Below the pieces are notes generated by a model. It did not search any database. It saw only the letters and a list, made by a program, of their open reading frames with translations, and had not been told where the DNA came from. 64,000 bases of DNA from the NCBI RefSeq assembly GCF_019635935.1, contig NZ_JAHBYN010000001.1, positions 124,001 through 188,000 on the forward strand, in the 5' to 3' direction. The translations under genes were made by a program, and so were the position numbers. Shown piece after piece: positions 1 to 64,000 of the stretch (position 1 is the first letter of the stretch; the number at the start of each line of letters is the position of its first letter). The stretch is from Parvibaculum sp. Its GTDB lineage: Bacteria; Pseudomonadota; Alphaproteobacteria; Parvibaculales; Parvibaculaceae.

Positions 1-264
1 ACGGAAGACGGATTTCGTATCGCCGAGGAGGATCTACGCCTGCGCGGCTCCGGCGAACTTCTCGGCACAAGGCAAAGCGGGTTGCCGTCGTTCCGCATAG
101 CCCGCATCGAAGAACAGGCAGAACTTCTGTCCGCGGCCTACGATGACGCCCGGCTCGTGCTGAATGCCGACCCTGAACTGGAAGCGCCGCGCGGCCGGGC
201 TCTCCGCACTTTGCTCTATCTGTTCGAGCGCGACGAAGCGATCCGGTATTTGCGGTCAGGTTGA
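1..264 (+). CDS. recG: ATP-dependent DNA helicase RecG, C-terminal 87 residues (5' end outside window)
   Basis: The reading frame is open from base 1 to the TGA at 262-264 and gives the last 87 residues of RecG, the helicase that remodels stalled replication forks and branched DNA. The segment RLRGSGELLGTRQSG near the start is the conserved motif that couples the motor to the branch-binding wedge domain, and the tail with LFERDEAIRYLRSG is typical of the family end. The rest of the gene lies upstream of the window. The next gene is convergent and its stop is only a few bases away; a short GGGCC-TAAA-GGCCC hairpin (267-280) sits at the junction. Confidence 0.93.
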   Translation, partial: TEDGFRIAEEDLRLRGSGELLGTRQSGLPSFRIARIEEQAELLSAAYDDARLVLNADPELEAPRGRALRTLLYLFERDEAIRYLRSG

Positions 265-270
265 CCGGGC

Positions 271-1014
271 CTAAAGGCCCGCCGGGTTGCTGACGCTGAC
301 GGGCTCGCTCTCGCCATCAAGGTATTTCGGCTCGACAAGACCGGCAGAGATGATCAGCTTGGCGCCTTCCTCGATCGACATGTCGAGCACCTGAATATCG
401 GTCTTCGGAACGAAAAGCAGAAAGCCCGAAGTCGGGTTGGGGGTTGTCGGCAGGAATACGCTGACAAGTTCCTGCCCGGCGCGGGCGACGATCTCGCCAT
501 TCGTCTGCGTGGTGATGAAGACGATGCAATAAATGCCCTTGCGCGGATATTCGATAAGTCCGACCTCCCGGAACGACGCACTGGATTGCGAGACGACTGT
601 TTCGAATATCTGCTTCAATGCGCCATAGATGCTGCGCACCACCGGCATTCGGGCGACGACACGCTCCCCGAAATTGAGTACGGTGCGCCCGAAGATATTG
701 GCCGTCAGCGCGCCCAGCAGCGTCAGCAGCACGAAGGCGATGATAAGGCCGAGACCGGGAATGTCGAAAGGCAGATAGGCGTCCGGGTGATACTGGCGCG
801 GCAGCAGTGGCGTGAACCAGAAATCGATAAGATCGATAAACCACCGCGTGATCCAGATGGTCAAACCGATCGGCGCGGCCACCACCATGCCGGTGAGGAA
901 ATAGTTCCGGATACGCGCCATGAAGCTCGAGCGCTTGGCTGGCAGAATCAGGGATGATTCCGCGCCTGTCTGCCGTGTTTCTTCGTCGTGCCGGTCGTTC
1001 ATGCGATCCGCCAT
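271..1014 (-). CDS. DUF502 family membrane protein
   Basis: The 247-residue product belongs to the DUF502 family of integral inner membrane proteins found in many proteobacteria; molecular function is not established. Two hydrophobic spans are visible, at about residues 37-60 and 86-110, followed by the family-typical soluble part with VVARMPVVRSIYGALKQIFETV and, near residue 200, FLPTTPNPTSGFL. An acidic, polar N-terminus of about 30 residues precedes the first span. The gene is convergent with recG. ATG at 1014 has an AGGA about ten bases upstream; a second ATG four codons in has a better placed GGCGGA, so the start may be 1002. Confidence 0.85.
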   Translation of the reverse strand: MADRMNDRHDEETRQTGAESSLILPAKRSSFMARIRNYFLTGMVVAAPIGLTIWITRWFIDLIDFWFTPLLPRQYHPDAYLPFDIPGLGLIIAFVLLTLLGALTANIFGRTVLNFGERVVARMPVVRSIYGALKQIFETVVSQSSASFREVGLIEYPRKGIYCIVFITTQTNGEIVARAGQELVSVFLPTTPNPTSGFLLFVPKTDIQVLDMSIEEGAKLIISAGLVEPKYLDGESEPVSVSNPAGL

Positions 1015-1201
1015 ATCTGCATTGTCCTGGCGCCTGCCCGCGCCTTCGGTTGACGCCGGGGCGCACTGGCCTCCGGCGCACCCGACCGTTTCATATCATC
1101 GTGCCTCTTCCCTGTCAGGCTCACTCGTTCCATCATGCTGAAATAGATATCAATGGAGCCCTTTTTGAGGCTCCTGGAACGACATCAAGGGAGAAGACGG
1201 C

Positions 1202-2236
1202 ATGGCCAGGCTCCAGCCGGGAACGAAGATTCGCCTCGCCCCCGAGGACGAATATACCCACAAGCCCGATGCGGCACTGAACTATAACGAGAGCATGTAT
1301 TTCAACATGTTCGACCCGGTCCGCAAGACCGGCGGCTGGTTCCGGCTCGGCAATCGCCCCAACGAGGGCTACGCCGAAATGTCCAACTGCCTCTATCTGC
1401 CGGATGGTCGCGTTGCCTTTATGTATGCCCGGCCGAAAATCACCGGCAACGAGGCGATGAATGCCGGCGGCATGAAGTTCGAGGTCGTCGAGCCGTTCAA
1501 ACGCCTCCGTCTGTCCTACAGCGGAAATGTTGTGGTTCTGAAGAATCCGCTTGAAATGGCCGACCCGGCGCAAGCCTTCAAGAACAACCCCGTCGTCCCC
1601 TGCGAGGTCGCCCTCGACTATGAAGGCGTATCACCGATGTTCGGCGGCGAGACCGTCAATGCGGACGGCACGCCGCTCGACCTCGACCCGGAAAAGTCGT
1701 TCGCCAAGGCTCACTACGAACAGCACATGGCGGCCAGCGGCCACTTCACCGTTGGCGAGGAGCGCTTCGAGGTCTCGGGCTTTGGCCTCCGCGACAAGAG
1801 CTGGGGGCCGCGTTACTGGCAGGCAATCCACTGGTACCGCTGGCTGCCGATGAATTTTGGCCGTGACTTCGGGATGATGATCTCGATTGTCACCAACGAC
1901 GAAGGCAAACAGCGCCAGGGTGGCATGGTGCTGAAGGACGGGGTGTACGATCTGATCGAAACCTGCACGATCGAGAGCGACTGGGACGACAACTGGTACC
2001 AGACCGCGCTCCGCGCCCATTTGACCACCCAATCGGGCGCCGCATACGACGTCGAGGGTAAGGTCTTGTCGTTGATCCCGTTGCGCAATCGTCGCAAGGC
2101 GCCCGATGGCAGCGATCTCAACACCCGCATCACCGAAGGCATGACGGAATATCGCTGCAACGGCATGACCGGCTACGGTCTGTCGGAATATCTCGACCAG
2201 ATTGTCGACGGCAAGCCTGTGGGCGCGGGGCACTGA
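1202..2236 (+). CDS. DUF7064/DUF7065-type (AttH/CrtC-like beta-barrel) protein
   Basis: A 344-residue soluble protein without signal peptide. The pattern YNESMYFNMFDPVRKTGGW near the N-terminus and GLRDKSWGPRYWQ near residue 197 are what I associate with the DUF7065/DUF7064 pair, relatives of the AttH/CrtC lipocalin-like fold that binds or hydrates terpenoid and other hydrophobic substrates. The activity is not known; a lipid- or terpenoid-binding or hydratase role is inference from the fold and from the neighbours (phosphotransferase, DUF6285, lipase-like, enoyl-CoA hydratase). The start is supported by AAGGGAGAAG seven bases upstream. It heads a tightly packed five-gene cluster. Confidence 0.75.
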   Translation: MARLQPGTKIRLAPEDEYTHKPDAALNYNESMYFNMFDPVRKTGGWFRLGNRPNEGYAEMSNCLYLPDGRVAFMYARPKITGNEAMNAGGMKFEVVEPFKRLRLSYSGNVVVLKNPLEMADPAQAFKNNPVVPCEVALDYEGVSPMFGGETVNADGTPLDLDPEKSFAKAHYEQHMAASGHFTVGEERFEVSGFGLRDKSWGPRYWQAIHWYRWLPMNFGRDFGMMISIVTNDEGKQRQGGMVLKDGVYDLIETCTIESDWDDNWYQTALRAHLTTQSGAAYDVEGKVLSLIPLRNRRKAPDGSDLNTRITEGMTEYRCNGMTGYGLSEYLDQIVDGKPVGAGH

Positions 2237-2237
2237 C

Positions 2238-3242
2238 ATGGGCGCCGAAGCGAACCCGTTATCCGAACCCCTTTCGGCGGTGGTGTGCAACCGGATTCCG
2301 GGCGCAACGGGAATATCGAATCTGAAACGACTTTCCGGCGGCGCAAGCCAGGAAACCTGGTCGTTCGATGCCGCAACCGCCGATGGCGTCGTACCGCTTA
2401 TTTTGCGCCGCGCGCCGGGTGGCGCCCGCGATGCGCGCGCCACGGCCGTGCCGCTCGAAACCGAAGCACAGCTGATCCAGTTGGCCGGAAAAGTCGATGT
2501 GCCGGTGCCGACGGTCCGCCATGTGCTGGCACCCGAAGACGGTCTCGGTCACGGCTTCATCATGGACCGCATCGCCGGGGAAACGATCGCGCGGAAAATC
2601 CTGCGCGACGACGAGTTTGCGGCCGCCCGGCCAAAACTTGCGCGCCAATGCGGCGAAATCCTCGCGCGGCTGCACCGTGTCGACATGGCGGCATTGCCGC
2701 CACTGCGCACATCACCCGCGCGCAGCGAGATCAAGCAATATCTGGAAACCTACAAGGCGCATGGGCACCCCCATCCGGTTTTCGAGCTCGCCTTTCGCTG
2801 GCTCCAGGACAACGCGCCCCCCGAAGCCACGGCGCACACGCTGGTGCATGGCGACTTTCGCCACGGCAATCTGATGATCGGGCCGGACGGGGTGCGCGCC
2901 GTCCTCGATTGGGAACTGGCGCATGTCGGCGATCCGATGGAAGACCTTGGCTGGATATGCGTCAACTCATGGCGGTTCGGTAACATCGACCAGCCGGTGG
3001 GCGGTTTCGGCGCGCGCGAGGATATGTTCGCTGGATATGAGGCCGCGGGCGGCATCAAGGTCGATCCGGCGCGCGTCAAGTTCTGGGAAGTGCTGGGGAC
3101 GCTGAAATGGGGCGTGATGTGCACCATCATGGTCACGGCCTTCAAGAGCGGCACGGACCGGTCTGTCGAGCGGGCGACCATCGGCCGCCGTTCGTCGGAA
3201 ACCGAAGTGGATCTGCTGCGCCTTCTGGCGCCGCGCGGCTGA
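2238..3242 (+). CDS. APH/ACAD10-type phosphotransferase (LvaA-like, possible 4-hydroxyacyl-CoA kinase)
   Basis: The 334-residue product has the aminoglycoside-phosphotransferase kinase fold: the catalytic loop HGDFRHGN is at residues 204-211 (general base D206) and the metal-binding DWE at 224-226. This subfamily, also present as the kinase domain of human ACAD10/11, is not tied to antibiotics; in Pseudomonas levulinate catabolism the relative LvaA phosphorylates 4-hydroxyvaleryl-CoA. The adjacent DUF6285 gene would correspond to its partner LvaB. An acyl-CoA 4-hydroxyl kinase role is therefore inferred, not shown. ATG 2238 starts one base after the preceding stop; the frame is open further upstream but would overlap that gene. 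Confidence 0.82.
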   Translation: MGAEANPLSEPLSAVVCNRIPGATGISNLKRLSGGASQETWSFDAATADGVVPLILRRAPGGARDARATAVPLETEAQLIQLAGKVDVPVPTVRHVLAPEDGLGHGFIMDRIAGETIARKILRDDEFAAARPKLARQCGEILARLHRVDMAALPPLRTSPARSEIKQYLETYKAHGHPHPVFELAFRWLQDNAPPEATAHTLVHGDFRHGNLMIGPDGVRAVLDWELAHVGDPMEDLGWICVNSWRFGNIDQPVGGFGAREDMFAGYEAAGGIKVDPARVKFWEVLGTLKWGVMCTIMVTAFKSGTDRSVERATIGRRSSETEVDLLRLLAPRG

Positions 3243-3252
3243 GGAGAAACAC

Positions 3253-3630
3253 ATGCAGGATCAACCGACAGCCGCCGAACTTGTCGAAGCCGTCGCAGAG
3301 TTCATTCGCAATCACGCGATGCCGCAGCTTCAGGGTCACACCGCCTTTCATGCCCGTGTCGCGGCAAATGCGCTGGACATCGTCAAACGCGAGCTCGAAA
3401 TAGCGCCCGCAGCCAATGCCGGCGAAGAAGCGCGGCTCAAGGCGTTGCTTGGCCGCGAAGGAGCGCTGGAGGATCTCAATCGTGAGCTGTGCAAGCGCAT
3501 CGAAAGTGGCACCATCGGTCTCGAAACGCCGGGTCTGACCGATCATCTCTGGACGACAACGCTGACCAAGCTCGCAATCGACCAGCCAAACTATTCGGGC
3601 TACAAGCGTGCGGTCGAAGAAAGCCGATGA
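3253..3630 (+). CDS. DUF6285 protein (LvaB-like partner of the phosphotransferase)
   Basis: A 125-residue, highly charged, probably all-helical protein that I recognise as DUF6285. Genes of this family normally sit directly beside an APH/ACAD10-type phosphotransferase, and the small LvaB protein required with LvaA in levulinate breakdown is of this size and position. Features include LVEAVAEFIRNHAMPQL at the N-terminus and a C-terminal LWTTTLTKLAIDQPNYSGY. A GAGGAGAAACAC ribosome-binding sequence precedes the ATG and the gap to the kinase gene is 10 bp. A subunit or activator role is inference from context; no catalytic motif is visible. Confidence 0.8.
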   Translation: MQDQPTAAELVEAVAEFIRNHAMPQLQGHTAFHARVAANALDIVKRELEIAPAANAGEEARLKALLGREGALEDLNRELCKRIESGTIGLETPGLTDHLWTTTLTKLAIDQPNYSGYKRAVEESR

Positions 3631-3646
3631 AGACGGGGATTGGTCA

Positions 3647-4777
3647 ATGCTGAAAAAGGTGCTTTGGGTAGTAGGCGGTCTGGCGGTTCTTGCCGTCCTG
3701 GCCGGGGCTTTTCTCTATGTGAACAAGCCCGCGCAATACTACGTCCTGCTGAAACCCTGGACCGGTTTCGATGAAGCCAAGGCGCCGCCGGCGCCGGTCT
3801 ATGCGTTGGACGACACCTGGGCCGCGCTTCCCGGGCGGAGCGACCTAGCGGATGTCGTGCCAGCCGGGAGCGGTCTTACGGACAATCAGTCGCGTGCCGA
3901 AGTCGATGTGTTCTTCATCCATCCGACAACCTATTACGGCAAGGCCGGCTGGAACGCGCGCTACGACGAACCGGGATTCTCGCTCGACCGGCTGGAGAGC
4001 GGTGTGTTGCGCTATCAGGCAAGCGTATTCAACGGCTGCTGCCGCGTCTTCGCGCCGCGCTACCGGCAGGCGACCGTCTATGCCTTTATCGGCAAGGGCG
4101 ACGATGAACATGCGGCGCTCGATTTCGCTTACCGGGACGTTCTGGCTGCCTTTCGAAACTTCGTTGCCGAACGAAACGACGGTCGTCCGTTCATACTGGC
4201 CGGACACAGCCAGGGTGGCTTGCACGGCTCTCGACTCCTGCAGGAAGAGATAGCAGGAACGCCCCTGGCCAATCGCATGATCGCTGCCTATCTGATCGGC
4301 TCTGCCCTGCCGGCGGACCTTGGCATCGCGGGCATCGAGCCTTGCGATGGACCGACGGCAACCGGTTGCACCATCAACTGGAACTCGATGAATGCCTCGG
4401 CGCCGCGTCGTGGTTGGGTCGAACAGGGCACGACGTGGTTCACGGGCGCCTATCGAATGCTTGCCGGCGCACCGCTCACCTGCGTCAATCCGCTGAACTG
4501 GGTGTTCGGTGGTGCTGCGGAAGCCTCCGAAAATCGCGGCAGCCTGCCCTTCGTCGGCTCGGACGAAGTCTTTCCGAGCCCACAGCCAGCGCTGACCGGT
4601 GCCGCCTGCGATGGCGGCGTGTTGCTGGTTTCGCTAACGGGCGACGAGCCCGGCTTCACGCTCGGCGTCCGGAGCGGCGACTTTCACATCTACGACTTCA
4701 ATCTCTTTTACATGAACATTCGCGCAAATCTCGACGAACGAGTCGCCGCGTTCCTCGCCGCGGGAGGCAGATCGTGA
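3647..4777 (+). CDS. DUF3089 family alpha/beta-hydrolase, membrane-anchored or exported
   Basis: A 376-residue protein with an N-terminal hydrophobic stretch at about residues 4-24 (uncleaved anchor or signal) followed by a DUF3089 domain, an alpha/beta-hydrolase group related to lipases. The nucleophile elbow GHSQGG lies at residues 186-191 with S188 as likely nucleophile; VDVFFIHPTTYY and the C-terminal GDFHIYDFNLFYMNIRAN are family-typical. It is likely to hydrolyse an ester in the periplasm or at the membrane; the substrate is unknown. The frame extends upstream to 3608 inside the DUF6285 gene, but ATG 3647 is preceded by GGGG and begins the hydrophobic segment. Its stop overlaps the next start. 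Confidence 0.8.
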   Translation: MLKKVLWVVGGLAVLAVLAGAFLYVNKPAQYYVLLKPWTGFDEAKAPPAPVYALDDTWAALPGRSDLADVVPAGSGLTDNQSRAEVDVFFIHPTTYYGKAGWNARYDEPGFSLDRLESGVLRYQASVFNGCCRVFAPRYRQATVYAFIGKGDDEHAALDFAYRDVLAAFRNFVAERNDGRPFILAGHSQGGLHGSRLLQEEIAGTPLANRMIAAYLIGSALPADLGIAGIEPCDGPTATGCTINWNSMNASAPRRGWVEQGTTWFTGAYRMLAGAPLTCVNPLNWVFGGAAEASENRGSLPFVGSDEVFPSPQPALTGAACDGGVLLVSLTGDEPGFTLGVRSGDFHIYDFNLFYMNIRANLDERVAAFLAAGGRS

Positions 4778-5586
4778 CCTTGACGAATCTCAACATTGAT
4801 CGGGGCATTGCGACCGTCACTTTCGCAAACCCGCCGCGTGGCTACATGAACGCCGCGCAAATGCAGGAAATCGACCGGATTGCGGATGACCTTACGGCCG
4901 ACGACGCGGTTCGCGTTGTCGTGTTCACGGGCGGGGTCGAAAACGTCTTTATTCGTCACTATGACGTTGCGGAGATTCTTGGTTTCGCCGACGCCCTGCA
5001 AAAAAACGAATTGATCGCCGATGCGCTCTTCGAACGGGCGCGGGCGGAGACGGCGCTTTCCCGGACTTTCGACAAGGTCGACCGGATGCCCAAACCGACC
5101 ATCGCCGCCATCAATGGCTTCTGCCAGGGCGGCGGTTTCGAGTTTGCGCTGTGCTGCGACTTGCGTATCGCGCAGGCCGGTGATTATCGGATAGGCCTCC
5201 CGGAAACGAATATCGGCATTTTCCCGGGCGCCGGCGGAACGGAACGCCTGCCCCGCCTGATCGGTGAAGCCCGCGCGCTTGAGCTGATCCTGCGCGGCCG
5301 CACGGTCGGCCCCGAGGAAGCGGCCCGGCTCGGGCTCGTACACGAATGTGTCCAGGGGCCTGCCATCGAAAGGGCGCTTGAGCTCGCGGAAGAACTCGCC
5401 GCCAGGAGCCCGCGCGGCCTTGCCGCTGCCAAGGCGCAGGTGAAGTCGGCGTCCTGCCTGTCGCTTGCGGACGGACTTGCGAACGGCCGGGGCCGCTTCG
5501 CGGCGCTCGTTGCCGGCGACCCGGAAGCCGTGCGCCAGATGAAGGAATTCGTGACCGGTGGTGAGGACATAAACCGGCCTGCATGA
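4774..5586 (+). CDS. enoyl-CoA hydratase/isomerase (crotonase) family protein
   Basis: A 270-residue crotonase-fold enzyme, expected to hydrate or isomerise an enoyl-CoA in a beta-oxidation-like route. The two catalytic glutamates of hydratases are present: E123 in GGGFEFAL and E144 in LPETNIG, with the oxyanion segment PGAGGTERLPRLIG after them. The first oxyanion segment is unusual: the common AGADIKEM is replaced by IRHYDVAEI, so this belongs to a divergent subgroup. The start is GTG at 4774, overlapping the DUF3089 stop (GTGA), with GGGAGG six bases upstream; translational coupling is likely. The gene closes the five-gene cluster. Confidence 0.88.
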   Translation: MTLTNLNIDRGIATVTFANPPRGYMNAAQMQEIDRIADDLTADDAVRVVVFTGGVENVFIRHYDVAEILGFADALQKNELIADALFERARAETALSRTFDKVDRMPKPTIAAINGFCQGGGFEFALCCDLRIAQAGDYRIGLPETNIGIFPGAGGTERLPRLIGEARALELILRGRTVGPEEAARLGLVHECVQGPAIERALELAEELAARSPRGLAAAKAQVKSASCLSLADGLANGRGRFAALVAGDPEAVRQMKEFVTGGEDINRPA

Positions 5587-5700
5587 GGCGGTTGCCGGCC
5601 CATTGGAAAACCGGAAAATCACCATGCGATTCGGTGACAATTTGCTAAAGGTTACAGGGCATTCTGGGGCAATCACGAAATTCTCACCGCAGGTTTAGCC

Positions 5701-6210
5701 GTGCCCTACACCGAAATCGACCTCGACGATCTTCCCGTCCGGCATCCGGTCCGAATGTTCAACGGCTATTGGGCGAGCCGCAGGAATGGCGCCGCCGCCC
5801 CGATGCGCCAGCATATTGTGCCTGGAGAGATTGCCGGCCTGCTCCGCTGGCTTCTGGTTCTGGAAACGGTGCAGATCGGCCACGAGCTTCAGTTCCGCTA
5901 TCGCCTTGCGGGCACGGGTTGCACCGAGCTTTTTGGCATCGACTACACAGGAAAGATTCTCGGCGACAATCTGACACCCGAAGGTGCGGAAATACGCCGG
6001 CGTGAATTTCGCCGGGTGATGGAAAGCGTTCAACCGATCTATTCGGTCACCAACCTGCCGGTCAAAGCGAAAGAGTTCATCGTCGTTCACCGCGGGGTCT
6101 TTCCTGTGTCGACCACAGGCGCGGAAGTCGATCAGATTTTTGTCGTCATCGCGCCAGTATCCGAAACCTGCCTCGTTCGGCCAGCATTCGAAATGGCGTC
6201 AGTTGCCTAG
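5701..6210 (+). CDS. PAS_5-type PAS domain protein
   Basis: A 169-residue protein consisting of one PAS-like domain of the PAS_5 type (PF07310 as I recall), a family common in alphaproteobacteria, often as stand-alone proteins of unknown function. Visible signature: YWASRRNGAAAPMRQHIVPGEIAGLLRWLLVLE, then FRYRLAGTGCTELFGIDYTGKILGDNLTPE. No kinase, DNA-binding or membrane part is attached, so it may be a sensor module acting through a partner. The start is a GTG at 5701. A paralogue is encoded at 62022-62612 in the same window. A strong terminator follows. Confidence 0.72.
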   Translation: MPYTEIDLDDLPVRHPVRMFNGYWASRRNGAAAPMRQHIVPGEIAGLLRWLLVLETVQIGHELQFRYRLAGTGCTELFGIDYTGKILGDNLTPEGAEIRRREFRRVMESVQPIYSVTNLPVKAKEFIVVHRGVFPVSTTGAEVDQIFVVIAPVSETCLVRPAFEMASVA

Positions 6211-6233
6211 GCAGGCCCACATCCGCCGAAACG

Positions 6234-6263
6234 AAAAAAGGCCGGGAACGATCCCGGCCTTTT
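6234..6263. terminator. Bidirectional Rho-independent terminator
   Basis: The stem GGCCGGGA (6240-6247), loop ACGA and TCCCGGCC (6252-6259) is flanked by A6 on the left and T4 on the right. It can terminate both the + strand PAS_5 gene ending at 6210 and the - strand thiolase gene ending at 6286. Confidence 0.88.
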
Positions 6264-6285
6264 GAGTTTGTGAGACGTCTGAAAA

Positions 6286-7488
6286 TCAGGCGCCGTGCGC
6301 ACCGATGATCGTCACCGAGCAGACATTCTGCGACGGAGCGCCGCCGAGATTGTGCGTCAAACCAATCTTCGGATTGGCAAGTTGCCGCTCGCCGGCACGA
6401 CCCTGGAGCTGGAGATACATCTCGTAGGCCATGCGCAGGCCCGAAGCGCCGATCGGGTGTCCAAAGCATTTGAGCCCCCCGTCGATCTGGCAGGGAACCT
6501 TTCCGTCCGCGTCGTAGAAACCGTCCATAACGTCCTTCACGGCGCCGCCTTCCGGCGAGATGAAGAGGTCTTCCATGGTCACAAGTTCAGTGATGGAGAA
6601 GCAGTCATGCACTTCCATCATGCTGACTTCCTCGCGCGGATTGTCGATCCCGGCCTCCTTGTAGGCTTTCTTGGCCGCGATCCGCGCGGTGTGGAAATAG
6701 CTTCCATCCCAGCTGTTATGCTGCGACTCGAGCCCGTTCGACACGGATAGCTGCATCGCCTTCACAGTCACGATATTGCTCTTGCCCATCGCTTTGGCGA
6801 TTTCGGGCGTCGTGACGATGGCCGCCGCCGCGCCGTCCGACACGCCGCAGCAGTCGAAAAGTCCAAGCGGTTCGGCAATCATCGGCGCGCCCATGACCTG
6901 CTCCTCGGTCACGGGATTGCGCAGGTGAGCCTTGGGGTTCTTGGCGCCGTTGGCGTGGCTCTTGACCGAAACATGAGCGATGGCGCGCTTCAGATCGTCC
7001 TTGTTGACGCCATGCTTGGCCCGGTAAGCCGAGGCCAGCTGCGCGAAGTTGCCCGGCGCTGAACCGGACGGCGACCATTGCGGGTTCAACGTACCCATGT
7101 TGCCGACAGGCAGGCCGCCATAACCGGTGTCTTTCAGCTTCTCGACGCCGACTGCAAGCGCGATGTCGGCCGCTCCCGAAGCAACAGCATAGACCGCGCC
7201 GCGCAATGCCTCGGAACCCGAGGCGCAGAAGTTCTCGACGCGTGTGACCGCGATATTGGGAAGCCGCAACGCCACCGAAAGCGGCGTACCGCCCTTGCCG
7301 GTGCCGATTTCATCGATATGGGTCGAGAACCACGCCGCATCGAGCTGCGTCGGCTCAATGCCCGCATCCTGCATCGCTTCGAGATAGGCTTCGACCATCA
7401 ACTCTTCAGGGCCGGCGTCCCATCGCTCGCCGAACTTCGAGCACCCCATGCCGAGGATCGCGACCTTGTCCTTGATACCTGCCGCCAT
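6286..7488 (-). CDS. Thiolase family protein (SCP2/SCPx-type acetyl-CoA acetyltransferase)
   Basis: A 400-residue thiolase of the SCPx/lipid-transfer type, acting on acyl-CoA thioesters either in thiolysis or as a retro-aldolase. The nucleophile is C88 in NFCASGS; the second active-site elements VHDCFSITEL and CFGHPIGASGLR near the C-terminus are intact, and GLTHNLGG closes the family pattern. This group commonly works together with a DUF35/OB-fold protein, and the gene upstream (12 bp gap) encodes an HMGCS-like/DUF35 fusion, so a two-component complex is likely. A GGGAGACAGGGAC sequence lies before the ATG. The carbon substrate cannot be read from sequence; sterol side chain, branched acyl or acetoacetyl-CoA are all possible. 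Confidence 0.88.
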   Translation of the reverse strand: MAAGIKDKVAILGMGCSKFGERWDAGPEELMVEAYLEAMQDAGIEPTQLDAAWFSTHIDEIGTGKGGTPLSVALRLPNIAVTRVENFCASGSEALRGAVYAVASGAADIALAVGVEKLKDTGYGGLPVGNMGTLNPQWSPSGSAPGNFAQLASAYRAKHGVNKDDLKRAIAHVSVKSHANGAKNPKAHLRNPVTEEQVMGAPMIAEPLGLFDCCGVSDGAAAAIVTTPEIAKAMGKSNIVTVKAMQLSVSNGLESQHNSWDGSYFHTARIAAKKAYKEAGIDNPREEVSMMEVHDCFSITELVTMEDLFISPEGGAVKDVMDGFYDADGKVPCQIDGGLKCFGHPIGASGLRMAYEMYLQLQGRAGERQLANPKIGLTHNLGGAPSQNVCSVTIIGAHGA

Positions 7489-7500
7489 GTCCCTGTCTCC

Positions 7501-9009
7501 CTACTCGGCCGCCTGGCCTGTTTGTGATTTCGCCGCGCTCGCCGCAATCGGCACCGCTTTCCAGAAATAGCGCCGGAAACCGCGCTTGTCGTCGAATTCC
7601 TTAATCCGGAACACGAGCTTCACTTCCATGCCGGAATCGACCGTCCCGGTCTCGACATCGGTGAAATCCATCATGATCCGGCCGCCCTCGTCGAACACCA
7701 CCATGCCGTAGTGATTGGGCGGGTTCATGCTGAAGGACAGGAAGTCGGCCGACCAGGACAGGATCTTCGCCTTCCGATCGGCAAACTTGTATGGCTCCTG
7801 CGTATCGACCGTATGGTTGTTCGGATTGACCGAAATACGCGAGCGCGGGAACTGGACGACGCCGGTTTCCTTGCAGCGACCGCCGACAAGGCCCATCAGC
7901 ATGTCCTCGTTGCGATAAAGCGTCGTCAGCGCCGTCTTCTTGTCCTGCTCGGCGCGCATGCCTTTTTCCCATTCAACGAGCCCGTTGAAGGTGAGGAACT
8001 TCATGTAGTTGGTTTCCTCGACGCGCGCGGCCAGTGAGCCGACGATGCCGCGCTTTCCCGCCTGGCTGGCGATCTTGTCGGTCACCTCGAAAACCAGCGC
8101 GTCGCAGCCACCGCCAAAATGCAGCACCAGAACCTTGTCACCGGGCTTCGCTTCCTTCTGGAGCGTATGCACCAGCATGACCAGCGCATGCGCGGCGCCG
8201 GTCTCGCCGCAATTCAGCGCCAGCGTGTCGCGCGCAACCTCGGGTGCGATACCCGAGCGCTTGGCAAGCTGTTGTGCGAACTTGTCTCCGAAGATGCACG
8301 GAAGAACAAAATGCTTTATATCTCCGGCGCTTACGCCTGACTTCTCAAGTGCCGCCTTGACGGCCCGCGGAACGATTTTCGCGAAGCCCTCATCGCGGAT
8401 CCAGCGTTCTTCCCAGTTGTAGTCGAACTCCTCGGTATCGCCCTTGAAGTGGTCGACGAAATCGATGGTGAGGCTTGCGCCGCCGAGATAAGTGGCGATC
8501 ACGTTTTCCGCGCCGACCATCACGGCGGCGGCGCCATCGCCGAAATCGAGTTCCTGCGAGGTGACCGCCTTGGTCTTGCGGCGGTCCGCTGCCAGCACGA
8601 CGGCGTTTCGCGCCTCGCCACCTTTCACGGCGGCCAGCGCCTGCATCAATGCCGACGTGTCGGCACGCTGCGTCGAGGCAACGTCCACCGCGCGCACATT
8701 TTCATCGAGCGTCAGTGCCGCGGCGATGATGCCGCTGTTGAGACGATCCTTGAACGGCATCGAAGTGGATCCGAAATAGAGCGCATCGACATGGCTCCGG
8801 TCGTCGCCGGCACCGAGCAGGTCGCGCCCCGCTTCCACCGCCATCGTGATCGCATCTTCATCCCAGTTGGCCATGGAGCGCTCGCCCTTCCCCTTTCCGA
8901 GAAAGTTGGGAGCAATCCATGCATTGGCCTGGGCAACGGCCTTGCGCTGCAGCCGAAGGCGGGGGACATAGCCGCCAAAGCCTGTAATTCCGACCGCTTG
9001 CTGGGCCAT
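7501..9009 (-). CDS. HMG-CoA-synthase-like/DUF35 (OB-fold) fusion lacking HMGCS catalytic residues
   Basis: A 502-residue two-part protein. Residues 1 to about 335 follow the HMG-CoA synthase/KAS III fold (GITGFGGYVPRLRL, LDFGDGAAAVMVG, ALNCGETGAAHAL, LHFGGGCDALVF); about 345-490 resemble the DUF35 rubredoxin/OB-fold protein (VGGRCKETG, LSWSADFLSFSMNPPNHYGMV, VKLVFR). By eye alignment to MvaS, the catalytic Glu, Cys and His fall at T82, Q114 and V235, so ordinary HMG-CoA synthesis is unlikely. The DUF35 zinc ribbon keeps one of four cysteines. Start supported by GGGAGACGA. It is the first gene of a two-gene operon with the thiolase and may be a scaffold or a non-canonical enzyme. Confidence 0.8.
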   Translation of the reverse strand: MAQQAVGITGFGGYVPRLRLQRKAVAQANAWIAPNFLGKGKGERSMANWDEDAITMAVEAGRDLLGAGDDRSHVDALYFGSTSMPFKDRLNSGIIAAALTLDENVRAVDVASTQRADTSALMQALAAVKGGEARNAVVLAADRRKTKAVTSQELDFGDGAAAVMVGAENVIATYLGGASLTIDFVDHFKGDTEEFDYNWEERWIRDEGFAKIVPRAVKAALEKSGVSAGDIKHFVLPCIFGDKFAQQLAKRSGIAPEVARDTLALNCGETGAAHALVMLVHTLQKEAKPGDKVLVLHFGGGCDALVFEVTDKIASQAGKRGIVGSLAARVEETNYMKFLTFNGLVEWEKGMRAEQDKKTALTTLYRNEDMLMGLVGGRCKETGVVQFPRSRISVNPNNHTVDTQEPYKFADRKAKILSWSADFLSFSMNPPNHYGMVVFDEGGRIMMDFTDVETGTVDSGMEVKLVFRIKEFDDKRGFRRYFWKAVPIAASAAKSQTGQAAE

Positions 9010-9152
9010 TCGTCTCCCTTTCCGAAAACACGGTTGTTTATTGTTGTCGGGAGTTTATCGGCCAAATCGGTCCCGCGACAACCATCCCGATGGATGGTGC
9101 CCGGCCATCGCCGCGCCGCTACGTCAAGCGCCGGGTGGCAGGGCCCGAAAGG

Positions 9153-10457
9153 TCAGCCGTCAACGACCACACAGGCGATTTTCCGTGTTTCCAGTGCCTT
9201 GCAGGCGGCGCGTGCTTCGCCGATCCCCTCGAAGGCGCCGGCCCGGAGCCGGTAGAAGATCCCACGCTCGCCAAGGTCGGCCCGTTGCACGACATGCTCA
9301 AAGCTGCCGACAATGGCCGCCGCCGACGTTGAAATCCTGCCCCATTCGGCCGCTGCCGTTTCCTCGTCCCGGAAGGCGCCGAGCTGAATCCGGTATTGGG
9401 CCTTTGCCGCCGACGCCTGAATTGCCGCCTGTCCGGTCGGATGCGGGACCAGCGATGTCGGGCGCAGCGACGCTGTGGTCAGCCTGTCATTCGCTTTCTC
9501 CGCGTCCTGTGCGGGCCCCGGCACCACCGCGGCGATATCCGCCGGCTTTTCCACCGGCGTGGTGCGAACCGCCGTCGTCTCCCATCCGCCCGAACTTGCA
9601 ATGCGGATTGCGGCGCCGCCCTCATGTCCGGACGAGGCGCTCTGGAACGGCGTCAGTGTCGCCGGCAGCACGCGCGGTTCCGTCGCCCTTGCCGCCTGGA
9701 CCTGGGTGGCCGGCTTCGCGGCATGCGCGGCCGGACGGGCCGTCAGCTCGGCAAGCTTTGCGCCGGCAAGCTCGAATTCGGGGTCGATCGCCAGAGCCTC
9801 CCGTAAATCGGCCTCGGCGCCGCCCGCATTTCCGGTTTGCTCATAGGCGAGCGCCCGGCCGAACAGCGGCAGCTTTCGTTCGGTGCCCGACATGAGCCGG
9901 ATCGCCGTCGAATAATTGCCGATGGCCGCGTCATAGTCGTGCCGCCGCCGCTCGAGATTGGCGAGATTGTGATAGACCGCCGCATAATCGGACGCGAGCG
10001 CGATAGTCGCGCGGTAGTCGGCCTCTGCCTTTTCCGTATTGCCCGCCGCCGCCAGCGCAATACCGCGATTGTAGTGCGCGCGCGCCTGAACCGCGGCAGG
10101 CAGGGTGCCGGCTCCGATGGCGCGCGTATAGTCGGCAATCGCCGCGTCCTGCTGGCCGGTCTTCTGGAAAGCGATGGCGCGGTGGTAGTGAGCAAGCGCC
10201 CTGCCCGCGGCATCGAGGCCGCCGCTGTCCAAAGCATTCGAAAAATCGGTGGCCGCCTTTTCGAACCGGCCGTTCTCGATTGCCTCGGCTCCGGCGCCCA
10301 TTAGCGCTGTCGCCTCCGCGGCACTGTCCTGGGCCGTCGCGCCGCCGGCGGCCAGAAGCATGCCCGCCGCCAGTGCGATGGCGCAGGCTCGACGCCACTC
10401 GATGTTTCTCAGGCTGGGCATACCGGATGCCGCATCCACCGGCCCTCCCCGACGCAT
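9153..10457 (-). CDS. TPR and SPOR domain protein, exported
   Basis: A 434-residue envelope protein. An N-terminal signal peptide runs to about GGATAQD (residue 44). Four to five TPR-like repeats follow (ALAHYHRAIAFQKTGQQDAAIADYTRAI, ARAHYNRGIALAAAGNTEKAEADY and others, about 50-235), then a low-complexity Ala/Pro linker, and a C-terminal SPOR domain from about 355 (YRIQLGAFRDEETAAAEW, FYRLRAGAF). SPOR domains bind denuded septal peptidoglycan, so a septum-associated periplasmic role is likely. Start uncertain: ATG 10457 has no clear ribosome-binding site, a GTG at 10439 follows GGGGAGGGCC, and ATG 10421 is also possible; all keep the signal peptide. Confidence 0.8.
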   Translation of the reverse strand: MRRGGPVDAASGMPSLRNIEWRRACAIALAAGMLLAAGGATAQDSAAEATALMGAGAEAIENGRFEKAATDFSNALDSGGLDAAGRALAHYHRAIAFQKTGQQDAAIADYTRAIGAGTLPAAVQARAHYNRGIALAAAGNTEKAEADYRATIALASDYAAVYHNLANLERRRHDYDAAIGNYSTAIRLMSGTERKLPLFGRALAYEQTGNAGGAEADLREALAIDPEFELAGAKLAELTARPAAHAAKPATQVQAARATEPRVLPATLTPFQSASSGHEGGAAIRIASSGGWETTAVRTTPVEKPADIAAVVPGPAQDAEKANDRLTTASLRPTSLVPHPTGQAAIQASAAKAQYRIQLGAFRDEETAAAEWGRISTSAAAIVGSFEHVVQRADLGERGIFYRLRAGAFEGIGEARAACKALETRKIACVVVDG

Positions 10458-10590
10458 TGCCGCTACAACTTGCGCGCAAATCTAGCACGCCTGTTTCAGG
10501 CGCCCGCTGGGAAGAAAAACAATCAACGAAATCAAAATCTTGCGGCGAATGCTTGAAGACCGCCTTTGACGTCGTGGCGCGAATCGCCCG

Positions 10591-12414
10591 CTACTCGACC
10601 GTCACCGACTTTGCGAGATTGCGCGGCTGGTCGACATCCGTGCCCTTGGATACAGCCGCGTGATAGGCCAGCAGCTGCACCGGAATGGCGTTGACGATGG
10701 GCGCAATCAGCGGATCGACGGTCGGGACTTCGATTGTCGCCCACATGTCGCTCCCCGCGCGCTCGATGCCGGCACGGTCGGCAATCAGCACCACCCGTGC
10801 CCCGCGCGCGCTGACCTCCTGCATGTTGGAGATGGTCTTCTCGAACAGGGCGTCGACCGGCGCGATGACGACAACCGGGACTTCTTCGTCGATCAGGGCG
10901 ATGGGGCCATGCTTCAGTTCGCCGGCCGCATATCCCTCCGCATGGATGTAGGAGATTTCCTTGAGCTTCAGCGCGCCCTCAAGCGCGATCGGATAATTGT
11001 GGCCCCGGCCGAGATACAAAACGTCCCGCGCCTTGGCAAACTCGATACTCAACGCCTGAATGGCCTCGTCCTGAGCCAGAGCCTCGGCGATGTGCCGCGG
11101 CACTTCCATCAGCGTCCGCACGAGCCGCTCTTCGTCGGTCCGGTCGAGCGTGCCGCGCGCAATTCCCGCGCGGATCGCCAGCGCCGCGAGCGTCGTCAAC
11201 TGGCAGGTGAAAGCCTTGGTCGAGGCAATGCCGATCTCAGGCCCTGCATAGGTCGGCAGTATGGCGTCCGAGGCCCGCGCAATCGACGACTCGACGACAT
11301 TGACCACCGAAAGGATCTTTTGCCCCTGTGCGCGACAATAGTGAAGCGCCGCCAGCGTGTCGGCGGTTTCGCCCGATTGCGAAATGAAAATGGCAAGCCC
11401 CCCGTCCGGCATCGCCGCTTCGCGATAGCGGAACTCGGACGCGATATCGACCTCGACCGAAATTCGCGCATAGCGCTCGAACCAGTATTTGGCGACCATC
11501 GCCGCGTAATAAGCCGTCCCGCAAGCGACGATGGTAATGCGCGGGACTGAGGCAAGGTCGACCGGCAGCGCTGGCAAACGGATCGTGTCGTCGAGCGGAT
11601 TCACATATTCGGACAGCGTATGGCCGACGACCTCCGGCTGCTCGAAAATCTCTTTCGCCATGAAGTGCCGGTGATTGCCCTTGTCGACAAGGGCGGCCGA
11701 AACGTCCGTGATCTTGATCGGGCGCTGAACCTTGTTGCCGGCTGCATCGAATATGCTTGCCCCGGCGCGCGTCAACTCGACCCTGTCGCCGTCTTCAAGG
11801 AAGCAGACCCGGCTTGTCATCGGCGCGAGCGCAAAGGCATCCGATCCGAGATACATGGCGCCCTCGCCATAGCCGACCGCAAGCGGCGGTCCCCGGCGCG
11901 CGCCGATAATTAGGTCTTCCTCGCCCTTGAACACGATTCCGAGTGCAAAGGCGCCCTCAAGCTCGTGCAGTGCCGTCGCCGCAGCCTCGCGCGGTGCTAG
12001 TCCTTTGTCGAGATAATGTGTCACGAGATGCGCAACGACTTCCGAGTCGGTCTCGGTTACGAAATTGGCGCCGCCGGCCGTCAGTCGCTCCCGAAGCTCG
12101 CGGAAGTTTTCGATGATGCCGTTATGGACGATAGCGACGCGGTCGGTGGCATGCGGATGTGCGTTGCGTTCCGTCGGTGCGCCGTGCGTTGCCCAGCGCG
12201 TGTGGCCGATGCCGATGACGCCGTCGAGCGGATTCTCGGAAAGCAGCCGGTCCAGATTGACGAGCTTTCCCTCGGCGCGGCGGCGGTCGATGGTGCCGCC
12301 ATGCAGCGTCGCGATGCCGGCGCTGTCGTAACCGCGGTATTCAAGCCGCTTCAGCGCCTCGAGAATGATAGGTGCAACGGGTTCCGTTCCGACGATGCCG
12401 ACAATTCCGCACAT
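10591..12414 (-). CDS. glmS: Glutamine--fructose-6-phosphate aminotransferase (isomerizing)
   Basis: The 607-residue product matches GlmS in length and arrangement. The N-terminal class II glutamine amidotransferase begins MCGIVGIVG with C2 as nucleophile; two SIS domains follow, with VACGTAYYAAMVAKYW and ISQSGETADTLAAL, and the C-terminus ends DQPRNLAKSVTVE as in the family. It makes glucosamine-6-phosphate, the first step toward UDP-GlcNAc for peptidoglycan and LPS. The start lies 2 bp after the glmU stop, so the two genes are one operon and the pathway order GlmS, then GlmU, is encoded together. Confidence 0.97.
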   Translation of the reverse strand: MCGIVGIVGTEPVAPIILEALKRLEYRGYDSAGIATLHGGTIDRRRAEGKLVNLDRLLSENPLDGVIGIGHTRWATHGAPTERNAHPHATDRVAIVHNGIIENFRELRERLTAGGANFVTETDSEVVAHLVTHYLDKGLAPREAAATALHELEGAFALGIVFKGEEDLIIGARRGPPLAVGYGEGAMYLGSDAFALAPMTSRVCFLEDGDRVELTRAGASIFDAAGNKVQRPIKITDVSAALVDKGNHRHFMAKEIFEQPEVVGHTLSEYVNPLDDTIRLPALPVDLASVPRITIVACGTAYYAAMVAKYWFERYARISVEVDIASEFRYREAAMPDGGLAIFISQSGETADTLAALHYCRAQGQKILSVVNVVESSIARASDAILPTYAGPEIGIASTKAFTCQLTTLAALAIRAGIARGTLDRTDEERLVRTLMEVPRHIAEALAQDEAIQALSIEFAKARDVLYLGRGHNYPIALEGALKLKEISYIHAEGYAAGELKHGPIALIDEEVPVVVIAPVDALFEKTISNMQEVSARGARVVLIADRAGIERAGSDMWATIEVPTVDPLIAPIVNAIPVQLLAYHAAVSKGTDVDQPRNLAKSVTVE

Positions 12415-12416
12415 GA

Positions 12417-13781
12417 CTATTCGCCCGATGAGATTTTTTTGGTGCCTTCATGCGCCGCGCGAAATGCCGCCGCCCAGCCACCTTTTTCGAATTGCCGTCC
12501 GCGCGCGACGGCCAGAGCGTCTGCCGTCACGTCTTTCGTGATGACGCTGCCTGAGCCGAGATAGGCGCCGTCGCCGATTTTGACCGGCGCAACAAGCGCC
12601 GTGTTGGAACCGACAAAGGCGCCCGCACCGATGTCGGTGAAGAACTTGTTATAGCCGTCATAATTGCAGGTGATGGTGCCCGCGCCGATATTGGCATAGG
12701 CGCCGACGCGTGCATCGCCGATATAGGAGAGGTGGCTGATCTTGGCGCCTTCCTCGACCTTTGCCTTCTTCGTCTCGACGAAGTTGCCGACTTTTGCCTT
12801 GCGGCCGATTTCACTGCCCGGACGAATGCGGGCGAACGGGCCGATCTCGGCGCCCTCGGCAATCGTCGCACCTTCGATGTGGGAAAACGCCTTGATCGTT
12901 GCCCCGTCGGCGACTGACACGCCCGGCCCGAATACGACGTTCTGCCCGACCGTTACGTCGCGACCGAGAACCGTGTCGAAACTCAGATAGACCGTTTCCG
13001 GATCGAGCATCGTCGTGCCGTCATCCATCGCCGCCTTGCGCAGCCGGCGTTGCAGGGCGGCTTCGACAATGGCCAGTTCGGCGCGGCTGTTGACGCCTTG
13101 AAGATCTTCTTCGGCCGCGCGGGTCACCGCGCATTGGAGGCCCTCGGCGCGCGCAAGTCCGACGACATCGGGCAGATAGTATTCGCCGCTCGCATTGTCG
13201 TTGGTGACTTTCGCGAGAAGCCGGAACAGATGTTCCCGCCGCACCGCCATCGCACCGCCGTTGCAAAGCGTGATCGCAAATTCTTCGGGGGTCGCATCTT
13301 TCGCTTCGACGATCCGCGTCAGCATTCCCTTGGCGTCGAGAACCAGGCGGCCATAGGGCGCCGGATTTCCAGCTTCGAAACCGAGAACGACGACGGGCGT
13401 ATCGGTCGTGCATGCGTCGATCATGCCGGAGAGCGTCTCGCTTCGTACCAGCGGCGTATCTCCGAAGACAACAAGCGCGACACCTTCTGCATCGCTTGCA
13501 GCCGCTTCCGCGGCGCGTACGGCATCACCCGTGCCGCGCGGGCTCGGCTGCACGACGGTCGAAACGCCGGGCAGCAGCGACCGTGCATAAGAAGCGACTT
13601 CTTCCATGGCTGGGGCAAGCACCAGCACCGGGCGCGCGTCGCCGGCACGCTCGACAGCCGCCAGCACGTGGCCGAGCATCGGCCGCCCGGCGATCGGATG
13701 CAGCACTTTCGGCAAGCGCGACTTCATGCGCGTGCCTTTGCCTGCGGCAAGAATGATGGTGCTGACGCTGCCTCTCGTCAT
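12417..13781 (-). CDS. glmU: Bifunctional UDP-N-acetylglucosamine pyrophosphorylase / glucosamine-1-phosphate N-acetyltransferase
   Basis: The 454-residue product has the GlmU layout: N-terminal nucleotidyltransferase with LAAGKGTRMKSRLPKVLHP (residues 11-29) and a C-terminal left-handed beta-helix of hexapeptide repeats (about 250-440; GPFARIRPGSEIG, GNFVETKKAKV, TITCNYDGYNK). It acetylates glucosamine-1-phosphate and then makes UDP-GlcNAc in the cytoplasm. It is the promoter-proximal gene of glmU-glmS. The upstream 120 bp contain an unusually AT-rich block (13846-13865) that may hold the promoter. Confidence 0.97.
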   Translation of the reverse strand: MTRGSVSTIILAAGKGTRMKSRLPKVLHPIAGRPMLGHVLAAVERAGDARPVLVLAPAMEEVASYARSLLPGVSTVVQPSPRGTGDAVRAAEAAASDAEGVALVVFGDTPLVRSETLSGMIDACTTDTPVVVLGFEAGNPAPYGRLVLDAKGMLTRIVEAKDATPEEFAITLCNGGAMAVRREHLFRLLAKVTNDNASGEYYLPDVVGLARAEGLQCAVTRAAEEDLQGVNSRAELAIVEAALQRRLRKAAMDDGTTMLDPETVYLSFDTVLGRDVTVGQNVVFGPGVSVADGATIKAFSHIEGATIAEGAEIGPFARIRPGSEIGRKAKVGNFVETKKAKVEEGAKISHLSYIGDARVGAYANIGAGTITCNYDGYNKFFTDIGAGAFVGSNTALVAPVKIGDGAYLGSGSVITKDVTADALAVARGRQFEKGGWAAAFRAAHEGTKKISSGE

Positions 13782-13902
13782 GATTGCCGGCTATCTCCGT
13801 TTTGGGCTCGGCCGAAACTGGCACATCGCCTGAATTTCCGGGAAATAAATTTATATTTCACTATGTTGCCCCATCCGCTCCGCCCCGGGGACAAGTCCGT
13901 TG

Positions 13903-14892
13903 TCAGCGCCTGTTCCGTTCGGCTAGCCGTCGCTCCCACGCCAGCGCATGGCCGACGATCGTGTCGAGATTGTCATGGACCGGATTCCAGCCGAGCGTCT
14001 GCTTGATTTTGGCCGGGTCGGCGACGATCGACGCCGGATCGCCCGCGCGGCGCGGTGCGCGGCGAACCTCGAAATCATGTCCGGCCGACCGCTCCACCGC
14101 GCGCAGAACTTCATGCACCGAGAAGCCATGCCCATAGCCGCAATTGGCAACCAGATTTTCACCGCCGCTGCGCAAATGGATAAGTGCAGCCGTGTGCGCG
14201 GCGGCGAGATCGCTGACGTGAATGTAGTCGCGGACGCAGGTTCCGTCCGCCGTCGGATAATCCTCGCCGAAAACCTCGATATAGGGACGCTGGCCGAGCG
14301 CCGTCTGACAGGCGACCTTGATGAGATGTGTTGCGTTGGCGGTCGATTGGCCCACTCGGCCCTCAGGGTCGGCGCCCGCCACGTTGAAGTAACGGAGCGC
14401 CGCATAGGTCATCTCATGGGCGTCCGCCACGTCGCGCAGCATCCATTCCGTCATCAGCTTGGAGCGGCCATAGGGCGACATCGGCGCCAGCGGATCGTCC
14501 TCACCGACCGGCGAACGCTCCGGCATGCCATAGACCGCGGCCGTCGACGAAAAAATGAAATGCCTGACGCCGCCTTTGACGCATCGCTCGATCAGCGTAC
14601 GGGATCTGGCCGTGTTGTTGAGATAGTACTTCAGCGGATCGGTCACCGATTCCGGAACGATGATCGAGCCCGCGAAATGTATGACGGCTTCGACGTTCCG
14701 CTCCGCGATGATCCGGTCGACCAGCGCTTCGTCGGCAATGTCGCCGACATAAAGCGCCTCCGGCGCCTGCACGGCCCAGTCGAACCCGGTCGACAGGTTG
14801 TCGATCACGACAACGTCTTCACCGGCTTTCATCAAATCGATGACGGCGTGACTGCCGATATATCCGGCGCCACCGGTCACAAGAATGCTCAT
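13903..14892 (-). CDS. galE: UDP-glucose 4-epimerase
   Basis: The 329-residue product is a short-chain dehydrogenase-type epimerase: the NAD-binding motif TGGAGYIGSH is at residues 6-15, followed by FSSTAAVYGMPE and the catalytic YGRSK, and the family-typical RYFNVAGADPEGRVG and CVRDYIHVSDLA. It interconverts UDP-glucose and UDP-galactose for surface glycans. The frame is open upstream to 15225 inside cysNC, but the start at 14892 matches the family N-terminus. It lies 37 bp after cysNC and may be co-transcribed with the cys genes. Confidence 0.93.
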   Translation of the reverse strand: MSILVTGGAGYIGSHAVIDLMKAGEDVVVIDNLSTGFDWAVQAPEALYVGDIADEALVDRIIAERNVEAVIHFAGSIIVPESVTDPLKYYLNNTARSRTLIERCVKGGVRHFIFSSTAAVYGMPERSPVGEDDPLAPMSPYGRSKLMTEWMLRDVADAHEMTYAALRYFNVAGADPEGRVGQSTANATHLIKVACQTALGQRPYIEVFGEDYPTADGTCVRDYIHVSDLAAAHTAALIHLRSGGENLVANCGYGHGFSVHEVLRAVERSAGHDFEVRRAPRRAGDPASIVADPAKIKQTLGWNPVHDNLDTIVGHALAWERRLAERNRR

Positions 14893-14929
14893 TCGGGGCC
14901 TGCTCGAATCTGGAAACCCGCAGAGCCCC

Positions 14930-16849
14930 TTATACCTTGAACTTCGTCTCCACATAGTTGACGAGCCGCTCGACGCATTCGTCGAGCTTAACTTCGGCCG
15001 TGTCGATGACGAGTTCGGGATTGTCCGGCTCCTCGTAGGGCGCCGAAATGCCTGTGAAATCCTTAATTTCACCGGCGCGGGCCTTTTTGTAGAGGCCTTT
15101 CGGGTCGCGCGCCTCGCAGGTCGCCACGTCGGCCTTGACGTGGATTTCATGAAAATTTCCACCCCCGGCCTCGCGCGCGCGGTCGCGGTCCGACCGGTAG
15201 GGCGAGATGAACGACGTAATCGCAATCATGCCGGCGCGGCCGAAAAGAGCCGCCACTTCTCCAACGCGCCGGATGTTTTCGGCGCGATCCTCAGGCGAAA
15301 AACTCAGATTGGCGTTGAGGCCGTGGCGAACGTTATCCCCGTCCAGCACGTAGACGTTATAACCCTTCTCGAAGAGCTTCTTTTCCAGCGCCACGGCAAG
15401 CGTCGACTTGCCGGCACCGGAAAGGCCGGTGAACCAGAGCACGCCGCCTTTGTGACCGTTGCGGAAGGTGCGGGCCGTCTCATCGATACCGTGCACGACG
15501 CGGGTGATATTGGTCGACCGGGCCGTGATGAGGTCGCGCTGGTCGGCATAGCCTTCCATCGAAATGATGCCGCCGCCGGCGATGTCGTATTTGTCGATCA
15601 GCACAAAGCGGCCGCTTTTGGGCGCCGAGATGAATTCGTCCAGCGCCAACATCCGCCGCGCACGCAGCACGATTTCGGCGACCTGGTTGCGTTCGACCTG
15701 ATGCGACGACGTGTTCGACAGATCGCTGGTGTCGATGATGCTCTCGATCGACTGTACCGTGACCGGCGCTTCCAGCGTACCGAGCTTGATGCGGTAGCTC
15801 TTGCCCTTCACCATCGGCTCGTGACCGAGCCAGAAAATCCGCGCGCGGAACACATCGGTTTCGATGGGCGCATGCTCGGCGTGACTCACCAATTCGCCGC
15901 GTTCGACGAAAATCTGTTCATCGAGCGTAATACCGATGGACTCGCCGGCCGAGGCCTCCATCGGCGGCTTCTTGCCGGGAACGGTCGACCAGTACTCAAT
16001 GCTCTGCACACGCGCCGATTTGTTCGACGGCGAAAAGAGAAGCGTGTCGCCGACCTTCAGGCTGCCTTCTTCGATGCGGCCGGCGATGATGCGTCGGTGA
16101 TCGAACTTGTAGACATCCTGAACCGGAAAGCGCAGCGGCCGGTCGACGGGCGCCGCCGTCGGCATGAAGCTGTCAAGCGCCTTGACGATGGTCGGCCCTT
16201 TGTACCATGGCATTGCGTTCGTCTGGTTGACGATGTTGTCGCCTTGCCGCGCCGACACGGGAATGACGAATGTCGGCGTGACGCCGATCGAGGTCAGGTA
16301 GTCGCGATATTCCTGCTCGATCAGGTCGAACTGGTCCTTCTCGTAGTTGATAAGGTCCATCTTGTTGACAGCCACGGCGACCTGACGAATGCCGAGCAGA
16401 TGCAGCAAATAACCGTGGCGGCGCGACTGTTCGCGCACGCCTTCGGCCGCGTCGATGATCAGCAGCGCTGCATCGGACTGCGCTGCTCCTGTGATCATGT
16501 TCTTCAGGAATTCCTTGTGCCCCGGCGCGTCGATAATGGTGTAGTCGCGGGCATCGGTCTTGAACCAGATCTGGCTGGTGTCGATTGTGATGCCCTGGTC
16601 GCGCTCAGCCTGCAGCGCGTCCATCAGAAACGCCCATTCGAAGGGAACGCCGCGGCGTTCGCACATGGCTTTTATGGATTCGTACTTGCCGTCGGGCAAC
16701 GAACCGGTGTCGTGGAACATCCGCCCGACCAGCGTCGACTTGCCGTGATCGACATGGCCGACGATGACGATGCGCAGAAGATCGCGCGTGGAAGCGGGAT
16801 TGGGGTTCACGGCGGCCAGTCTCACCTTGGCTTCTGATGCTTCGGACAT
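14930..16849 (-). CDS. cysNC: Bifunctional sulfate adenylyltransferase subunit 1 / adenylylsulfate kinase
   Basis: A 639-residue fusion. Residues 1 to about 440 are the CysN GTPase, with [13 protein letters not shown] near residue 32, DAPGHKEF and NKMD; from about 460 comes the APS kinase CysC with P-loop GLSGAGKST and the FISPYRSDR segment that holds the usual phosphoserine site. With CysD it converts sulfate and ATP to APS and then PAPS. The NodQ protein of rhizobia has the same fusion. It begins 12 bp after cysD. No PAPS reductase gene is nearby, so PAPS may go to sulfate assimilation elsewhere or to sulfated glycans or lipids. Confidence 0.96.
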
Positions 16850-16861
16850 GCTCGAACTTCC

Positions 16862-17656
16862 TTACAGATAGCCGTCGGCGCGAAGACGCTCGAATGCGTC
16901 TTCCGACTCGTGATCCATGGCGCGGCCCGACCGTTCCGAAATCTTTGTGGTCCGCAACTCCTCGATGATTTCCTCGATGGTCGACGCGGTGCTTGCGACC
17001 GGCGAAGTGATGTCCTTGTCGCCGAGCGAACGATAGCGCTTGCCGTCCTTGGCGAAATAAAGCGCGATCGTCGGGATCTGTTCACGCAGCGTGTAGAGCC
17101 AGATGTCGATCTCCGTCCAGTGCAGCAGCGGATGTATGCGGATATGCGTGCCCGGCGGGAAGTCGGTCTTGAACTGGTCCCAGAATTCCGGCGGCTGATC
17201 CTTGAAATCCCACTGGCCGGTCTGGCCGCGCGGACTGAAAACGCGTTCCTTTGCGCGCGTCGCCTCCTCGTCGCGGCGGATGCCGGCGAAGAGCGCGTTG
17301 AAGCCGTGCTTCTTGATCGCGAGCTTCAGGCCCTCGGTCTTGCGCGCCGCCGAACGCGCCGCCGGCGGCAGCGTTTCATCGGTCATCTCGAGCGGCGGGC
17401 ACTCTTCGCGAATGAAATTGAGGCCCCACTCCGCCGCGTAACGATCGCGGAAATCGTACATTTCGGGGAACTTCTTGCCGGTGTCGACATGCATCACCGG
17501 AAACGGCACGTGACCGAAAAAAGCCTTGCGCGCCAGCCAGATCATCACGTTGGAGTCCTTGCCCAACGACCACAGCATCGCGATGTTCTCGATCCTGTTG
17601 AACGCTTCACGAAAGATGAAAATGCTCTGGCTTTCGAGCTGATCGAGGCGATCCAT
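16862..17656 (-). CDS. cysD: Sulfate adenylyltransferase subunit 2
   Basis: The 264-residue product is CysD, the small ATP-pyrophosphatase-type subunit of ATP sulfurylase. The SLGKDSNVM segment near residue 31 is the PP-loop variant of this family; FAGIRRDEEATRAKER, SPRGQTGQWD and the end ERLRADGYL are diagnostic. It adenylates sulfate to APS while CysN hydrolyses GTP. The frame extends upstream to 17704, but ATG 17656 gives the standard N-terminus MDRLDQLE and follows an AGGAAGG. It is the first gene of cysD-cysNC; a palindrome that may be an operator lies about 60 bp upstream. Confidence 0.96.
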   Translation of the reverse strand: MDRLDQLESQSIFIFREAFNRIENIAMLWSLGKDSNVMIWLARKAFFGHVPFPVMHVDTGKKFPEMYDFRDRYAAEWGLNFIREECPPLEMTDETLPPAARSAARKTEGLKLAIKKHGFNALFAGIRRDEEATRAKERVFSPRGQTGQWDFKDQPPEFWDQFKTDFPPGTHIRIHPLLHWTEIDIWLYTLREQIPTIALYFAKDGKRYRSLGDKDITSPVASTASTIEEIIEELRTTKISERSGRAMDHESEDAFERLRADGYL

Positions 17657-17711
17657 GACGGCCTTCCTGCGCAGGCTCCGCCCGCGGCACACGATAATAC
17701 ACAAGAAAACA

Positions 17712-17730
17712 GGGTTTATATTTCAAACCC
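17712..17730. promoter_or_regulatory. 19-bp palindrome upstream of cysD
   Basis: GGGTTT (17712-17717), a 7-bp spacer and AAACCC (17725-17730) form a perfect inverted repeat in an AT-rich part of the cysD leader. On the - strand a TTGAAA lies in its centre and a TATTAT lies further downstream, so it may overlap the cysD promoter. A sulfur regulator such as a CysB-like protein could bind here, but the motif itself is not one I can assign. Confidence 0.35.
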
Positions 17731-17800
17731 CGCTTGTGCTTGTGATTTAGTGCGGTCGGCTGCGCATTGCAAGCGCCAAAAACGCCGCAGACAGCGCTAT

Positions 17801-18136
17801 TTATGCCGTACGCGAGCGGACGCGGCGCTGCGGCACAAGGGCGTTGGAAGGACAACGCGCGGCCGGGACCGACTTGGCGGCCGTACGCTGTAGCGGCCGC
17901 GGGCGATCGACCGAAGGACTCATGCGGCCGTTTTTTGCGCCTTTTCCCTCGAGTTTTCGCATCAGGGCGTCGATGCGGGCGTTCATTTCGCGGGCGCTGC
18001 GCTCGCTCCGTTCAGCCTTGAGCGCCAGCAGGCTGCGCACATGAAGCGTTGTCAGGATCACCAGCAAAAGCAGCAGGCCGCCTATCGAAATCTGGCTCTC
18101 CACTGACAAATTTTCCAACATCTCGACATACGACAT
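17801..18136 (-). CDS. Small membrane-anchored coiled-coil protein of unknown function
   Basis: A 111-residue hypothetical protein. One strongly hydrophobic segment at about residues 14-30 (ISIGGLLLLLVILTTLHV) is followed by a charged helical stretch (ALKAERSERSAREMNARIDALMRKLEGKG) that could form a short coiled coil, and a basic, Pro/Arg-rich tail. Start chosen at 18136 because GGGGA lies five bases upstream; an in-frame ATG at 18148 is an alternative, and the frame runs on to 18403. It diverges from the carbonic anhydrase gene. The tail is less convincing than the N-terminal half. No family recognised. Confidence 0.5.
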   Translation of the reverse strand: MSYVEMLENLSVESQISIGGLLLLLVILTTLHVRSLLALKAERSERSAREMNARIDALMRKLEGKGAKNGRMSPSVDRPRPLQRTAAKSVPAARCPSNALVPQRRVRSRTA

Positions 18137-18395
18137 CGCATTCCCCATCGACTGAACCGGCGGCTGCAGCACGCCCCGTTTTGGCGCAAAGTCTATGCAG
18201 AATCCGGGCCTCTGCCTATGCCGCGGCAATTGGAGGGAATGTGCGCGCCGGTGTGCCGGAGGCTGCATATTTGGCGGGCAGCCTGCCTCATCCGGCATCA
18301 CGGAGAAGCGTAACGGCTTGACGTCGCGGCATCTTTTATCGGCGGCGATGCTTGTGTATGAAGACCGCGGACGCAAGCGGAAGGACGCCGGACGC

Positions 18396-19043
18396 ATGGA
18401 CACGATCGACAGCCTGATTGAAGGATACCGAGCTTTCCGCAGCGGCGCTTACAAGCAGAATGAGGCGAAATATCAAGCACTTGCGGCGCGCCGCCAGCGC
18501 CCCAAGGCGATGATCATTGCCTGTTGCGACAGCCGCGCCGACCCCGCGATGATCTTTTCATCCGACCCCGGAGAGCTTTTCGTGGTCCGCAACGTCGCCA
18601 ACCTGGTGCCGCCCTACCAGCCCGACAGCCACTATCACGGCACCAGCGCGGCGCTGGAATTTGGCGTCAAAGGCCTTGAAATCGCTGACATAATCGTGAT
18701 GGGCCATGTGAGCTGCGGCGGCATCGAGGCGCTGTATGACGCCGGCTGCGGCCACCCGCCGGAAGGCGACTTCATTTCGAACTGGATGTCGCTGGCAACC
18801 AGCGTCGAAACCTCGGTGCGCGACCAGCATCCCGACCTCGACAAGCCGGCCCTCCTGCGCCTGATGGAACAACGCGCCGTCGTGCAATCCCTTGAAATGC
18901 TTCGGACTTTTCCCTTCGTCGCCGAGCGCGAAAAGGCCGGAACGCTGCGCCTCCACGGCTGGTTCTACGGCATCGGCAGCGGCAAATTGTCGATCTATGA
19001 CGCCAAATCCGACAGCTTCACAGACGTCGCCGACAAGGCCTGA
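18396..19043 (+). CDS. Beta-class carbonic anhydrase
   Basis: A 215-residue zinc enzyme that interconverts CO2 and bicarbonate. The zinc ligands and active-site pair are visible: C44 with D45 and R47 in CCDSRADP, and H104 and C107 in GHVSCGG. PGELFVVRNVANL and LEFGVKGLEIADIIVMGH are typical of the class. ATG 18396 gives the usual length; the frame extends upstream to 18195, but those residues are not like the family. Likely cytoplasmic. The 3' side holds a triple Pho box and a hairpin terminator before the convergent HTH gene. Confidence 0.92.
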   Translation: MDTIDSLIEGYRAFRSGAYKQNEAKYQALAARRQRPKAMIIACCDSRADPAMIFSSDPGELFVVRNVANLVPPYQPDSHYHGTSAALEFGVKGLEIADIIVMGHVSCGGIEALYDAGCGHPPEGDFISNWMSLATSVETSVRDQHPDLDKPALLRLMEQRAVVQSLEMLRTFPFVAEREKAGTLRLHGWFYGIGSGKLSIYDAKSDSFTDVADKA

Positions 19044-19115
19044 GCCCCTCTTTTTGCGCGACTGTCACAAATAGAAAACAGCCGCTTTGCGCCATTTTTC
19101 GGCACGGCACTTTCG

Positions 19116-19144
19116 CTGTCATCGAACTGTCAAAAATCTGTCAT
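19116..19144 (+). promoter_or_regulatory. Triple Pho box (PhoB-type direct repeats)
   Basis: Three heptamers CTGTCAT (19116-19122), CTGTCAA (19127-19133) and CTGTCAT (19138-19144) are spaced by 4 bp, an exact 11-bp period. This is the consensus arrangement of PhoB binding sites. It is read in the + direction, yet lies between two convergent genes; the only nearby + strand element is a hairpin terminator at 19182-19210, so it could drive a short RNA or an antisense transcript. Confidence 0.7.
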
Positions 19145-19181
19145 GACGCGTGCCGGCAACCGGCGCGGCCCGGCCGCTGAT

Positions 19182-19210
19182 CCGGGGATAAAAAACTTGT
19201 CCCCGGTTTT
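19182..19210 (+). terminator. Hairpin terminator downstream of carbonic anhydrase / Pho box
   Basis: CCGGGGA (19182-19188) and TCCCCGG (19200-19206) form a 7-bp stem around an A/T-rich 11-base loop, followed by TTTT (19207-19210). The tract supports termination of + strand transcripts only. Confidence 0.55.
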
Positions 19211-19229
19211 CGACCGCCCCGGCACCTGC

Positions 19230-20036
19230 TCAGCAGACCGGCGGGACCGCCGCGCTGACATAGCGCTGATAGACCCACCCGGTCGTGCCGTCGCTCCGCC
19301 GGACCGCCCGCCAGGGGCCGTCCGCATCCGCGTCCATCACGGCGAGCGCCTCGCAGGCCGCAAGGACGCCGCGCACGGCCGCCTCATTGGCGGGTGCGGC
19401 GCGCAGATGGACATCGCGGGTGGCGAAGAGTTGCGGCGCGGCCGAGGGGACCGCCTCGCCGGGCACCCTAGTGTCCGCCGACAGACTGGCCAGCAGCCCG
19501 GCCATCTCCGCCGAGACCGGCGCCGATCCGTGTACGGAACTTTGAGGCGCGGCGGCGGGCGTTTCCGCGGCCGGGGTCGTGACGTCCGGAACCGGGCGCA
19601 CGACGGGCGTTGCCGCAACAGGCGCTTCCGCGACGGACGCCCATTGAGGCGGCGGCGCGCTGAAATCGAACAACAACGCCGCGATCAGCAGCATGCCGAG
19701 AGCAGCACCGGCCGCGCCCCACACGATCTGCCGGAGCGGAACTTCACGCCATGACGGGTCCGGCGACGAATAATCGGCGCTCTCAATGTCCCGGTGAACT
19801 TCCTCGCCAAGCTGCGCCAGCGGCGCGGCGACATCGACATCGAGCAGGCGCGCATAGCTGCGCGTGAAACCGAGCGTCTGCGGCAGCGCCGGCAGACGGT
19901 CGAATTCGCCGGCCTCGATCGCCTGGAGATAGACCGGCTTGACCTTGATCCGGGACGCAATATCGCCCAGCGACAGGCCGGCCGCCTGCCGCGCTTCACG
20001 CAGCGCCTGCCCGATTTCGTCTCTGTGGCTCTTCAT
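19230..20036 (-). CDS. RodZ-like HTH / single-TM / SH3-domain protein
   Basis: A 268-residue bitopic protein. The N-terminus has a RodZ-type helix-turn-helix (GQALREARQAAGLSLGDIASRIKVKPVYLQAIEAGEFDRLP, residues 9-49, then GFTRSYARLLDVD). A single membrane span follows at about 108-126 (WGAAGAALGMLLIAALLF), a Pro/Ala-rich periplasmic linker, and a C-terminal bacterial SH3-like domain from about 203 (ATRDVHLRAAPANEAAVRGVL, GTTGWVYQRYVS). RodZ links MreB to the elongasome; here the usual RodZ C-terminal domain is replaced by SH3, which often contacts the cell wall. A cell-shape role is inference. Confidence 0.75.
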   Translation of the reverse strand: MKSHRDEIGQALREARQAAGLSLGDIASRIKVKPVYLQAIEAGEFDRLPALPQTLGFTRSYARLLDVDVAAPLAQLGEEVHRDIESADYSSPDPSWREVPLRQIVWGAAGAALGMLLIAALLFDFSAPPPQWASVAEAPVAATPVVRPVPDVTTPAAETPAAAPQSSVHGSAPVSAEMAGLLASLSADTRVPGEAVPSAAPQLFATRDVHLRAAPANEAAVRGVLAACEALAVMDADADGPWRAVRRSDGTTGWVYQRYVSAAVPPVC

Positions 20037-20129
20037 CCGGCTTCTCGTTTCCGATGTTCCGGGTCGAGGCTAGCGAGCCAAAGTTACCAAAATTGTACGA
20101 TTTTGTACCGTTTTGGCGGGGCCCGCCGC

Positions 20130-20510
20130 TCAATCGCGCGCCGCGCGCAGCACCCCGATCAGGAATGCGACCATACCGGCGAGAAGCAGCATTTCGGAGC
20201 CGCCGAACATCGGCCCGTAGATTTCTTCTTCCGCATGGCCGCCATATTTGAGGAAGATCGCCGTCACCATGATCAGGGCGCCGGCCTGGTAGGCGAAGAA
20301 ATGGATCCTGGCGAGGAGGCTCTCCTGCATGGCCGGCCAGGCGCGGTAGACCAGCGCGAAGAGCGTCATGCTGACGAAGCCGAGCAAGTTGATGTGGGTG
20401 TGCGTGGTGCGGTGCGCGAAGTCCTGGTTCATGCCCATATAGGATCCGAGCCCCATGCCGATCAGGATGTAGATTGCCGCTATGACGAGAAACAAACGGT
20501 CGATTTTCAT
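20130..20510 (-). CDS. Four-TM membrane protein resembling a fragment of the heme-copper oxidase subunit I fold
   Basis: A 126-residue integral membrane protein with about four hydrophobic helices: residues 6-25, 41-58, 68-88 and 103-123. The segment HRTTHTHINLLGFVSMTLFALVYRAWP is shared with small proteins usually annotated as cytochrome c oxidase or CcoN-like; the histidines in HTHIN resemble heme-ligand segments of subunit I. It is far too short to be an oxidase by itself. ATG 20510 is preceded by GGGGGGAACC and removes an unlikely N-terminal extension. A heme- or quinone-related role is only suggestive. Confidence 0.65.
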   Translation of the reverse strand: MKIDRLFLVIAAIYILIGMGLGSYMGMNQDFAHRTTHTHINLLGFVSMTLFALVYRAWPAMQESLLARIHFFAYQAGALIMVTAIFLKYGGHAEEEIYGPMFGGSEMLLLAGMVAFLIGVLRAARD

Positions 20511-20688
20511 GGTTCCCCCCATTTTTATGACCGGCTCCGAAACGATGGCGCGGACAGGCCCGCCGCACCGGAGACGGAAACGGATTCGACGGTTCCGATG
20601 TTCCATTCAAGACGCAATCACTGCAAGCCGTTTGCGGGACAACGGCCCGGCATAGTAGCGTCGGCTCAGGCCGGAACCGGAGCTACCC

Positions 20689-21111
20689 ATGAAAAAGTCG
20701 ATCGCATTGCTGCTCGCCGTCTGTGTGCTGACTTTTCAGGGGAGCATGTTGGCGCCGCCGCCGGCTGCGGCCGAAACAGTAACGCCGCCTACATCGCGGC
20801 CGCTGGCGACGCCGTCGGACCGGCGGGACATTTCGCGCATTCCGGGTGCTTCGGCAGGCGACCAGCAGAAGGTCAAGGTGAGCACATATGGTGCTGCCCG
20901 CTTGACACAAGATTGCCGTCGAGTCGCCGATGCGCGTGTGTTGGTCTGCACGCCAGAGGCAGATTGCCCAATACGTTCGATGGAACGAGTCAGGCTCGAT
21001 GGCGTAATGCAGGATTGTCCGGTCACCTGTTCGGGTGAACCTTTCGACACGGGCGCCGGCCTGGCCTGCGATTGCGAGTTCGAAACAAGCGACTGCGTAC
21101 CGTCGCGATAG
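20689..21111 (+). CDS. Secreted Cys-rich hypothetical protein
   Basis: A 140-residue protein with a clear signal peptide (MKKSIALLLAVCVLTFQG, likely cleavage near AAAE at residue 29). The mature part is about 110 residues with eight cysteines concentrated in the second half (CRRV, VCTPEADC, CPVTC, CDC, DC), which suggests several disulfide bonds in a small periplasmic or secreted domain. No family recognised. A CGGAG lies before the ATG. The gene stands alone, with 178 bp upstream and 259 bp downstream without other genes. Confidence 0.65.
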   Translation: MKKSIALLLAVCVLTFQGSMLAPPPAAAETVTPPTSRPLATPSDRRDISRIPGASAGDQQKVKVSTYGAARLTQDCRRVADARVLVCTPEADCPIRSMERVRLDGVMQDCPVTCSGEPFDTGAGLACDCEFETSDCVPSR

Positions 21112-21250
21112 AGACGAGATCTGCGCTGCGGCGTTCGGCCACCCCGCGCGGCTTTGACATTTCCGGCGTAATGGCTAGCTTGAGATCATTATGCGCAAAG
21201 CCGACGCACCTCTGTTTCTGACACCGGGTACGCTGCTCGCGGGACATTAG

Positions 21251-21296
21251 CCCCGGGCCGGCGCCTTCGCGCCTTCGCGCAAGGCCAGACCCGGGG
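21251..21296. other. Structured intergenic GC hairpin
   Basis: CCCCGGG (21251-21257) pairs with CCCGGGG (21290-21296) around a 32-base GC-rich interior containing the repeat CGCCTTCG. It lies in a 259-bp gap between the Cys-rich protein gene and the first Rnk-like gene. There is no U-tract, so it is not a standard terminator. The rest of the gap shows no recognisable element. Confidence 0.3.
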
Positions 21297-21370
21297 ACCG
21301 ACTTCATCACCAGCTTTCCATTCAATCGGCATGACGGGCCATGAGCCCGGTCGTGCGATGAGGTTTTGTC

Positions 21371-21889
21371 ATGTCCATCGTCAATGGCGGCGGCAGCCGC
21401 GCGCAATTGAATATCGTTCCGAACCCGCAAACGGCATCGCGGCCCGTGCTCACCTCATCGGACTATGCGCGGCTCGAAGCCGCGACGTTCGAGGACCTCG
21501 ATCTCACAAGCCCGATGCGAACCCGCGTCCGCGCGAAACTCGTGGAGGCAAAGGTGATGCCGGGCGCGGCCGTCGCCGAAACCGTGGCGACGTTCGGGAG
21601 CATTATCCGCTATCGCATCGAAGGCCGGATGCCCGAACGGCGGATGCTGCAATTGCAGCGCGGCCCCGCGCCGAACGGCCAGTATCTGAGCGTGCTGACG
21701 CCTATCGGCCTGGCGTTGCTCGGCCAGTCCGCCGGCGACATTGTCGAGGCCGTGCTCTTCGACGGCGCGCGGCTGACGCTCGAACTCATCGCCATCGACT
21801 TCCAGCCGGAAGCCGATATACGCCGCCGCATGGCGCGCACAGTGCGGGACAGTGATGGGCCGGACAACAACGGACCGGAGGCCGCCTGA
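21371..21889 (+). CDS. Rnk-like protein with GreA/GreB C-terminal domain (copy 1)
   Basis: A 172-residue protein built like Rnk (nucleoside diphosphate kinase regulator): an N-terminal region with LTSSDYARLEAATF and a C-terminal GreA/GreB-type FKBP-like domain (VATFGSIIRYRIEGRMPERRMLQL, LSVLTPIGLALLGQSAGDIVE). Such proteins bind RNA polymerase near the secondary channel region; the acidic coiled-coil tip of GreA itself is absent. A polar 25-residue N-terminal extension precedes the domain. It is followed after 1 bp by a paralogue, so the pair is an operon. Confidence 0.8.
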   Translation: MSIVNGGGSRAQLNIVPNPQTASRPVLTSSDYARLEAATFEDLDLTSPMRTRVRAKLVEAKVMPGAAVAETVATFGSIIRYRIEGRMPERRMLQLQRGPAPNGQYLSVLTPIGLALLGQSAGDIVEAVLFDGARLTLELIAIDFQPEADIRRRMARTVRDSDGPDNNGPEAA

Positions 21890-21890
21890 C

Positions 21891-22304
21891 ATGACGCTGC
21901 ATGCAGATGCCATCAACACGTCGCTGCCGCCGATCGTCGTGGCGGCGGAGCAATATGACCGTCTGTCGGCCGTGGCCGGCGGGCTTGAAGAGGTGTTGCC
22001 GGAGGTCGCGCATTTCCTCGATCAGGAACTGGCGCGCGCCGAGGTGATGCCGCTGGCGCAATTGCCGGACGATGTCGTCACCGTCAATTCGACGGTCGAC
22101 TTCATCTTCGGCATGAAAGGCCGCATCGAACGGCTGAAGCTCGTCTATCCGACGGCGCGCTCGTCCGACGACGGCGTGGTCTCGATCGCCTCGCCCGTCG
22201 GCGTGGCGCTGCTAGGGATGCGCGAGGGCCAGACCATTTCCTGGAGCACGCGCTACGGCGATCTGCGCTGGCTCAAGGTGGTGAAGGTGGTCGAGCGCGG
22301 GTGA
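21891..22304 (+). CDS. Rnk-like protein with GreA/GreB C-terminal domain (copy 2)
   Basis: A 137-residue paralogue of the preceding gene product with the same architecture: IVVAAEQYDRLSAVAGGLEEV, then the GreA/GreB-type domain with VTVNSTVDFIFGMKGRIERLKLVYP and ISWSTRYGDLRW. Overall identity to copy 1 looks low, mainly in the core pattern SPVGVALLGMREGQTI versus TPIGLALLGQSAGDIV, so the duplication is old or the two genes came together. ATG 21891 has GGAGG nine bases upstream within the end of copy 1. The frame continues upstream to 21852, inside the first gene. Confidence 0.8.
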   Translation: MTLHADAINTSLPPIVVAAEQYDRLSAVAGGLEEVLPEVAHFLDQELARAEVMPLAQLPDDVVTVNSTVDFIFGMKGRIERLKLVYPTARSSDDGVVSIASPVGVALLGMREGQTISWSTRYGDLRWLKVVKVVERG

Positions 22305-22317
22305 TTGAGGAAGCAAT

Positions 22318-22343
22318 CCACCCTCCCCTCTGTGGGAGGGTGG
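22318..22343. terminator. Perfect 10-bp hairpin after the Rnk-like pair
   Basis: CCACCCTCCC (22318-22327), loop CTCTGT, GGGAGGGTGG (22334-22343) is a perfect inverted repeat 14 bp after the stop. No T-run follows, so termination is uncertain; it also resembles the palindromic intergenic repeats common in alphaproteobacterial chromosomes. Confidence 0.5.
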
Positions 22344-22370
22344 GAAATCACCATGCTACGCCCTCGCCTC

Positions 22371-22805
22371 TCACCCGCTGCGGTAAGGCTCGGGCGAAGC
22401 TTCGGCGTGTTGCGGAAGGTCGTCGGCGAGCGCGAGCCACGGCACCCGCGACGAAATCCAGATGTGCATTTCCGGATGGAGGGCGGCCGGATTGTCGAGT
22501 GCCGCCAGAGGAAATCCGAGACGGTCGCCATCGAGCGGTTCGAGTGTCAGGCGCGAGCCGCATTGCGGACAGAAATGACGCCAGAGCCTTTCCGACGAAC
22601 GCCAGCGCGCCGTCTCGCCCGTGACCGTGACGGCGGCTTTCGGAAAGGAGGCGACGGCAAGGAACGGCGCCCCCATCGCCTGCTGGCAGATGCGGCAATG
22701 ACAGACGCGAACGCCGAGCGGCGCGGCCTCGACGCGGAAGCGCACCGCGCCGCAAGCGCAGCCGCCTTCGTAAGGTGGCGGGAGGTTGGAGGGGTGCGGG
22801 GGCAT
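22371..22805 (-). CDS. GFA (glutathione-dependent formaldehyde-activating) family protein
   Basis: A 144-residue zinc protein of the GFA/CENP-V fold. Cysteine motifs fit the family: GGCACGAVRF (two Cys), CHCRICQ, and CPQCGSRL, giving the two zinc sites of such proteins. Founding members catalyse S-hydroxymethylglutathione formation, but most relatives have no proven activity, so only the fold is secure. The gene is convergent with the Rnk-like pair. Residues 1-13 (MPPHPSNLPPPYE) may be a non-family extension. Confidence 0.85.
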   Translation of the reverse strand: MPPHPSNLPPPYEGGCACGAVRFRVEAAPLGVRVCHCRICQQAMGAPFLAVASFPKAAVTVTGETARWRSSERLWRHFCPQCGSRLTLEPLDGDRLGFPLAALDNPAALHPEMHIWISSRVPWLALADDLPQHAEASPEPYRSG

Positions 22806-22835
22806 GGGATGACCCTATATATCGAGGATGCTGTC

Positions 22836-23237
22836 TTACTGCGATGCAGGAACAGTACGCCCCACATAAACAGCCGCGTAGTCAGGAAGAATTGGAACTT
22901 CTGTTGCGGTGCCAATTCGACTTTGCGTAATCAGCAATCGTCCTCGCTCGCGGTCGAGTTGGCAGGTATTCACCGTCTCCAAGCCTTGACCGTTTTCTGA
23001 CCAACCGATGAGCGTGGATGCACCAAATTGAGTAAGCGGCAAATCGTTTCCGGTGACGCGACCTACGTCGCCGGAAAAACAGATCAGCATACCGTCCGCG
23101 AAACTATCTTCGATGAAGTTATAGCCGCCGGTTGACATCGTGCTGCGACCTTCAAATTCGCCTGCCACCCAACAATCCGAAGCATTCGCTACAACGGGAA
23201 GAAGAGCGCATATAGCGACTATTGAAAACAGACGCAT
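22836..23237 (-). CDS. Secreted hypothetical protein, lower GC than neighbours
   Basis: A 133-residue protein with a signal peptide (MRLFSIVAICALLPVVANA, cleavage near residue 19), giving a mature domain of about 114 residues with three or four cysteines (DCWVAGEFEGRS, LICFSGD, NTCQLD) and probable beta structure. No family recognised. Base composition is visibly more AT-rich than flanking genes, and the region next to it holds REP-like palindromes and a tRNA gene, so recent acquisition is possible. No mobility gene is present. Confidence 0.6.
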   Translation of the reverse strand: MRLFSIVAICALLPVVANASDCWVAGEFEGRSTMSTGGYNFIEDSFADGMLICFSGDVGRVTGNDLPLTQFGASTLIGWSENGQGLETVNTCQLDRERGRLLITQSRIGTATEVPILPDYAAVYVGRTVPASQ

Positions 23238-23308
23238 GAAACCTCCCGTCTAAAAATTCTAAACTCGCTCGTGAAAAATTGTATGCCGCAATAGACACGA
23301 CCGTCCAT

Positions 23309-23334
23309 GGACCCCGGCTTTCGCCGGGGTGACA
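23309..23334. repeat. REP-like palindrome, copy 1
   Basis: ACCCCGGCTTTCGCCGGGGT is the palindromic core, preceded by GG and followed by GACA. The same unit occurs at 23635-23663 and 23746-23774. It lies between the secreted-protein gene and tRNA-Lys. Confidence 0.7.
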
Positions 23335-23397
23335 GCTTTGTTTTTTGTTTGCTTGGGGATCGTCCGTTCGGGCCGGGAGAACCGAAAACAAAAAAAG

Positions 23398-23472
23398 TGG
23401 TGAGCCCTGATGGGATCGAACCATCGACCTACTGATTAAAAGTCAGCCGCTCTACCGCTGAGCTAAGGGCCC
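23398..23472 (-). tRNA. tRNA-Lys (anticodon UUU)
   Basis: Reading the - strand from 23472 gives acceptor GGGCCCT, a D arm with TAGCTCAGCGGTAGAGC, an anticodon stem GCTGA/TCAGT with loop CTTTTAA (anticodon TTT, Lys), T arm GATGGTTCGATCCCATC, acceptor AGGGCTC, discriminator A and an encoded CCA (23398-23400). All stems pair, with one G-U in the acceptor. The gene lies alone between the secreted-protein gene and tgt. Confidence 0.95.
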
Positions 23473-23634
23473 GCCGGAGGGCGGAATCTCGCGCCGCCTC
23501 TCAAAGGTGGGCGGAACTTAAGGGGCGCGCCGGGCGGGGTCAACCGTGGGGATGGATTGCGGGTAAGGCATTTCGAGGATTGGGGTTTTGGGGGATTGAA
23601 AGGGCACGAGTTTCAGTGCGGATGTTCCAATTTC

Positions 23635-23663
23635 AGTGTCACCCCGGCGAAAGCCGGGGCCCA
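23635..23663 (+). repeat. REP-like palindrome, copy 2 (left arm of inverted pair)
   Basis: The 29-bp unit starts AGTGTCACCCCGGCG and ends AAAGCCGGGGCCCA. It is itself a hairpin and is the exact reverse complement of 23746-23774, 82 bp away, so the pair could fold into one long stem. Confidence 0.8.
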
Positions 23664-23745
23664 TTGGTTCCCTCAGCAAGGGCGATTGCGCATGGCGTCA
23701 GCGCCAACACCCGATATCCAAAGCTGTAGCAAGAAGCACTGCGAG

Positions 23746-23774
23746 TGGGCCCCGGCTTTCGCCGGGGTGACACT
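23746..23774 (-). repeat. REP-like palindrome, copy 3 (right arm of inverted pair)
   Basis: The 29-bp unit TGGGCCCCGGCTTTC...GGTGACACT is a perfect reverse complement of copy 2. Such paired units resemble BIME-type arrangements; function here is unknown, possibly 3' end protection of the tgt operon transcript. Confidence 0.8.
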
Positions 23775-23805
23775 TGTGTTTGTGGAGACGCTTGGGGCAA
23801 CCCCC

Positions 23806-24945
23806 TCACACCGGCTCGATATCCCCCGCCGCCTGCGCGGCCTTGAAGTCCTTCACGAACGCCTCGAAGCGCGCTTCGGCGATGGCGGCGCGCATGCCGG
23901 CCATCAGGCTCTGGTAGTAGTGAAGGTTGATCCAGCTCACCAGCATGGAGCCGAGCATCTCGCCGGATTTGACCAGGTGGTGGAGATAGGCGCGGCTGTA
24001 GTCGCGCGCGGCGGGACACGGGCTATCGGCGTCGAGCGGGCGCGGGTCGGCCGCGTGGCGGGCATTCTTGAGGTTGACCTTGCCGCGGGCCGTGAAGGCA
24101 AGCCCGTGGCGGCCGTTGCGGGTCGGCATCACGCAGTCGAACATGTCGATGCCGCGGGCGACCGCTTCCACGAGGTCATCCGGCGTGCCGACGCCCATCA
24201 GGTAACGCGGCTTGTCCGCGGGGAGCGCGGGCGCGGTGAAATCCAGCACGCGCAGCATTTCGGCCTGGCCCTCGCCGACCGCGAGGCCGCCGACCGCATA
24301 GCCGTCGAAGCCGATCGCGCGAAGCCCCGCGGCCGAGCGCATGCGCAGGGGCTCATAGATGCTGCCCTGCACGATGCCGAAGAGGGCCATGCCGGGCGTG
24401 CGATGCGGCTGAGCATCGAAAGCGGCTTTCGAGCGCGCGGCCCAGCGCAGAGAAAGTTCCATCGATTTTTCGGCTTCCGTCTCCGTCGCCGGAAAGGGCG
24501 TGCATTCGTCGAGCTGCATCTGGATGTCGGAACCGAGCAGGCACTGGATTTCGATGCTGCGCTCGGGCGAGAGCATGTGGCGCGAACCGTCGAGATGCGA
24601 CTGGAAGGCGACGCCCTCTTCCGACATCTTGCGGAGCTTCGACAGCGACATCACCTGGAAGCCGCCCGAGTCCGTCAGGATCGGATGCGGCCAGTTCATG
24701 AATTTATGCAGGCCGCCCAGCGCCGCCACTTCCTCGGCGCCGGGGCGCAGCATCAGGTGATAGGTGTTGCCGAGCACGATGTCGGCGCCGGTGCCGCGCA
24801 CCTGTTCGGGATACATCGCTTTCACGGTCGCCGCCGTGCCGACCGGCATGAAGGCCGGGGTGCGGATGTCCCCGCGCGGCGTGTTGATGATGCCGGTGCG
24901 GGCGAGGCCGTCGGTGGCGGCGAGATTGAAGCGGAAGGCGCTCAT
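23806..24945 (-). CDS. tgt: tRNA-guanine transglycosylase (queuosine pathway), zinc site degenerate
   Basis: The 379-residue product inserts preQ1 at position 34 of GUN tRNAs. Catalytic aspartates are in [10 protein letters not shown] (near residue 93) and [13 protein letters not shown] (near 268). The usual zinc ligands (CxCxxC plus a distal His, numbered C318, C320, C323 and H349 in the Zymomonas enzyme) read SPCPAA here, and the His position in [12 protein letters not shown] is Ile by my alignment, so the structural zinc site is probably lost. The start overlaps the queA stop by 4 bp (ATGA), so the two queuosine genes are translationally coupled. Confidence 0.95.
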
Positions 24946-25997
24946 GGCGCTGCCTTGTGGATCAAGCAGGCATCGCCATAGGAATAGAAGCGATACTTCG
25001 CGGCGACCGCATGCGCATAGGCGCGCTTCATCTCATCCGTCGAGCGCAGCGCCGAGACCAGCATGAAAAGCGTCGATTTGGGCAAATGGAAATTGGTCAT
25101 CAGCAGGTCCACGGCGCGGAAGCGGTAGCCCGGCGTTATAAAGATGTCGGTCTCGCCGCGAAAGGGATGGATGCGGCCTGTTTCGTCCGCCGCGCTTTCG
25201 AGGAGGCGCAGCGAGGTCGTGCCGACGGCGACGATGCGGCGGCCCGCCGCGCGGGCGGCATTGATGGCGTCCGCCTCTTCGGGCGCGATCTCGCCCCATT
25301 CGGCGTGCATCTTGTGGGACGCGGTGTCTTCCGCCGTGACGGGCAGGAACGTGCCGGCGCCGACATGCAGCGTCAGGCGAACGGTGCGGACGCCGCGCGC
25401 ATTGAGCGCGGCCATCAATGCGGGCGTGAAATGCAGGCCGGCCGTCGGCGCGGCGACGGCGCCGGGCTCGGCGGCATGGAGCGTCTGATAGTCGGCGAGG
25501 TCGGCTTCGTCGGGCTTGCGCTTGCGGGCGATGTAGGGCGGCAGCGGCATTTCGCCGGCAATGGCAATCGCCGCATCGAGCGCCGGGCCGGAGGCCGAAA
25601 AGCGCAACCCCGCCTCGCCGCCCTCGCCCTTGTCCTCGACCGTGGCGGAAAGCCCGCCCGCGAATGCGATCGTCTCGCCGACGGCGAGCTTCTTGGCGGG
25701 GCGCAGAAAGGCGCGCCATGTCGAGGCGCCGACGCGCCGGTGCAGCATGACCTCGATGCGGGCTTCCGCCGGCCCGCGCGCCCGTGTGCCGAAGAGGCGG
25801 GCCGGGATGACCTTCGTGTCGTTGAAGACGAGGATGTCGCCTTCGCCCAGATGCGCCGGCAGGGCGCGCACGGTCTCATCGGCAAGCGCGTTGGCCTCAG
25901 GCCCGATCACCAGCATCCGCGCCGCGTCGCGCGGACGGGCCGGCCGGAGCGCGATCAGCGCCTCCGGCAGCTCGAAATCGAAATCGGCAACGCGCAT
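24942..25997 (-). CDS. queA: S-adenosylmethionine:tRNA ribosyltransferase-isomerase
   Basis: A 351-residue QueA, which converts tRNA-bound preQ1 to epoxyqueuosine. Family patterns are clear: [24 protein letters not shown] at the N-terminus, [21 protein letters not shown] (near residue 230), and the end [10 protein letters not shown]. It lies upstream of and overlaps tgt, matching the usual QueA-Tgt pairing. It is in the gyrA-coaD-ppi-ppi-queA-tgt strand of genes, 24 bp after the cyclophilin stop. Confidence 0.96.
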
Positions 25998-26021
25998 GGG
26001 AGGTGGCGGGAGCGCGCGCTC

Positions 26022-26495
26022 CTACGCCGCATCCGCCGCGACGCGCATCGAGACGATGCGGTCGGGATCGCGGACCGGCTCGCCGCGCTTGATCTTGTCG
26101 ACGGCGTCCATGCCGGACACGACCTGGCCCCAGACGGTGTATTGCCCATCGAGGAATGCGGTGTCGCCGAAGCAGATGAAGAACTGGCAATCGGCGCTGT
26201 TGGGGTCCTGCGTGCGGGCCATCGAACAGGTGCCGCGCACATGCGGCTCCTTCGAAAACTCGGCCGGGATTTTCTTGCCCGAGCCGCCCGAGCCGGTGCC
26301 GGTCGGGTCGCCGCCCTGCGCCATGAAACCGTCGATGACGCGGTGAAAGGCGACGCCGTCGTAGAAATTCTCGCGCGCCAGTTCCTTGATGCGCGCCACA
26401 TGCTTCGGCGCAAGGTCGGGACGCAATTCGATCACGACCTTCCCGTGCGGGATTTCCATGATCAGCGTGTTTTCGGGGTCTTTGATATCGGTCAT
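26022..26495 (-). CDS. Cyclophilin-type peptidyl-prolyl isomerase, cytoplasmic
   Basis: A 157-residue cyclophilin without signal peptide, expected to speed proline isomerisation in the cytoplasm. Core motifs include FYDGVAFHRVIDGFMAQGGDP (residues about 44-64), with the catalytic Arg in FHR, and SADCQFFICFGDTAFLDGQYTVWGQVVSGMD. It is 7 bp downstream of a second, exported cyclophilin gene; the two are clearly paralogous and probably arose by tandem duplication. Confidence 0.93.
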   Translation of the reverse strand: MTDIKDPENTLIMEIPHGKVVIELRPDLAPKHVARIKELARENFYDGVAFHRVIDGFMAQGGDPTGTGSGGSGKKIPAEFSKEPHVRGTCSMARTQDPNSADCQFFICFGDTAFLDGQYTVWGQVVSGMDAVDKIKRGEPVRDPDRIVSMRVAADAA

Positions 26496-26502
26496 TATGG
26501 CC

Positions 26503-27045
26503 TCAATTTTCCTGAACGTCGGCGGCGACCTGCATCTTCACGATCGTGTCGGGATCGGAAGGCGGCTCGCCGCGCTTGATGTTGTCGACAAATTCCATGC
26601 CCTCGACGACACGGCCGAACAGCGTGTACTGCCCGTCGAGAAAGGAGGCGTCGTCGAAGCAGATGAAGAACTGGCTGTTGGCGCTGTTGGGGCTCTGCGA
26701 GCGCGCCATGCCGAGCGCGCCGCGCGTGAAGCTTTCGTTGCGCGTGAATTCGGCCCTGAGATCGTCGAGAAAGGAGCCGCCCATGCCGGTGCCGGTCGGA
26801 TCGCCGGTCTGGGCCATGAAGCCTTCGATGACGCGGTGGAAGACGATGCCGTCGTAAAAGCCCTCGCGCGCCAGAGTCTTGATGCGCTCGGCATGGCGCG
26901 GCGCGATCTCCGGCAGAAGCTCGATGACGACGCGGCCATCTTTGAGATCGAGGTAGATCGTGTTTTCCGGGTCGAGCGCGAGGGCCTTTCCCGAAAGCCC
27001 GGCAAGGGCGAAAAGCGCGATCAGCGCGGTCGTCAGCTTACGCAT
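26503..27045 (-). CDS. Cyclophilin-type peptidyl-prolyl isomerase, exported
   Basis: A 180-residue cyclophilin with an N-terminal signal sequence (LTTALIALFALAGLSGKALA, cleavage near residue 23), so it acts in the periplasm. Core motifs FYDGIVFHRVIEGFMAQTGDP and SQFFICFDDASFLDGQYTLFGRV align closely with the neighbouring cytoplasmic copy. It is followed by that copy after 7 bp and preceded by coaD with 21 bp between. Confidence 0.93.
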   Translation of the reverse strand: MRKLTTALIALFALAGLSGKALALDPENTIYLDLKDGRVVIELLPEIAPRHAERIKTLAREGFYDGIVFHRVIEGFMAQTGDPTGTGMGGSFLDDLRAEFTRNESFTRGALGMARSQSPNSANSQFFICFDDASFLDGQYTLFGRVVEGMEFVDNIKRGEPPSDPDTIVKMQVAADVQEN

Positions 27046-27066
27046 GTCGGAACTCCGTTTTTGCGG

Positions 27067-27570
27067 TCACTTCTTTTCGGCGATGCGGGCGAGAACCTTG
27101 CCGGCAACGCTTTTCGGTACGAAGGGCAGAATGTCGCCGCCCATCGAGGCGATCTGGCGCACCAGCGTCGAGGAGATGAACTGCGTCTCCGGCGAGGCGG
27201 CGAGAAAGACCGTCTCGACCTTGGGGTTCATCACGCGGTTCATTCCGACCATCTGCGTCTCGTACTCGAAATCGACGGCGCCGCGCAATCCGCGAATGAT
27301 GACATTGGCGCCTGCATCGTCTGCGGCGTTGACGACAAGGCCTGAAAACGAGGTTGTGCTGACCTTGGCGCCCGCGGCTTTGGCCAGCGGCGCGGCTTCG
27401 GCCTCGATCAGCGCAAAACGCTCTTCCAGTGTCAGCAGCGGCGTCTTGGTGGCGTTGACGCCGATCGCAACCACCAGATGATCGACCAGCGTCAGCGCCC
27501 GGCGGATCACGTCGAGATGCCCGTTGGTCATCGGATCGAATGTGCCGGGGTAAAGCCCGATGCGCGCCAT
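27067..27570 (-). CDS. coaD: Phosphopantetheine adenylyltransferase
   Basis: A 167-residue CoaD of standard length, catalysing the penultimate step of coenzyme A synthesis. The nucleotidyltransferase motif TNGH in YPGTFDPMTNGHLDVI (residues 8-23) and the ISSTLVR segment (about 131-137) are intact. It begins 6 bp after the gyrA stop and is expected to be co-transcribed with gyrA and the cyclophilins. Confidence 0.97.
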   Translation of the reverse strand: MARIGLYPGTFDPMTNGHLDVIRRALTLVDHLVVAIGVNATKTPLLTLEERFALIEAEAAPLAKAAGAKVSTTSFSGLVVNAADDAGANVIIRGLRGAVDFEYETQMVGMNRVMNPKVETVFLAASPETQFISSTLVRQIASMGGDILPFVPKSVAGKVLARIAEKK

Positions 27571-27576
27571 GTGGTC

Positions 27577-30522
<2,946 letters not shown>

Positions 30523-30754
30523 GCGCCGAATCCCTCTGACTGACTGCCGCAGAGACTATCAGTTTCGCCCTGTCACGGCAACTTCAAAGACGGTCAGGAG
30601 GGGGCTGTAAGCTATTGTTTTAGAAAGGAAAAAAGCGCCCGGCAAGCGGTGCCTCAATCTACCCTCGGGTCGTGTTCAGGAACGTTCCGCAGCCATCGAA
30701 AAATCCGCGCCGTTCAAGCCGGAAATCGAGACGTCCGACACAGCAGCCGGCGCG

Positions 30755-31228
30755 TCAGAACGGAATTTCGTCGTCGAGGTCCTGGGTGAAGTTGCCGCGT
30801 CCACCGCCCGAGCCGCCGCCGAAATCGTCGGAGCTGCTACCGCCGCCGTAATCGCCGCCGGAGGACGAGCCGCCGCCCTTGCCGTCGAGCATGGTCAGGA
30901 CAGAGTTGAAGCCCTGCAACACCACTTCCGTCGAATATTTCTCGACGCCCGACTGGTCGGTCCATTTGCGCGTCTGCAGCGCACCTTCGATGTAGAGCTT
31001 GGCGCCCTTTTTGACATATTGCTCGATGACCTTGCAGAGCCCCTCGTTAAACACGACGATGCGGTGCCACTCGGTCTTTTCGCGGCGTTCGCCGGTGTTC
31101 TTGTCGCGCCAGCTTTCGGAGGTCGCGAGCCTGAGATTGGCGATCGGACGGCCGTCCTGTGTGCGGCGGATTTCAGGGTCCGCTCCCAGATTGCCGACCA
31201 GGATCACCTTGTTGACGCTGCCTGCCAT
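30755..31228 (-). CDS. ssb: Single-stranded DNA-binding protein
   Basis: A 157-residue SSB: OB fold at residues 1-110 ([49 protein letters not shown]), a Gly/Ser-rich linker (about 113-148) and the acidic tip DDEIPF that recruits repair and replication proteins. It is divergent from uvrA with a small gene and a LexA box between them, the same neighbourhood as in many proteobacteria, and is probably partly SOS-linked. Confidence 0.97.
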
Positions 31229-31318
31229 TTTCCCGTCCTCGCGCTGAAACTGCCCTTGCGCCGGAACCTAACCGCGACGGCGGTTGCAAACCAGCGCACC
31301 CGATAAAAAACCTGTGGA

Positions 31319-31480
31319 TCAAACGATGAAAGAAATGGCGGCGAAGAGCAGACCCGCCGTAATGGCAAGCATACCGCCAAACACAATCGTCTGACGCGTG
31401 ATTGCCAAATCCAGTGCGGCACGCAAATCGTCCCGGGTCACTCGCAAATCTTCCTTCGTCACCAGATCGGTAATAATCAT
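31319..31480 (-). CDS. 53-residue single-TM protein, DUF1640-like miniature
   Basis: A short gene of 53 codons with GGGAGG five bases before ATG 31480. The product starts MIITDLVTKEDLRVTRDDLR, an amphipathic helix, and ends with one membrane span (IVFGGMLAITAGLLFAAISFIV). The VTKEDL start plus C-terminal anchor resembles DUF1640/CCDC90-type small proteins of alphaproteobacteria. A LexA box lies 28 bp upstream of its start, so it may be SOS-induced. Function unknown. It sits between ssb and uvrA, transcribed with ssb. Confidence 0.68.
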   Translation of the reverse strand: MIITDLVTKEDLRVTRDDLRAALDLAITRQTIVFGGMLAITAGLLFAAISFIV

Positions 31481-31507
31481 GTCGCCTCCCGCCCTGACCG
31501 GCTCGTT

Positions 31508-31522
31508 GTTCTTATTATGTTC
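31508..31522. promoter_or_regulatory. LexA (SOS) box, alphaproteobacterial type
   Basis: GTTC (31508-31511), TTATTAT, GTTC (31519-31522) is an exact GTTC-N7-GTTC, the direct-repeat operator of alphaproteobacterial LexA. It lies between the - strand small gene/ssb and + strand uvrA (165 bp upstream of uvrA). Confidence 0.8.
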
Positions 31523-31686
31523 TCATGAGCCCGCATTCGTGGCAAGCTGAAATCCGGCCCGTCGTGATTCTTTTCTAACACTCCAACATGGCCCTTGAAG
31601 CGGCGGCGGCCGCCCTACATAGATGATCCCGACACCGTACCCGTCAGGCCGGCCCGCCGGATGACGCCTCCCCAGAGTTCCTCCGC

Positions 31687-34600
31687 ATGACCCGTGCCTC
31701 CCGATCCGCCGCCGCGCCCGACACGCAACACCGCCTGATCCGCGTGATCGGGGCGCGCGAACACAATCTGCGCAATGTCAGCGTCGAGCTGCCGCGCGAC
31801 CAGCTGATCGTGATTACCGGCCTTTCGGGCTCCGGCAAGTCGTCGCTCGCCTTCGACACGATCTATGCGGAAGGCCAGCGCCGCTATGTCGAGAGCCTGT
31901 CGGCCTATGCGCGGCAGTTCCTGGAAATGATGCAGAAGCCGGATGTCGACCAGATCGACGGCCTCTCGCCCGCCATTTCGATCGAGCAGAAGACGACCTC
32001 GCGCAATCCGCGCTCGACGGTCGGCACCGTGACCGAGATCTACGACTATATGCGCCTCCTGTGGGCACGCATCGGCGTGCCCTATTCGCCCGCAACCGGG
32101 TTGCCTATTGAAAGCCAGACCGTGAGCCAGATGGTCGACCGCGTGACGGCGCTGCCGGAAGGCACGCGGCTTTTCCTGCTGGCGCCGATCGTGCGCGGGC
32201 GCAAGGGCGAGTACCGCAAGGAATTCGTCGAATTGCAGAAGAAGGGCTTTCAGCGCGTCAAGCTCGACGGGGCCTTCCACGAGATCGCCGACGTGCCGGA
32301 GCTCAACAAGAAGATCAAGCACGACATCGACGTGGTCGTGGACCGCATCGTCGTGCGCCCCGACCTCGGCAACCGGCTCGCCGACAGTTTCGAAATCGCG
32401 CTGGGACTCGCCGACGGCATCGCGGTCATCGAGATGGCCGATGCGAAAAAGGGCGAGGCGGCCGAGCGCATCATTTTCTCGTCGCGCTTCGCCTGCCCCG
32501 TGTCGGGCTTCACCATCGACGAGATCGAGCCGCGTCTCTTTTCGTTCAACAACCCGTTCGGCGCCTGCCCGGCTTGCGACGGGCTCGGCACGCAATTCTA
32601 CATGGACCCGGACCTTGTAGTGCCGGACCACGGGCTTTCGCTGAAGAAAGGCGCGATTGCGCCGTGGTCGCGTTCGACCTCGCCCTACTACACGCAAACG
32701 CTGATGGCGCTGGCGAAGCAATACAAGTTCTCGATGACGGCGCCCTGGTCGCAACTGCCGGAAGAAGCGCAGAACGTGATCCTTTACGGCTCGGGCGACG
32801 AGGTGGTGACGTTTGCCTATGACGACGGCATGCGCTCCTACAAGACGAAGAAGCCTTTCGAGGGCGTGATCCCCAATCTCGAACGTCGCTGGCGCGAAAC
32901 GGACAGCGCCTGGGCACGCGAGGAAATCGAACGCTTCCAGGGCATCACCGATTGCGACGCCTGCGGCGGCTTCCGCCTGAAGCCGGAGGCACTGTCGGTC
33001 AAGATCGCAAAGCTGCATGTCGGCGAAGTGTCGCGAATGTCGATCCGCGAGGCCGACCGCTGGTTCGCCGATCTCGACAAGCATCTGAGCGCAAAACAAA
33101 ATGAAATTGCCGGCCGCGTGCTGAAGGAAATCCGCGAGCGCCTGCACTTCCTCAACAATGTCGGGCTTGAATATCTGACGCTGTCACGCAATTCCGGCAC
33201 GCTCTCGGGCGGCGAGAGCCAGCGCATTCGGCTTGCCTCGCAGATCGGCTCGGGCCTGACGGGCGTTCTCTATGTGCTGGACGAACCGTCCATCGGCCTG
33301 CACCAGCGCGACAATGACCGCCTGCTCGAAACGCTGAAGCGGCTGCGCGACCTCGGCAACACCGTGATCGTGGTCGAACACGACGAGGACGCGATCCGCA
33401 CCGCCGATCATGTGGTCGACATGGGACCGGGCGCCGGCATTCACGGCGGCGAGGTGGTGGCCGAAGGCACGGTCGACGACATCATGGCCACACCCGAAAG
33501 CCTGACCGGGCAATACCTCACCGGCTTCCGCCAGATCGAGGTGCCGGCCATGCGCCGGCCGGGCAATGGCAAATGGTTGAAGGTGACGGGCGCGAAGGAA
33601 AACAACCTCAAGAACGTCACCGCCGAAATTCCACTCGGCGTCTTCACCTGCGTCACCGGCGTCTCGGGCGGCGGCAAATCCACCTTGCTGATCGAGACGA
33701 TCTACAAGGCCGTCGCGCGTCGCCTCAACAACACGCGCGAGCATCCCGGCGCCTTCGACGAGATTTTCGGCCTCGATCATCTTGACAAGATCATCGACAT
33801 CGACCAGTCGCCGATCGGCCGCACGCCGCGCTCCAATCCGGCGACCTATACCGGCGCCTTCACCTTCATCCGCGACTGGTTTGCCGAGCTGCCCGAGAGC
33901 CGCGCCCGCGGCTACAAGCCTGGCCGCTTTTCGTTCAACGTCAAGGGCGGGCGCTGCGAGGTCTGTCAGGGCGACGGCGTCATCAAGATCGAGATGCACT
34001 TCCTGCCCGACGTCTATGTCGAATGCGACAATTGCCACGGCCATCGCTACAACCGCGAAACGCTGGAAGTGAAGTTCAAGGACAAGTCGATCGCCGACGT
34101 GCTGGAAATGACCGTCGACGAGGCCGCGACCTTCTTCAAGGCGGTGCCGGCGGTGCGCGACAAGATGGAAGTGTTGCAGCGCGTCGGCCTCGGCTACATC
34201 AAGGTCGGACAGCAGGCGACGACGCTGTCGGGCGGCGAGGCGCAGCGCGTCAAGCTCGCCAAGGAACTGTCGAAACGCGCCACCGGCCGCACGATCTACA
34301 TTCTCGATGAGCCGACGACGGGCCTGCATTTCCACGACGTCGCCAAGCTGCTCGAAGTGCTGCACGAACTGGTCGACAGCGGCAACACGGTGGTGGTGAT
34401 CGAGCACAATCTCGAAGTCATCAAGACCGCCGACTGGCTGCTCGACCTTGGGCCCGAGGGCGGCGACGGCGGCGGCGAGATCGTGGCGGCGGGTACGCCG
34501 GAAGACGTCGCAGCCGAACCGCGCTCCTACACCGGACAGTACCTGAAGGAACTCTTCAAACGCCGGCCGGGCAAAGGGGCCGCGGCGGCAAAGCCCCGCA

Positions 34601-34689
34601 AGGCCAGTGCCGCCGCAAAGAGCAAGACAAGCGCCCGTAAGGCCGCCCCGAAAGCAAAGCCCACCGCCGCGAAAGGAAAACGGCGCTAG
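31687..34689 (+). CDS. uvrA: Excinuclease ABC subunit A with Lys/Ala-rich C-terminal tail
   Basis: A 1000-residue UvrA, the damage-recognition ATPase of nucleotide excision repair. It has two ABC modules: Walker [13 protein letters not shown] (near residue 41) and [10 protein letters not shown] (near 658), signature [12 protein letters not shown] and [12 protein letters not shown], and zinc-binding CxxC pairs ([28 protein letters not shown]). After the usual end (TGQYLKELF) comes a tail of about 45 residues rich in Lys, Ala and Pro, like histone H1 tails. A LexA box lies upstream. The stop overlaps the convergent hydrolase gene by 4 bp. Confidence 0.97.
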
Positions 34690-35558
34690 CGCTTGTCGCT
34701 TGCGAGCCGAACCGGAACGCTCGTATCGAGGAATGCCAGAATGTGTTTCGCGACTTCCTCCGGCCGCTCTTCATGCGGCAAGAAGGCCGCGCCGCCGATC
34801 ACCGCAAGGCTCGCCTTGTCCGGCATCCGCGCCACCATTTCCCGGGCGCGCCGCACCGGAAACACGCCGTCCTTCTCGCCCCAGATGAAGAGCATCGGCA
34901 CGTCGATTTTCGCATGCAGTTCATCGAGACGCGCAACGAGACTGTGATCGACGCCGAGAAGATATTCGAGCAACCCCCGAAAGGCGTGGTCCGAACGCAG
35001 CCAGCTCGTCACGAACAGCTTCATGTATTCATCGTCGATCAGTCGATTGTCGACGAAGAAACCGACCCTTCCGAGCCAGCGCCGCATCAGCGGTTTCGAA
35101 CCGAGCGCTGCCTTGAAGAGCGCGCGTCCAAAGCGCCGCTTGAACATCCATTGCAGTTTCGGCACGACACCGGGCAGGTGTCCAGGCACCTCGGTGTCGA
35201 TGGCGACAATCTTGTCGACGCGCGCCGCATCCGACACTGCAAGCATCCGCGCGAAAGTGCCGCCCGTGTCGTGACCGACGACCGAGTAGTCCGACAGCTT
35301 CATCCTGTCCGCGAATGCCCGCACACGCTCGACATGGCCGTGAAAGGTGAAGTTGGTATGGCGGCTCCAGCCACTTTCTCCCATGCCCGCGGCGTCGAGC
35401 GCATAGCAGGTGTAGTGCGGTTCGAGCAGCGGCAGCAGCTTGCGGAAGCTCGCCTTGTGAAAGGGCCAGCCATGCAGCAAAATGAGCGCCGGGCCGCTTC
35501 CGGAAACGGTGTAGGCGAGTTCGATGTCTTCGTAAGGGAAGGTCAGGGTTTTCGTCAT
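34686..35558 (-). CDS. Alpha/beta-hydrolase (haloalkane dehalogenase/epoxide hydrolase-like)
   Basis: A 290-residue alpha/beta-hydrolase. [16 protein letters not shown] holds the oxyanion HGWP, and [11 protein letters not shown] gives the nucleophile elbow GHDTGG with Asp as nucleophile, as in epoxide hydrolases and dehalogenases rather than esterases. [11 protein letters not shown] is the acid-loop segment. The expected catalytic His near the C-terminus ([15 protein letters not shown]) is present. ATG 35558 follows GGAAAG; the frame continues to 36158 but through the divergent regulator gene. Substrate unknown; the MmyB-type regulator next to it is the likely controller. Confidence 0.88.
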
Positions 35559-35642
35559 TTCGCATTCTTTCCGTTTGTGCCAATCCGCAAGGTCGGCTGA
35601 GCGACGCAGACGCGCCACTACCCGGAAGGTAAGAAAATCGCC

Positions 35643-36443
35643 ATGAACACCGTCATGCAGGACGAAGGCATATTCGGCGTTCATCTGCGCCGCGCTCGGC
35701 TCGCGCAAAAGCTGAGTCAGGAAGGTCTCGCTGAAGTCGCGGGCATCTCGCCGCGTCACATGAGTTTCATCGAAACGGGCCGGTCGCGCCCGAGCCGCGA
35801 TGTCGTGTTGCGTCTTGGCGATGCGCTGGAACTGTCGGCGAACGAGCGCAATGCGATGTTGCGGCTTGCAGGCTTTGCCCCCGCCTTCGCCCCGGCCGAC
35901 CTCGCGCAGCCCGAACGAACGCTGGCGCGCGATGCCGTGTCGAAACTGCTCGACGCGCAAGGCGCCATACCGGCCGTCGCATCTGACTCGCTCGGCAACA
36001 TTCTCGAACTGAACGATGCCGCCTCGCGGTTCTTCAGCATCTCGCGCGACCGGCCGATTGCGGCCGGCGACAACCTGTTCGAGCTTTTCTTTTCGGATGC
36101 GACCGCGCGCGCGTCGATCGTCAATTGGCGCGAGGTGGCGCCGGCGTTGCTTCACCATCTGGAACAGGAAGCCCTGATCGCTCCGGATCGCGCCGAGGCC
36201 GGCCGCCTCGTTGCGCGCATCAGGCGTCTGGCCGGACCCGAAGTCGTGCCCACCGGCGCCGAACTGCCGATCTTCCGGTTCGAATTCCGGAACGGCGAAA
36301 ACTTGCTAACTTTTGTGTCCAACTACAGCACGTTCGGCGTGCCCTACGATGCGACGATGCAGTCGATCCGCATCGAATGCTTCTTCCCGGCCGACCGGGA
36401 AACGCAGGCCTTCCTCGAAACGTTAACGGCCGGACGTCCGTAG
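35643..36443 (+). CDS. HTH transcriptional regulator with MmyB-type ligand domain
   Basis: A 266-residue regulator. The N-terminal XRE-type helix-turn-helix is at residues 11-69 (HLRRARLAQKLSQEGLAEVAGISPRHMSFIETGRSRPS); residues about 100-262 form the PAS-like MmyB domain (NILELNDAASRFF, GDNLFELFFSDATARASIVNW, LTFVSNYSTFGVPYD), which in actinobacterial relatives binds fatty-acid-like ligands. It is divergent from the hydrolase gene with 84 bp between the starts, a typical regulator-target arrangement. The effector is unknown. Confidence 0.88.
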   Translation: MNTVMQDEGIFGVHLRRARLAQKLSQEGLAEVAGISPRHMSFIETGRSRPSRDVVLRLGDALELSANERNAMLRLAGFAPAFAPADLAQPERTLARDAVSKLLDAQGAIPAVASDSLGNILELNDAASRFFSISRDRPIAAGDNLFELFFSDATARASIVNWREVAPALLHHLEQEALIAPDRAEAGRLVARIRRLAGPEVVPTGAELPIFRFEFRNGENLLTFVSNYSTFGVPYDATMQSIRIECFFPADRETQAFLETLTAGRP

Positions 36444-36533
36444 TCTGGATTTTTGTCGTTGGGTGCCGGATCGGCCGTTCCCTGCGCGCATCAATCTGTA
36501 TATTAAGGGCTGTAAGTCGGGCACCGGGGGATC

Positions 36534-38642
36534 ATGTCTCAGTTAGATCGCCGCGAGTTTCTCAAGCTGTTCACGGCGGGAGCCGGGTGTTTTGCGTTTG
36601 CCGCCAGCACCCTGCCCTTTGCGTCGCGGCGCGCCTGGGCCCAATCGGGCGCGGGTCATTATCATTTCCCGCAAGGGCTCGCGTCCGGCGACCCGCAGCC
36701 CGACGCCGTGATGTTGTGGACGCGGGTCGAGACCGTCGACCCGGCAGCCGCCGAAATGCGGAGCTGGATCGATCTCTTCGTACAGGTTGCGGAAGATGAG
36801 AACTTCGAACGGCTGGTCGCCGAACGTGCGGTGCGCGCCGAGCCGGCCGCCGACCATACGGTGCGCCTGTTTCTTCATGGATTGAAGCCCGACAGCATCT
36901 ACTACTACCGCTTCTTCGCCGGCAGCGATCGTTCGTCCGAACCGGGACGTACCCGGACGGCGCCAAGGCCCGGCACGAAGCGCGATGTGCGTTTCGCGGC
37001 GATTTCGTGCCAGAGCTACGAGCAAGGCTATTTCGGCGCATTGCGCCGTCTGGTCAACGACGACATCACCGCCGCACCCGGCGAACAGATCGACTTCGTG
37101 CTGCATCTCGGCGACTTCATCTACGAACGCACAGGCGACGTTCCCGAAGACATGACACCGGCGCGGCTGATCGGCGCGCTGCCGGATGGGTCGGAACCGT
37201 GGGAACCGGACGGCACAAGACCGTGGTGGCGCAAAGGCGGCCAAGCCGCCGTGACGCTCGCCGACTACCGTCATCTCTACAAGGCCTACCTGACCGACCC
37301 CGACCTGCAAGCGGCGCGGGCGCGGTTTCCGTTCATACAGACATGGGACGATCACGAATTCACCAATGACGGTTGGCAAAGTCACGACACCTATTTCGGC
37401 GACGGCGAACCCGCGCAGCGGCGCAAGCTCGCCGCCAACCGGGCATGGTTCGAGTTCATTCCCGCCGTGCTGACGCGCAGCGCATCGCCCAATGGCGTCA
37501 CCAACCGGGCGCATGATTTCCGGCCGGTGCGCGTGGAGGATGCGCCAATGGGCGCGCCCGACGAAAATTTTCTCTTTCAGGGCGACGACAATCTGAAGGC
37601 TTTGTCGAGCCTGACGATCTATCGCACGCTGAAATGGGGTGCGATGCTGGACCTCGTTGTGACCGACCTGCGCAGCTATCGCAGCCCGCCGGTGATGACG
37701 GCCGAAATCAAGAAGCTGACCGAGGGCGCGCCGGTGCCGCCGGTCAACCTTGTCAAGACGCTCGACGCCGGCAGGACCGCCAACGACGGTGCGCCGCCCG
37801 AAACCATTCGCTATGGCGACAAGGCGTTGCCCAATCCGCGTCGCGACGCACCGCCCGGCACACATATGGGCGCCGAACAACGGGAGTGGTTCAAGGCAAC
37901 CTTGTCGGCCTCGAAAGCGCAGTGGCGCGTCTGGGCCAATGGCGGACCGGCCCTGCAAATGCGCCTCGACTTCTCGCGCATTCCGTTCGCCGGGCTGCAG
38001 GACGGCTATGTCGGCACCGATGCCTGGAACGGATTTCCCGGCGAGCTAAAGGAATTGATGGGTTTCGTGCGCGACGAGGGCATCGGAAATCTCGTTTCGG
38101 TCGCCGGCGATTATCACGCCTTCGCCGCAGGACGCCTTCCCGTCGATCCCGATGCGGATGATATGAGGTTTGCCGCCGTCGAGTTCCTGACCACTGCCGT
38201 CAGCTCGAACGCGATGTTCACGATGGCCGAACGCGGAACGCGCAATAGCGGATTTTTTCACCGGGCGGTCGTTCTCGACCGCGACGGCGAGAAGTTCGCG
38301 AACTGGAACAACACGCTGGTCAACGGGCTGCGGGCGGGCATCCTCGTCAATTATTCGGACTCGGCCTATCTGCGCGACATGGTTGCCAACGAACGCGCCA
38401 GCCCCGGCCTCGACTACATGGACTCGGACGGGCACGGCTATTCGCTCGTGACCGTGACCGACGCGGCGGTGAAGGTAGAACAGGTCAATGTCGGCGAGGT
38501 GTCGCGCGACGCGGGCCCCGAAGGTGCGGACGTGCTTCGGCGCGCGCGCTTCGCCGTGAAGTCGTGGGGGCCGGGCGAGGAACCGGTCCTGGAAGGGCCG
38601 GAATTCGACGGGCCGCCGCCCTTTCCCTGGACCCTCGCCTGA
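36534..38642 (+). CDS. phoD: PhoD-family alkaline phosphatase, Tat-exported
   Basis: A 702-residue phosphodiesterase/phosphatase with a twin-arginine signal: DRREFLKLFTAGAGCFAFAAST, cleavage near RAWAQSG (residue 38). The PhoD domain shows FPQGLASGDPQPDAVMLWTRV, FAAISCQSYEQGYFG, HLGDFIYE, QTWDDHEFTNDG and VSVAGDYHAF, the metal-binding Asp/Asn/His residues of this calcium/iron enzyme class. It cleaves phosphoesters outside the cytoplasm to supply phosphate. The length is larger than Bacillus PhoD but normal for proteobacterial homologues. No Pho box is visible just upstream. GGGGG precedes the ATG. The tatABC genes are in this window too. Confidence 0.9.
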   Translation: MSQLDRREFLKLFTAGAGCFAFAASTLPFASRRAWAQSGAGHYHFPQGLASGDPQPDAVMLWTRVETVDPAAAEMRSWIDLFVQVAEDENFERLVAERAVRAEPAADHTVRLFLHGLKPDSIYYYRFFAGSDRSSEPGRTRTAPRPGTKRDVRFAAISCQSYEQGYFGALRRLVNDDITAAPGEQIDFVLHLGDFIYERTGDVPEDMTPARLIGALPDGSEPWEPDGTRPWWRKGGQAAVTLADYRHLYKAYLTDPDLQAARARFPFIQTWDDHEFTNDGWQSHDTYFGDGEPAQRRKLAANRAWFEFIPAVLTRSASPNGVTNRAHDFRPVRVEDAPMGAPDENFLFQGDDNLKALSSLTIYRTLKWGAMLDLVVTDLRSYRSPPVMTAEIKKLTEGAPVPPVNLVKTLDAGRTANDGAPPETIRYGDKALPNPRRDAPPGTHMGAEQREWFKATLSASKAQWRVWANGGPALQMRLDFSRIPFAGLQDGYVGTDAWNGFPGELKELMGFVRDEGIGNLVSVAGDYHAFAAGRLPVDPDADDMRFAAVEFLTTAVSSNAMFTMAERGTRNSGFFHRAVVLDRDGEKFANWNNTLVNGLRAGILVNYSDSAYLRDMVANERASPGLDYMDSDGHGYSLVTVTDAAVKVEQVNVGEVSRDAGPEGADVLRRARFAVKSWGPGEEPVLEGPEFDGPPPFPWTLA

Positions 38643-38716
38643 CGGCCCCACCGGTTTGACGCGAGGGCCCCAACCGCTAAGCTTCCGTCCCAAGAAAAGA
38701 CCGGGAGGGACAGGGC

Positions 38717-40144
38717 ATGGGTTTTTCCGAGTATGCGTCTTATGACGGTTTGGGGCTCGCCGATCTGGTGCGCCGGAAAGAGGTCAGTGCGACCGATCTG
38801 GCCGAGGAGGCCATCTCCCGCATCGAAAAGCACAATCCGGCGCTGAATGCGGTCGTCACTAAAATCTACGACCGCGGACGCGAAGCGGCCAAGAAGCCGG
38901 CCAGCGGTCCTTTCGAGGGCGTACCCTTCCTGCTGAAGGATATTCTGGGCGACCTCGAAGGCGTGCCGACGCAAAACGGCTCGCGTTTCCTGAGCGGCAT
39001 TCCGGCGCCGCATGACGGGACACTGACCGCGCGTTTCAAACAATCCGGCGTCGTCATCCTCGGCAAGACCAATGTGCCCGAATGCGGACTGTTGCCGACG
39101 ACGGAATCGGCGCTTTACGGCCCGGCGCGCAATCCCTGGAACACCGACTATTCTACGGGCGGCTCTTCCGGCGGCTCGGCCGCATCGGTCGCGGCCGGCA
39201 TCGTGCCGATTGCCCATGCCAATGACGGCGGCGGCTCGATCCGCATTCCGGCGGCCTGTTGCGGCCTTGTCGGGCTGAAACCGACGCGGGCGCGCAATCC
39301 GCTCGGTCCCGACATGGGCGACATCATGGGCGGGCTGATCCACGAGCACATCGTATCGCGCAGTGTGCGCGACACCGCGACGATGCTCGACTGCACCTCA
39401 GGCCCCGAACTCGGCGATCCTTATTTCGCACCGCCCAACGAACGCCCCTTCGCCGAGGAAGTCGGCCGCAAGACGGGCAAGCTGCGCATCGCCTATTCGG
39501 TGACCGATACGGCCGGAAAGAAAGTGCATCCCGAATGCGTCAAGGGCATTGAGGAAACGGCAAAGCTGCTGCGCGATCTCGGCCATGAGGTCGAGGAAGC
39601 GGCGCCGCCGCTGACCAATGAACTTCTCTCGCAATCCTTCATGGCGCTGTGGGCCGCGGGACTTGCGCTGCAGATCGACGGCTTTTCGATGTTGATCGGC
39701 AAGCAGCCCAACGACAACGAGATCGAGGGATTGACCTGGGGGCTCTATCAGGCCGGCAAGCAGGTAACGGCCGTCCAGTATCAGATGGCGATTGCGCAGT
39801 TGCAGGGCATGTCGCGCGCCATCGCGCATTTCATGGAACGCTACGATGCGTGGATGACGCCGACGCTCGGTGCGCCGCCGCTGAAGATCGGCACCATCGA
39901 CATTCACGAACGCGACCCGGTGAAGGCTTTCGCGCCGATCATCGACTATGTGCCCTTTACCGCCATCGAAAATGCGACAGGCCAGCCGGCGATCTCGCTG
40001 CCGCTGCACTGGACAGCGGACGGTCTGCCGGTCGGCATCATGTTCGCCGGACGCTTCGGCGACGAGGCCGGCCTGATCCGTCTCGCCGCGCAACTGGAAG
40101 AAGCACGACCCTGGAAGGACAAGCATCCGAAAATCTGGAACTGA
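38717..40144 (+). CDS. Amidase signature family protein (copy 1)
   Basis: A 475-residue amidase of the GatA/fatty-acid-amide-hydrolase fold. The Ser-cisSer-Lys triad is visible: Lys in [10 protein letters not shown] (near residue 76), the Gly/Ser motif [15 protein letters not shown] (near 152-166) and Ser in [21 protein letters not shown]. It hydrolyses a carboxamide; the substrate is not readable. GGGAGGGACAGGGC lies before the ATG. A closely similar paralogue follows after 22 bp, so the two are a tandem duplication and one operon. Confidence 0.92.
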
Positions 40145-40166
40145 TTTGCGGCAAGGGAGAGAGACA

Positions 40167-41594
40167 ATGGGATTTGCCGAATATGCGGATTATGACGGGC
40201 TGGGCCTTGCGGAGCTTGTGACCAAGGGCAAGGTGACGCCACTCGAATTGATCGATGCCGCCATCGAGCGTGCCGAGCGCCACAACCCGACACTCAACGC
40301 CATCGTGTTCGAGGCCTATGACGAGGCCCGCGATGTCGCAAAGGGAAAACTGCCCGACGGACCGTTCAAGGGCGTGCCCTTCCTGATCAAGGATCTCGGA
40401 TCGCCGGTGAAAGGCTGGCGGCGTTCGAGCGGCAGCCGCTTCGTCGCCAATGTCGTCGATGACCATGACAGCACGCTGGTGACGCGTTTCCGCGCCGCCG
40501 GCACCGTGCTGTTCGGCAAGACCAACACCCCCGAATACGGCATCACCGGCACCACGGAATCGCGCCTGCTCGGGCCCTGCCGCAACCCCTGGGACCCGAA
40601 CCGCATTTCGGGCGGCTCATCGGGCGGCGCGGCGTCGGCCGTCGGCGCCGGCATCCTTCCGCTTGCACATGCCTCGGACGGGCTCGGCTCGATCCGCATT
40701 CCGGCCGCCTGTTGCGGCCTTGTCGGGATGAAGATCACGCGCGACCGCAACCCGCAAGGCCCGGAAGACTATGACCGCGCCATCGGCTTCAGCGTCGATC
40801 ATGTGGTGAGCCGGACCGTGCGCGACAGCGCCGCGATGCTCGACGCGACGGGCTATCCCGAGCCCGCCTCGCCCTACGCGCCGCCGCCGAAGGCGCGCCC
40901 CTATATGGAGGAGATCACCAAAAGCCCCGGCAAGCTGAAAATCGCCTGGTCGGGCGAGACGCCGAACGGCAAGCCGATCCACCCGGAAATTCAGGCGGCG
41001 CTGGAGCGCACGGCCGACGCGCTGGCGAAGCTCGGCCATGACGTCCGCCCGCGCGGGCTGGGCATCGACTACCGCCAGCTTTACCGCGCGCAAGGCGCCG
41101 TATCCGGATCGAACTTCGCCGCCGGCATGATGCGACGGATCGAAAAAATGGGCCGTGAACCGGAAGAGCATGAGCTCGAACCGCTGACCTGGGCCGGCTT
41201 CCGCAACGGGCAGAAACTCTCAGGTGCGCAGGCCATGTGGGGCTGGCAGCAGCTTCGGCTGATGAACCGGCAGATCCTCGGCGTCTTCGAGGAAGTCGAC
41301 GTTTATCTCTGTCCGGTGCTTGGCCAGTTGCAGCCCGAGATCGGCCATCTCGGACCCGATCAGGAGGCACGCGAACTCAACAAGCGGCAGGGCCAGGTTT
41401 TCCCCTTCACCCCGCCTTTCAACTTCACCGGCCAGCCTTCGCTGTCGCTGCCGCTCTGGGAATCCGAAAACGGCCTGCCCATCGGCATGATGTTCACCGG
41501 CCGCTACGCCGACGAGGCGACCCTCTTCCGCCTCGCCGCGCAACTGGAGAAAGAACTCCCTTGGACGAACCGCAAACCGAAGGTATGGAACTGA
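40167..41594 (+). CDS. Amidase signature family protein (copy 2)
   Basis: A 475-residue paralogue of the preceding amidase, similar along its whole length (FAEYADYDGLGLAELVTKGKV against [21 protein letters not shown]). The catalytic elements are Lys in PFLIKDLGSP, SGGSSGGAASAVGAG and [20 protein letters not shown]. The upstream in-frame ATG at 40146 is rejected because ATG 40167 has GGGAGAG in front and aligns with copy 1. The middle region (about 270-400) diverges most between the copies, which suggests different substrate range. Confidence 0.92.
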   Translation: MGFAEYADYDGLGLAELVTKGKVTPLELIDAAIERAERHNPTLNAIVFEAYDEARDVAKGKLPDGPFKGVPFLIKDLGSPVKGWRRSSGSRFVANVVDDHDSTLVTRFRAAGTVLFGKTNTPEYGITGTTESRLLGPCRNPWDPNRISGGSSGGAASAVGAGILPLAHASDGLGSIRIPAACCGLVGMKITRDRNPQGPEDYDRAIGFSVDHVVSRTVRDSAAMLDATGYPEPASPYAPPPKARPYMEEITKSPGKLKIAWSGETPNGKPIHPEIQAALERTADALAKLGHDVRPRGLGIDYRQLYRAQGAVSGSNFAAGMMRRIEKMGREPEEHELEPLTWAGFRNGQKLSGAQAMWGWQQLRLMNRQILGVFEEVDVYLCPVLGQLQPEIGHLGPDQEARELNKRQGQVFPFTPPFNFTGQPSLSLPLWESENGLPIGMMFTGRYADEATLFRLAAQLEKELPWTNRKPKVWN

Positions 41595-41621
41595 CGCGGC
41601 CGGGGTGCTATCTCCTGCCCC

Positions 41622-43031
41622 ATGAGCGATAGCGTCAAACCCGTCCACGTGATCGGCGCCGGCATGGCCGGTTCCGAGGCCGCATGGCAGCTCGTCTCGG
41701 CGGGCGTTCCCGTGGTGCTGCACGAGATGCGGCCCCACGTGAAGACAGATGCCCACCACACGGACGGCTTCGCCGAGCTTGTCTGCTCCAACTCCTTCCG
41801 CTCCGACGACCACGAATTGAACGCCGTCGGATTGCTGCATGAGGAGATGCGGCGCGCTGGATCGCTGCTGATGGAAGCCGCCATCGTGGCGCGCGTGCCT
41901 GCGGGCGGCGCGCTCGCCGTCGATCGCGACATATTCTCGGACTATGTGACGGACAAGCTGACGGCGCATCCGCTGGTGACCGTCGAGCGCGGCGAGATCG
42001 ACGGGTTGCCGCCAGTCGATTGGGACAGCGTGATCGTCGCCACGGGGCCGCTGACTTCGGACGCGCTCGGCAAGGCCATCGCCGAACTGACCGGCGCGGA
42101 CGAGCTTGCCTTCTTCGACGCCATCGCACCGATCGTCCACCGCGACTCGATCGACATGTCGGTTTGCTGGTACCAGTCGCGCTACGACAAGGAAAGCGCC
42201 GGCGTGACCGGCGAAGGCGGCGCGGGCAAGGACTACATCAACTGCCCGCTGACGCGCGAACAATACACCGCTTTCGTCGATGCGCTGCTGACGGGCGGCA
42301 AAACCGAATTCAAGGAATGGGAAAAGACGACGCCCTATTTCGATGGGTGCCTGCCGATCGAGGTGATGGCGGAGCGCGGGCCCGAAACGTTGCGCTTCGG
42401 ACCGATGAAACCGGTCGGGCTGACCAATCCGCACAAGCCGGACGAAAAGCCCTACGCCGTCATCCAGCTCCGCCAGGACAACAAGCTCGGCACGCTCTAC
42501 AACATGGTCGGCTTCCAGACCAAGCTGAAGCATGGCGAGCAGACACGCATCTTCCGCACGATACCCGGACTTGAAGGCGCCGAATTCGCCCGGCTGGGCG
42601 GCCTGCACCGCAACACATTCCTCAACAGCCCGAAGCTGCTCGACGCCACGATGCGGCTGGCGAAGGAGCCGCGTCTGCGTTTTGCCGGACAGATCACCGG
42701 CGTCGAAGGTTATGTCGAAAGCGGCGCGATGGGCATTCTCGCCGGCCGTTTCGCCGCCACCGAACGTCTCGGCGGCATGGTCAGCCCGCCGCCGCGCACG
42801 ACGGCGCTGGGCGCCTTGCTGGCGCATATCACCGGTGATGCCGATGCGGCGACCTTCCAGCCGATGAACATCAATTTCGGTCTCTTTCCGCCGCCTGAAG
42901 TGCCGCTCGACGAAAACGGCAAGCGCCCGCGCGGCAAGGCCAAGGCGCCGGCGCGCAAACGCGCCTATACCTCGCGTGCGCTGCACGATCTTGAGGGCTG
43001 GCTCAAACCGAAGGCACAAGCGGCCGAATAG
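41622..43031 (+). CDS. trmFO: Folate/FAD-dependent tRNA (uracil-54-C5) methyltransferase
   Basis: A 469-residue TrmFO, which makes ribothymidine at position 54 of tRNA with methylene-tetrahydrofolate. The FAD motif [15 protein letters not shown] is at residues 8-22; [29 protein letters not shown] and [14 protein letters not shown] follow the family pattern, as does [13 protein letters not shown] near the end. The C-terminus carries an extra basic stretch ([19 protein letters not shown]). It is 27 bp after the amidase pair, with no good ribosome-binding site, and its stop abuts the convergent NDUFAF6-like gene. Confidence 0.96.
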
Positions 43032-43859
43032 TCAGACGCGTCCGGTAATTTTCGCGCGCAGCAGCCGCAACTGACGCCGGAACGCGGGTACGTCACTCGA
43101 CCGATGAAACGGATCGAAGCCCGGCGCCGTCATCAAATCGAGATAACGCTCGCACAGAACCACAGACAGAAGCGCCGGCAATGCGGCGCGCGGCAGCGGC
43201 TCGCGCCGGGCATTGGCGAGCAATGTCCGCGCCCGGTCCGCGACATCGCACATGACGCCGCGCAGGCCCTCCGTCATCCGCCCCGTCAGAACCGTATGCG
43301 GATCGACGTCGTGAAAACGCAACAGGTTGGCCGGCATGAAGAGCCGTCCTTGCGAGGCGTGAAGCGGCAAGGCACGGAGCAGCCCGGTGAGCGCATAGGC
43401 GATGCCGGCGTTGCGAACGGCGCTTTCGGGCACTGACACGCCGAGCGCCCCGGCGGCCAGACGCATGATCGCCGCCGAAGTTGCGTCGGCATAGGATTCG
43501 AGCGCCGGAAGATCGGCAAAGGGTTCTTCCGACAGATCGCGCTCCCGCGCGTCGATCAACGCCAGAAGTCCATCACGTGAAATATCCGTCGCAGCCAGCG
43601 CTTCGGCAACCGCATGACCGCGCGTCTCGCCCCGGTCGAGGCCCTCGACGGTTTCGCGCCACCATTGCAGCCTAATCTGCCCCATCATCGGTTCGCTGAC
43701 CGCTTCGGGAATGCGCGCGATCTCGATGTTGAACGCATAAAGCGCGAGCAGCGCGTCGCGCGCCGGCGCAGGCGCCAGCAACACCGTCAGAAAACGGTCA
43801 TGGTCGTGCCGCCGGACGTCTTCGAAACAGGCTGCGAATGCCGTTTCCGTCTGCGTCAT
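43032..43859 (-). CDS. Squalene/phytoene synthase-fold protein, NDUFAF6-like (probably non-enzymatic)
   Basis: A 275-residue protein of the squalene/phytoene synthase fold. The normal first aspartate-rich motif (DDxxD) is replaced by EIARIPEAV after LLALYAFNI, and the second motif is reduced to PANLLRFHDVD, so prenyl-transferase activity is unlikely. LLRALPLHASQGRLFMPANLL and IRLQWWRETVEGL match the NDUFAF6 group, a mitochondrial complex I assembly factor of alphaproteobacterial descent. Its neighbours include the Mth938/NDUFAF3-type gene. A role in complex I assembly is inference from homology. Confidence 0.82.
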   Translation of the reverse strand: MTQTETAFAACFEDVRRHDHDRFLTVLLAPAPARDALLALYAFNIEIARIPEAVSEPMMGQIRLQWWRETVEGLDRGETRGHAVAEALAATDISRDGLLALIDARERDLSEEPFADLPALESYADATSAAIMRLAAGALGVSVPESAVRNAGIAYALTGLLRALPLHASQGRLFMPANLLRFHDVDPHTVLTGRMTEGLRGVMCDVADRARTLLANARREPLPRAALPALLSVVLCERYLDLMTAPGFDPFHRSSDVPAFRRQLRLLRAKITGRV

Positions 43860-43870
43860 GCCTCATCCTC

Positions 43871-43903
43871 AAAGAAAACGGGGCCGCCATTGTGGCAGCC
43901 CCG
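43871..43903 (-). terminator. Rho-independent terminator of the PuuD-like gene
   Basis: On the - strand the stem CGGGGC...GCCCCG (43879-43884 with 43898-43903), extended by three more pairs past one mismatch, is followed by TTTTCTTT (43878-43871). It lies 26 bp after the stop of the membrane protein gene. Confidence 0.75.
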
Positions 43904-43928
43904 TCCTTGTTCGTCTGTACCTGCCCGA

Positions 43929-44534
43929 TCAGTATATGTTCTGCGCCGAAACCATCGCGAAAAGCATCGGGATCGAGAGCACCGTATTGGTGCGCGAGAA
44001 GAGCATCGCGGTGCGCGCCGCCGCCGGCTTCGCCTCGGCCGGACCGTCGACGATCCCGAGCGCGATCTTCTGGTTCGGCCAGATCACGAACCAGACGTTG
44101 AACCACATGATCGTGCCGAGCCACATGCCGATGCCGATGGCAATATTCTTCGGCACCATGAACCCGGACATCGCGCCAAGCGTGTAGGCGTCGAGCAGAT
44201 AGCCGTTCATATGGGCGACGATGATGCCGGTGACGATGGTCGCCATCGCGCCCCAGCGGAACCAGAACAGCGCTTCTGGCGCGATCACTTTGCTGACGGC
44301 CGGCTTCTGATCGTCGGGGATCTTCGGCATGGACGGGATTTGCACGAAATTGAAATACCAGAGCAGGCCGATCCACATCACGCCGCTGATCACATGCAGC
44401 CAGCGGAAGAAAAACGCCCAGAAGGCGTAATCGCCGAGCGACCCGCCACCGTTGAGATAGAGCAGCACCAGGATCGCCGCCAGCACGAAGCCGGCGATCA
44501 CCGTGTTGCGGAGCGATGTGAGAATGGCAGCCAT
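43929..44534 (-). CDS. Urate hydroxylase PuuD-like membrane protein, membrane domain only
   Basis: A 201-residue integral membrane protein with about five hydrophobic helices (residues 12-27, 38-60, 88-110, 130-153, 183-199). FFRWLHVISGVMWIGLLWYFNFVQIP is the signature of the PuuD membrane domain. Full-length PuuD enzymes carry a C-terminal cytochrome c domain; none is present and no CxxCH occurs, so this is a truncated or ancestral form. No purine genes are nearby. A TTGACA (44662-44667, - strand) may be its -35 element. Confidence 0.75.
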   Translation of the reverse strand: MAAILTSLRNTVIAGFVLAAILVLLYLNGGGSLGDYAFWAFFFRWLHVISGVMWIGLLWYFNFVQIPSMPKIPDDQKPAVSKVIAPEALFWFRWGAMATIVTGIIVAHMNGYLLDAYTLGAMSGFMVPKNIAIGIGMWLGTIMWFNVWFVIWPNQKIALGIVDGPAEAKPAAARTAMLFSRTNTVLSIPMLFAMVSAQNIY

Positions 44535-44692
44535 GATGGTCCTCCCCGTCTGATTGCCCGGCGCCGCCTCCGGCCTCTGCCTCGTGGAAGGCGTCCGGAT
44601 CGGATGCCGAAACCGGCTCGACTCAATGTCGCGATACTGGCATGAAAACTAGGAGTTTCCGTGTCAAAAGCCAAGCCCGCGAGAAACCACAA

Positions 44693-45082
44693 TCAGGCTA
44701 CGGCGATCAGCGCAGCGGCAACGCGGCGATTTTCGGCAAGCATCATGTTGTAGGTCCGGCAGGCCGCCGCGGTCGCCATCAGATCCGGGAAAAGCCCCTG
44801 CGATTCGAGATGCTTTTGCACCTGAGCCGGCAATCGCGCAAAGGCTTCGCCGGAACCGACAAGCAGAAAGTCGAATGTGCCGGCGGCATCTGTCAGAACG
44901 GCAAGAGATGCCACCGTGACATCGCCGATCGCGGCAACGGACCAGGGATGCAGGCCTTGCGGCGTGACGATAATCGAACCTTCGAAACGTTGTCCTTCGA
45001 GGCGAAAGCCGCCGTCTCCATAGGCATCGACCGGCGGTTGTCCCGAAAAGCGTGGCTTCATGCCCGATGGGCCACCGCTCAC
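44693..45082 (-). CDS. Mth938-like (NDUFAF3-type) protein
   Basis: A 129-residue protein of the Mth938/DUF498 fold, whose mitochondrial member NDUFAF3 is a complex I assembly factor. Conserved features: GGFRLEGQRFEGSIIVTPQGLHPWSV, FLLVGSGE, and CRTYNMMLAENRRVAAALIAV. The start overlaps the secF stop by 4 bp, so it is translated with secDF; this linkage is a known conserved pattern in alphaproteobacteria. The bacterial function is not established, membrane protein or complex I assembly being the working idea. Confidence 0.86.
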   Translation of the reverse strand: MSGGPSGMKPRFSGQPPVDAYGDGGFRLEGQRFEGSIIVTPQGLHPWSVAAIGDVTVASLAVLTDAAGTFDFLLVGSGEAFARLPAQVQKHLESQGLFPDLMATAAACRTYNMMLAENRRVAAALIAVA

Positions 45083-46032
45083 GCCTTTGCCCCGGACTTT
45101 CCCTCCGCCGTCTTGCCGGTCGTGTTGCCCGACCAGTCGCGCGACACGCCGACCGCCAGAATGACCGGAGCGGCGATGAAGATCGACGAGTAGGTGCCAA
45201 CCAGGATGCCGAAAATCATCGCGAAGGTGAAGCCGCGCAACACCTCGCCGCCGAAGACAAAAAGAGCCAGCAGCGCAAGCAATGTCGTGCCCGAGGTGAT
45301 GACCGTGCGCGACAAGGTCTGATTGATCGACAGGTCGACCAGCTCGGCAAGATCCATCTTCTTGTATTTGCGCAAGTTCTCCCGGACACGATCATAAACG
45401 ATGACAGTGTCGTTCATCGAATAGCCGACAATGGTCAGGATGGCGGCAATCATCTGCAGATTGAATTCGATCTGCAGGATGCAAAGAATTCCAATGGTCG
45501 CAAATACGTCGTGAACCAGCGAGACGATCGCGCCGAGACTGAACTGCCACTCGAAGCGGAACCAGATGTAGATAAGCATCAGCGCCATCGCGAGCACGAC
45601 GGCGATGATGCCGCTGCGGACGAGCTCGCCGCTGACCTGCGGACCCACCACTTCGACGCGCCGGTATTCGACCACCACATCGTCGAGTGCCGCGCGCACG
45701 GCATTGACGACTTCCTGCGACGCCGCCTCCCCGCCTTCGGCTGGCGACGGTATGCGGATCAAGACGTCGTCGGCCTGACCGAACTCCTGAATCTGGACCT
45801 CACCAAGTCCAAGGCCGCCCATCGTCGCGCGCAACTGCGTGAGATCCGCCGGCCCGTCGGTGGCGATCTCGATCATGATGCCGCCCTTGAAGTCGATGCC
45901 GAAATTGAGACCCCGCGCGAAGAAAAGCGCCACCGACGCCGCAATGACCAACAGTGAAAACGCCACCGCGATCTGACGGAATTTTACGAACGGTATATGC
46001 GTGTCGTCCGAAATCAGCTTGAGATGTCGCAT
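45079..46032 (-). CDS. secF: Protein translocase subunit SecF
   Basis: A 317-residue SecF, the smaller RND-type partner of SecD that uses proton motive force to pull proteins out of the Sec channel. Six membrane helices are visible (first at about 21-41), with the periplasmic P1 region in between and the conserved DFKGG near residue 52; VGYSMNDTVIVYDRVREN (about 205) and TSGTTLLALLALFVFGG are family-typical. It begins 22 bp after secD and overlaps the Mth938 gene by 4 bp. Confidence 0.96.
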   Translation of the reverse strand: MRHLKLISDDTHIPFVKFRQIAVAFSLLVIAASVALFFARGLNFGIDFKGGIMIEIATDGPADLTQLRATMGGLGLGEVQIQEFGQADDVLIRIPSPAEGGEAASQEVVNAVRAALDDVVVEYRRVEVVGPQVSGELVRSGIIAVVLAMALMLIYIWFRFEWQFSLGAIVSLVHDVFATIGILCILQIEFNLQMIAAILTIVGYSMNDTVIVYDRVRENLRKYKKMDLAELVDLSINQTLSRTVITSGTTLLALLALFVFGGEVLRGFTFAMIFGILVGTYSSIFIAAPVILAVGVSRDWSGNTTGKTAEGKSGAKA

Positions 46033-46054
46033 GTTTCTGGCTCCGTCCCGGCGG

Positions 46055-47662
46055 TCACAGATAAATCGTCTTCGGCCGCCGGCGGCGTATCCAGACCGAA
46101 AGCATCAAGCGGTTGACGGTGTAGGCGGTAAAGACCGAAGTGATGATGCCGACGCCAAGCGTCACCGCAAAGCCGCGCACCGGCCCCGACCCCATCTGAA
46201 ACAGGATCGCCGCGGAAATCAGCGTCGTGATGTTGGCATCGAGAATGGACGACAGCGCCTTGTTGTAACCCGCCTCGATCGCCGGAACCGGGCTTTTGCC
46301 TGAAGCGAGTTCCTCGCGTATGCGCTCGTAAATCAGCACATTGGCATCGACCGCCATGCCGATGGTCAGGACGATACCGGCAATCCCCGGCAATGTGAGC
46401 GTCGCCTGCAGGACCGACAGAACGGCGAAGATCATCGCCATGTTGAGGGTCAAGGCCACCACGGCCAAAACGCCGAAGAATCCGTAGCTCGCGATCATGA
46501 AGGCGACAACCGCGACACCGCCGATCACCGCCGCGATCTCACCGGCCGCAATCGAGTCAGCGCCGAGCCCCGGACCCACCGTCCGCTCCTCAAGCACATT
46601 GAGCGGCGCCGGCAAAGCGCCAGCGCGCAACAGGATCGCCAGATCGTTGGCCGCCTGCACCGTGAAGTTGCCGCTGATCTGCCCCGAGCCGCCCATGATC
46701 GGTTCGCGGATCACCGGTGCGCTGATCACCTTGTCGTCGAGAACGATGGCGAAAGGGCGCCCCACGCTGTTGCGCGTCACTTCACCGAATTGCCGCCCGC
46801 CCGTCGAGTCGAAGCGGAAATTGACGACCGGCGCACCCGATTGCTGATCGAAGGCCGGCTGCGCATCGACCAGCCGGTCGCCGCCGACCATGATCCGTCG
46901 CTCGACCAGCACCGGTACGTTCGGTGCCTCGGCCATGAACAGGATTTCGGTGCCCGTCGGCACGGTTCGCGTCGCCAGCGCCTGTTCGCCGGACATGGCG
47001 TTGCTGACCAGCCGGAAGTTCATTTTCGCCGTCTGGCCGAGAAGTTGCTTCAATCGTTGTGGATCGTCGAGGCCGGGCACCTGCACCAGAATGCGACTCG
47101 CGCCTTGTTGCTGAATAACCGGCTCCGTGGTGCCGAGTTCATCGATGCGGCGGCGGACAATTTCGATGGATTGCTGAACGGCCGACTGCGTGCGCGCGAC
47201 AATCGCGGGCTCCGTCAGCACCACCGTGATGTTCTGGCCGTTGACGCTGACCGCGATATCGCGCTCGGGCACGGCCGAGAACACATTGCCAGCAACCGTC
47301 GTGCCGACGCCCTCAATCGCCCCGCGTGCCTTTTGAACGTCGTCCGGCTGGGTGATGCGAACCGTCACCTCTGAATTGCGAATGCCGAGGCCGGTATAGA
47401 GGACCCGCTCGCTGCGAAGCGCCGCGCGCACGTCGTTGACCAGCGATTGCAGGCGGTCCTGGATCAGCGAACTCGTATCGACCTCGAGCAGCATGTAGGA
47501 GCCGCCCCGAAGATCGAGACCGAGATTGATCTGCTGGTTCGGCAGCCAGCCCGGAATGCCTTCAAGCGAATCCCGGGGTACGAAATTAGGCGCCGAATAG
47601 GCCAGCCCCGCCACGCACAGCAAGACGATCAGCGTTATTTTCCAGCGTTCGAAATGCAGCAT
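46055..47662 (-). CDS. secD: Protein translocase subunit SecD
   Basis: A 535-residue SecD. An N-terminal helix (about 8-25) precedes the large periplasmic domain with GLDLRGGSYMLLEVD (near 48-62), RIDELGTTEPVIQQQGASRILVQVPG and the base region; six helices in the C-terminal part include AVDANVLIYERIREEL. It forms SecDF with the next gene and YajC, driven by the proton gradient. The order yajC-secD-secF is the standard one. Confidence 0.97.
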   Translation of the reverse strand: MLHFERWKITLIVLLCVAGLAYSAPNFVPRDSLEGIPGWLPNQQINLGLDLRGGSYMLLEVDTSSLIQDRLQSLVNDVRAALRSERVLYTGLGIRNSEVTVRITQPDDVQKARGAIEGVGTTVAGNVFSAVPERDIAVSVNGQNITVVLTEPAIVARTQSAVQQSIEIVRRRIDELGTTEPVIQQQGASRILVQVPGLDDPQRLKQLLGQTAKMNFRLVSNAMSGEQALATRTVPTGTEILFMAEAPNVPVLVERRIMVGGDRLVDAQPAFDQQSGAPVVNFRFDSTGGRQFGEVTRNSVGRPFAIVLDDKVISAPVIREPIMGGSGQISGNFTVQAANDLAILLRAGALPAPLNVLEERTVGPGLGADSIAAGEIAAVIGGVAVVAFMIASYGFFGVLAVVALTLNMAMIFAVLSVLQATLTLPGIAGIVLTIGMAVDANVLIYERIREELASGKSPVPAIEAGYNKALSSILDANITTLISAAILFQMGSGPVRGFAVTLGVGIITSVFTAYTVNRLMLSVWIRRRRPKTIYL

Positions 47663-47704
47663 GTCGGCATGTCCCCCCTTGTCGGGCGGCTCCCGCTAAG
47701 GGTG

Positions 47705-48019
47705 TCAGGAAGGGGTATTGGCGTTGGCGGGCACAGGTTCCGACTTCGAGCGCACATCCGTCAGCGTGGTCTTGACCACGCGTACCCGGACGCCATCGGC
47801 GATTTCGACCTGAGCCTCGGTGTCCTCAACCTTGACGACCTTGCCGATGAGCCCCCCCGCCGTCACCACAACATCGCCGCGGCGGACATTGGCGACCATC
47901 TCGCGATGCAGCCTCATGCGCTTCTGCTGGGGGCGCAGGATGAGGAAATACATGATCGCGAACAGCGCGATAAACGGGAAGAGCGAGATCAAGAATTCCG
48001 AAGTACCGCCGCCACCCAT
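47705..48019 (-). CDS. yajC: Preprotein translocase subunit YajC
   Basis: A 104-residue YajC with one N-terminal membrane span (LISLFPFIALFAIMYFLILRPQQKRM, about residues 9-34) and the cytoplasmic domain RRGDVVVTAGGLIGKVVKVED. It associates with SecDF in the holotranslocon. It precedes secD by 42 bp. The start is preceded by GGAGAAATCG. Confidence 0.95.
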   Translation of the reverse strand: MGGGGTSEFLISLFPFIALFAIMYFLILRPQQKRMRLHREMVANVRRGDVVVTAGGLIGKVVKVEDTEAQVEIADGVRVRVVKTTLTDVRSKSEPVPANANTPS

Positions 48020-48237
48020 CGATTTCTCCTGTTTCGACTGTCATGCCTGCGGCGGGCCGGGCCGGCCTGCGCTGGATTGCGGCGGACTATAGCCGCCGTC
48101 AGGGCATTTGCAAACCGTCGCCCGGGGCGTCCCGCGCCTCGCCTAAGCTCCGGCAAGGACAGGGATTTTCGCGCAAGGTCCGAGGTGCTAGGGTCCGCAT
48201 CCCCTGCTCCCATTGGACCGTTCTCCGGCAAGCCCAT

Positions 48238-49098
48238 ATGACCGACAAATCCAGCACAGAAACCCTGCTCGGCCGCATCGCCGATGCGCTCGAACGGATC
48301 GCGCCGCCGCGGGCCGACGAGGCGGATTTCAGCGTTGCCGACGCCTATGTCTGGAATGCCGACGCCGAGATGCCCGAGCCGGTCGCCGAGGTCGCACGGG
48401 TCGACCTGCCGCTGCTGAAAGGCATCGACAGGGTGCGCGACATACTGCTCGACAATACGCGCCGTTTCGCGCGCGGCCTGCCCGCCAACAATGCGCTGCT
48501 CTGGGGCGCGCGCGGCATGGGCAAGAGCTCGCTCGTCAAGGCGGCGCATGCGGCCATCAACGAAGAAACGCCGCGCAGCCTGATCCTGATCGAGATTCAT
48601 CGCGAGGACATCGAAAGCCTGCCGCGCCTGATGTCGCTTCTGCGCGGACAAACCCGTCCCGCCATCGTCTTTTGCGACGACCTGTCTTTCGATCACGACG
48701 ACACCAGCTACAAGTCGCTGAAGGCGGTGCTCGAAGGCGGCATCGAGGGCCGGCCGCGCAACGTGATCTTCTACGCGACATCGAACCGCCGCCACCTGAT
48801 GCCCCGCGACATGGTGGAGAACGAGCGTTCGACGGCGATCAATCCATCCGAAGCGGTCGAGGAAAAGGTCTCGCTCTCGGATCGTTTCGGCCTCTGGCTC
48901 GGCTTCCATAATTGCAGCCAGGCCGAATTCCTCGGCATGGTCGAAGCCTATGCCGCGCATTATGGCTTGGAGGTCGAGCAGGAGCGCCTGCATGCCGAAG
49001 CGATCGAATGGGCGGCGACGCGTGGCGCGCGTTCGGGCCGCGTGGCATGGCAGTTCATTCAGGATCTCGCCGGCCGCCTCGGCCAGCAGCTCGGCTAA
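48238..49098 (+). CDS. DUF815 family AAA-type ATPase
   Basis: A 286-residue ATP-binding protein of the DUF815 family. Walker A is GARGMGKSSLVKA near residue 85 and Walker B AIVFCDDLSF near 142; the sensor-like FYATSNRRHLMP and SLSDRFGLWLGF are family hallmarks. The cellular role of DUF815 proteins is not known. The frame reaches upstream to 48043; ATG 48238 is the family start, though without a good ribosome-binding site. It is convergent with the nlpD-like gene and their ends overlap by 4 bp. Confidence 0.9.
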   Translation: MTDKSSTETLLGRIADALERIAPPRADEADFSVADAYVWNADAEMPEPVAEVARVDLPLLKGIDRVRDILLDNTRRFARGLPANNALLWGARGMGKSSLVKAAHAAINEETPRSLILIEIHREDIESLPRLMSLLRGQTRPAIVFCDDLSFDHDDTSYKSLKAVLEGGIEGRPRNVIFYATSNRRHLMPRDMVENERSTAINPSEAVEEKVSLSDRFGLWLGFHNCSQAEFLGMVEAYAAHYGLEVEQERLHAEAIEWAATRGARSGRVAWQFIQDLAGRLGQQLG

Positions 49099-50087
49099 CG
49101 TCCGATCACCGTCATCGGATCGAGCGCCTTGGCACCCCGGCGAACCTCGAAGTGGACTTGCGGCGTCACGACACTGCCGGAATTGCCGGCCTGCGCGATG
49201 GTCTGGCCGCGCAGGATCGTATCGCCGCGCTGCACCAGCAACTTGCTGTTATGTGCATAGGCGGTGATCAGATCGCCCTCGTGGCGGATCAGCAGCAGGT
49301 TGCCATAACCCTTCAATTCATTGCCCGCATAGGCAACGACACCGTTTTGCGCAGCCTTGACGGGCGCGCCCATCTCGGCGGCTATGTTGATGCCGTCATT
49401 GTGCAGCCCGTTGGCTTTGGGACCGTATGACGACAGGATCTTCCCCTCGACCGGCCAGACGAAGCCGCCGGTTGCGGCTGGCGTTGCAGGCAGCGGCGTT
49501 TTCGGCACGCTCGGCGTCGTGCTCGCCGGCTGCACCGCGGCGGTCGCGGTCCCTGCAACGGGCCGTGCCATCGGCACCGGGCCGCCCGCCACATCGCGCG
49601 TCATGGCGGCGGGTTGCGGTGCTGTCCCGCGTCCGGGAAGCTGCAAACGTTCGCCGACCTTGATCGTGTAAGGCGCCTGAATGCGATTGAGGCTGGTCAG
49701 CGACGCCATGTCGACGTTGTGCTGCCGGGAAATGCTGTAGACGGTGTCGCCGGACTGGACGATGTGAAAGCGCCCGGCCGGGATTGTCAGCCGCTGCCCG
49801 ACCTCGATCGTATAAGGCGCGTTCAGCCTGTTGGCGTCGATGATCGAACGCAGCGGCACGTCATGCGCCCGCGCGATGGAGTGCACCGTGTCGCCGCGCC
49901 GGACGACATAGGTGCCGCCGGGCGCCACCATCGGCGCGGGCCGGGCCAGCGGCGCACGCGGGCTGCCGGCTGCGGACGGCCCGCCGTCCCACCACGGGCG
50001 CTCGCTGCTGCCGCAGGCGGCGGCGAGCAGCATCGACGCGAGCGCGCCGGCGAACTTCGCCACCCTCATCCCGTGTCCGCGCCGCAT
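49095..50087 (-). CDS. nlpD: NlpD-like lipoprotein: two LysM domains and a degenerate M23 domain
   Basis: A 330-residue lipoprotein with lipobox LLAAACG (Cys near residue 25), two LysM repeats (TYVVRRGDTVHSIARAHDVPLRSIIDANRL and RFHIVQSGDTVYSISRQHNVDMASLTSLNRI) and a C-terminal LytM/M23 domain (GKILSSYGPKANGLHNDGINI, GYGNLLLIRHEGDLITAYAH, TPQVHFEV). The M23 HxH motif reads QVH, so one zinc ligand is missing, as in E. coli NlpD, which activates the amidase AmiC instead of cutting the wall. Gene order surE-pcm-nlpD supports the name. Acts at the septum from the outer membrane. Confidence 0.9.
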   Translation of the reverse strand: MRRGHGMRVAKFAGALASMLLAAACGSSERPWWDGGPSAAGSPRAPLARPAPMVAPGGTYVVRRGDTVHSIARAHDVPLRSIIDANRLNAPYTIEVGQRLTIPAGRFHIVQSGDTVYSISRQHNVDMASLTSLNRIQAPYTIKVGERLQLPGRGTAPQPAAMTRDVAGGPVPMARPVAGTATAAVQPASTTPSVPKTPLPATPAATGGFVWPVEGKILSSYGPKANGLHNDGINIAAEMGAPVKAAQNGVVAYAGNELKGYGNLLLIRHEGDLITAYAHNSKLLVQRGDTILRGQTIAQAGNSGSVVTPQVHFEVRRGAKALDPMTVIGR

Positions 50088-50114
50088 CTTGTCAGGCCGC
50101 TCCCTCTCAGGCGT

Positions 50115-50783
50115 TCAGGACTCTTTCGCGACACCCTCGACCAGCGGCACAAAGCGGACCGGCAGAAGCTCCTCGCGCTTCACACCTTCGCCCGTCCGCT
50201 CGATCCGTACAAGTTTCTGCTCGCCCCGGCCGCCGGAAGCCGCGACCGGCACGATCATCAGCCCGCCTTCCTTGAGCTGTTCGACCAGCTTTTGCGGCAC
50301 GGCCGGCGCGGCGGCGGTCACGATGATTCGGTCGAACGGCGCCTGCTCGGGCCAGCCCTGCGCGCCGTCGCCGACCTTGGCCGTGATGTTGTTTATGTTG
50401 AGTTCCTCGAAACGCTTCAGCGCGTCTTTCAGCAGCGTGCGATAGCGCTCGATCGTGTAGACGCGGCGGCAGAGCCGCGCCAGTACGGCCGCCTGATAGC
50501 CCGACCCCGTGCCGACCTCGAGCACCTTCATCCGCTCGCCGACCTGAAGCTGCTCGGTCATGTAGGCAACGATGTAGGGTTGGCTGATCGTCTGCCCGCA
50601 TTCGATGGGCAGCGCGTGATTTTCGTAAGCCTGCTTGCGAAACGTGCCGCTGATGAATTTTTCGCGCGGCACCCGCTCCAGCGCCGACAGCACGCGCTTG
50701 TCGCGGATGCCCTGGCGGCGCAGGCCCATGATCAACTCGATCTTGCCCTGCTCGATCTCGTCCATGGGCGTCTCGTCGCTCAC
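50115..50783 (-). CDS. pcm: Protein-L-isoaspartate O-methyltransferase
   Basis: A 222-residue PCMT that repairs isoaspartyl damage with SAM. The SAM site is VLEVGTGSGYQAAVLARL (near residue 87), with the upstream active-site region ISQPYIVAYMTEQL and the later GDGAQGWPEQAPFDRIIVTAA. Length and order are as in the family. It lies 7 bp after surE and 27 bp before nlpD; the surE-pcm-nlpD order is conserved in proteobacteria. Confidence 0.96.
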   Translation of the reverse strand: MSDETPMDEIEQGKIELIMGLRRQGIRDKRVLSALERVPREKFISGTFRKQAYENHALPIECGQTISQPYIVAYMTEQLQVGERMKVLEVGTGSGYQAAVLARLCRRVYTIERYRTLLKDALKRFEELNINNITAKVGDGAQGWPEQAPFDRIIVTAAAPAVPQKLVEQLKEGGLMIVPVAASGGRGEQKLVRIERTGEGVKREELLPVRFVPLVEGVAKES

Positions 50784-50790
50784 CGGAACC

Positions 50791-51609
50791 TCACGCCTTC
50801 CGTCGCGGGCGCTTCACCGGCATCGTCCCGAGCGCGGCATTGAGTGCATTGGTCGTGCGCGCATGGGTGAGGTCCATATGCAGCGGCGTGATCGAAATGC
50901 GCCCCTCATAGATAGCGCGCAGGTCGGTGCCCTGCGGCGGATTGCTGAGAATGCGCTCGAAACCGAGCCAGTAGTAAGGATTGTTGCGCGCGTCGATCCG
51001 CTCTTCGACACGCACGAGCGACTGGTCGCGCTTGCCTTGCCGCGTCACTTCGATGCCCGTCACAGATTGCGGCACGACATCCGGGAAGTTGATGTTGATG
51101 AGCACATCGGCGGGCCAACCGGCGGCAACGAGTTTCTTGACGATGTCAGGCGCGAATTGCTCGGCCGTCGACCATTTGAGCTTCATATTGCCGCCAAAGC
51201 CGAATGCCTGGCTGAGCGCAATCGACGGAATGCCGAGCTGCGTTCCTTCCATCGCCGCCGCGATGGTGCCCGAATAGGTCACGTCGTCGGCGATGTTCTG
51301 GCCGCGATTGACGCCCGAGAGAATGAGGTCGGGCGCCTCGTCCTTCATGATGTGACGCACGGCCATCAGCACGCAGTCGGACGGCGTGCCCTTGATCGCA
51401 TATTTCCGCGCGGTGAGTTTGCGGACGCGCAACGGATTTGCCAGCGACAGCGAATGCGCCGAACCGCTCTGCTCCTCTTCCGGTGCGACGGTCCAGACAT
51501 CGCGCGTCAGCTTGTGCGCAATCTTCTCCAGCACCTTGAGCCCCGGCGCGTGAATGCCGTCATCATTGGTGACCAGAATGCGAAGGGCCTTGGACGCAGA
51601 CTTACCCAT
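50791..51609 (-). CDS. surE: 5'/3'-nucleotidase SurE
   Basis: A 272-residue SurE survival protein, a metal-dependent nucleotidase. The N-terminal metal site is in [13 protein letters not shown] (residues 11-23), followed by [39 protein letters not shown] and NINFP. ATG 51609 lies inside the end of serS; a GGAGG sits 11 bases upstream, and a TTG at 51618 is the alternative. Translation coupling with serS is likely. Confidence 0.95.
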
Positions 51610-52909
51610 GAGGTGCAATAACCTCCAACCCGCCCATATAGGGACGCAGCGCCTGCGGCACCTCGATCGAGCCGTCGGCCTGCTGGTAGTTTTCCATCAC
51701 CGCCACCAGCGTTCGCCCGACCGCGAGGCCGGAGCCGTTCAGCGTGTGCACGAAGCGCGTGTTCTTTTCGCCTTTCGGCCGGTAGCGCGCATTCATCCGC
51801 CGCGCCTGGAAATCGCCGCAGACCGAGCAGGACGAAATCTCGCGATAGGCATTCTGCCCCGGTAGCCAGACTTCGATGTCGTAGGTTTTGCGTGCCGCAA
51901 AGCCCATGTCGCCGGTCGAAAGCACCATCACCCGGTAGTGCAGCCCGAGCCGCTTCAAAACTTCCTCGGCGCAGGCCAGCATCCGGTCATGCTCCTCGAG
52001 TGATTTTTCGGGCGTCGTGATCGAAACCAGCTCGACCTTCGAAAACTGATGCTGGCGGATCAAGCCCCGCGTATCGCGCCCTGCCGCCCCTGCCTCGGCG
52101 CGGAAACACGGCGTGTAGGCGGTGAAACGCTTCGGCAGTTCTTCTTCGGTGAGAATGCTTTCGCGCACCAGATTGGTCAGCGGCACTTCGGCGGTCGGGA
52201 TCAGCCAGTATTTCTCCTGATCGTCCCGGCTCTGGCCCTTGAATGTCGCAAATTGATCGTCGGCAAACTTCGGCAGTTGCGCCGTGCCGAACATCGCCTC
52301 GTCGCGCACCATCAACGGCGGCGCGACCTCCTCGTAGCCGAATTCGCTGGTATGCAGATCGACCATGAAATTGCCGATGGCGCGTTCGAGCCGCGCGAGC
52401 GCGCCTTTCAGCACGGAGAAGCGCGCGCCGGAAAGCTTGGCCGCCGTCTCGAAATCCATCAGGCCCAGCGCCTCGCCGAGATCGAAATGCTCGCGCGGCG
52501 CGAAATTCATCGCGCGCGGGGCACCGTCGCGGTGATGTTCGACATTGGCGCTCTCGTCCGGGCCGACCGGCACCTCGTCGAGCGGAATGTTGGGGATCGA
52601 CGCCAGCGCGGCTTCAAGCTCGGCATTGACCTGCCGTTCCTCTTCCTCGCCTTTCTGAAGGTCGCCCTTCAGCGCCGCGACCTCGTCCATCAGCTTCTTC
52701 GCGGTCGCTTCGTCCTTCTTCGCCTTGGCCTGGCCAATCTGCTTCGAAGCGTCGTTGCGGCGCTGCTGCATCTCCTGCAAACGTGTAACGACCTTCCGCC
52801 GCCGCTCGTCGATCTCGACAAGGCGCACGGCCTGCGGCTCGAGCCCGCGCTTCGCGAGCCCGGCATCGAAGGCTTGGGCGTCGTCGCGAATGGCTTTGAT
52901 GTCGAACAT
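51602..52909 (-). CDS. serS: Seryl-tRNA synthetase
   Basis: A 435-residue class II synthetase. The N-terminal coiled-coil arm (about residues 28-100, [22 protein letters not shown]) contacts the long variable arm of tRNA-Ser; motif 2 is [26 protein letters not shown] and motif 3 is [20 protein letters not shown] near residue 388. The C-terminus overlaps surE. Upstream, tatC ends 124 bp away on the same strand. Confidence 0.97.
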
Positions 52910-53033
52910 GACACCCCAAAATGATGGGAAATACGGATACGAAGGCGCCGGCCGGAACCCGAATCACTTCCGGTCCGCCTGCCCGTTTCGGCGCCTTGTA
53001 TAGGCGGAAAGGCCCTGACCGTCCAGACAGGGG

Positions 53034-53849
53034 TCAGGCTTCGGCGGCCTCATCCTCAGCCGCGGCCGCCTGCCGCTTTTCGGTCCAGGCGACGCCGAAG
53101 ATCGACAGTTCGTAGAGCAACAGCGTCGGCACCCCGAGCGCGATCTGGCTAAAGAAATCCGGCGGTGTCAGGAAGGCCGCAACGGCGAAGACGGCGACGA
53201 TGGCGTAGCGCCGACCTTTGCGAAGCTGGGCCGCATTGACCACGCCGATCCGCGCCAGCAGCATCAGGATCACGGGAAGCTGGAAGCACATGCCGAAGGC
53301 GAAGAGCAGCGTCATGATGAGGCTGAGATATTCGCTGACCCGCGGCATCAATTCGATGGCCGCCCGGCCCTCGCCGCCCTCTTGCTGCATGCCCATGAAG
53401 AACTGCAAGGCGAGCGGCATCACCCCGAAATAAACCAGCGCCGCACCGATCAGGAACAGGATCGGCGTCGCGATCAGGTATGGCAGGAAGGCGTGGCGCT
53501 CGTCCTTGTAGAGGCCGGGCGCCACGAACATGTAAATCTGCGAGGCGATGATGGGGAAGGCCAGAAACATCGCGCCGAAAAAGGCGAGCTTCAACTGCGT
53601 GATCAGGAATTCCTGCGGCGCCGTGAAGATGAAACGCGCTTCCGGCCCCGTGCCGACAGCCGTCTCATACGGCAGGATCAGAATATTGAAAATATCGTCG
53701 GCAAAGGCGAAACAGATGCCGAAAGCGATCACAATGGCGATCACCGAACGGATCAGCCGCGAACGCAGCTCGATCAGGTGGTCGATCAGCGGTGCCCGGG
53801 AGGCCTCGACATCGTCTTCCGGCTCCGGCATGGCCGCATTGGCGCTCAT
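53034..53849 (-). CDS. tatC: Sec-independent protein translocase TatC
   Basis: A 271-residue TatC, the receptor of twin-arginine precursors, with six membrane helices (first at about 32-52, LIRSVIAIVIAFGICFAFAD). PLIDHLIELRSRLIRS at the N-terminus contains the conserved Glu that contacts the RR motif; FLVITQ-type segment EFLITQLKLAFFGAMFLAFP and FAFGMCFQLPVILMLL are typical. It starts in the end of tatB (ATGA overlap). PhoD in this window is a likely substrate. Confidence 0.97.
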   Translation of the reverse strand: MSANAAMPEPEDDVEASRAPLIDHLIELRSRLIRSVIAIVIAFGICFAFADDIFNILILPYETAVGTGPEARFIFTAPQEFLITQLKLAFFGAMFLAFPIIASQIYMFVAPGLYKDERHAFLPYLIATPILFLIGAALVYFGVMPLALQFFMGMQQEGGEGRAAIELMPRVSEYLSLIMTLLFAFGMCFQLPVILMLLARIGVVNAAQLRKGRRYAIVAVFAVAAFLTPPDFFSQIALGVPTLLLYELSIFGVAWTEKRQAAAAEDEAAEA

Positions 53850-54295
53850 TTGTCGTCGCGCCCCGGATCGCTGACGCCGAACGCCTCGACGGCCTTGGCC
53901 TCGCGCAACGCCTCCTGCATCTCGGGCGAAATCTCGTCGGTCTCCGGCGGCTCGCCGGCGGCGATTTCAGCCGCCCGCGCTTCCGATGCGGCAGCCGCCG
54001 CCGCGGCGCCCGCGCCGCCCCCGCCGATCTTGACCGGCTTGTCGATTTCCTGCTGGAGCTTTTTCAGCGGCGCCGTCGCGGCATCGCGAAGGCCGGTGAC
54101 TTCCTTGCGCAGCTCGTCAAGCTCGGTTTCGCGCGCCAGATCCTCGAAGGAACTCTGGAACTCGCGCGCCATCGACCTGACCTTGGTCACATAGCGGCCG
54201 ATCGTACGCATCATCCGCGGAAGGTCCTTCGGACCGACGAAGATGATGGCGACCGCCGCAATGATGAGCAGCTCTGACCATCCGATATCGAACAT
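53846..54295 (-). CDS. tatB: Sec-independent protein translocase TatB
   Basis: A 149-residue TatB: N-terminal membrane helix with the hinge (MFDIGWSELLIIAAVAIIFVGPKDLP, Glu at residue 8), an amphipathic helix (MMRTIGRYVTKVRSMAREFQSSFEDLARE), then an Ala/Glu-rich variable tail. It forms the receptor complex with TatC. It lies 46 bp after tatA and overlaps tatC. Confidence 0.95.
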   Translation of the reverse strand: MFDIGWSELLIIAAVAIIFVGPKDLPRMMRTIGRYVTKVRSMAREFQSSFEDLARETELDELRKEVTGLRDAATAPLKKLQQEIDKPVKIGGGGAGAAAAAAASEARAAEIAAGEPPETDEISPEMQEALREAKAVEAFGVSDPGRDDK

Positions 54296-54341
54296 ATGAC
54301 TTCTGAAATGCCTCGAGCCGGAGTGCGTTCAAACGAGCCCG

Positions 54342-54572
54342 TTAGCCGTTTGTGGCCTTGTTCTTGGCCTCGGCACTCTCTTCCCGGTTGACCGTTGCAT
54401 CGATGGTCTTGGGTTCGGAACCGGCCGCATCGGCCTCTTCCTCATCCGAAAGCCCCCGCTTGAAGCTTTTGATACCCTTGGCGAAGTCGCCCATCATCTC
54501 GGAGATCTTGCCCCGGCCGAACAGCAGAAGGATCAGCACGACGACCAGCAGTATTTGTGTCCAACTCGGCAT
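54342..54572 (-). CDS. tatA: Sec-independent protein translocase TatA
   Basis: A 76-residue TatA: a short membrane helix ([20 protein letters not shown], residues 3-22), an amphipathic helix ([22 protein letters not shown]) and an acidic tail. It oligomerises to form the translocation pore. The frame extends upstream to 54665, but ATG 54572 with GGAGAAAG in front gives the standard protein. It is the first gene of tatABC. Confidence 0.95.
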
Positions 54573-54783
54573 TTCTTTCTCCACCGGCGCGAAGATGCCC
54601 GCGCCCCTGTAACCGGCATTACCTTTGCCCAATATGGGCGTTTCGCCGCCGGATTGCGACATCATTCCGGATTTTCCGCGCCGCCTGCGCCGCGCGAATG
54701 TTCATGGTTAACAAACCACAACACCGGGATGATATTAAACGAAAATCGTCGCGGAATTCAGATATTGGACGAAGTTGGACCGG

Positions 54784-55563
54784 CTACTTGTCTTCCACCG
54801 CGTCCTGCGCGAGATGCTCGTCGAGCGCCGCGCCATATTCCTCCTCGTCGGCAAATTCGCCGTCGCCTTCGCCGCCGCTCTCGCTTGGATTGGGAACATC
54901 GAAGCCGGGCGGCAGCCGCCCGTCGAGAAGGCCCGCCGCCTTCAACTCGTCGATGCCCGGCAGATCGCCGACATTTTCGAGCCCGAAATGCACCAGGAAA
55001 TCTTCGGTCGTCCCGTAGGTCACCGGCCGGCCCGGCGTCCGCTTGCGCCCGCGCAACCGCACCCATCCAGTCTCCATCAGCACATCGAGCGTCCCCTTGG
55101 AAACGCTGACGCCCCGGATTTCCTCGATTTCGGCGCGGGTGACGGGCTGGTGATAGGCGACGATGGCCAGCGTCTCCATCGCGGCGCGCGATAACCGGCG
55201 CTGCTCGACCGCCTCGCGCTCCATCAGGAAACCCAGATCGTCGGCGGTGCGGAACATCCACTTGTTGGCGACGCGGACCAGATTGACGCCCCGCCCCTCA
55301 TAGGTCTGCTGCAGGTCCTCGATTGCCGCACCGACATCGGCGCCCTCAGGCAGCCGGCTGGCGATGCTGTCGATGTCGAGGGGTTCGGCGGCCGCGAAAA
55401 GCAACGCCTCGACCATGCGGATCAGCGCCGCATGTTCGGTCGCGTTGACCGGAAACCGGACGACGTTCTCGGGCGCATCGCCCGTGCCGCCTCCTTCGTC
55501 CTCGTCGATTTCCATCTCGATACCGCCCTCGGCTTCCGTATTCTGCACTGTCTCGTCCGTCAT
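54784..55563 (-). CDS. scpB: Segregation and condensation protein B
   Basis: A 259-residue ScpB, a winged-helix (kite) subunit of the Smc-ScpAB complex. The core runs from about residue 50 (MVEALLFAAAEPLDIDSIASRLPEGADV) through LSRAAMETLAIVAYHQPVTRAEIEEIRGVSVSKGTLDVL and GRPVTYGTTEDFLVHFGL. An acidic N-terminal extension of about 40 residues and an acidic tail flank it. ATG 55563 overlaps the scpA stop (ATGA). Confidence 0.95.
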   Translation of the reverse strand: MTDETVQNTEAEGGIEMEIDEDEGGGTGDAPENVVRFPVNATEHAALIRMVEALLFAAAEPLDIDSIASRLPEGADVGAAIEDLQQTYEGRGVNLVRVANKWMFRTADDLGFLMEREAVEQRRLSRAAMETLAIVAYHQPVTRAEIEEIRGVSVSKGTLDVLMETGWVRLRGRKRTPGRPVTYGTTEDFLVHFGLENVGDLPGIDELKAAGLLDGRLPPGFDVPNPSESGGEGDGEFADEEEYGAALDEHLAQDAVEDK

Positions 55564-56444
55564 TCTTCGGTCTTCTCTGGGGTGGTCTGGTCTGGTTTGG
55601 CCTCGCGGCGGCGCAGGAACAGCGGCGCAAAGGCACCGGCCTGGCGCAGCTCCATATGCCCGTCCTTGGCAAGCTCCAGCGCCGCACTCAGCATGCTCGC
55701 CATCGCCGAACGCCGCATCGGCGCGCTCATCTCGTCGGCAGGCAGGAAATTGTCGATCCGGCCCCAGTCGAACATCATGCCCATCATCGCCTCGAAGCGC
55801 TTGCGCGCCGCCTCGATCGCCATGATCGGAAGCCGCTTGGGCTCCCACTTGGTTTCATGTCCCTTCAGGCGCTGCTCGGAATAGCTCTTCAGAAGCTCGT
55901 ATAGCGTTCCCTGATAATTGCTTGTCTTGATGACGCGAATACCTTCCGGCGCACCGCGCTGGAAAACCTGCAGCCCCAACCGGCACTGACGCCCGAAAAT
56001 CTGTTGCGCCGCGTTGCGCATCGCCTCCAGCCGCTGCAACTGGAACGCAAGCCGCGCCGCCATCTCGGCGCCGGACGGGCCCTCTTCCTCTTCGGGCGGC
56101 GGCAACAGCAACTTCGATTTCAGGTAAGCGAGCCACGACGCCATCACCAGATAATCGGCGGCAAGGTCGAGCTCCATGCGCCGCGCATGGGCGATGAAGT
56201 CGAGATATTGCTCGGCAAGTTTCAGGATCGAAATGCGGGTGAGGTCGACCTTCTGGTTGCGCGCCAGCGTCAGCAGGACGTCGAGCGGCCCCTCGAAACC
56301 GTCGAGATCGACGATCAGCATATCGCCGGGATCGGCGGCACTCCGCGGCGGCCCTTCCTCGAATCCGGAAACGGCATCGCCCGCCGCGGCGTCGCCTGCC
56401 GGTGCGCCGTCGTCAGCTTCGCCTTGTGTGGGCGCCTCGCTCAT
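55560..56444 (-). CDS. scpA: Segregation and condensation protein A
   Basis: A ScpA kleisin of about 294 residues that bridges Smc heads. DLDGFEGPLDVLLTLARNQKVDLTRISILKLAEQYLDFI is the N-terminal Smc-binding helix, LAADYLVMASWLAYLKSKLLLP follows, and the C-terminal winged helix includes DGHMELRQAGAFAPLFLRR. The start is uncertain: ATG 56444 has AAGG five bases upstream; ATG 56459 and several further upstream to 56543 are in frame. An acidic N-terminal tail precedes the fold. It overlaps scpB. Confidence 0.94.
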   Translation of the reverse strand: MSEAPTQGEADDGAPAGDAAAGDAVSGFEEGPPRSAADPGDMLIVDLDGFEGPLDVLLTLARNQKVDLTRISILKLAEQYLDFIAHARRMELDLAADYLVMASWLAYLKSKLLLPPPEEEEGPSGAEMAARLAFQLQRLEAMRNAAQQIFGRQCRLGLQVFQRGAPEGIRVIKTSNYQGTLYELLKSYSEQRLKGHETKWEPKRLPIMAIEAARKRFEAMMGMMFDWGRIDNFLPADEMSAPMRRSAMASMLSAALELAKDGHMELRQAGAFAPLFLRRREAKPDQTTPEKTEE

Positions 56445-56587
56445 GGCTGCCTTGTGCATATGACCCGGATTCTTGTAGTCCCCAAGCATCCGCGATCCGA
56501 TTCTGCCCATCGGCCGGGGACGATTGACCCTTATACCGCGCACCCTCTGGCGCGGGTACCCTGTTTATCGGTTTATCCCCAGCGATC

Positions 56588-57604
56588 TTACCCGTAATCC
56601 GCCAGAATTTCGGCAAGTCGCGCATGATTTTCCGCCGGGTCTAACGCCTTGGTACGCTGCAGCCGCATTGCCTCGGCCGATTCGGCGCGGGTCCTTGCTG
56701 TGCCCACCAGCAGTGGGGCCTCGCCAGCCACCGCCTCCATCTCGGCCATCCGGCCGTTGCAGTGCAGGACGACATCGCAGCCGGCGGCGAGGCTCGCCCG
56801 CGCCCGCGCACCCAGATCGCCCGCCAGCGCCTCCATCGAAAGATCGTCCGACATCAGCAAACCGTCGAACCCGATGTGGCCGCGCACGATCTCGCCAATC
56901 ACTTTCTTCGAAGTGGTCGCCGGTGCGTCCGGATCGATGGCCGCATAGACGACATGCGCCGTCATCGCCAGCGGCAGATCGAGCAACGCTCGGAAGGGAG
57001 GAAAGTCCGTTTCCTCGAGTTCGCGCCGGGAGGCCGAAACAACGGGCAGGCTCTTGTGACTGTCGACACCGGCGCGGCCATGCCCCGGAATATGCTTCAT
57101 CACCGGCAACACGCCGCCAGCCAGCAAGCCGTCCGCCGCCGCACGGCCGAGCGCCGCGACATCGTCCGGCGACTGAGCATAGGCGCGGTCGCCGATCACA
57201 TCATGCGCGCCTGCCGCCGGCACATCGAGAACAGGCAGGCAATCGACCGTGATGCCGAGATCGCGAAGATCCTCGGCGATCAGCCGCGCGCCGAGCCGCA
57301 CTGCTTTAATGCCGGTTTCGGGATCGGCGGAATGGACCGCACCATAGGCGCGCCCGGGCGGATAGCGATGCCAGTGCGGCGGACGCAGGCGCTGAACGCG
57401 GCCGCCTTCCTGATCGATCAGGATTTGCGCATCGTGACCGGCGGCCTTGCGAAGGCTCGCGATCAGTCGCCGCACCTGATCCGGCGTGTCGATGTTGCGC
57501 GCAAAGAGAATGAAGCCCCAGGGCTGCGCTGCACGAAAGAATGCGCGCTCGACCTCATCAAGTTCGAGCCCCGCACATCCATAGATCGCTGCGGAAACGC
57601 TCAT
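56588..57604 (-). CDS. nagZ: Beta-N-acetylhexosaminidase
   Basis: A 338-residue family 3 glycoside hydrolase that removes GlcNAc from muropeptides in peptidoglycan recycling. Catalytic elements: KHIPGHGRAGVDSHKSLP (general acid/base His-Asp loop, near residue 167) and MSDDLSMEAL (nucleophile Asp). ILIDQEGGRVQRLRPP is the substrate-binding segment. The start overlaps the stop of the SPOR gene (ATGA); the frame continues upstream to 57652 within that gene. It suits the cell-wall theme of argS-SPOR-nagZ-scpAB. Confidence 0.95.
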   Translation of the reverse strand: MSVSAAIYGCAGLELDEVERAFFRAAQPWGFILFARNIDTPDQVRRLIASLRKAAGHDAQILIDQEGGRVQRLRPPHWHRYPPGRAYGAVHSADPETGIKAVRLGARLIAEDLRDLGITVDCLPVLDVPAAGAHDVIGDRAYAQSPDDVAALGRAAADGLLAGGVLPVMKHIPGHGRAGVDSHKSLPVVSASRRELEETDFPPFRALLDLPLAMTAHVVYAAIDPDAPATTSKKVIGEIVRGHIGFDGLLMSDDLSMEALAGDLGARARASLAAGCDVVLHCNGRMAEMEAVAGEAPLLVGTARTRAESAEAMRLQRTKALDPAENHARLAEILADYG

Positions 57605-58398
57605 CGCGGCCGGACGAAGCAGCCCTGCCCTTGCGCATCGAGCTGGCCGCAAAGCCTGTCGGCCGCATCCTTTTCGAGATAACCGCCGCGCAGCCGGTAA
57701 TAGATGCCCTGCTCACCGAGATCGGCACGCTGGATGTCGATGACGAGCGGTCCGAGAAGATCGGGAAACTTTCCCCGGAGCTTCTCGAAAGCATCGCGCG
57801 CCGCCGCTTCGTCGCGGAAGGCCGCGAGTTGCACGACATGCGTGCCGGTGTTGTTCGCAACCGGCGGCGGCACTGCTTCCGCAGGCGCCTCGGGCGCCGA
57901 CGGAACGACAGCCTCGGGCTCTGCCTGGGGCGCTGCCGGCACAATCGGTTCCAGCGGCGCGCTTTCGATCGCCTGCGCCAGCCGGTCCATCGCTTGCTGG
58001 TCGCGCGGCGAAATTTCGGACGGCCGGTCGATGGCAAGCGGTTCTTCGGCGGGCGGGAGCAACTGTTCGCCCTCGCCGCGCCCGGCCGTATCGCCGCCAA
58101 TGCGATCGTAAATGCCGGCATCCTGATGCGGGAATTTCTTGCCGCCGGGATTGGCCGGGACTTCCTTGGTCGGTTCGCCATCGGCGCGCAGCAGCGGCGG
58201 TATGGCGCCGCCGGTGTCACCCTGCCGATAGGCCAGAAAAACGACACCGGCAAAAACCACCAGCAACGCCACGACGCTGAGAAGCATCAGCGGCCCGCGG
58301 CGGCGCCCTTCCTCTTCGTCATAAACTTCGTAGTCCTCGACGTCGGGATCGAAGTCGTATTCCGGATCCTCGTCCCAGTGGCCATCCCGGTTCGGCAT
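57601..58398 (-). CDS. SPOR domain single-pass membrane protein
   Basis: A 265-residue protein with a long acidic cytoplasmic N-terminus (about 1-35), a membrane span at about 37-58 (GPLMLLSVVALLVVFAGVVFLAY), a low-complexity Pro/Ala/Glu-rich periplasmic linker, and a C-terminal SPOR domain from about 187 (HVVQLAAFRDEAAARDAFEKLRG, YYRLRGGYLEKDAADRLCGQL). It is bitopic like FtsN and DedD and so is a candidate septal protein. It overlaps argS (TGATG) and nagZ. Confidence 0.85.
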   Translation of the reverse strand: MPNRDGHWDEDPEYDFDPDVEDYEVYDEEEGRRRGPLMLLSVVALLVVFAGVVFLAYRQGDTGGAIPPLLRADGEPTKEVPANPGGKKFPHQDAGIYDRIGGDTAGRGEGEQLLPPAEEPLAIDRPSEISPRDQQAMDRLAQAIESAPLEPIVPAAPQAEPEAVVPSAPEAPAEAVPPPVANNTGTHVVQLAAFRDEAAARDAFEKLRGKFPDLLGPLVIDIQRADLGEQGIYYRLRGGYLEKDAADRLCGQLDAQGQGCFVRPR

Positions 58399-60149
58399 CA
58401 GCGCATCTCCTCGGTCGGCTCCACCCCCAGAATCCCCAAACCGGCGGCAACGACATATGCGGCAGCGCGAATCAAAGCGAGTCTGGCAAGCGTAGCATCC
58501 CTGTCATCCTCGCGGATGAAGCGCAGCGACGCATCGTCCTTGCCCTTGTTCCACAACGCATGGAAGGCCGCCGCCAGGTCGTCGAGATAGAAGGCGATCC
58601 GGTGCGGTTCATGCGCAATGGCCGCCTGCTCGACCTGGCGCGGAAAGCCGGCCATCAGCCGAAGCAGCGCAAGTTCCGCCTCGTCGCCGAGACGCGACAG
58701 ATCGGCGTTTGCCAAAGCGCCGTCGGAGAGATCGTAACCGGCCTCGGCCGCATTGCGCAAAACCGAATGGATGCGCGCATGGGCGTACTGCACATAAAAC
58801 ACCGGATTATCGCGCGACTGCTCCTTCACCTTGACGAAGTCGAAATCGAGCGGCGCATCGTTTTTCCGCGTCAGCATCATGAAGCGGACGGCATCCTTGC
58901 CGACTTCGTCCACGACTTCGCGCAGGGTCACGAAATCGCCGGCGCGTTTCGACATGCGCACCGGCTCGCCGTTGCGAAAGAGCCGCACCATCTGGCAGAC
59001 CTTGACGTCGATCTCGGCGCCATTGTCGGTGATCGCCGCCACCGCCGCCTTGACGCGCTTGATGTAGCCCGAATGATCGGCGCCCCAGACATCGATCAGC
59101 GTCCGGTAACCGCGCCGGAATTTGTCGTGGTGATAGGCAATGTCCGGCGCGAAATAGGTCCAGCTTCCATCGGACTTCTTGAGCGCCCGGTCGGCGTCGT
59201 CGCCGAACTGCGTCGAACGGAAAAGCGTTTGCGGGCGCGGTTCCCAGTCTTCCGGCGTCTCGCCCTTCGGCGGCTCCAGCACGCCGACATAAATGAGGCC
59301 CTTGTCTTCCAGCAGCTTCACCGTTTCCTCGATCGCGCCCGACCGGTGCAGGGAAAGCTCGGAGAAGAAGACTTCATGCGTGATCCCGAGCACGGCGAGA
59401 TCGCCGCGGATCAGCTCCATCATCGCCTCGACGGCGGCCTCGCGTGCAATCCGCAGCGCTTCCGTCTCGTCGTTCCCTTCGATCAGACCGCCGCCATGCG
59501 TTGCCGCAAGCGCCTGCCCCACCGGCTTCAGATAGTCGCCCGGATAAAGGCCTTCGGGGATCGCGCCAATCGCCTCGCCCCGCGCCTCGCGGTAGCGAAG
59601 CAGGACACTGCGCGCCAGCACTTCGATCTGCCCGCCCGCATCGTTGATGTAGTATTCGCGGCAGACGCGGTAGCCGACTTTTTCAAGCAGGTTTGCCAGC
59701 GCATCGCCGAAAACCGCGCCGCGCACATGGCCGACATGCATCGGGCCGGTCGGATTGGCCGAAACATATTCCACGTTGACCGCCTCGCCCGCGCCCAGCT
59801 CGCTCGTACCGTAGGCCGGCCCTGAACGCAGCATTTCGGGAATGCGCGCCAGCCAGAAACTGGCGTTGAGGCGCAGATTGATGAAGCCAGGTCCGGCAAC
59901 GGAAACTTCCGTCACCGCTTCTTCCGCCGCGAGCTTCGCCGCCAGACGGTCGGCGAGATCGCGCGGCTTCATGTTCGCAGGCTTTGCCAGCACCATCGCC
60001 GCATTGGTCGAGAGGTCGCCATGCGAAGGATCGCGCGGCGGTTCGACGGCAACGCGCGAGGTGTCGAGCCCGGCCGGCAGTGCGCCTTCTTTTTCGAGGG
60101 CCTTCAGGGCAGCCTCGACGCGATCCTCGAAATAGCGAAAAATGTTCAT
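58398..60149 (-). CDS. argS: Arginyl-tRNA synthetase
   Basis: A 583-residue class I synthetase. The start [15 protein letters not shown] is family-typical; the signature HVGH in [16 protein letters not shown] (near residue 129), KMSK-like [15 protein letters not shown] (near 387) and the anticodon-binding domain ending [23 protein letters not shown] follow. A GTG at 60161 is an in-frame alternative start. Heads a coupled strand argS-SPOR-nagZ. Confidence 0.97.
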
Positions 60150-60218
60150 CTCTGCCGTCACTTATGGGGCTGCCGGGCGCGCACTCTAGCCGCGCCGAAG
60201 ACCCGTTTCCAGCCCCGA

Positions 60219-61421
60219 TCAGGCCCTTGAATCGTGGAGATCGAAGAGCCGCCTGTGCTCCTCGATCGCAAAGCGGTCGGTCATGCCGGCGATAAAATCG
60301 CAAACCCGCCGCGAAGTCCTGAGCCCACCCGCCCCATCGCAGCCCTCCTGCCATTCCGGCGGCAGGAGGTCGGGCTCCCGATGCAGCAACTCGAAAAGGT
60401 CGGTGACGATCCGTTGCGCCTTGCTCATCGAACGGTTGACCCGGTAGTGGCGGTACATGCGCTGCATCAGAAAGGATTTCAGTGCCGCATTGTGCTCGCG
60501 CATCGTCGCGCTGAAACCGACCAGCGGCCGGTCCATCGCGCGGACATCGGCGGCGGAAGCCGGTCGTGCGTCGGCGAGCCTGCGCAGCGTCTCGGCCAGC
60601 AAATCGTCGACCATCGCGCCGATCAGCCGCCGCACCGCTTCGTGTATCACGCGTGTGGTTTCGAGCCCCGGAAACTCGTCGAGGACCGCGCGGAAGGCGT
60701 CGCCGACCAACGGCAGCGCCATCAGATCCTCGATCTCGAAAAGGCCGGCGCGCAGGCCGTCGTCGATGTCGTGATTGTTGTAGGCAATGTCGTCGGCCAG
60801 CGCCGCCACCTGCGCCTCCGGTCCCGCATAGGTCGTCAGTTCGAGATCCTGCGTCTCGGCATATTCGGCCAAGGCGCGCGGCAAGGCATCGACGCCGCGT
60901 TTCGGCGTCAGCACGGGCCCGTTGTGCTTGACCAGACCTTCGAGCGTTTCCCATGTGAGGTTGAGGCCGTCGAAACGCGCATAGCGGCGTTCGAGCTTGG
61001 TGACGATGCGCAGCGTCTGGGCGTTGTGATCGAAGCCGCCAAAGCCGTCCATGCAGCGATCGAGCGCTGTTTCGCCGGCATGACCGAACGGCGTGTGACC
61101 GAGATCGTGCGCCAGCGCCAGCGTTTCGGCGAGGTCTTCGTCGAGACCGAGCACACGGGCGATGGACCGCGCGACCTGCGCCACTTCCAGCGAATGCGAA
61201 AGCCGCGTCCGATAGTTGTCGCCCTCGTGATAGACGAAGACCTGCGTCTTGTACTTGAGACGGCGGAAGGCGCCGGAATGAATGATCCGGTCGCGGTCGC
61301 GCTGGAACGGCGTCCGCGTGGCGCTCTCGGCTTCCGCAAAGAGCCGCCCGCGCGTTTCCTCGGCACGAGTGGCATAGGGCGCGGTGGCGGCGGGATTGGC
61401 TATCGGCAAGTAAAACCTCAA
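60219..61421 (-). CDS. dgt: Deoxyguanosinetriphosphate triphosphohydrolase-like protein
   Basis: A 400-residue HD-domain dNTPase that cleaves dNTPs to nucleoside and triphosphate. Family motifs: [42 protein letters not shown] (first metal His), [15 protein letters not shown] (HD), [18 protein letters not shown], and [14 protein letters not shown]. Start is probably TTG at 61421; no ATG is in frame near the family start. It is divergent from erpA across 130 bp. Confidence 0.92.
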
Positions 61422-61551
61422 CTTTTCGGCCCCAGGCCCCGGGTTTGCGATTTGAAAACCGGGTGGCGGACGCCTACATATCTGCTAAGCCAATTCTGGT
61501 ATTGTTCAAAGCCGAAAGCACTGTTTCCGGCCCGAACGCACGAAAGACCGC

Positions 61552-61899
61552 ATGACCGAGACCGCCGAACTTGCCCCACCGATCACACTGACGGCGCGCG
61601 CCGCCCGCCAGATCGCCAAAATCATCGATGGCGAAGGCGAAGGCGCCATGCTGCGCGTGGCCGTGCAAGGCGGTGGCTGCTCGGGCTTTCAATACGGCTT
61701 CACGCTCGACGACAGCAAGCAGGACGACGATCTGGTGCTTGAAAGGGACGGCGTTACCGTGCTGATCGACGCGGTGTCGGTCAATTATCTGGCGGGCTCC
61801 GAGATCGACTACACGGACGATCTGATCGGTTCGGCTTTCAAGATCAACAATCCTAACGCAACGTCATCCTGCGGTTGCGGCACTTCCTTCTCAGTCTAG
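61552..61899 (+). CDS. erpA: Iron-sulfur cluster insertion protein (A-type carrier)
   Basis: A 115-residue A-type carrier. The three cluster-binding Cys are in GGGCSGFQYGF and the C-terminal SSCGCGTSFSV; ITLTARAARQIAKII opens the fold, and VTVLIDAVSVNYLAGSEIDY is typical. It delivers Fe-S clusters to apoproteins. The name follows ErpA-type length and CGCGTSFSV end; other HesB/IscA carriers cannot be fully excluded. A GAAAG lies before the ATG. Confidence 0.9.
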   Translation: MTETAELAPPITLTARAARQIAKIIDGEGEGAMLRVAVQGGGCSGFQYGFTLDDSKQDDDLVLERDGVTVLIDAVSVNYLAGSEIDYTDDLIGSAFKINNPNATSSCGCGTSFSV

Positions 61900-61919
61900 C
61901 GGGCGGATATACTCAAATT

Positions 61920-61940
61920 ATTGTGCCGAAATGGCACAAT
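61920..61940. promoter_or_regulatory. 21-bp inverted repeat upstream of the PAS_5-xth operon
   Basis: ATTGTGCC (61920-61927), spacer GAAAT, GGCACAAT (61933-61940) is a perfect 8-bp inverted repeat lying 20 bp after the erpA stop and 82 bp before the PAS_5 start. It could be an operator for a dimeric regulator; too weak in T-run for a terminator. Confidence 0.45.
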
Positions 61941-62021
61941 GACGGTTTTACCATAGAGAAAACGCCGGTAGTCTCTAGCCACTTGAGTGATTCTGTGTGG
62001 AGGAGGTGCAAGCGTAACCCG

Positions 62022-62612
62022 ATGAACAGTCGCGTACTGACCGAAGCCGGTCAAAAGCTGGGGAACTACTGGAAAGCGATCCGAACCGGCAACGAAGTCC
62101 CGACCCGCGCCGCCTTCAAGCTCACCTCCGAAATCGCACCGCTGATGCCGCATATGGTGATCGCCGAACTCGCGGACGGCGATCTCGTTTTCCGCTACGC
62201 CGGCACGGGCCTCGTCGAACGGCAAGGGATGAACATAACGGGCAAGCGCTATGGCGACTTCGCCGAACCGATGCAGGTGGCGCGCGCCGCCGCACGGGTT
62301 AAGGCCTTCCACGCGACACCCTGCGGCTTCGTTTCCGTACATCGCGAGGAATACCAGCGCGGTTTCGCGGCGGAGGTGGAGGTGACCGGTTTTCCCCTGC
62401 GCACCGACGACGGCGAAGGCCGGTTGATCGTGATGGTGGTGACACCGCTCGGCACGGTACCCTATACCAGGACCGGCGGGCGGCCGATCTTCATGGCGCC
62501 GGCGACCCACTTCGAATTCATCGAGGTCGGACAGGGATTGCCGGACGGCGAGGCAATCGTTCAGTGGGCAGAGGGAACCGCGATGACCGAAGGAAGGCGG
62601 GGCGACAGATGA
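62022..62612 (+). CDS. PAS_5-type PAS domain protein (second copy), coupled to xth
   Basis: A 196-residue protein made of a PAS_5-like domain: LGNYWKAIRTGNEVPTRAAFKLTSEIAPLMPHMVIAELADGD, then FRYAGTGLVERQGMNITGKRYGDF, aligned with the first copy at 5701-6210 (YWASRRNGAAAPMRQHIVPGEIAGLL, RYRLAGTGCTELFGIDYTGK). ATG 62022 has AGGAGG 15 bases upstream, an unusually long spacing. The frame opens at 61875. The stop overlaps the xth start (ATGA), so its translation is tied to a DNA repair enzyme. Function unknown. Confidence 0.7.
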   Translation: MNSRVLTEAGQKLGNYWKAIRTGNEVPTRAAFKLTSEIAPLMPHMVIAELADGDLVFRYAGTGLVERQGMNITGKRYGDFAEPMQVARAAARVKAFHATPCGFVSVHREEYQRGFAAEVEVTGFPLRTDDGEGRLIVMVVTPLGTVPYTRTGGRPIFMAPATHFEFIEVGQGLPDGEAIVQWAEGTAMTEGRRGDR

Positions 62613-63391
62613 AGATCGCGACCTTCAACGTCAATTCGATCAAGGCGCGCATTGCGAACCTGACAGTATGGCTGAAAGAAGCCGAGCCCGACATCGTGTG
62701 CCTGCAGGAGTTGAAATGCCTCGACGACGCCTTCCCGCGCGGCGAGATCGAGGAACTGGGCTACAACGTCGCGGTACACGGACAAAAAACCTATAACGGC
62801 GTCGCGATTATCTCCAAGCTGCCGCTTGAGGACGTAACCCGCGGCCTGCCCGGCGGAAATGGCGACGAGCAGTCGCGCTACATCGAGGCGGTGGTATCGA
62901 CCGCGGACGGCGCGTTGCGTGTCGCCTCGATCTATCTGCCGAACGGCAATCCGGTCGACAGCGAAAAATTCGAATACAAGCTGCACTGGATGGACCGGCT
63001 GATCGACCACGCGCACCGCCTGCTGGCCTTCGAAGAGCCGCTGGTGCTCGCCGGCGACTACAATGTGATACCGACCGCCGACGACGTTCACGACCCGCAA
63101 GCATGGGCGGAAGATGCGCTGTTCCGCCCGGAAACGCGGACGAAGTTCCGTGAGCTGATCAATCTCGGTTTCACCGACGCCTTCCGCGCCTGCCACACCG
63201 AAGCCCATCGTTACACCTTCTGGGACTATCAGGCCGGCGCCTGGGCGAAGGACAACGGCATCCGCATCGACCACCTGTTGCTGTCGCCGCAGGCCGCCGA
63301 CCGCCTGAAAGCCTGCGACATCGACCGCAATGTGAGGGGCCGCGAAAAGCCTTCCGACCATGTGCCGGTGTGGGTGGAACTCGACCTCTGA
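62609..63391 (+). CDS. xth: Exodeoxyribonuclease III
   Basis: A 260-residue ExoIII/AP endonuclease of the endonuclease-exonuclease-phosphatase fold. Catalytic residues are visible in KIATFNVNSIKAR (N7), CLQELKCLDDAFP (E34), LAGDYNVIP, RIDHLLLSP and REKPSDHVPVWVEL (D, H). It cuts at abasic sites and trims 3' blocks in base-excision repair. ATG 62609 overlaps the PAS_5 stop; the frame continues upstream to 62564 but the family start is at 62609. Confidence 0.96.
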   Translation: MKIATFNVNSIKARIANLTVWLKEAEPDIVCLQELKCLDDAFPRGEIEELGYNVAVHGQKTYNGVAIISKLPLEDVTRGLPGGNGDEQSRYIEAVVSTADGALRVASIYLPNGNPVDSEKFEYKLHWMDRLIDHAHRLLAFEEPLVLAGDYNVIPTADDVHDPQAWAEDALFRPETRTKFRELINLGFTDAFRACHTEAHRYTFWDYQAGAWAKDNGIRIDHLLLSPQAADRLKACDIDRNVRGREKPSDHVPVWVELDL

Positions 63392-63409
63392 GGGGCCCGA
63401 AAGGGCCGG

Positions 63410-63438
63410 CTGTCACCGTTCTGTCAAAAAACTGTCAC
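63410..63438 (+). promoter_or_regulatory. Triple Pho box (PhoB-type direct repeats)
   Basis: CTGTCAC (63410-63416), CTGTCAA (63421-63427) and CTGTCAC (63432-63438), each 4 bp apart, form the same 11-bp-period triple as at 19116-19144. It starts 19 bp after the xth stop and 75 bp before the CueR-type promoter, so a PhoB input to the copper ATPase gene, or a separate transcript, is possible. Confidence 0.65.
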
Positions 63439-63512
63439 GAGCCGTTCGGCCCGTTCGCCCGCGGACCGCGCACTGTGCAGGATTGAGCGGCCGAGACGAC
63501 TTATCCCCGGCC

Positions 63513-63543
63513 TTGACCTTCCCATCATGGGAAGCCCTATCTG
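63513..63543 (+). promoter_or_regulatory. CueR/MerR-type copper promoter of the P-type ATPase gene
   Basis: The -35 TTGACC (63513-63518) and -10 TATCTG (63538-63543) are separated by 19 bp, the over-long spacing of MerR-family promoters. The spacer holds the perfect palindrome CTTCCCAT-C-ATGGGAAG (63518-63534), close to the CueR operator of E. coli copA. The ATPase start is 23 bp further on. Confidence 0.75.
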
Positions 63544-63565
63544 TATCCGAGCAGAGGAGCTTTCC

Positions 63566-64000
63566 ATGAGCGGATGCGAACACCACGACCATGCCCATCA
63601 TTGTCACGGGACCGGAACGAAACCCGCACCCGTGGACGTGCCGGCAGGCGCACAATGGACCTGTCCGATGCATGCGGAGGTCATCCGCGATGTAGCCGGC
63701 TCCTGCCCGATCTGCGGCATGGCACTGGAGCCGATAATGCCGGCGGCCGGAGATGCTCCGAACCCGGAATATGCCGATATGAAGCGGCGCTTCTGGATCG
63801 GTGCGGCCCTCGCCCTGCCCGTCTTCGTGCTCGAAATGGGCGCGCATCTGACCGGCCTGTCGCATGTCGTCGCGCAGCAGACCAACAATCTGATGCAGAT
63901 GGCGCTTGCGACGCCGGTGGTGCTGTGGGCGGGCTGGCCCTTCTTCGAGCGCGGCTGGCAATCGCTCGTCACGCGCAATCTCAACATGTTCACGCTGATC
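63566..64000 (+). CDS. Copper-translocating P-type ATPase, N-terminal part (3' end outside window)
   Basis: The first 145 residues are in the window. A His-rich N-terminus (CEHHDHAHHCHG) is followed by the heavy-metal-binding segment WTCPMHAEVIRDVAGSCPICGMALEPI (residues 31-57), then two membrane helices (about 77-95 and 107-126) and VTRNLNMFTLI, the start of the second helix pair of P1B ATPases. This N-terminal pattern is usual in CopB/SilP-type copper or silver exporters. GAGGAG precedes the ATG. The gene has its own CueR-type promoter. Confidence 0.9.
   Translation, partial: MSGCEHHDHAHHCHGTGTKPAPVDVPAGAQWTCPMHAEVIRDVAGSCPICGMALEPIMPAAGDAPNPEYADMKRRFWIGAALALPVFVLEMGAHLTGLSHVVAQQTNNLMQMALATPVVLWAGWPFFERGWQSLVTRNLNMFTLI

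Follow-up and report, generated by a model that had tools for sequence, protein, structure and literature searches.

Both a dead HMG-CoA synthase (HMGCS)-like subunit, for which PhlA is the precedent, and the kind of complex that houses it have been described in published work. In PhlABC, the 2,4-diacetylphloroglucinol acyltransferase, the thiolase PhlC is the sole catalytic subunit and PhlA is without the Cys and Glu of the active site; the assembled enzyme is believed to need both PhlA and PhlB, and a single cavity in it is lined by all three subunits (PMC6392133). A paper of 2010 had PhlA as an inactive member of the thiolase superfamily placed beside an active one and a DUF35 protein (PMC2954200). 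The archaeal acetoacetyl-CoA thiolase/HMGCS/DUF35 complex (6ESQ) contains an HMGCS with catalytic Glu82 and Cys114 (PMC6392133); a single CoA site there serves both the thiolase and the HMGCS, and DUF35 holds the two together (PMC12329534). What is new at the locus analysed here is a widespread fused form of these parts, with at least three independent changes of the zinc ribbon in its family.

The locus lies in a window of 64,000 nucleotides, the whole stretch of DNA that was analysed, from a Parvibaculum sp. genome of 3.72 Mb in 13 contigs. It comprises a gene that fuses an HMGCS/PhlA-like domain to DUF35 and a gene for an SCP2-type thiolase (Table 1). As in PhlABC (5M3K/5MG5), a dead HMGCS-like part, judged here by its residues to be without Cys and Glu, occurs with DUF35 and with an intact thiolase alongside; PhlABC consists of three separate chains rather than one fused chain and a thiolase, has Gly where the window protein has Gln at the Cys position, and is a C-acyltransferase of antibiotic synthesis, whereas the gene context of the relatives here points to thiolysis. 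The 6ESQ complex has all three components in common with the locus, the closest fold and a close thiolase, but its HMGCS is active, its chains are separate and it belongs to the mevalonate pathway, whereas the version here is dead and fused and no HMG-CoA reductase was found in the window genome. MucABC of Streptococcus macacae (9VBO) is a multi-component acyltransferase with a PhlA-like chain that has Glu at the Cys position; its chains are separate, its identity to the fusion is 20% and it serves another pathway. BbsAB, the benzoylsuccinyl-CoA thiolase (7PXP), pairs a degradative thiolase, which matches that of the window at 7e-43, with a DUF35 partner. Unlike the fusion, BbsAB is not known to have an HMGCS-like domain. 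In the steroid side-chain aldolases Ltp2-ChsH2 and Sal-Shy a thiolase-fold enzyme is held by DUF35, as we propose here, although these aldolases have a YDCY or YDHF motif where the window thiolase keeps HDCF and a nucleophilic Cys, and in Shy the fusion partner of DUF35 is a MaoC hydratase instead of an HMGCS-like domain (PMC12329534).

Table 1. Features of the fusion-thiolase locus and its neighbours (positions in the window)
Feature	Position	Strand	Remarks
Fusion gene, HMGCS/PhlA-like + DUF35 (OB-fold)	7501..9009	-	502 aa, ATG start
HMGCS/PhlA-like KAS III-fold domain, residues 4-345	7975..9000	-	Structural alignment to 6ESQ chain I
Linker, residues 346-372	7894..7974	-	Highly conserved; low-confidence in monomer model; suggested partner-binding segment
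DUF35 part, residues 373-490	7540..7893	-	Degenerate ribbon (C379 only), then OB-fold
Degenerate DUF35 zinc ribbon	7797-7893	-	Ligand positions are a conserved Cys-Thr-Ser-Asn/Asp set in the window's clade
T82 codon, HMGCS catalytic Glu position	8764..8766	-	T in 107/108 homologues
Q114 codon, HMGCS catalytic Cys position	8668..8670	-	Q 89, L 14, M 3, R 1, I 1 of 108
P237 codon, HMGCS catalytic His position	8299..8301	-	P in 106/108 homologues
Partner thiolase, SCP2 type (PRK06157)	6286..7488	-	400 aa; NF004810 718 bits, cut-off 403
DUF6285 gene	3253..3630	+	Convergent to the pair; association only
APH-family kinase gene	2238..3242	+	Pfam PF01636; adjoins DUF6285; association only
DUF7064/DUF7065 protein	1202-2236	+	Beside the kinase unit in Parvibaculum loci; not detected in other loci

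The ORF is real. The fusion is a conserved gene, because over its full length it is 80-94% identical in most other Parvibaculum genomes, with 94% in the nearest named relatives, and about 70-73% identical in other genera of the Parvibaculaceae. Pfam finds both KAS III domains in the protein, the N-terminal one only just above the cut-off, and the OB-fold of ChsH2/DUF35 (PF01796) above the cut-off at the C-terminus, while the zinc-ribbon model stays under it; a sequence search matches the DUF35 part to the DUF35 chain of 6ESQ at 9.6e-6. The best NCBIfam model, HMG-CoA synthase PRK04262, scores 185.5 bits against a cut-off of 244, and TIGR00748 scores 125 bits against 353, so that both fall below. 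The top PDB sequence matches are 9SKH (PhlA type), the 6ESQ HMGCS, 5M3K PhlA and 9VBO. Members of the family appear in public records as 'HMG-CoA synthase', 'OB-fold domain-containing protein' and '3-oxoacyl-ACP synthase III C-terminal domain protein'; such names should not be taken to mean that the genes belong to mevalonate or fatty-acid pathways. Apparent 916-aa HMGCS-thiolase fusions at two loci (L017 and L076) are an artefact of a stop codon read through, and are not real.

Residue columns were set by alignment to the archaeal HMGCS of 6ESQ, two PhlA proteins and 9VBO, and conservation was counted over 108 distinct near homologues, with 22 more distant members taken separately. The original prediction had placed the catalytic Glu and Cys positions by eye at T82 and Q114, and alignment to the 6ESQ HMGCS bears out both; it was also right that the His is lost, but its V235 lies two residues away from the correct column, P237. 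Of the T/Q/V set that it put forward, T82 is almost fixed among the homologues (107/108), whereas position 114 is variable, with 14 changes on the family tree, and the third member is P237. The more distant members have Q, L, R, A, P or T at position 114, and Cys was found there in none of the 108 near homologues or the 22 distant ones. By these alignments the triad loss is common to the whole family and no quirk of the window genome, and Gln at 114 is not a required residue, because T82 and P237 are nearly fixed while position 114 varies and never holds Cys. In a sphingomonad branch with Arg at 114, most members have His at 237. A replacement nucleophile was sought among the cysteines of the HMGCS-like domain, and C238, C267 and C302 all vary in the homologue alignment, none being conserved to take over the catalytic job.

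The DUF35 part was likewise correctly described as lacking three of the four ribbon cysteines, the alignment leaving C379 alone. The window's clade reads C-x2-T-G...R-I-S-V-N-P-N with C379 as the sole Cys, a sphingomonad branch has no ribbon cysteines at all, and most members examined from other clades have four (CTACG...CVNPAC, for example), as do 36 of 62 representative relatives. Ribbon loss is thus, at the level of sequence, a lineage trait distinct from the triad loss, since most members of other clades keep the four cysteines. On a quick family tree built without the ribbon columns, several forks of which are weak, the ribbon has changed at least three times, the one-Cys state arising twice and the zero-Cys state once. 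In published DUF35 relatives the zinc ligands are four Cys or, in Shy, three Cys plus one His (PMC12329534), so the ligand-less ribbon is a variant beyond the relatives compared there. No substitute ligand is conserved. The window protein has a His at about position 401, which was considered for this role; it is not conserved either, and a metal-free ribbon therefore appears the more likely state.

A single-chain AlphaFold2 model of the fusion, made from an alignment of 50 sequences (mean pLDDT 81.5, pTM 0.86), keeps the KAS III-type fold that had been anticipated. Its best structural match is chain I of 6ESQ (Z 43.8, rmsd 2.2 over 336 residues, model residues 4-346), followed by 9SKH_A and PhlA at Z 42-43, chain A of MucABC (9VBO) at Z 40.7, MvaS-type HMG-CoA synthases at Z about 37 and FabH at Z 33-35. 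Residues 348-373 have pLDDT <50 in this monomer model and residues 181-200 are also poorly modelled. Compared with the window protein, family members show median identities of 73-78% in segments 181-210, 346-372 and 373-404, with 78% in the linker 346-372, and 55-60% in the KAS core. Higher conservation than in the KAS core, combined with poor modelling in a lone chain, would fit a folding of segments 181-210 and 346-372 on a partner.

The probable partner is encoded next door. In the window genome the fusion and the thiolase make up a two-gene unit whose neighbours are on the other strand, and the thiolase starts 12 bp downstream of the fusion stop codon on the same strand. The thiolase carries the nucleophilic Cys88, the HDCF motif with His294 and Cys296, and the GHP motif with His344, and these four residues (C88, H294, C296 and H344) are invariant in all 112 partners aligned; the HDCF Cys of SCP2 thiolases is held to be a second catalytic Cys (PMC7682436). 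Its closest PDB matches are 7YVY, the 6ESQ thiolase and the benzoylsuccinyl-CoA thiolase BbsB, and by sequence it matches the 6ESQ thiolase at 2e-54, BbsB at 7e-43 and PhlC at 1e-17. Among 289 alphaproteobacterial genomes the fusion and a thiolase above the PRK06157 cut-off occur in the same 51, and neither occurs in the other 238; the Fisher p value of 5e-58 is inflated by shared ancestry, but the match is complete all the same. In most loci the two genes are adjacent and in the same order; they lie 0.7-6.6 kb apart in 11 of 145 loci, and in a haloarchaeal relative the thiolase is upstream of the fusion. The thiolase is the more conserved of the two in 96/97 pairs, with median identities of 84% against 61% for the fusion among pairs under 65%.

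These comparisons make it quite probable that the fusion is a non-catalytic scaffold of the PhlA/PhlB kind in one chain, and a subunit of a heteromeric, probably degradative, thiolase. The HMGCS-like half would be a pseudo-enzyme of the PhlA/archaeal-HMGCS kind and the DUF35 half a PhlB-like clamp fused to it, so that by analogy the window protein corresponds to PhlA and PhlB in a single chain. It would bind the SCP2-type thiolase of the next gene, and the chemistry would fall to the thiolase alone, with Cys88 accepting the acyl group, while acid/base function and the oxyanion hole would come from His344 and from the Cys of the HDCF loop, Cys296. The complex would be held together by the dead domain and the OB-fold, which would also complete the cavity for CoA and substrate and probably select which beta-ketoacyl-CoA is accepted. 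The most likely direction in the cell is thiolysis of a special beta-ketoacyl-CoA, because relatives sit in catabolic acyl-CoA gene clusters.

The original prediction had left a choice between a scaffold, a decarboxylase-like enzyme and a new activity. The intact, strictly paired thiolase and the PhlA precedent, both of which the original prediction had missed, speak for the scaffold and the other two gain no support, although D183, D186, H187, W199-R205 and H274, invariant polar residues of the HMGCS-like domain, weigh against a scaffold pure and simple. Some of them are part of the case for a new activity of that domain, which would rely on a different set of conserved residues within or close to the former pocket. 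The set comprises T82, R115, D186/H187, W199-E207 and H274, which are nearly invariant in the 108 homologues, and T82 is retained even where position 114 varies. Several of these residues, however, fall in the poorly modelled, contact-like segments, D50-E51-D52, R202 and K/R115 also occur in HMGCS or PhlA, so they need not mean a new activity, and H187, W199 and H274 differ in distant paired members. Nothing found requires such an activity, and we regard it as improbable. The decarboxylase reading takes the Gln at the Cys position as that of a KSQ-like enzyme acting on malonyl- or methylmalonyl-CoA. As far as is known, KSQ enzymes keep their His residues. Here the catalytic His position is Pro, and Q114, present in 89/108 homologues, gives way to L, M, I or R in the other 19 and to A, P or T in distant members, with its 14 changes on the tree; because position 114 is variable and never Cys, and with the His missing, we rejected this reading as very improbable.

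The identical three-domain make-up and the closest folds would also fit a biosynthetic C-acyltransferase like PhlABC or MucABC, which transfers an acyl group to a carbon nucleophile. This seems quite improbable for the pair, given that its thiolase is nearer to those of 6ESQ and BbsAB than to PhlC, that the gene contexts of relatives are catabolic and that the pair is retained in genomes of about 1.4 Mb. The idea of a functional HMG-CoA synthase whose catalytic residues have moved elsewhere in the protein can draw on PRK04262 as the best NCBIfam model, though the score is below the cut-off; the absence of Cys, Glu and His from the expected positions, the lack of conservation of C238, C267 and C302 and the missing HMG-CoA reductase led us to discard it, and we give it virtually no chance. 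As an elaboration of the scaffold reading, the former HMGCS active site might be a substrate chamber in which the acyl moiety of an uncommon beta-ketoacyl-CoA is kept or from which it is passed on. Should the APH/DUF6285 unit nearby be a 4-hydroxyacyl-CoA kinase, this compound might be its product. On this view the specificity of a degradative thiolase would come from a dead synthase, and DUF35 would serve as a clamp without zinc. We consider this elaborated version rather unlikely.

The fusion is present in 35 of 40 genomes of the Parvibaculales and in 7 of 299 genomes elsewhere in the Pseudomonadota sample, six of the 7 being Alphaproteobacteria. Distant full-length relatives occur on betaproteobacterial plasmids (Variovorax, Azoarcus, Diaphorobacter and Paraburkholderia) and in Rhodococcus, Mycobacterium and haloarchaea. 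Neighbours of the relatives include acyl-CoA dehydrogenases, enoyl-CoA hydratases, SDRs, CoA transferases and ring-hydroxylating dioxygenases, and the context is catabolic in Variovorax, Azoarcus, Diaphorobacter, Sphingopyxis, Rhodococcus and Novosphingobium; the cluster of Novosphingobium sp. ES2-1 includes a FadD3-type ligase and an indolepyruvate ferredoxin oxidoreductase. The pair is widespread in Alphaproteobacteria and found in acyl-CoA degradation clusters of others. Genomes of about 1.4 Mb from marine bacteria in the class sample (G087, G211 and G306) retain it, which suggests steady use in streamlined bacteria. Compared with the described complexes this is a new version that is fused, zinc-poor, widely conserved and apparently catabolic, and the active archaeal enzyme, the dead PhlA and the fusion offer a natural series on the use of a dead subunit to its live partner.

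An APH-family kinase gene and a DUF6285 gene are found beside the pair in Parvibaculum, the PS1/OCS116 clade and Caulobacter. Among the close-clade loci that are not from Parvibaculum and have sufficient sequence, 41 of 44 carry DUF6285, against 0 of 22 distant loci; the kinase gene occurs in 40/44 close-clade loci, and DUF6285 is single-copy in the window genome. Some of this synteny could stem from a conserved place on the chromosome, next to housekeeping genes. DUF6285 was not named in any paper found in a literature search. In Pseudomonas, the phosphotransferase-family kinase LvaA and the 12-kDa LvaB are held to convert 4-hydroxyvaleryl-CoA to its 4-phospho form (PMC6692424), and mammalian ACAD10/11 use a kinase domain on 4-hydroxyacyl-CoAs (PMC11342911). 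By analogy, the APH-DUF6285 unit may be an LvaA/LvaB-like 4-hydroxyacyl-CoA kinase; if so, the thiolase would end a 4-hydroxy-acid route, which we offer as a lead. Three PS1/OCS116 genomes (loci L092, L093 and L131) retain both the fusion-thiolase pair and the DUF6285-APH unit. In Novosphingobium sp. ES2-1 a conjugative plasmid carries a distant version of the pair with 30% identity (locus L166, 9001-11555), whose surroundings also hold a second lipid-transfer-protein/OB-fold pair.
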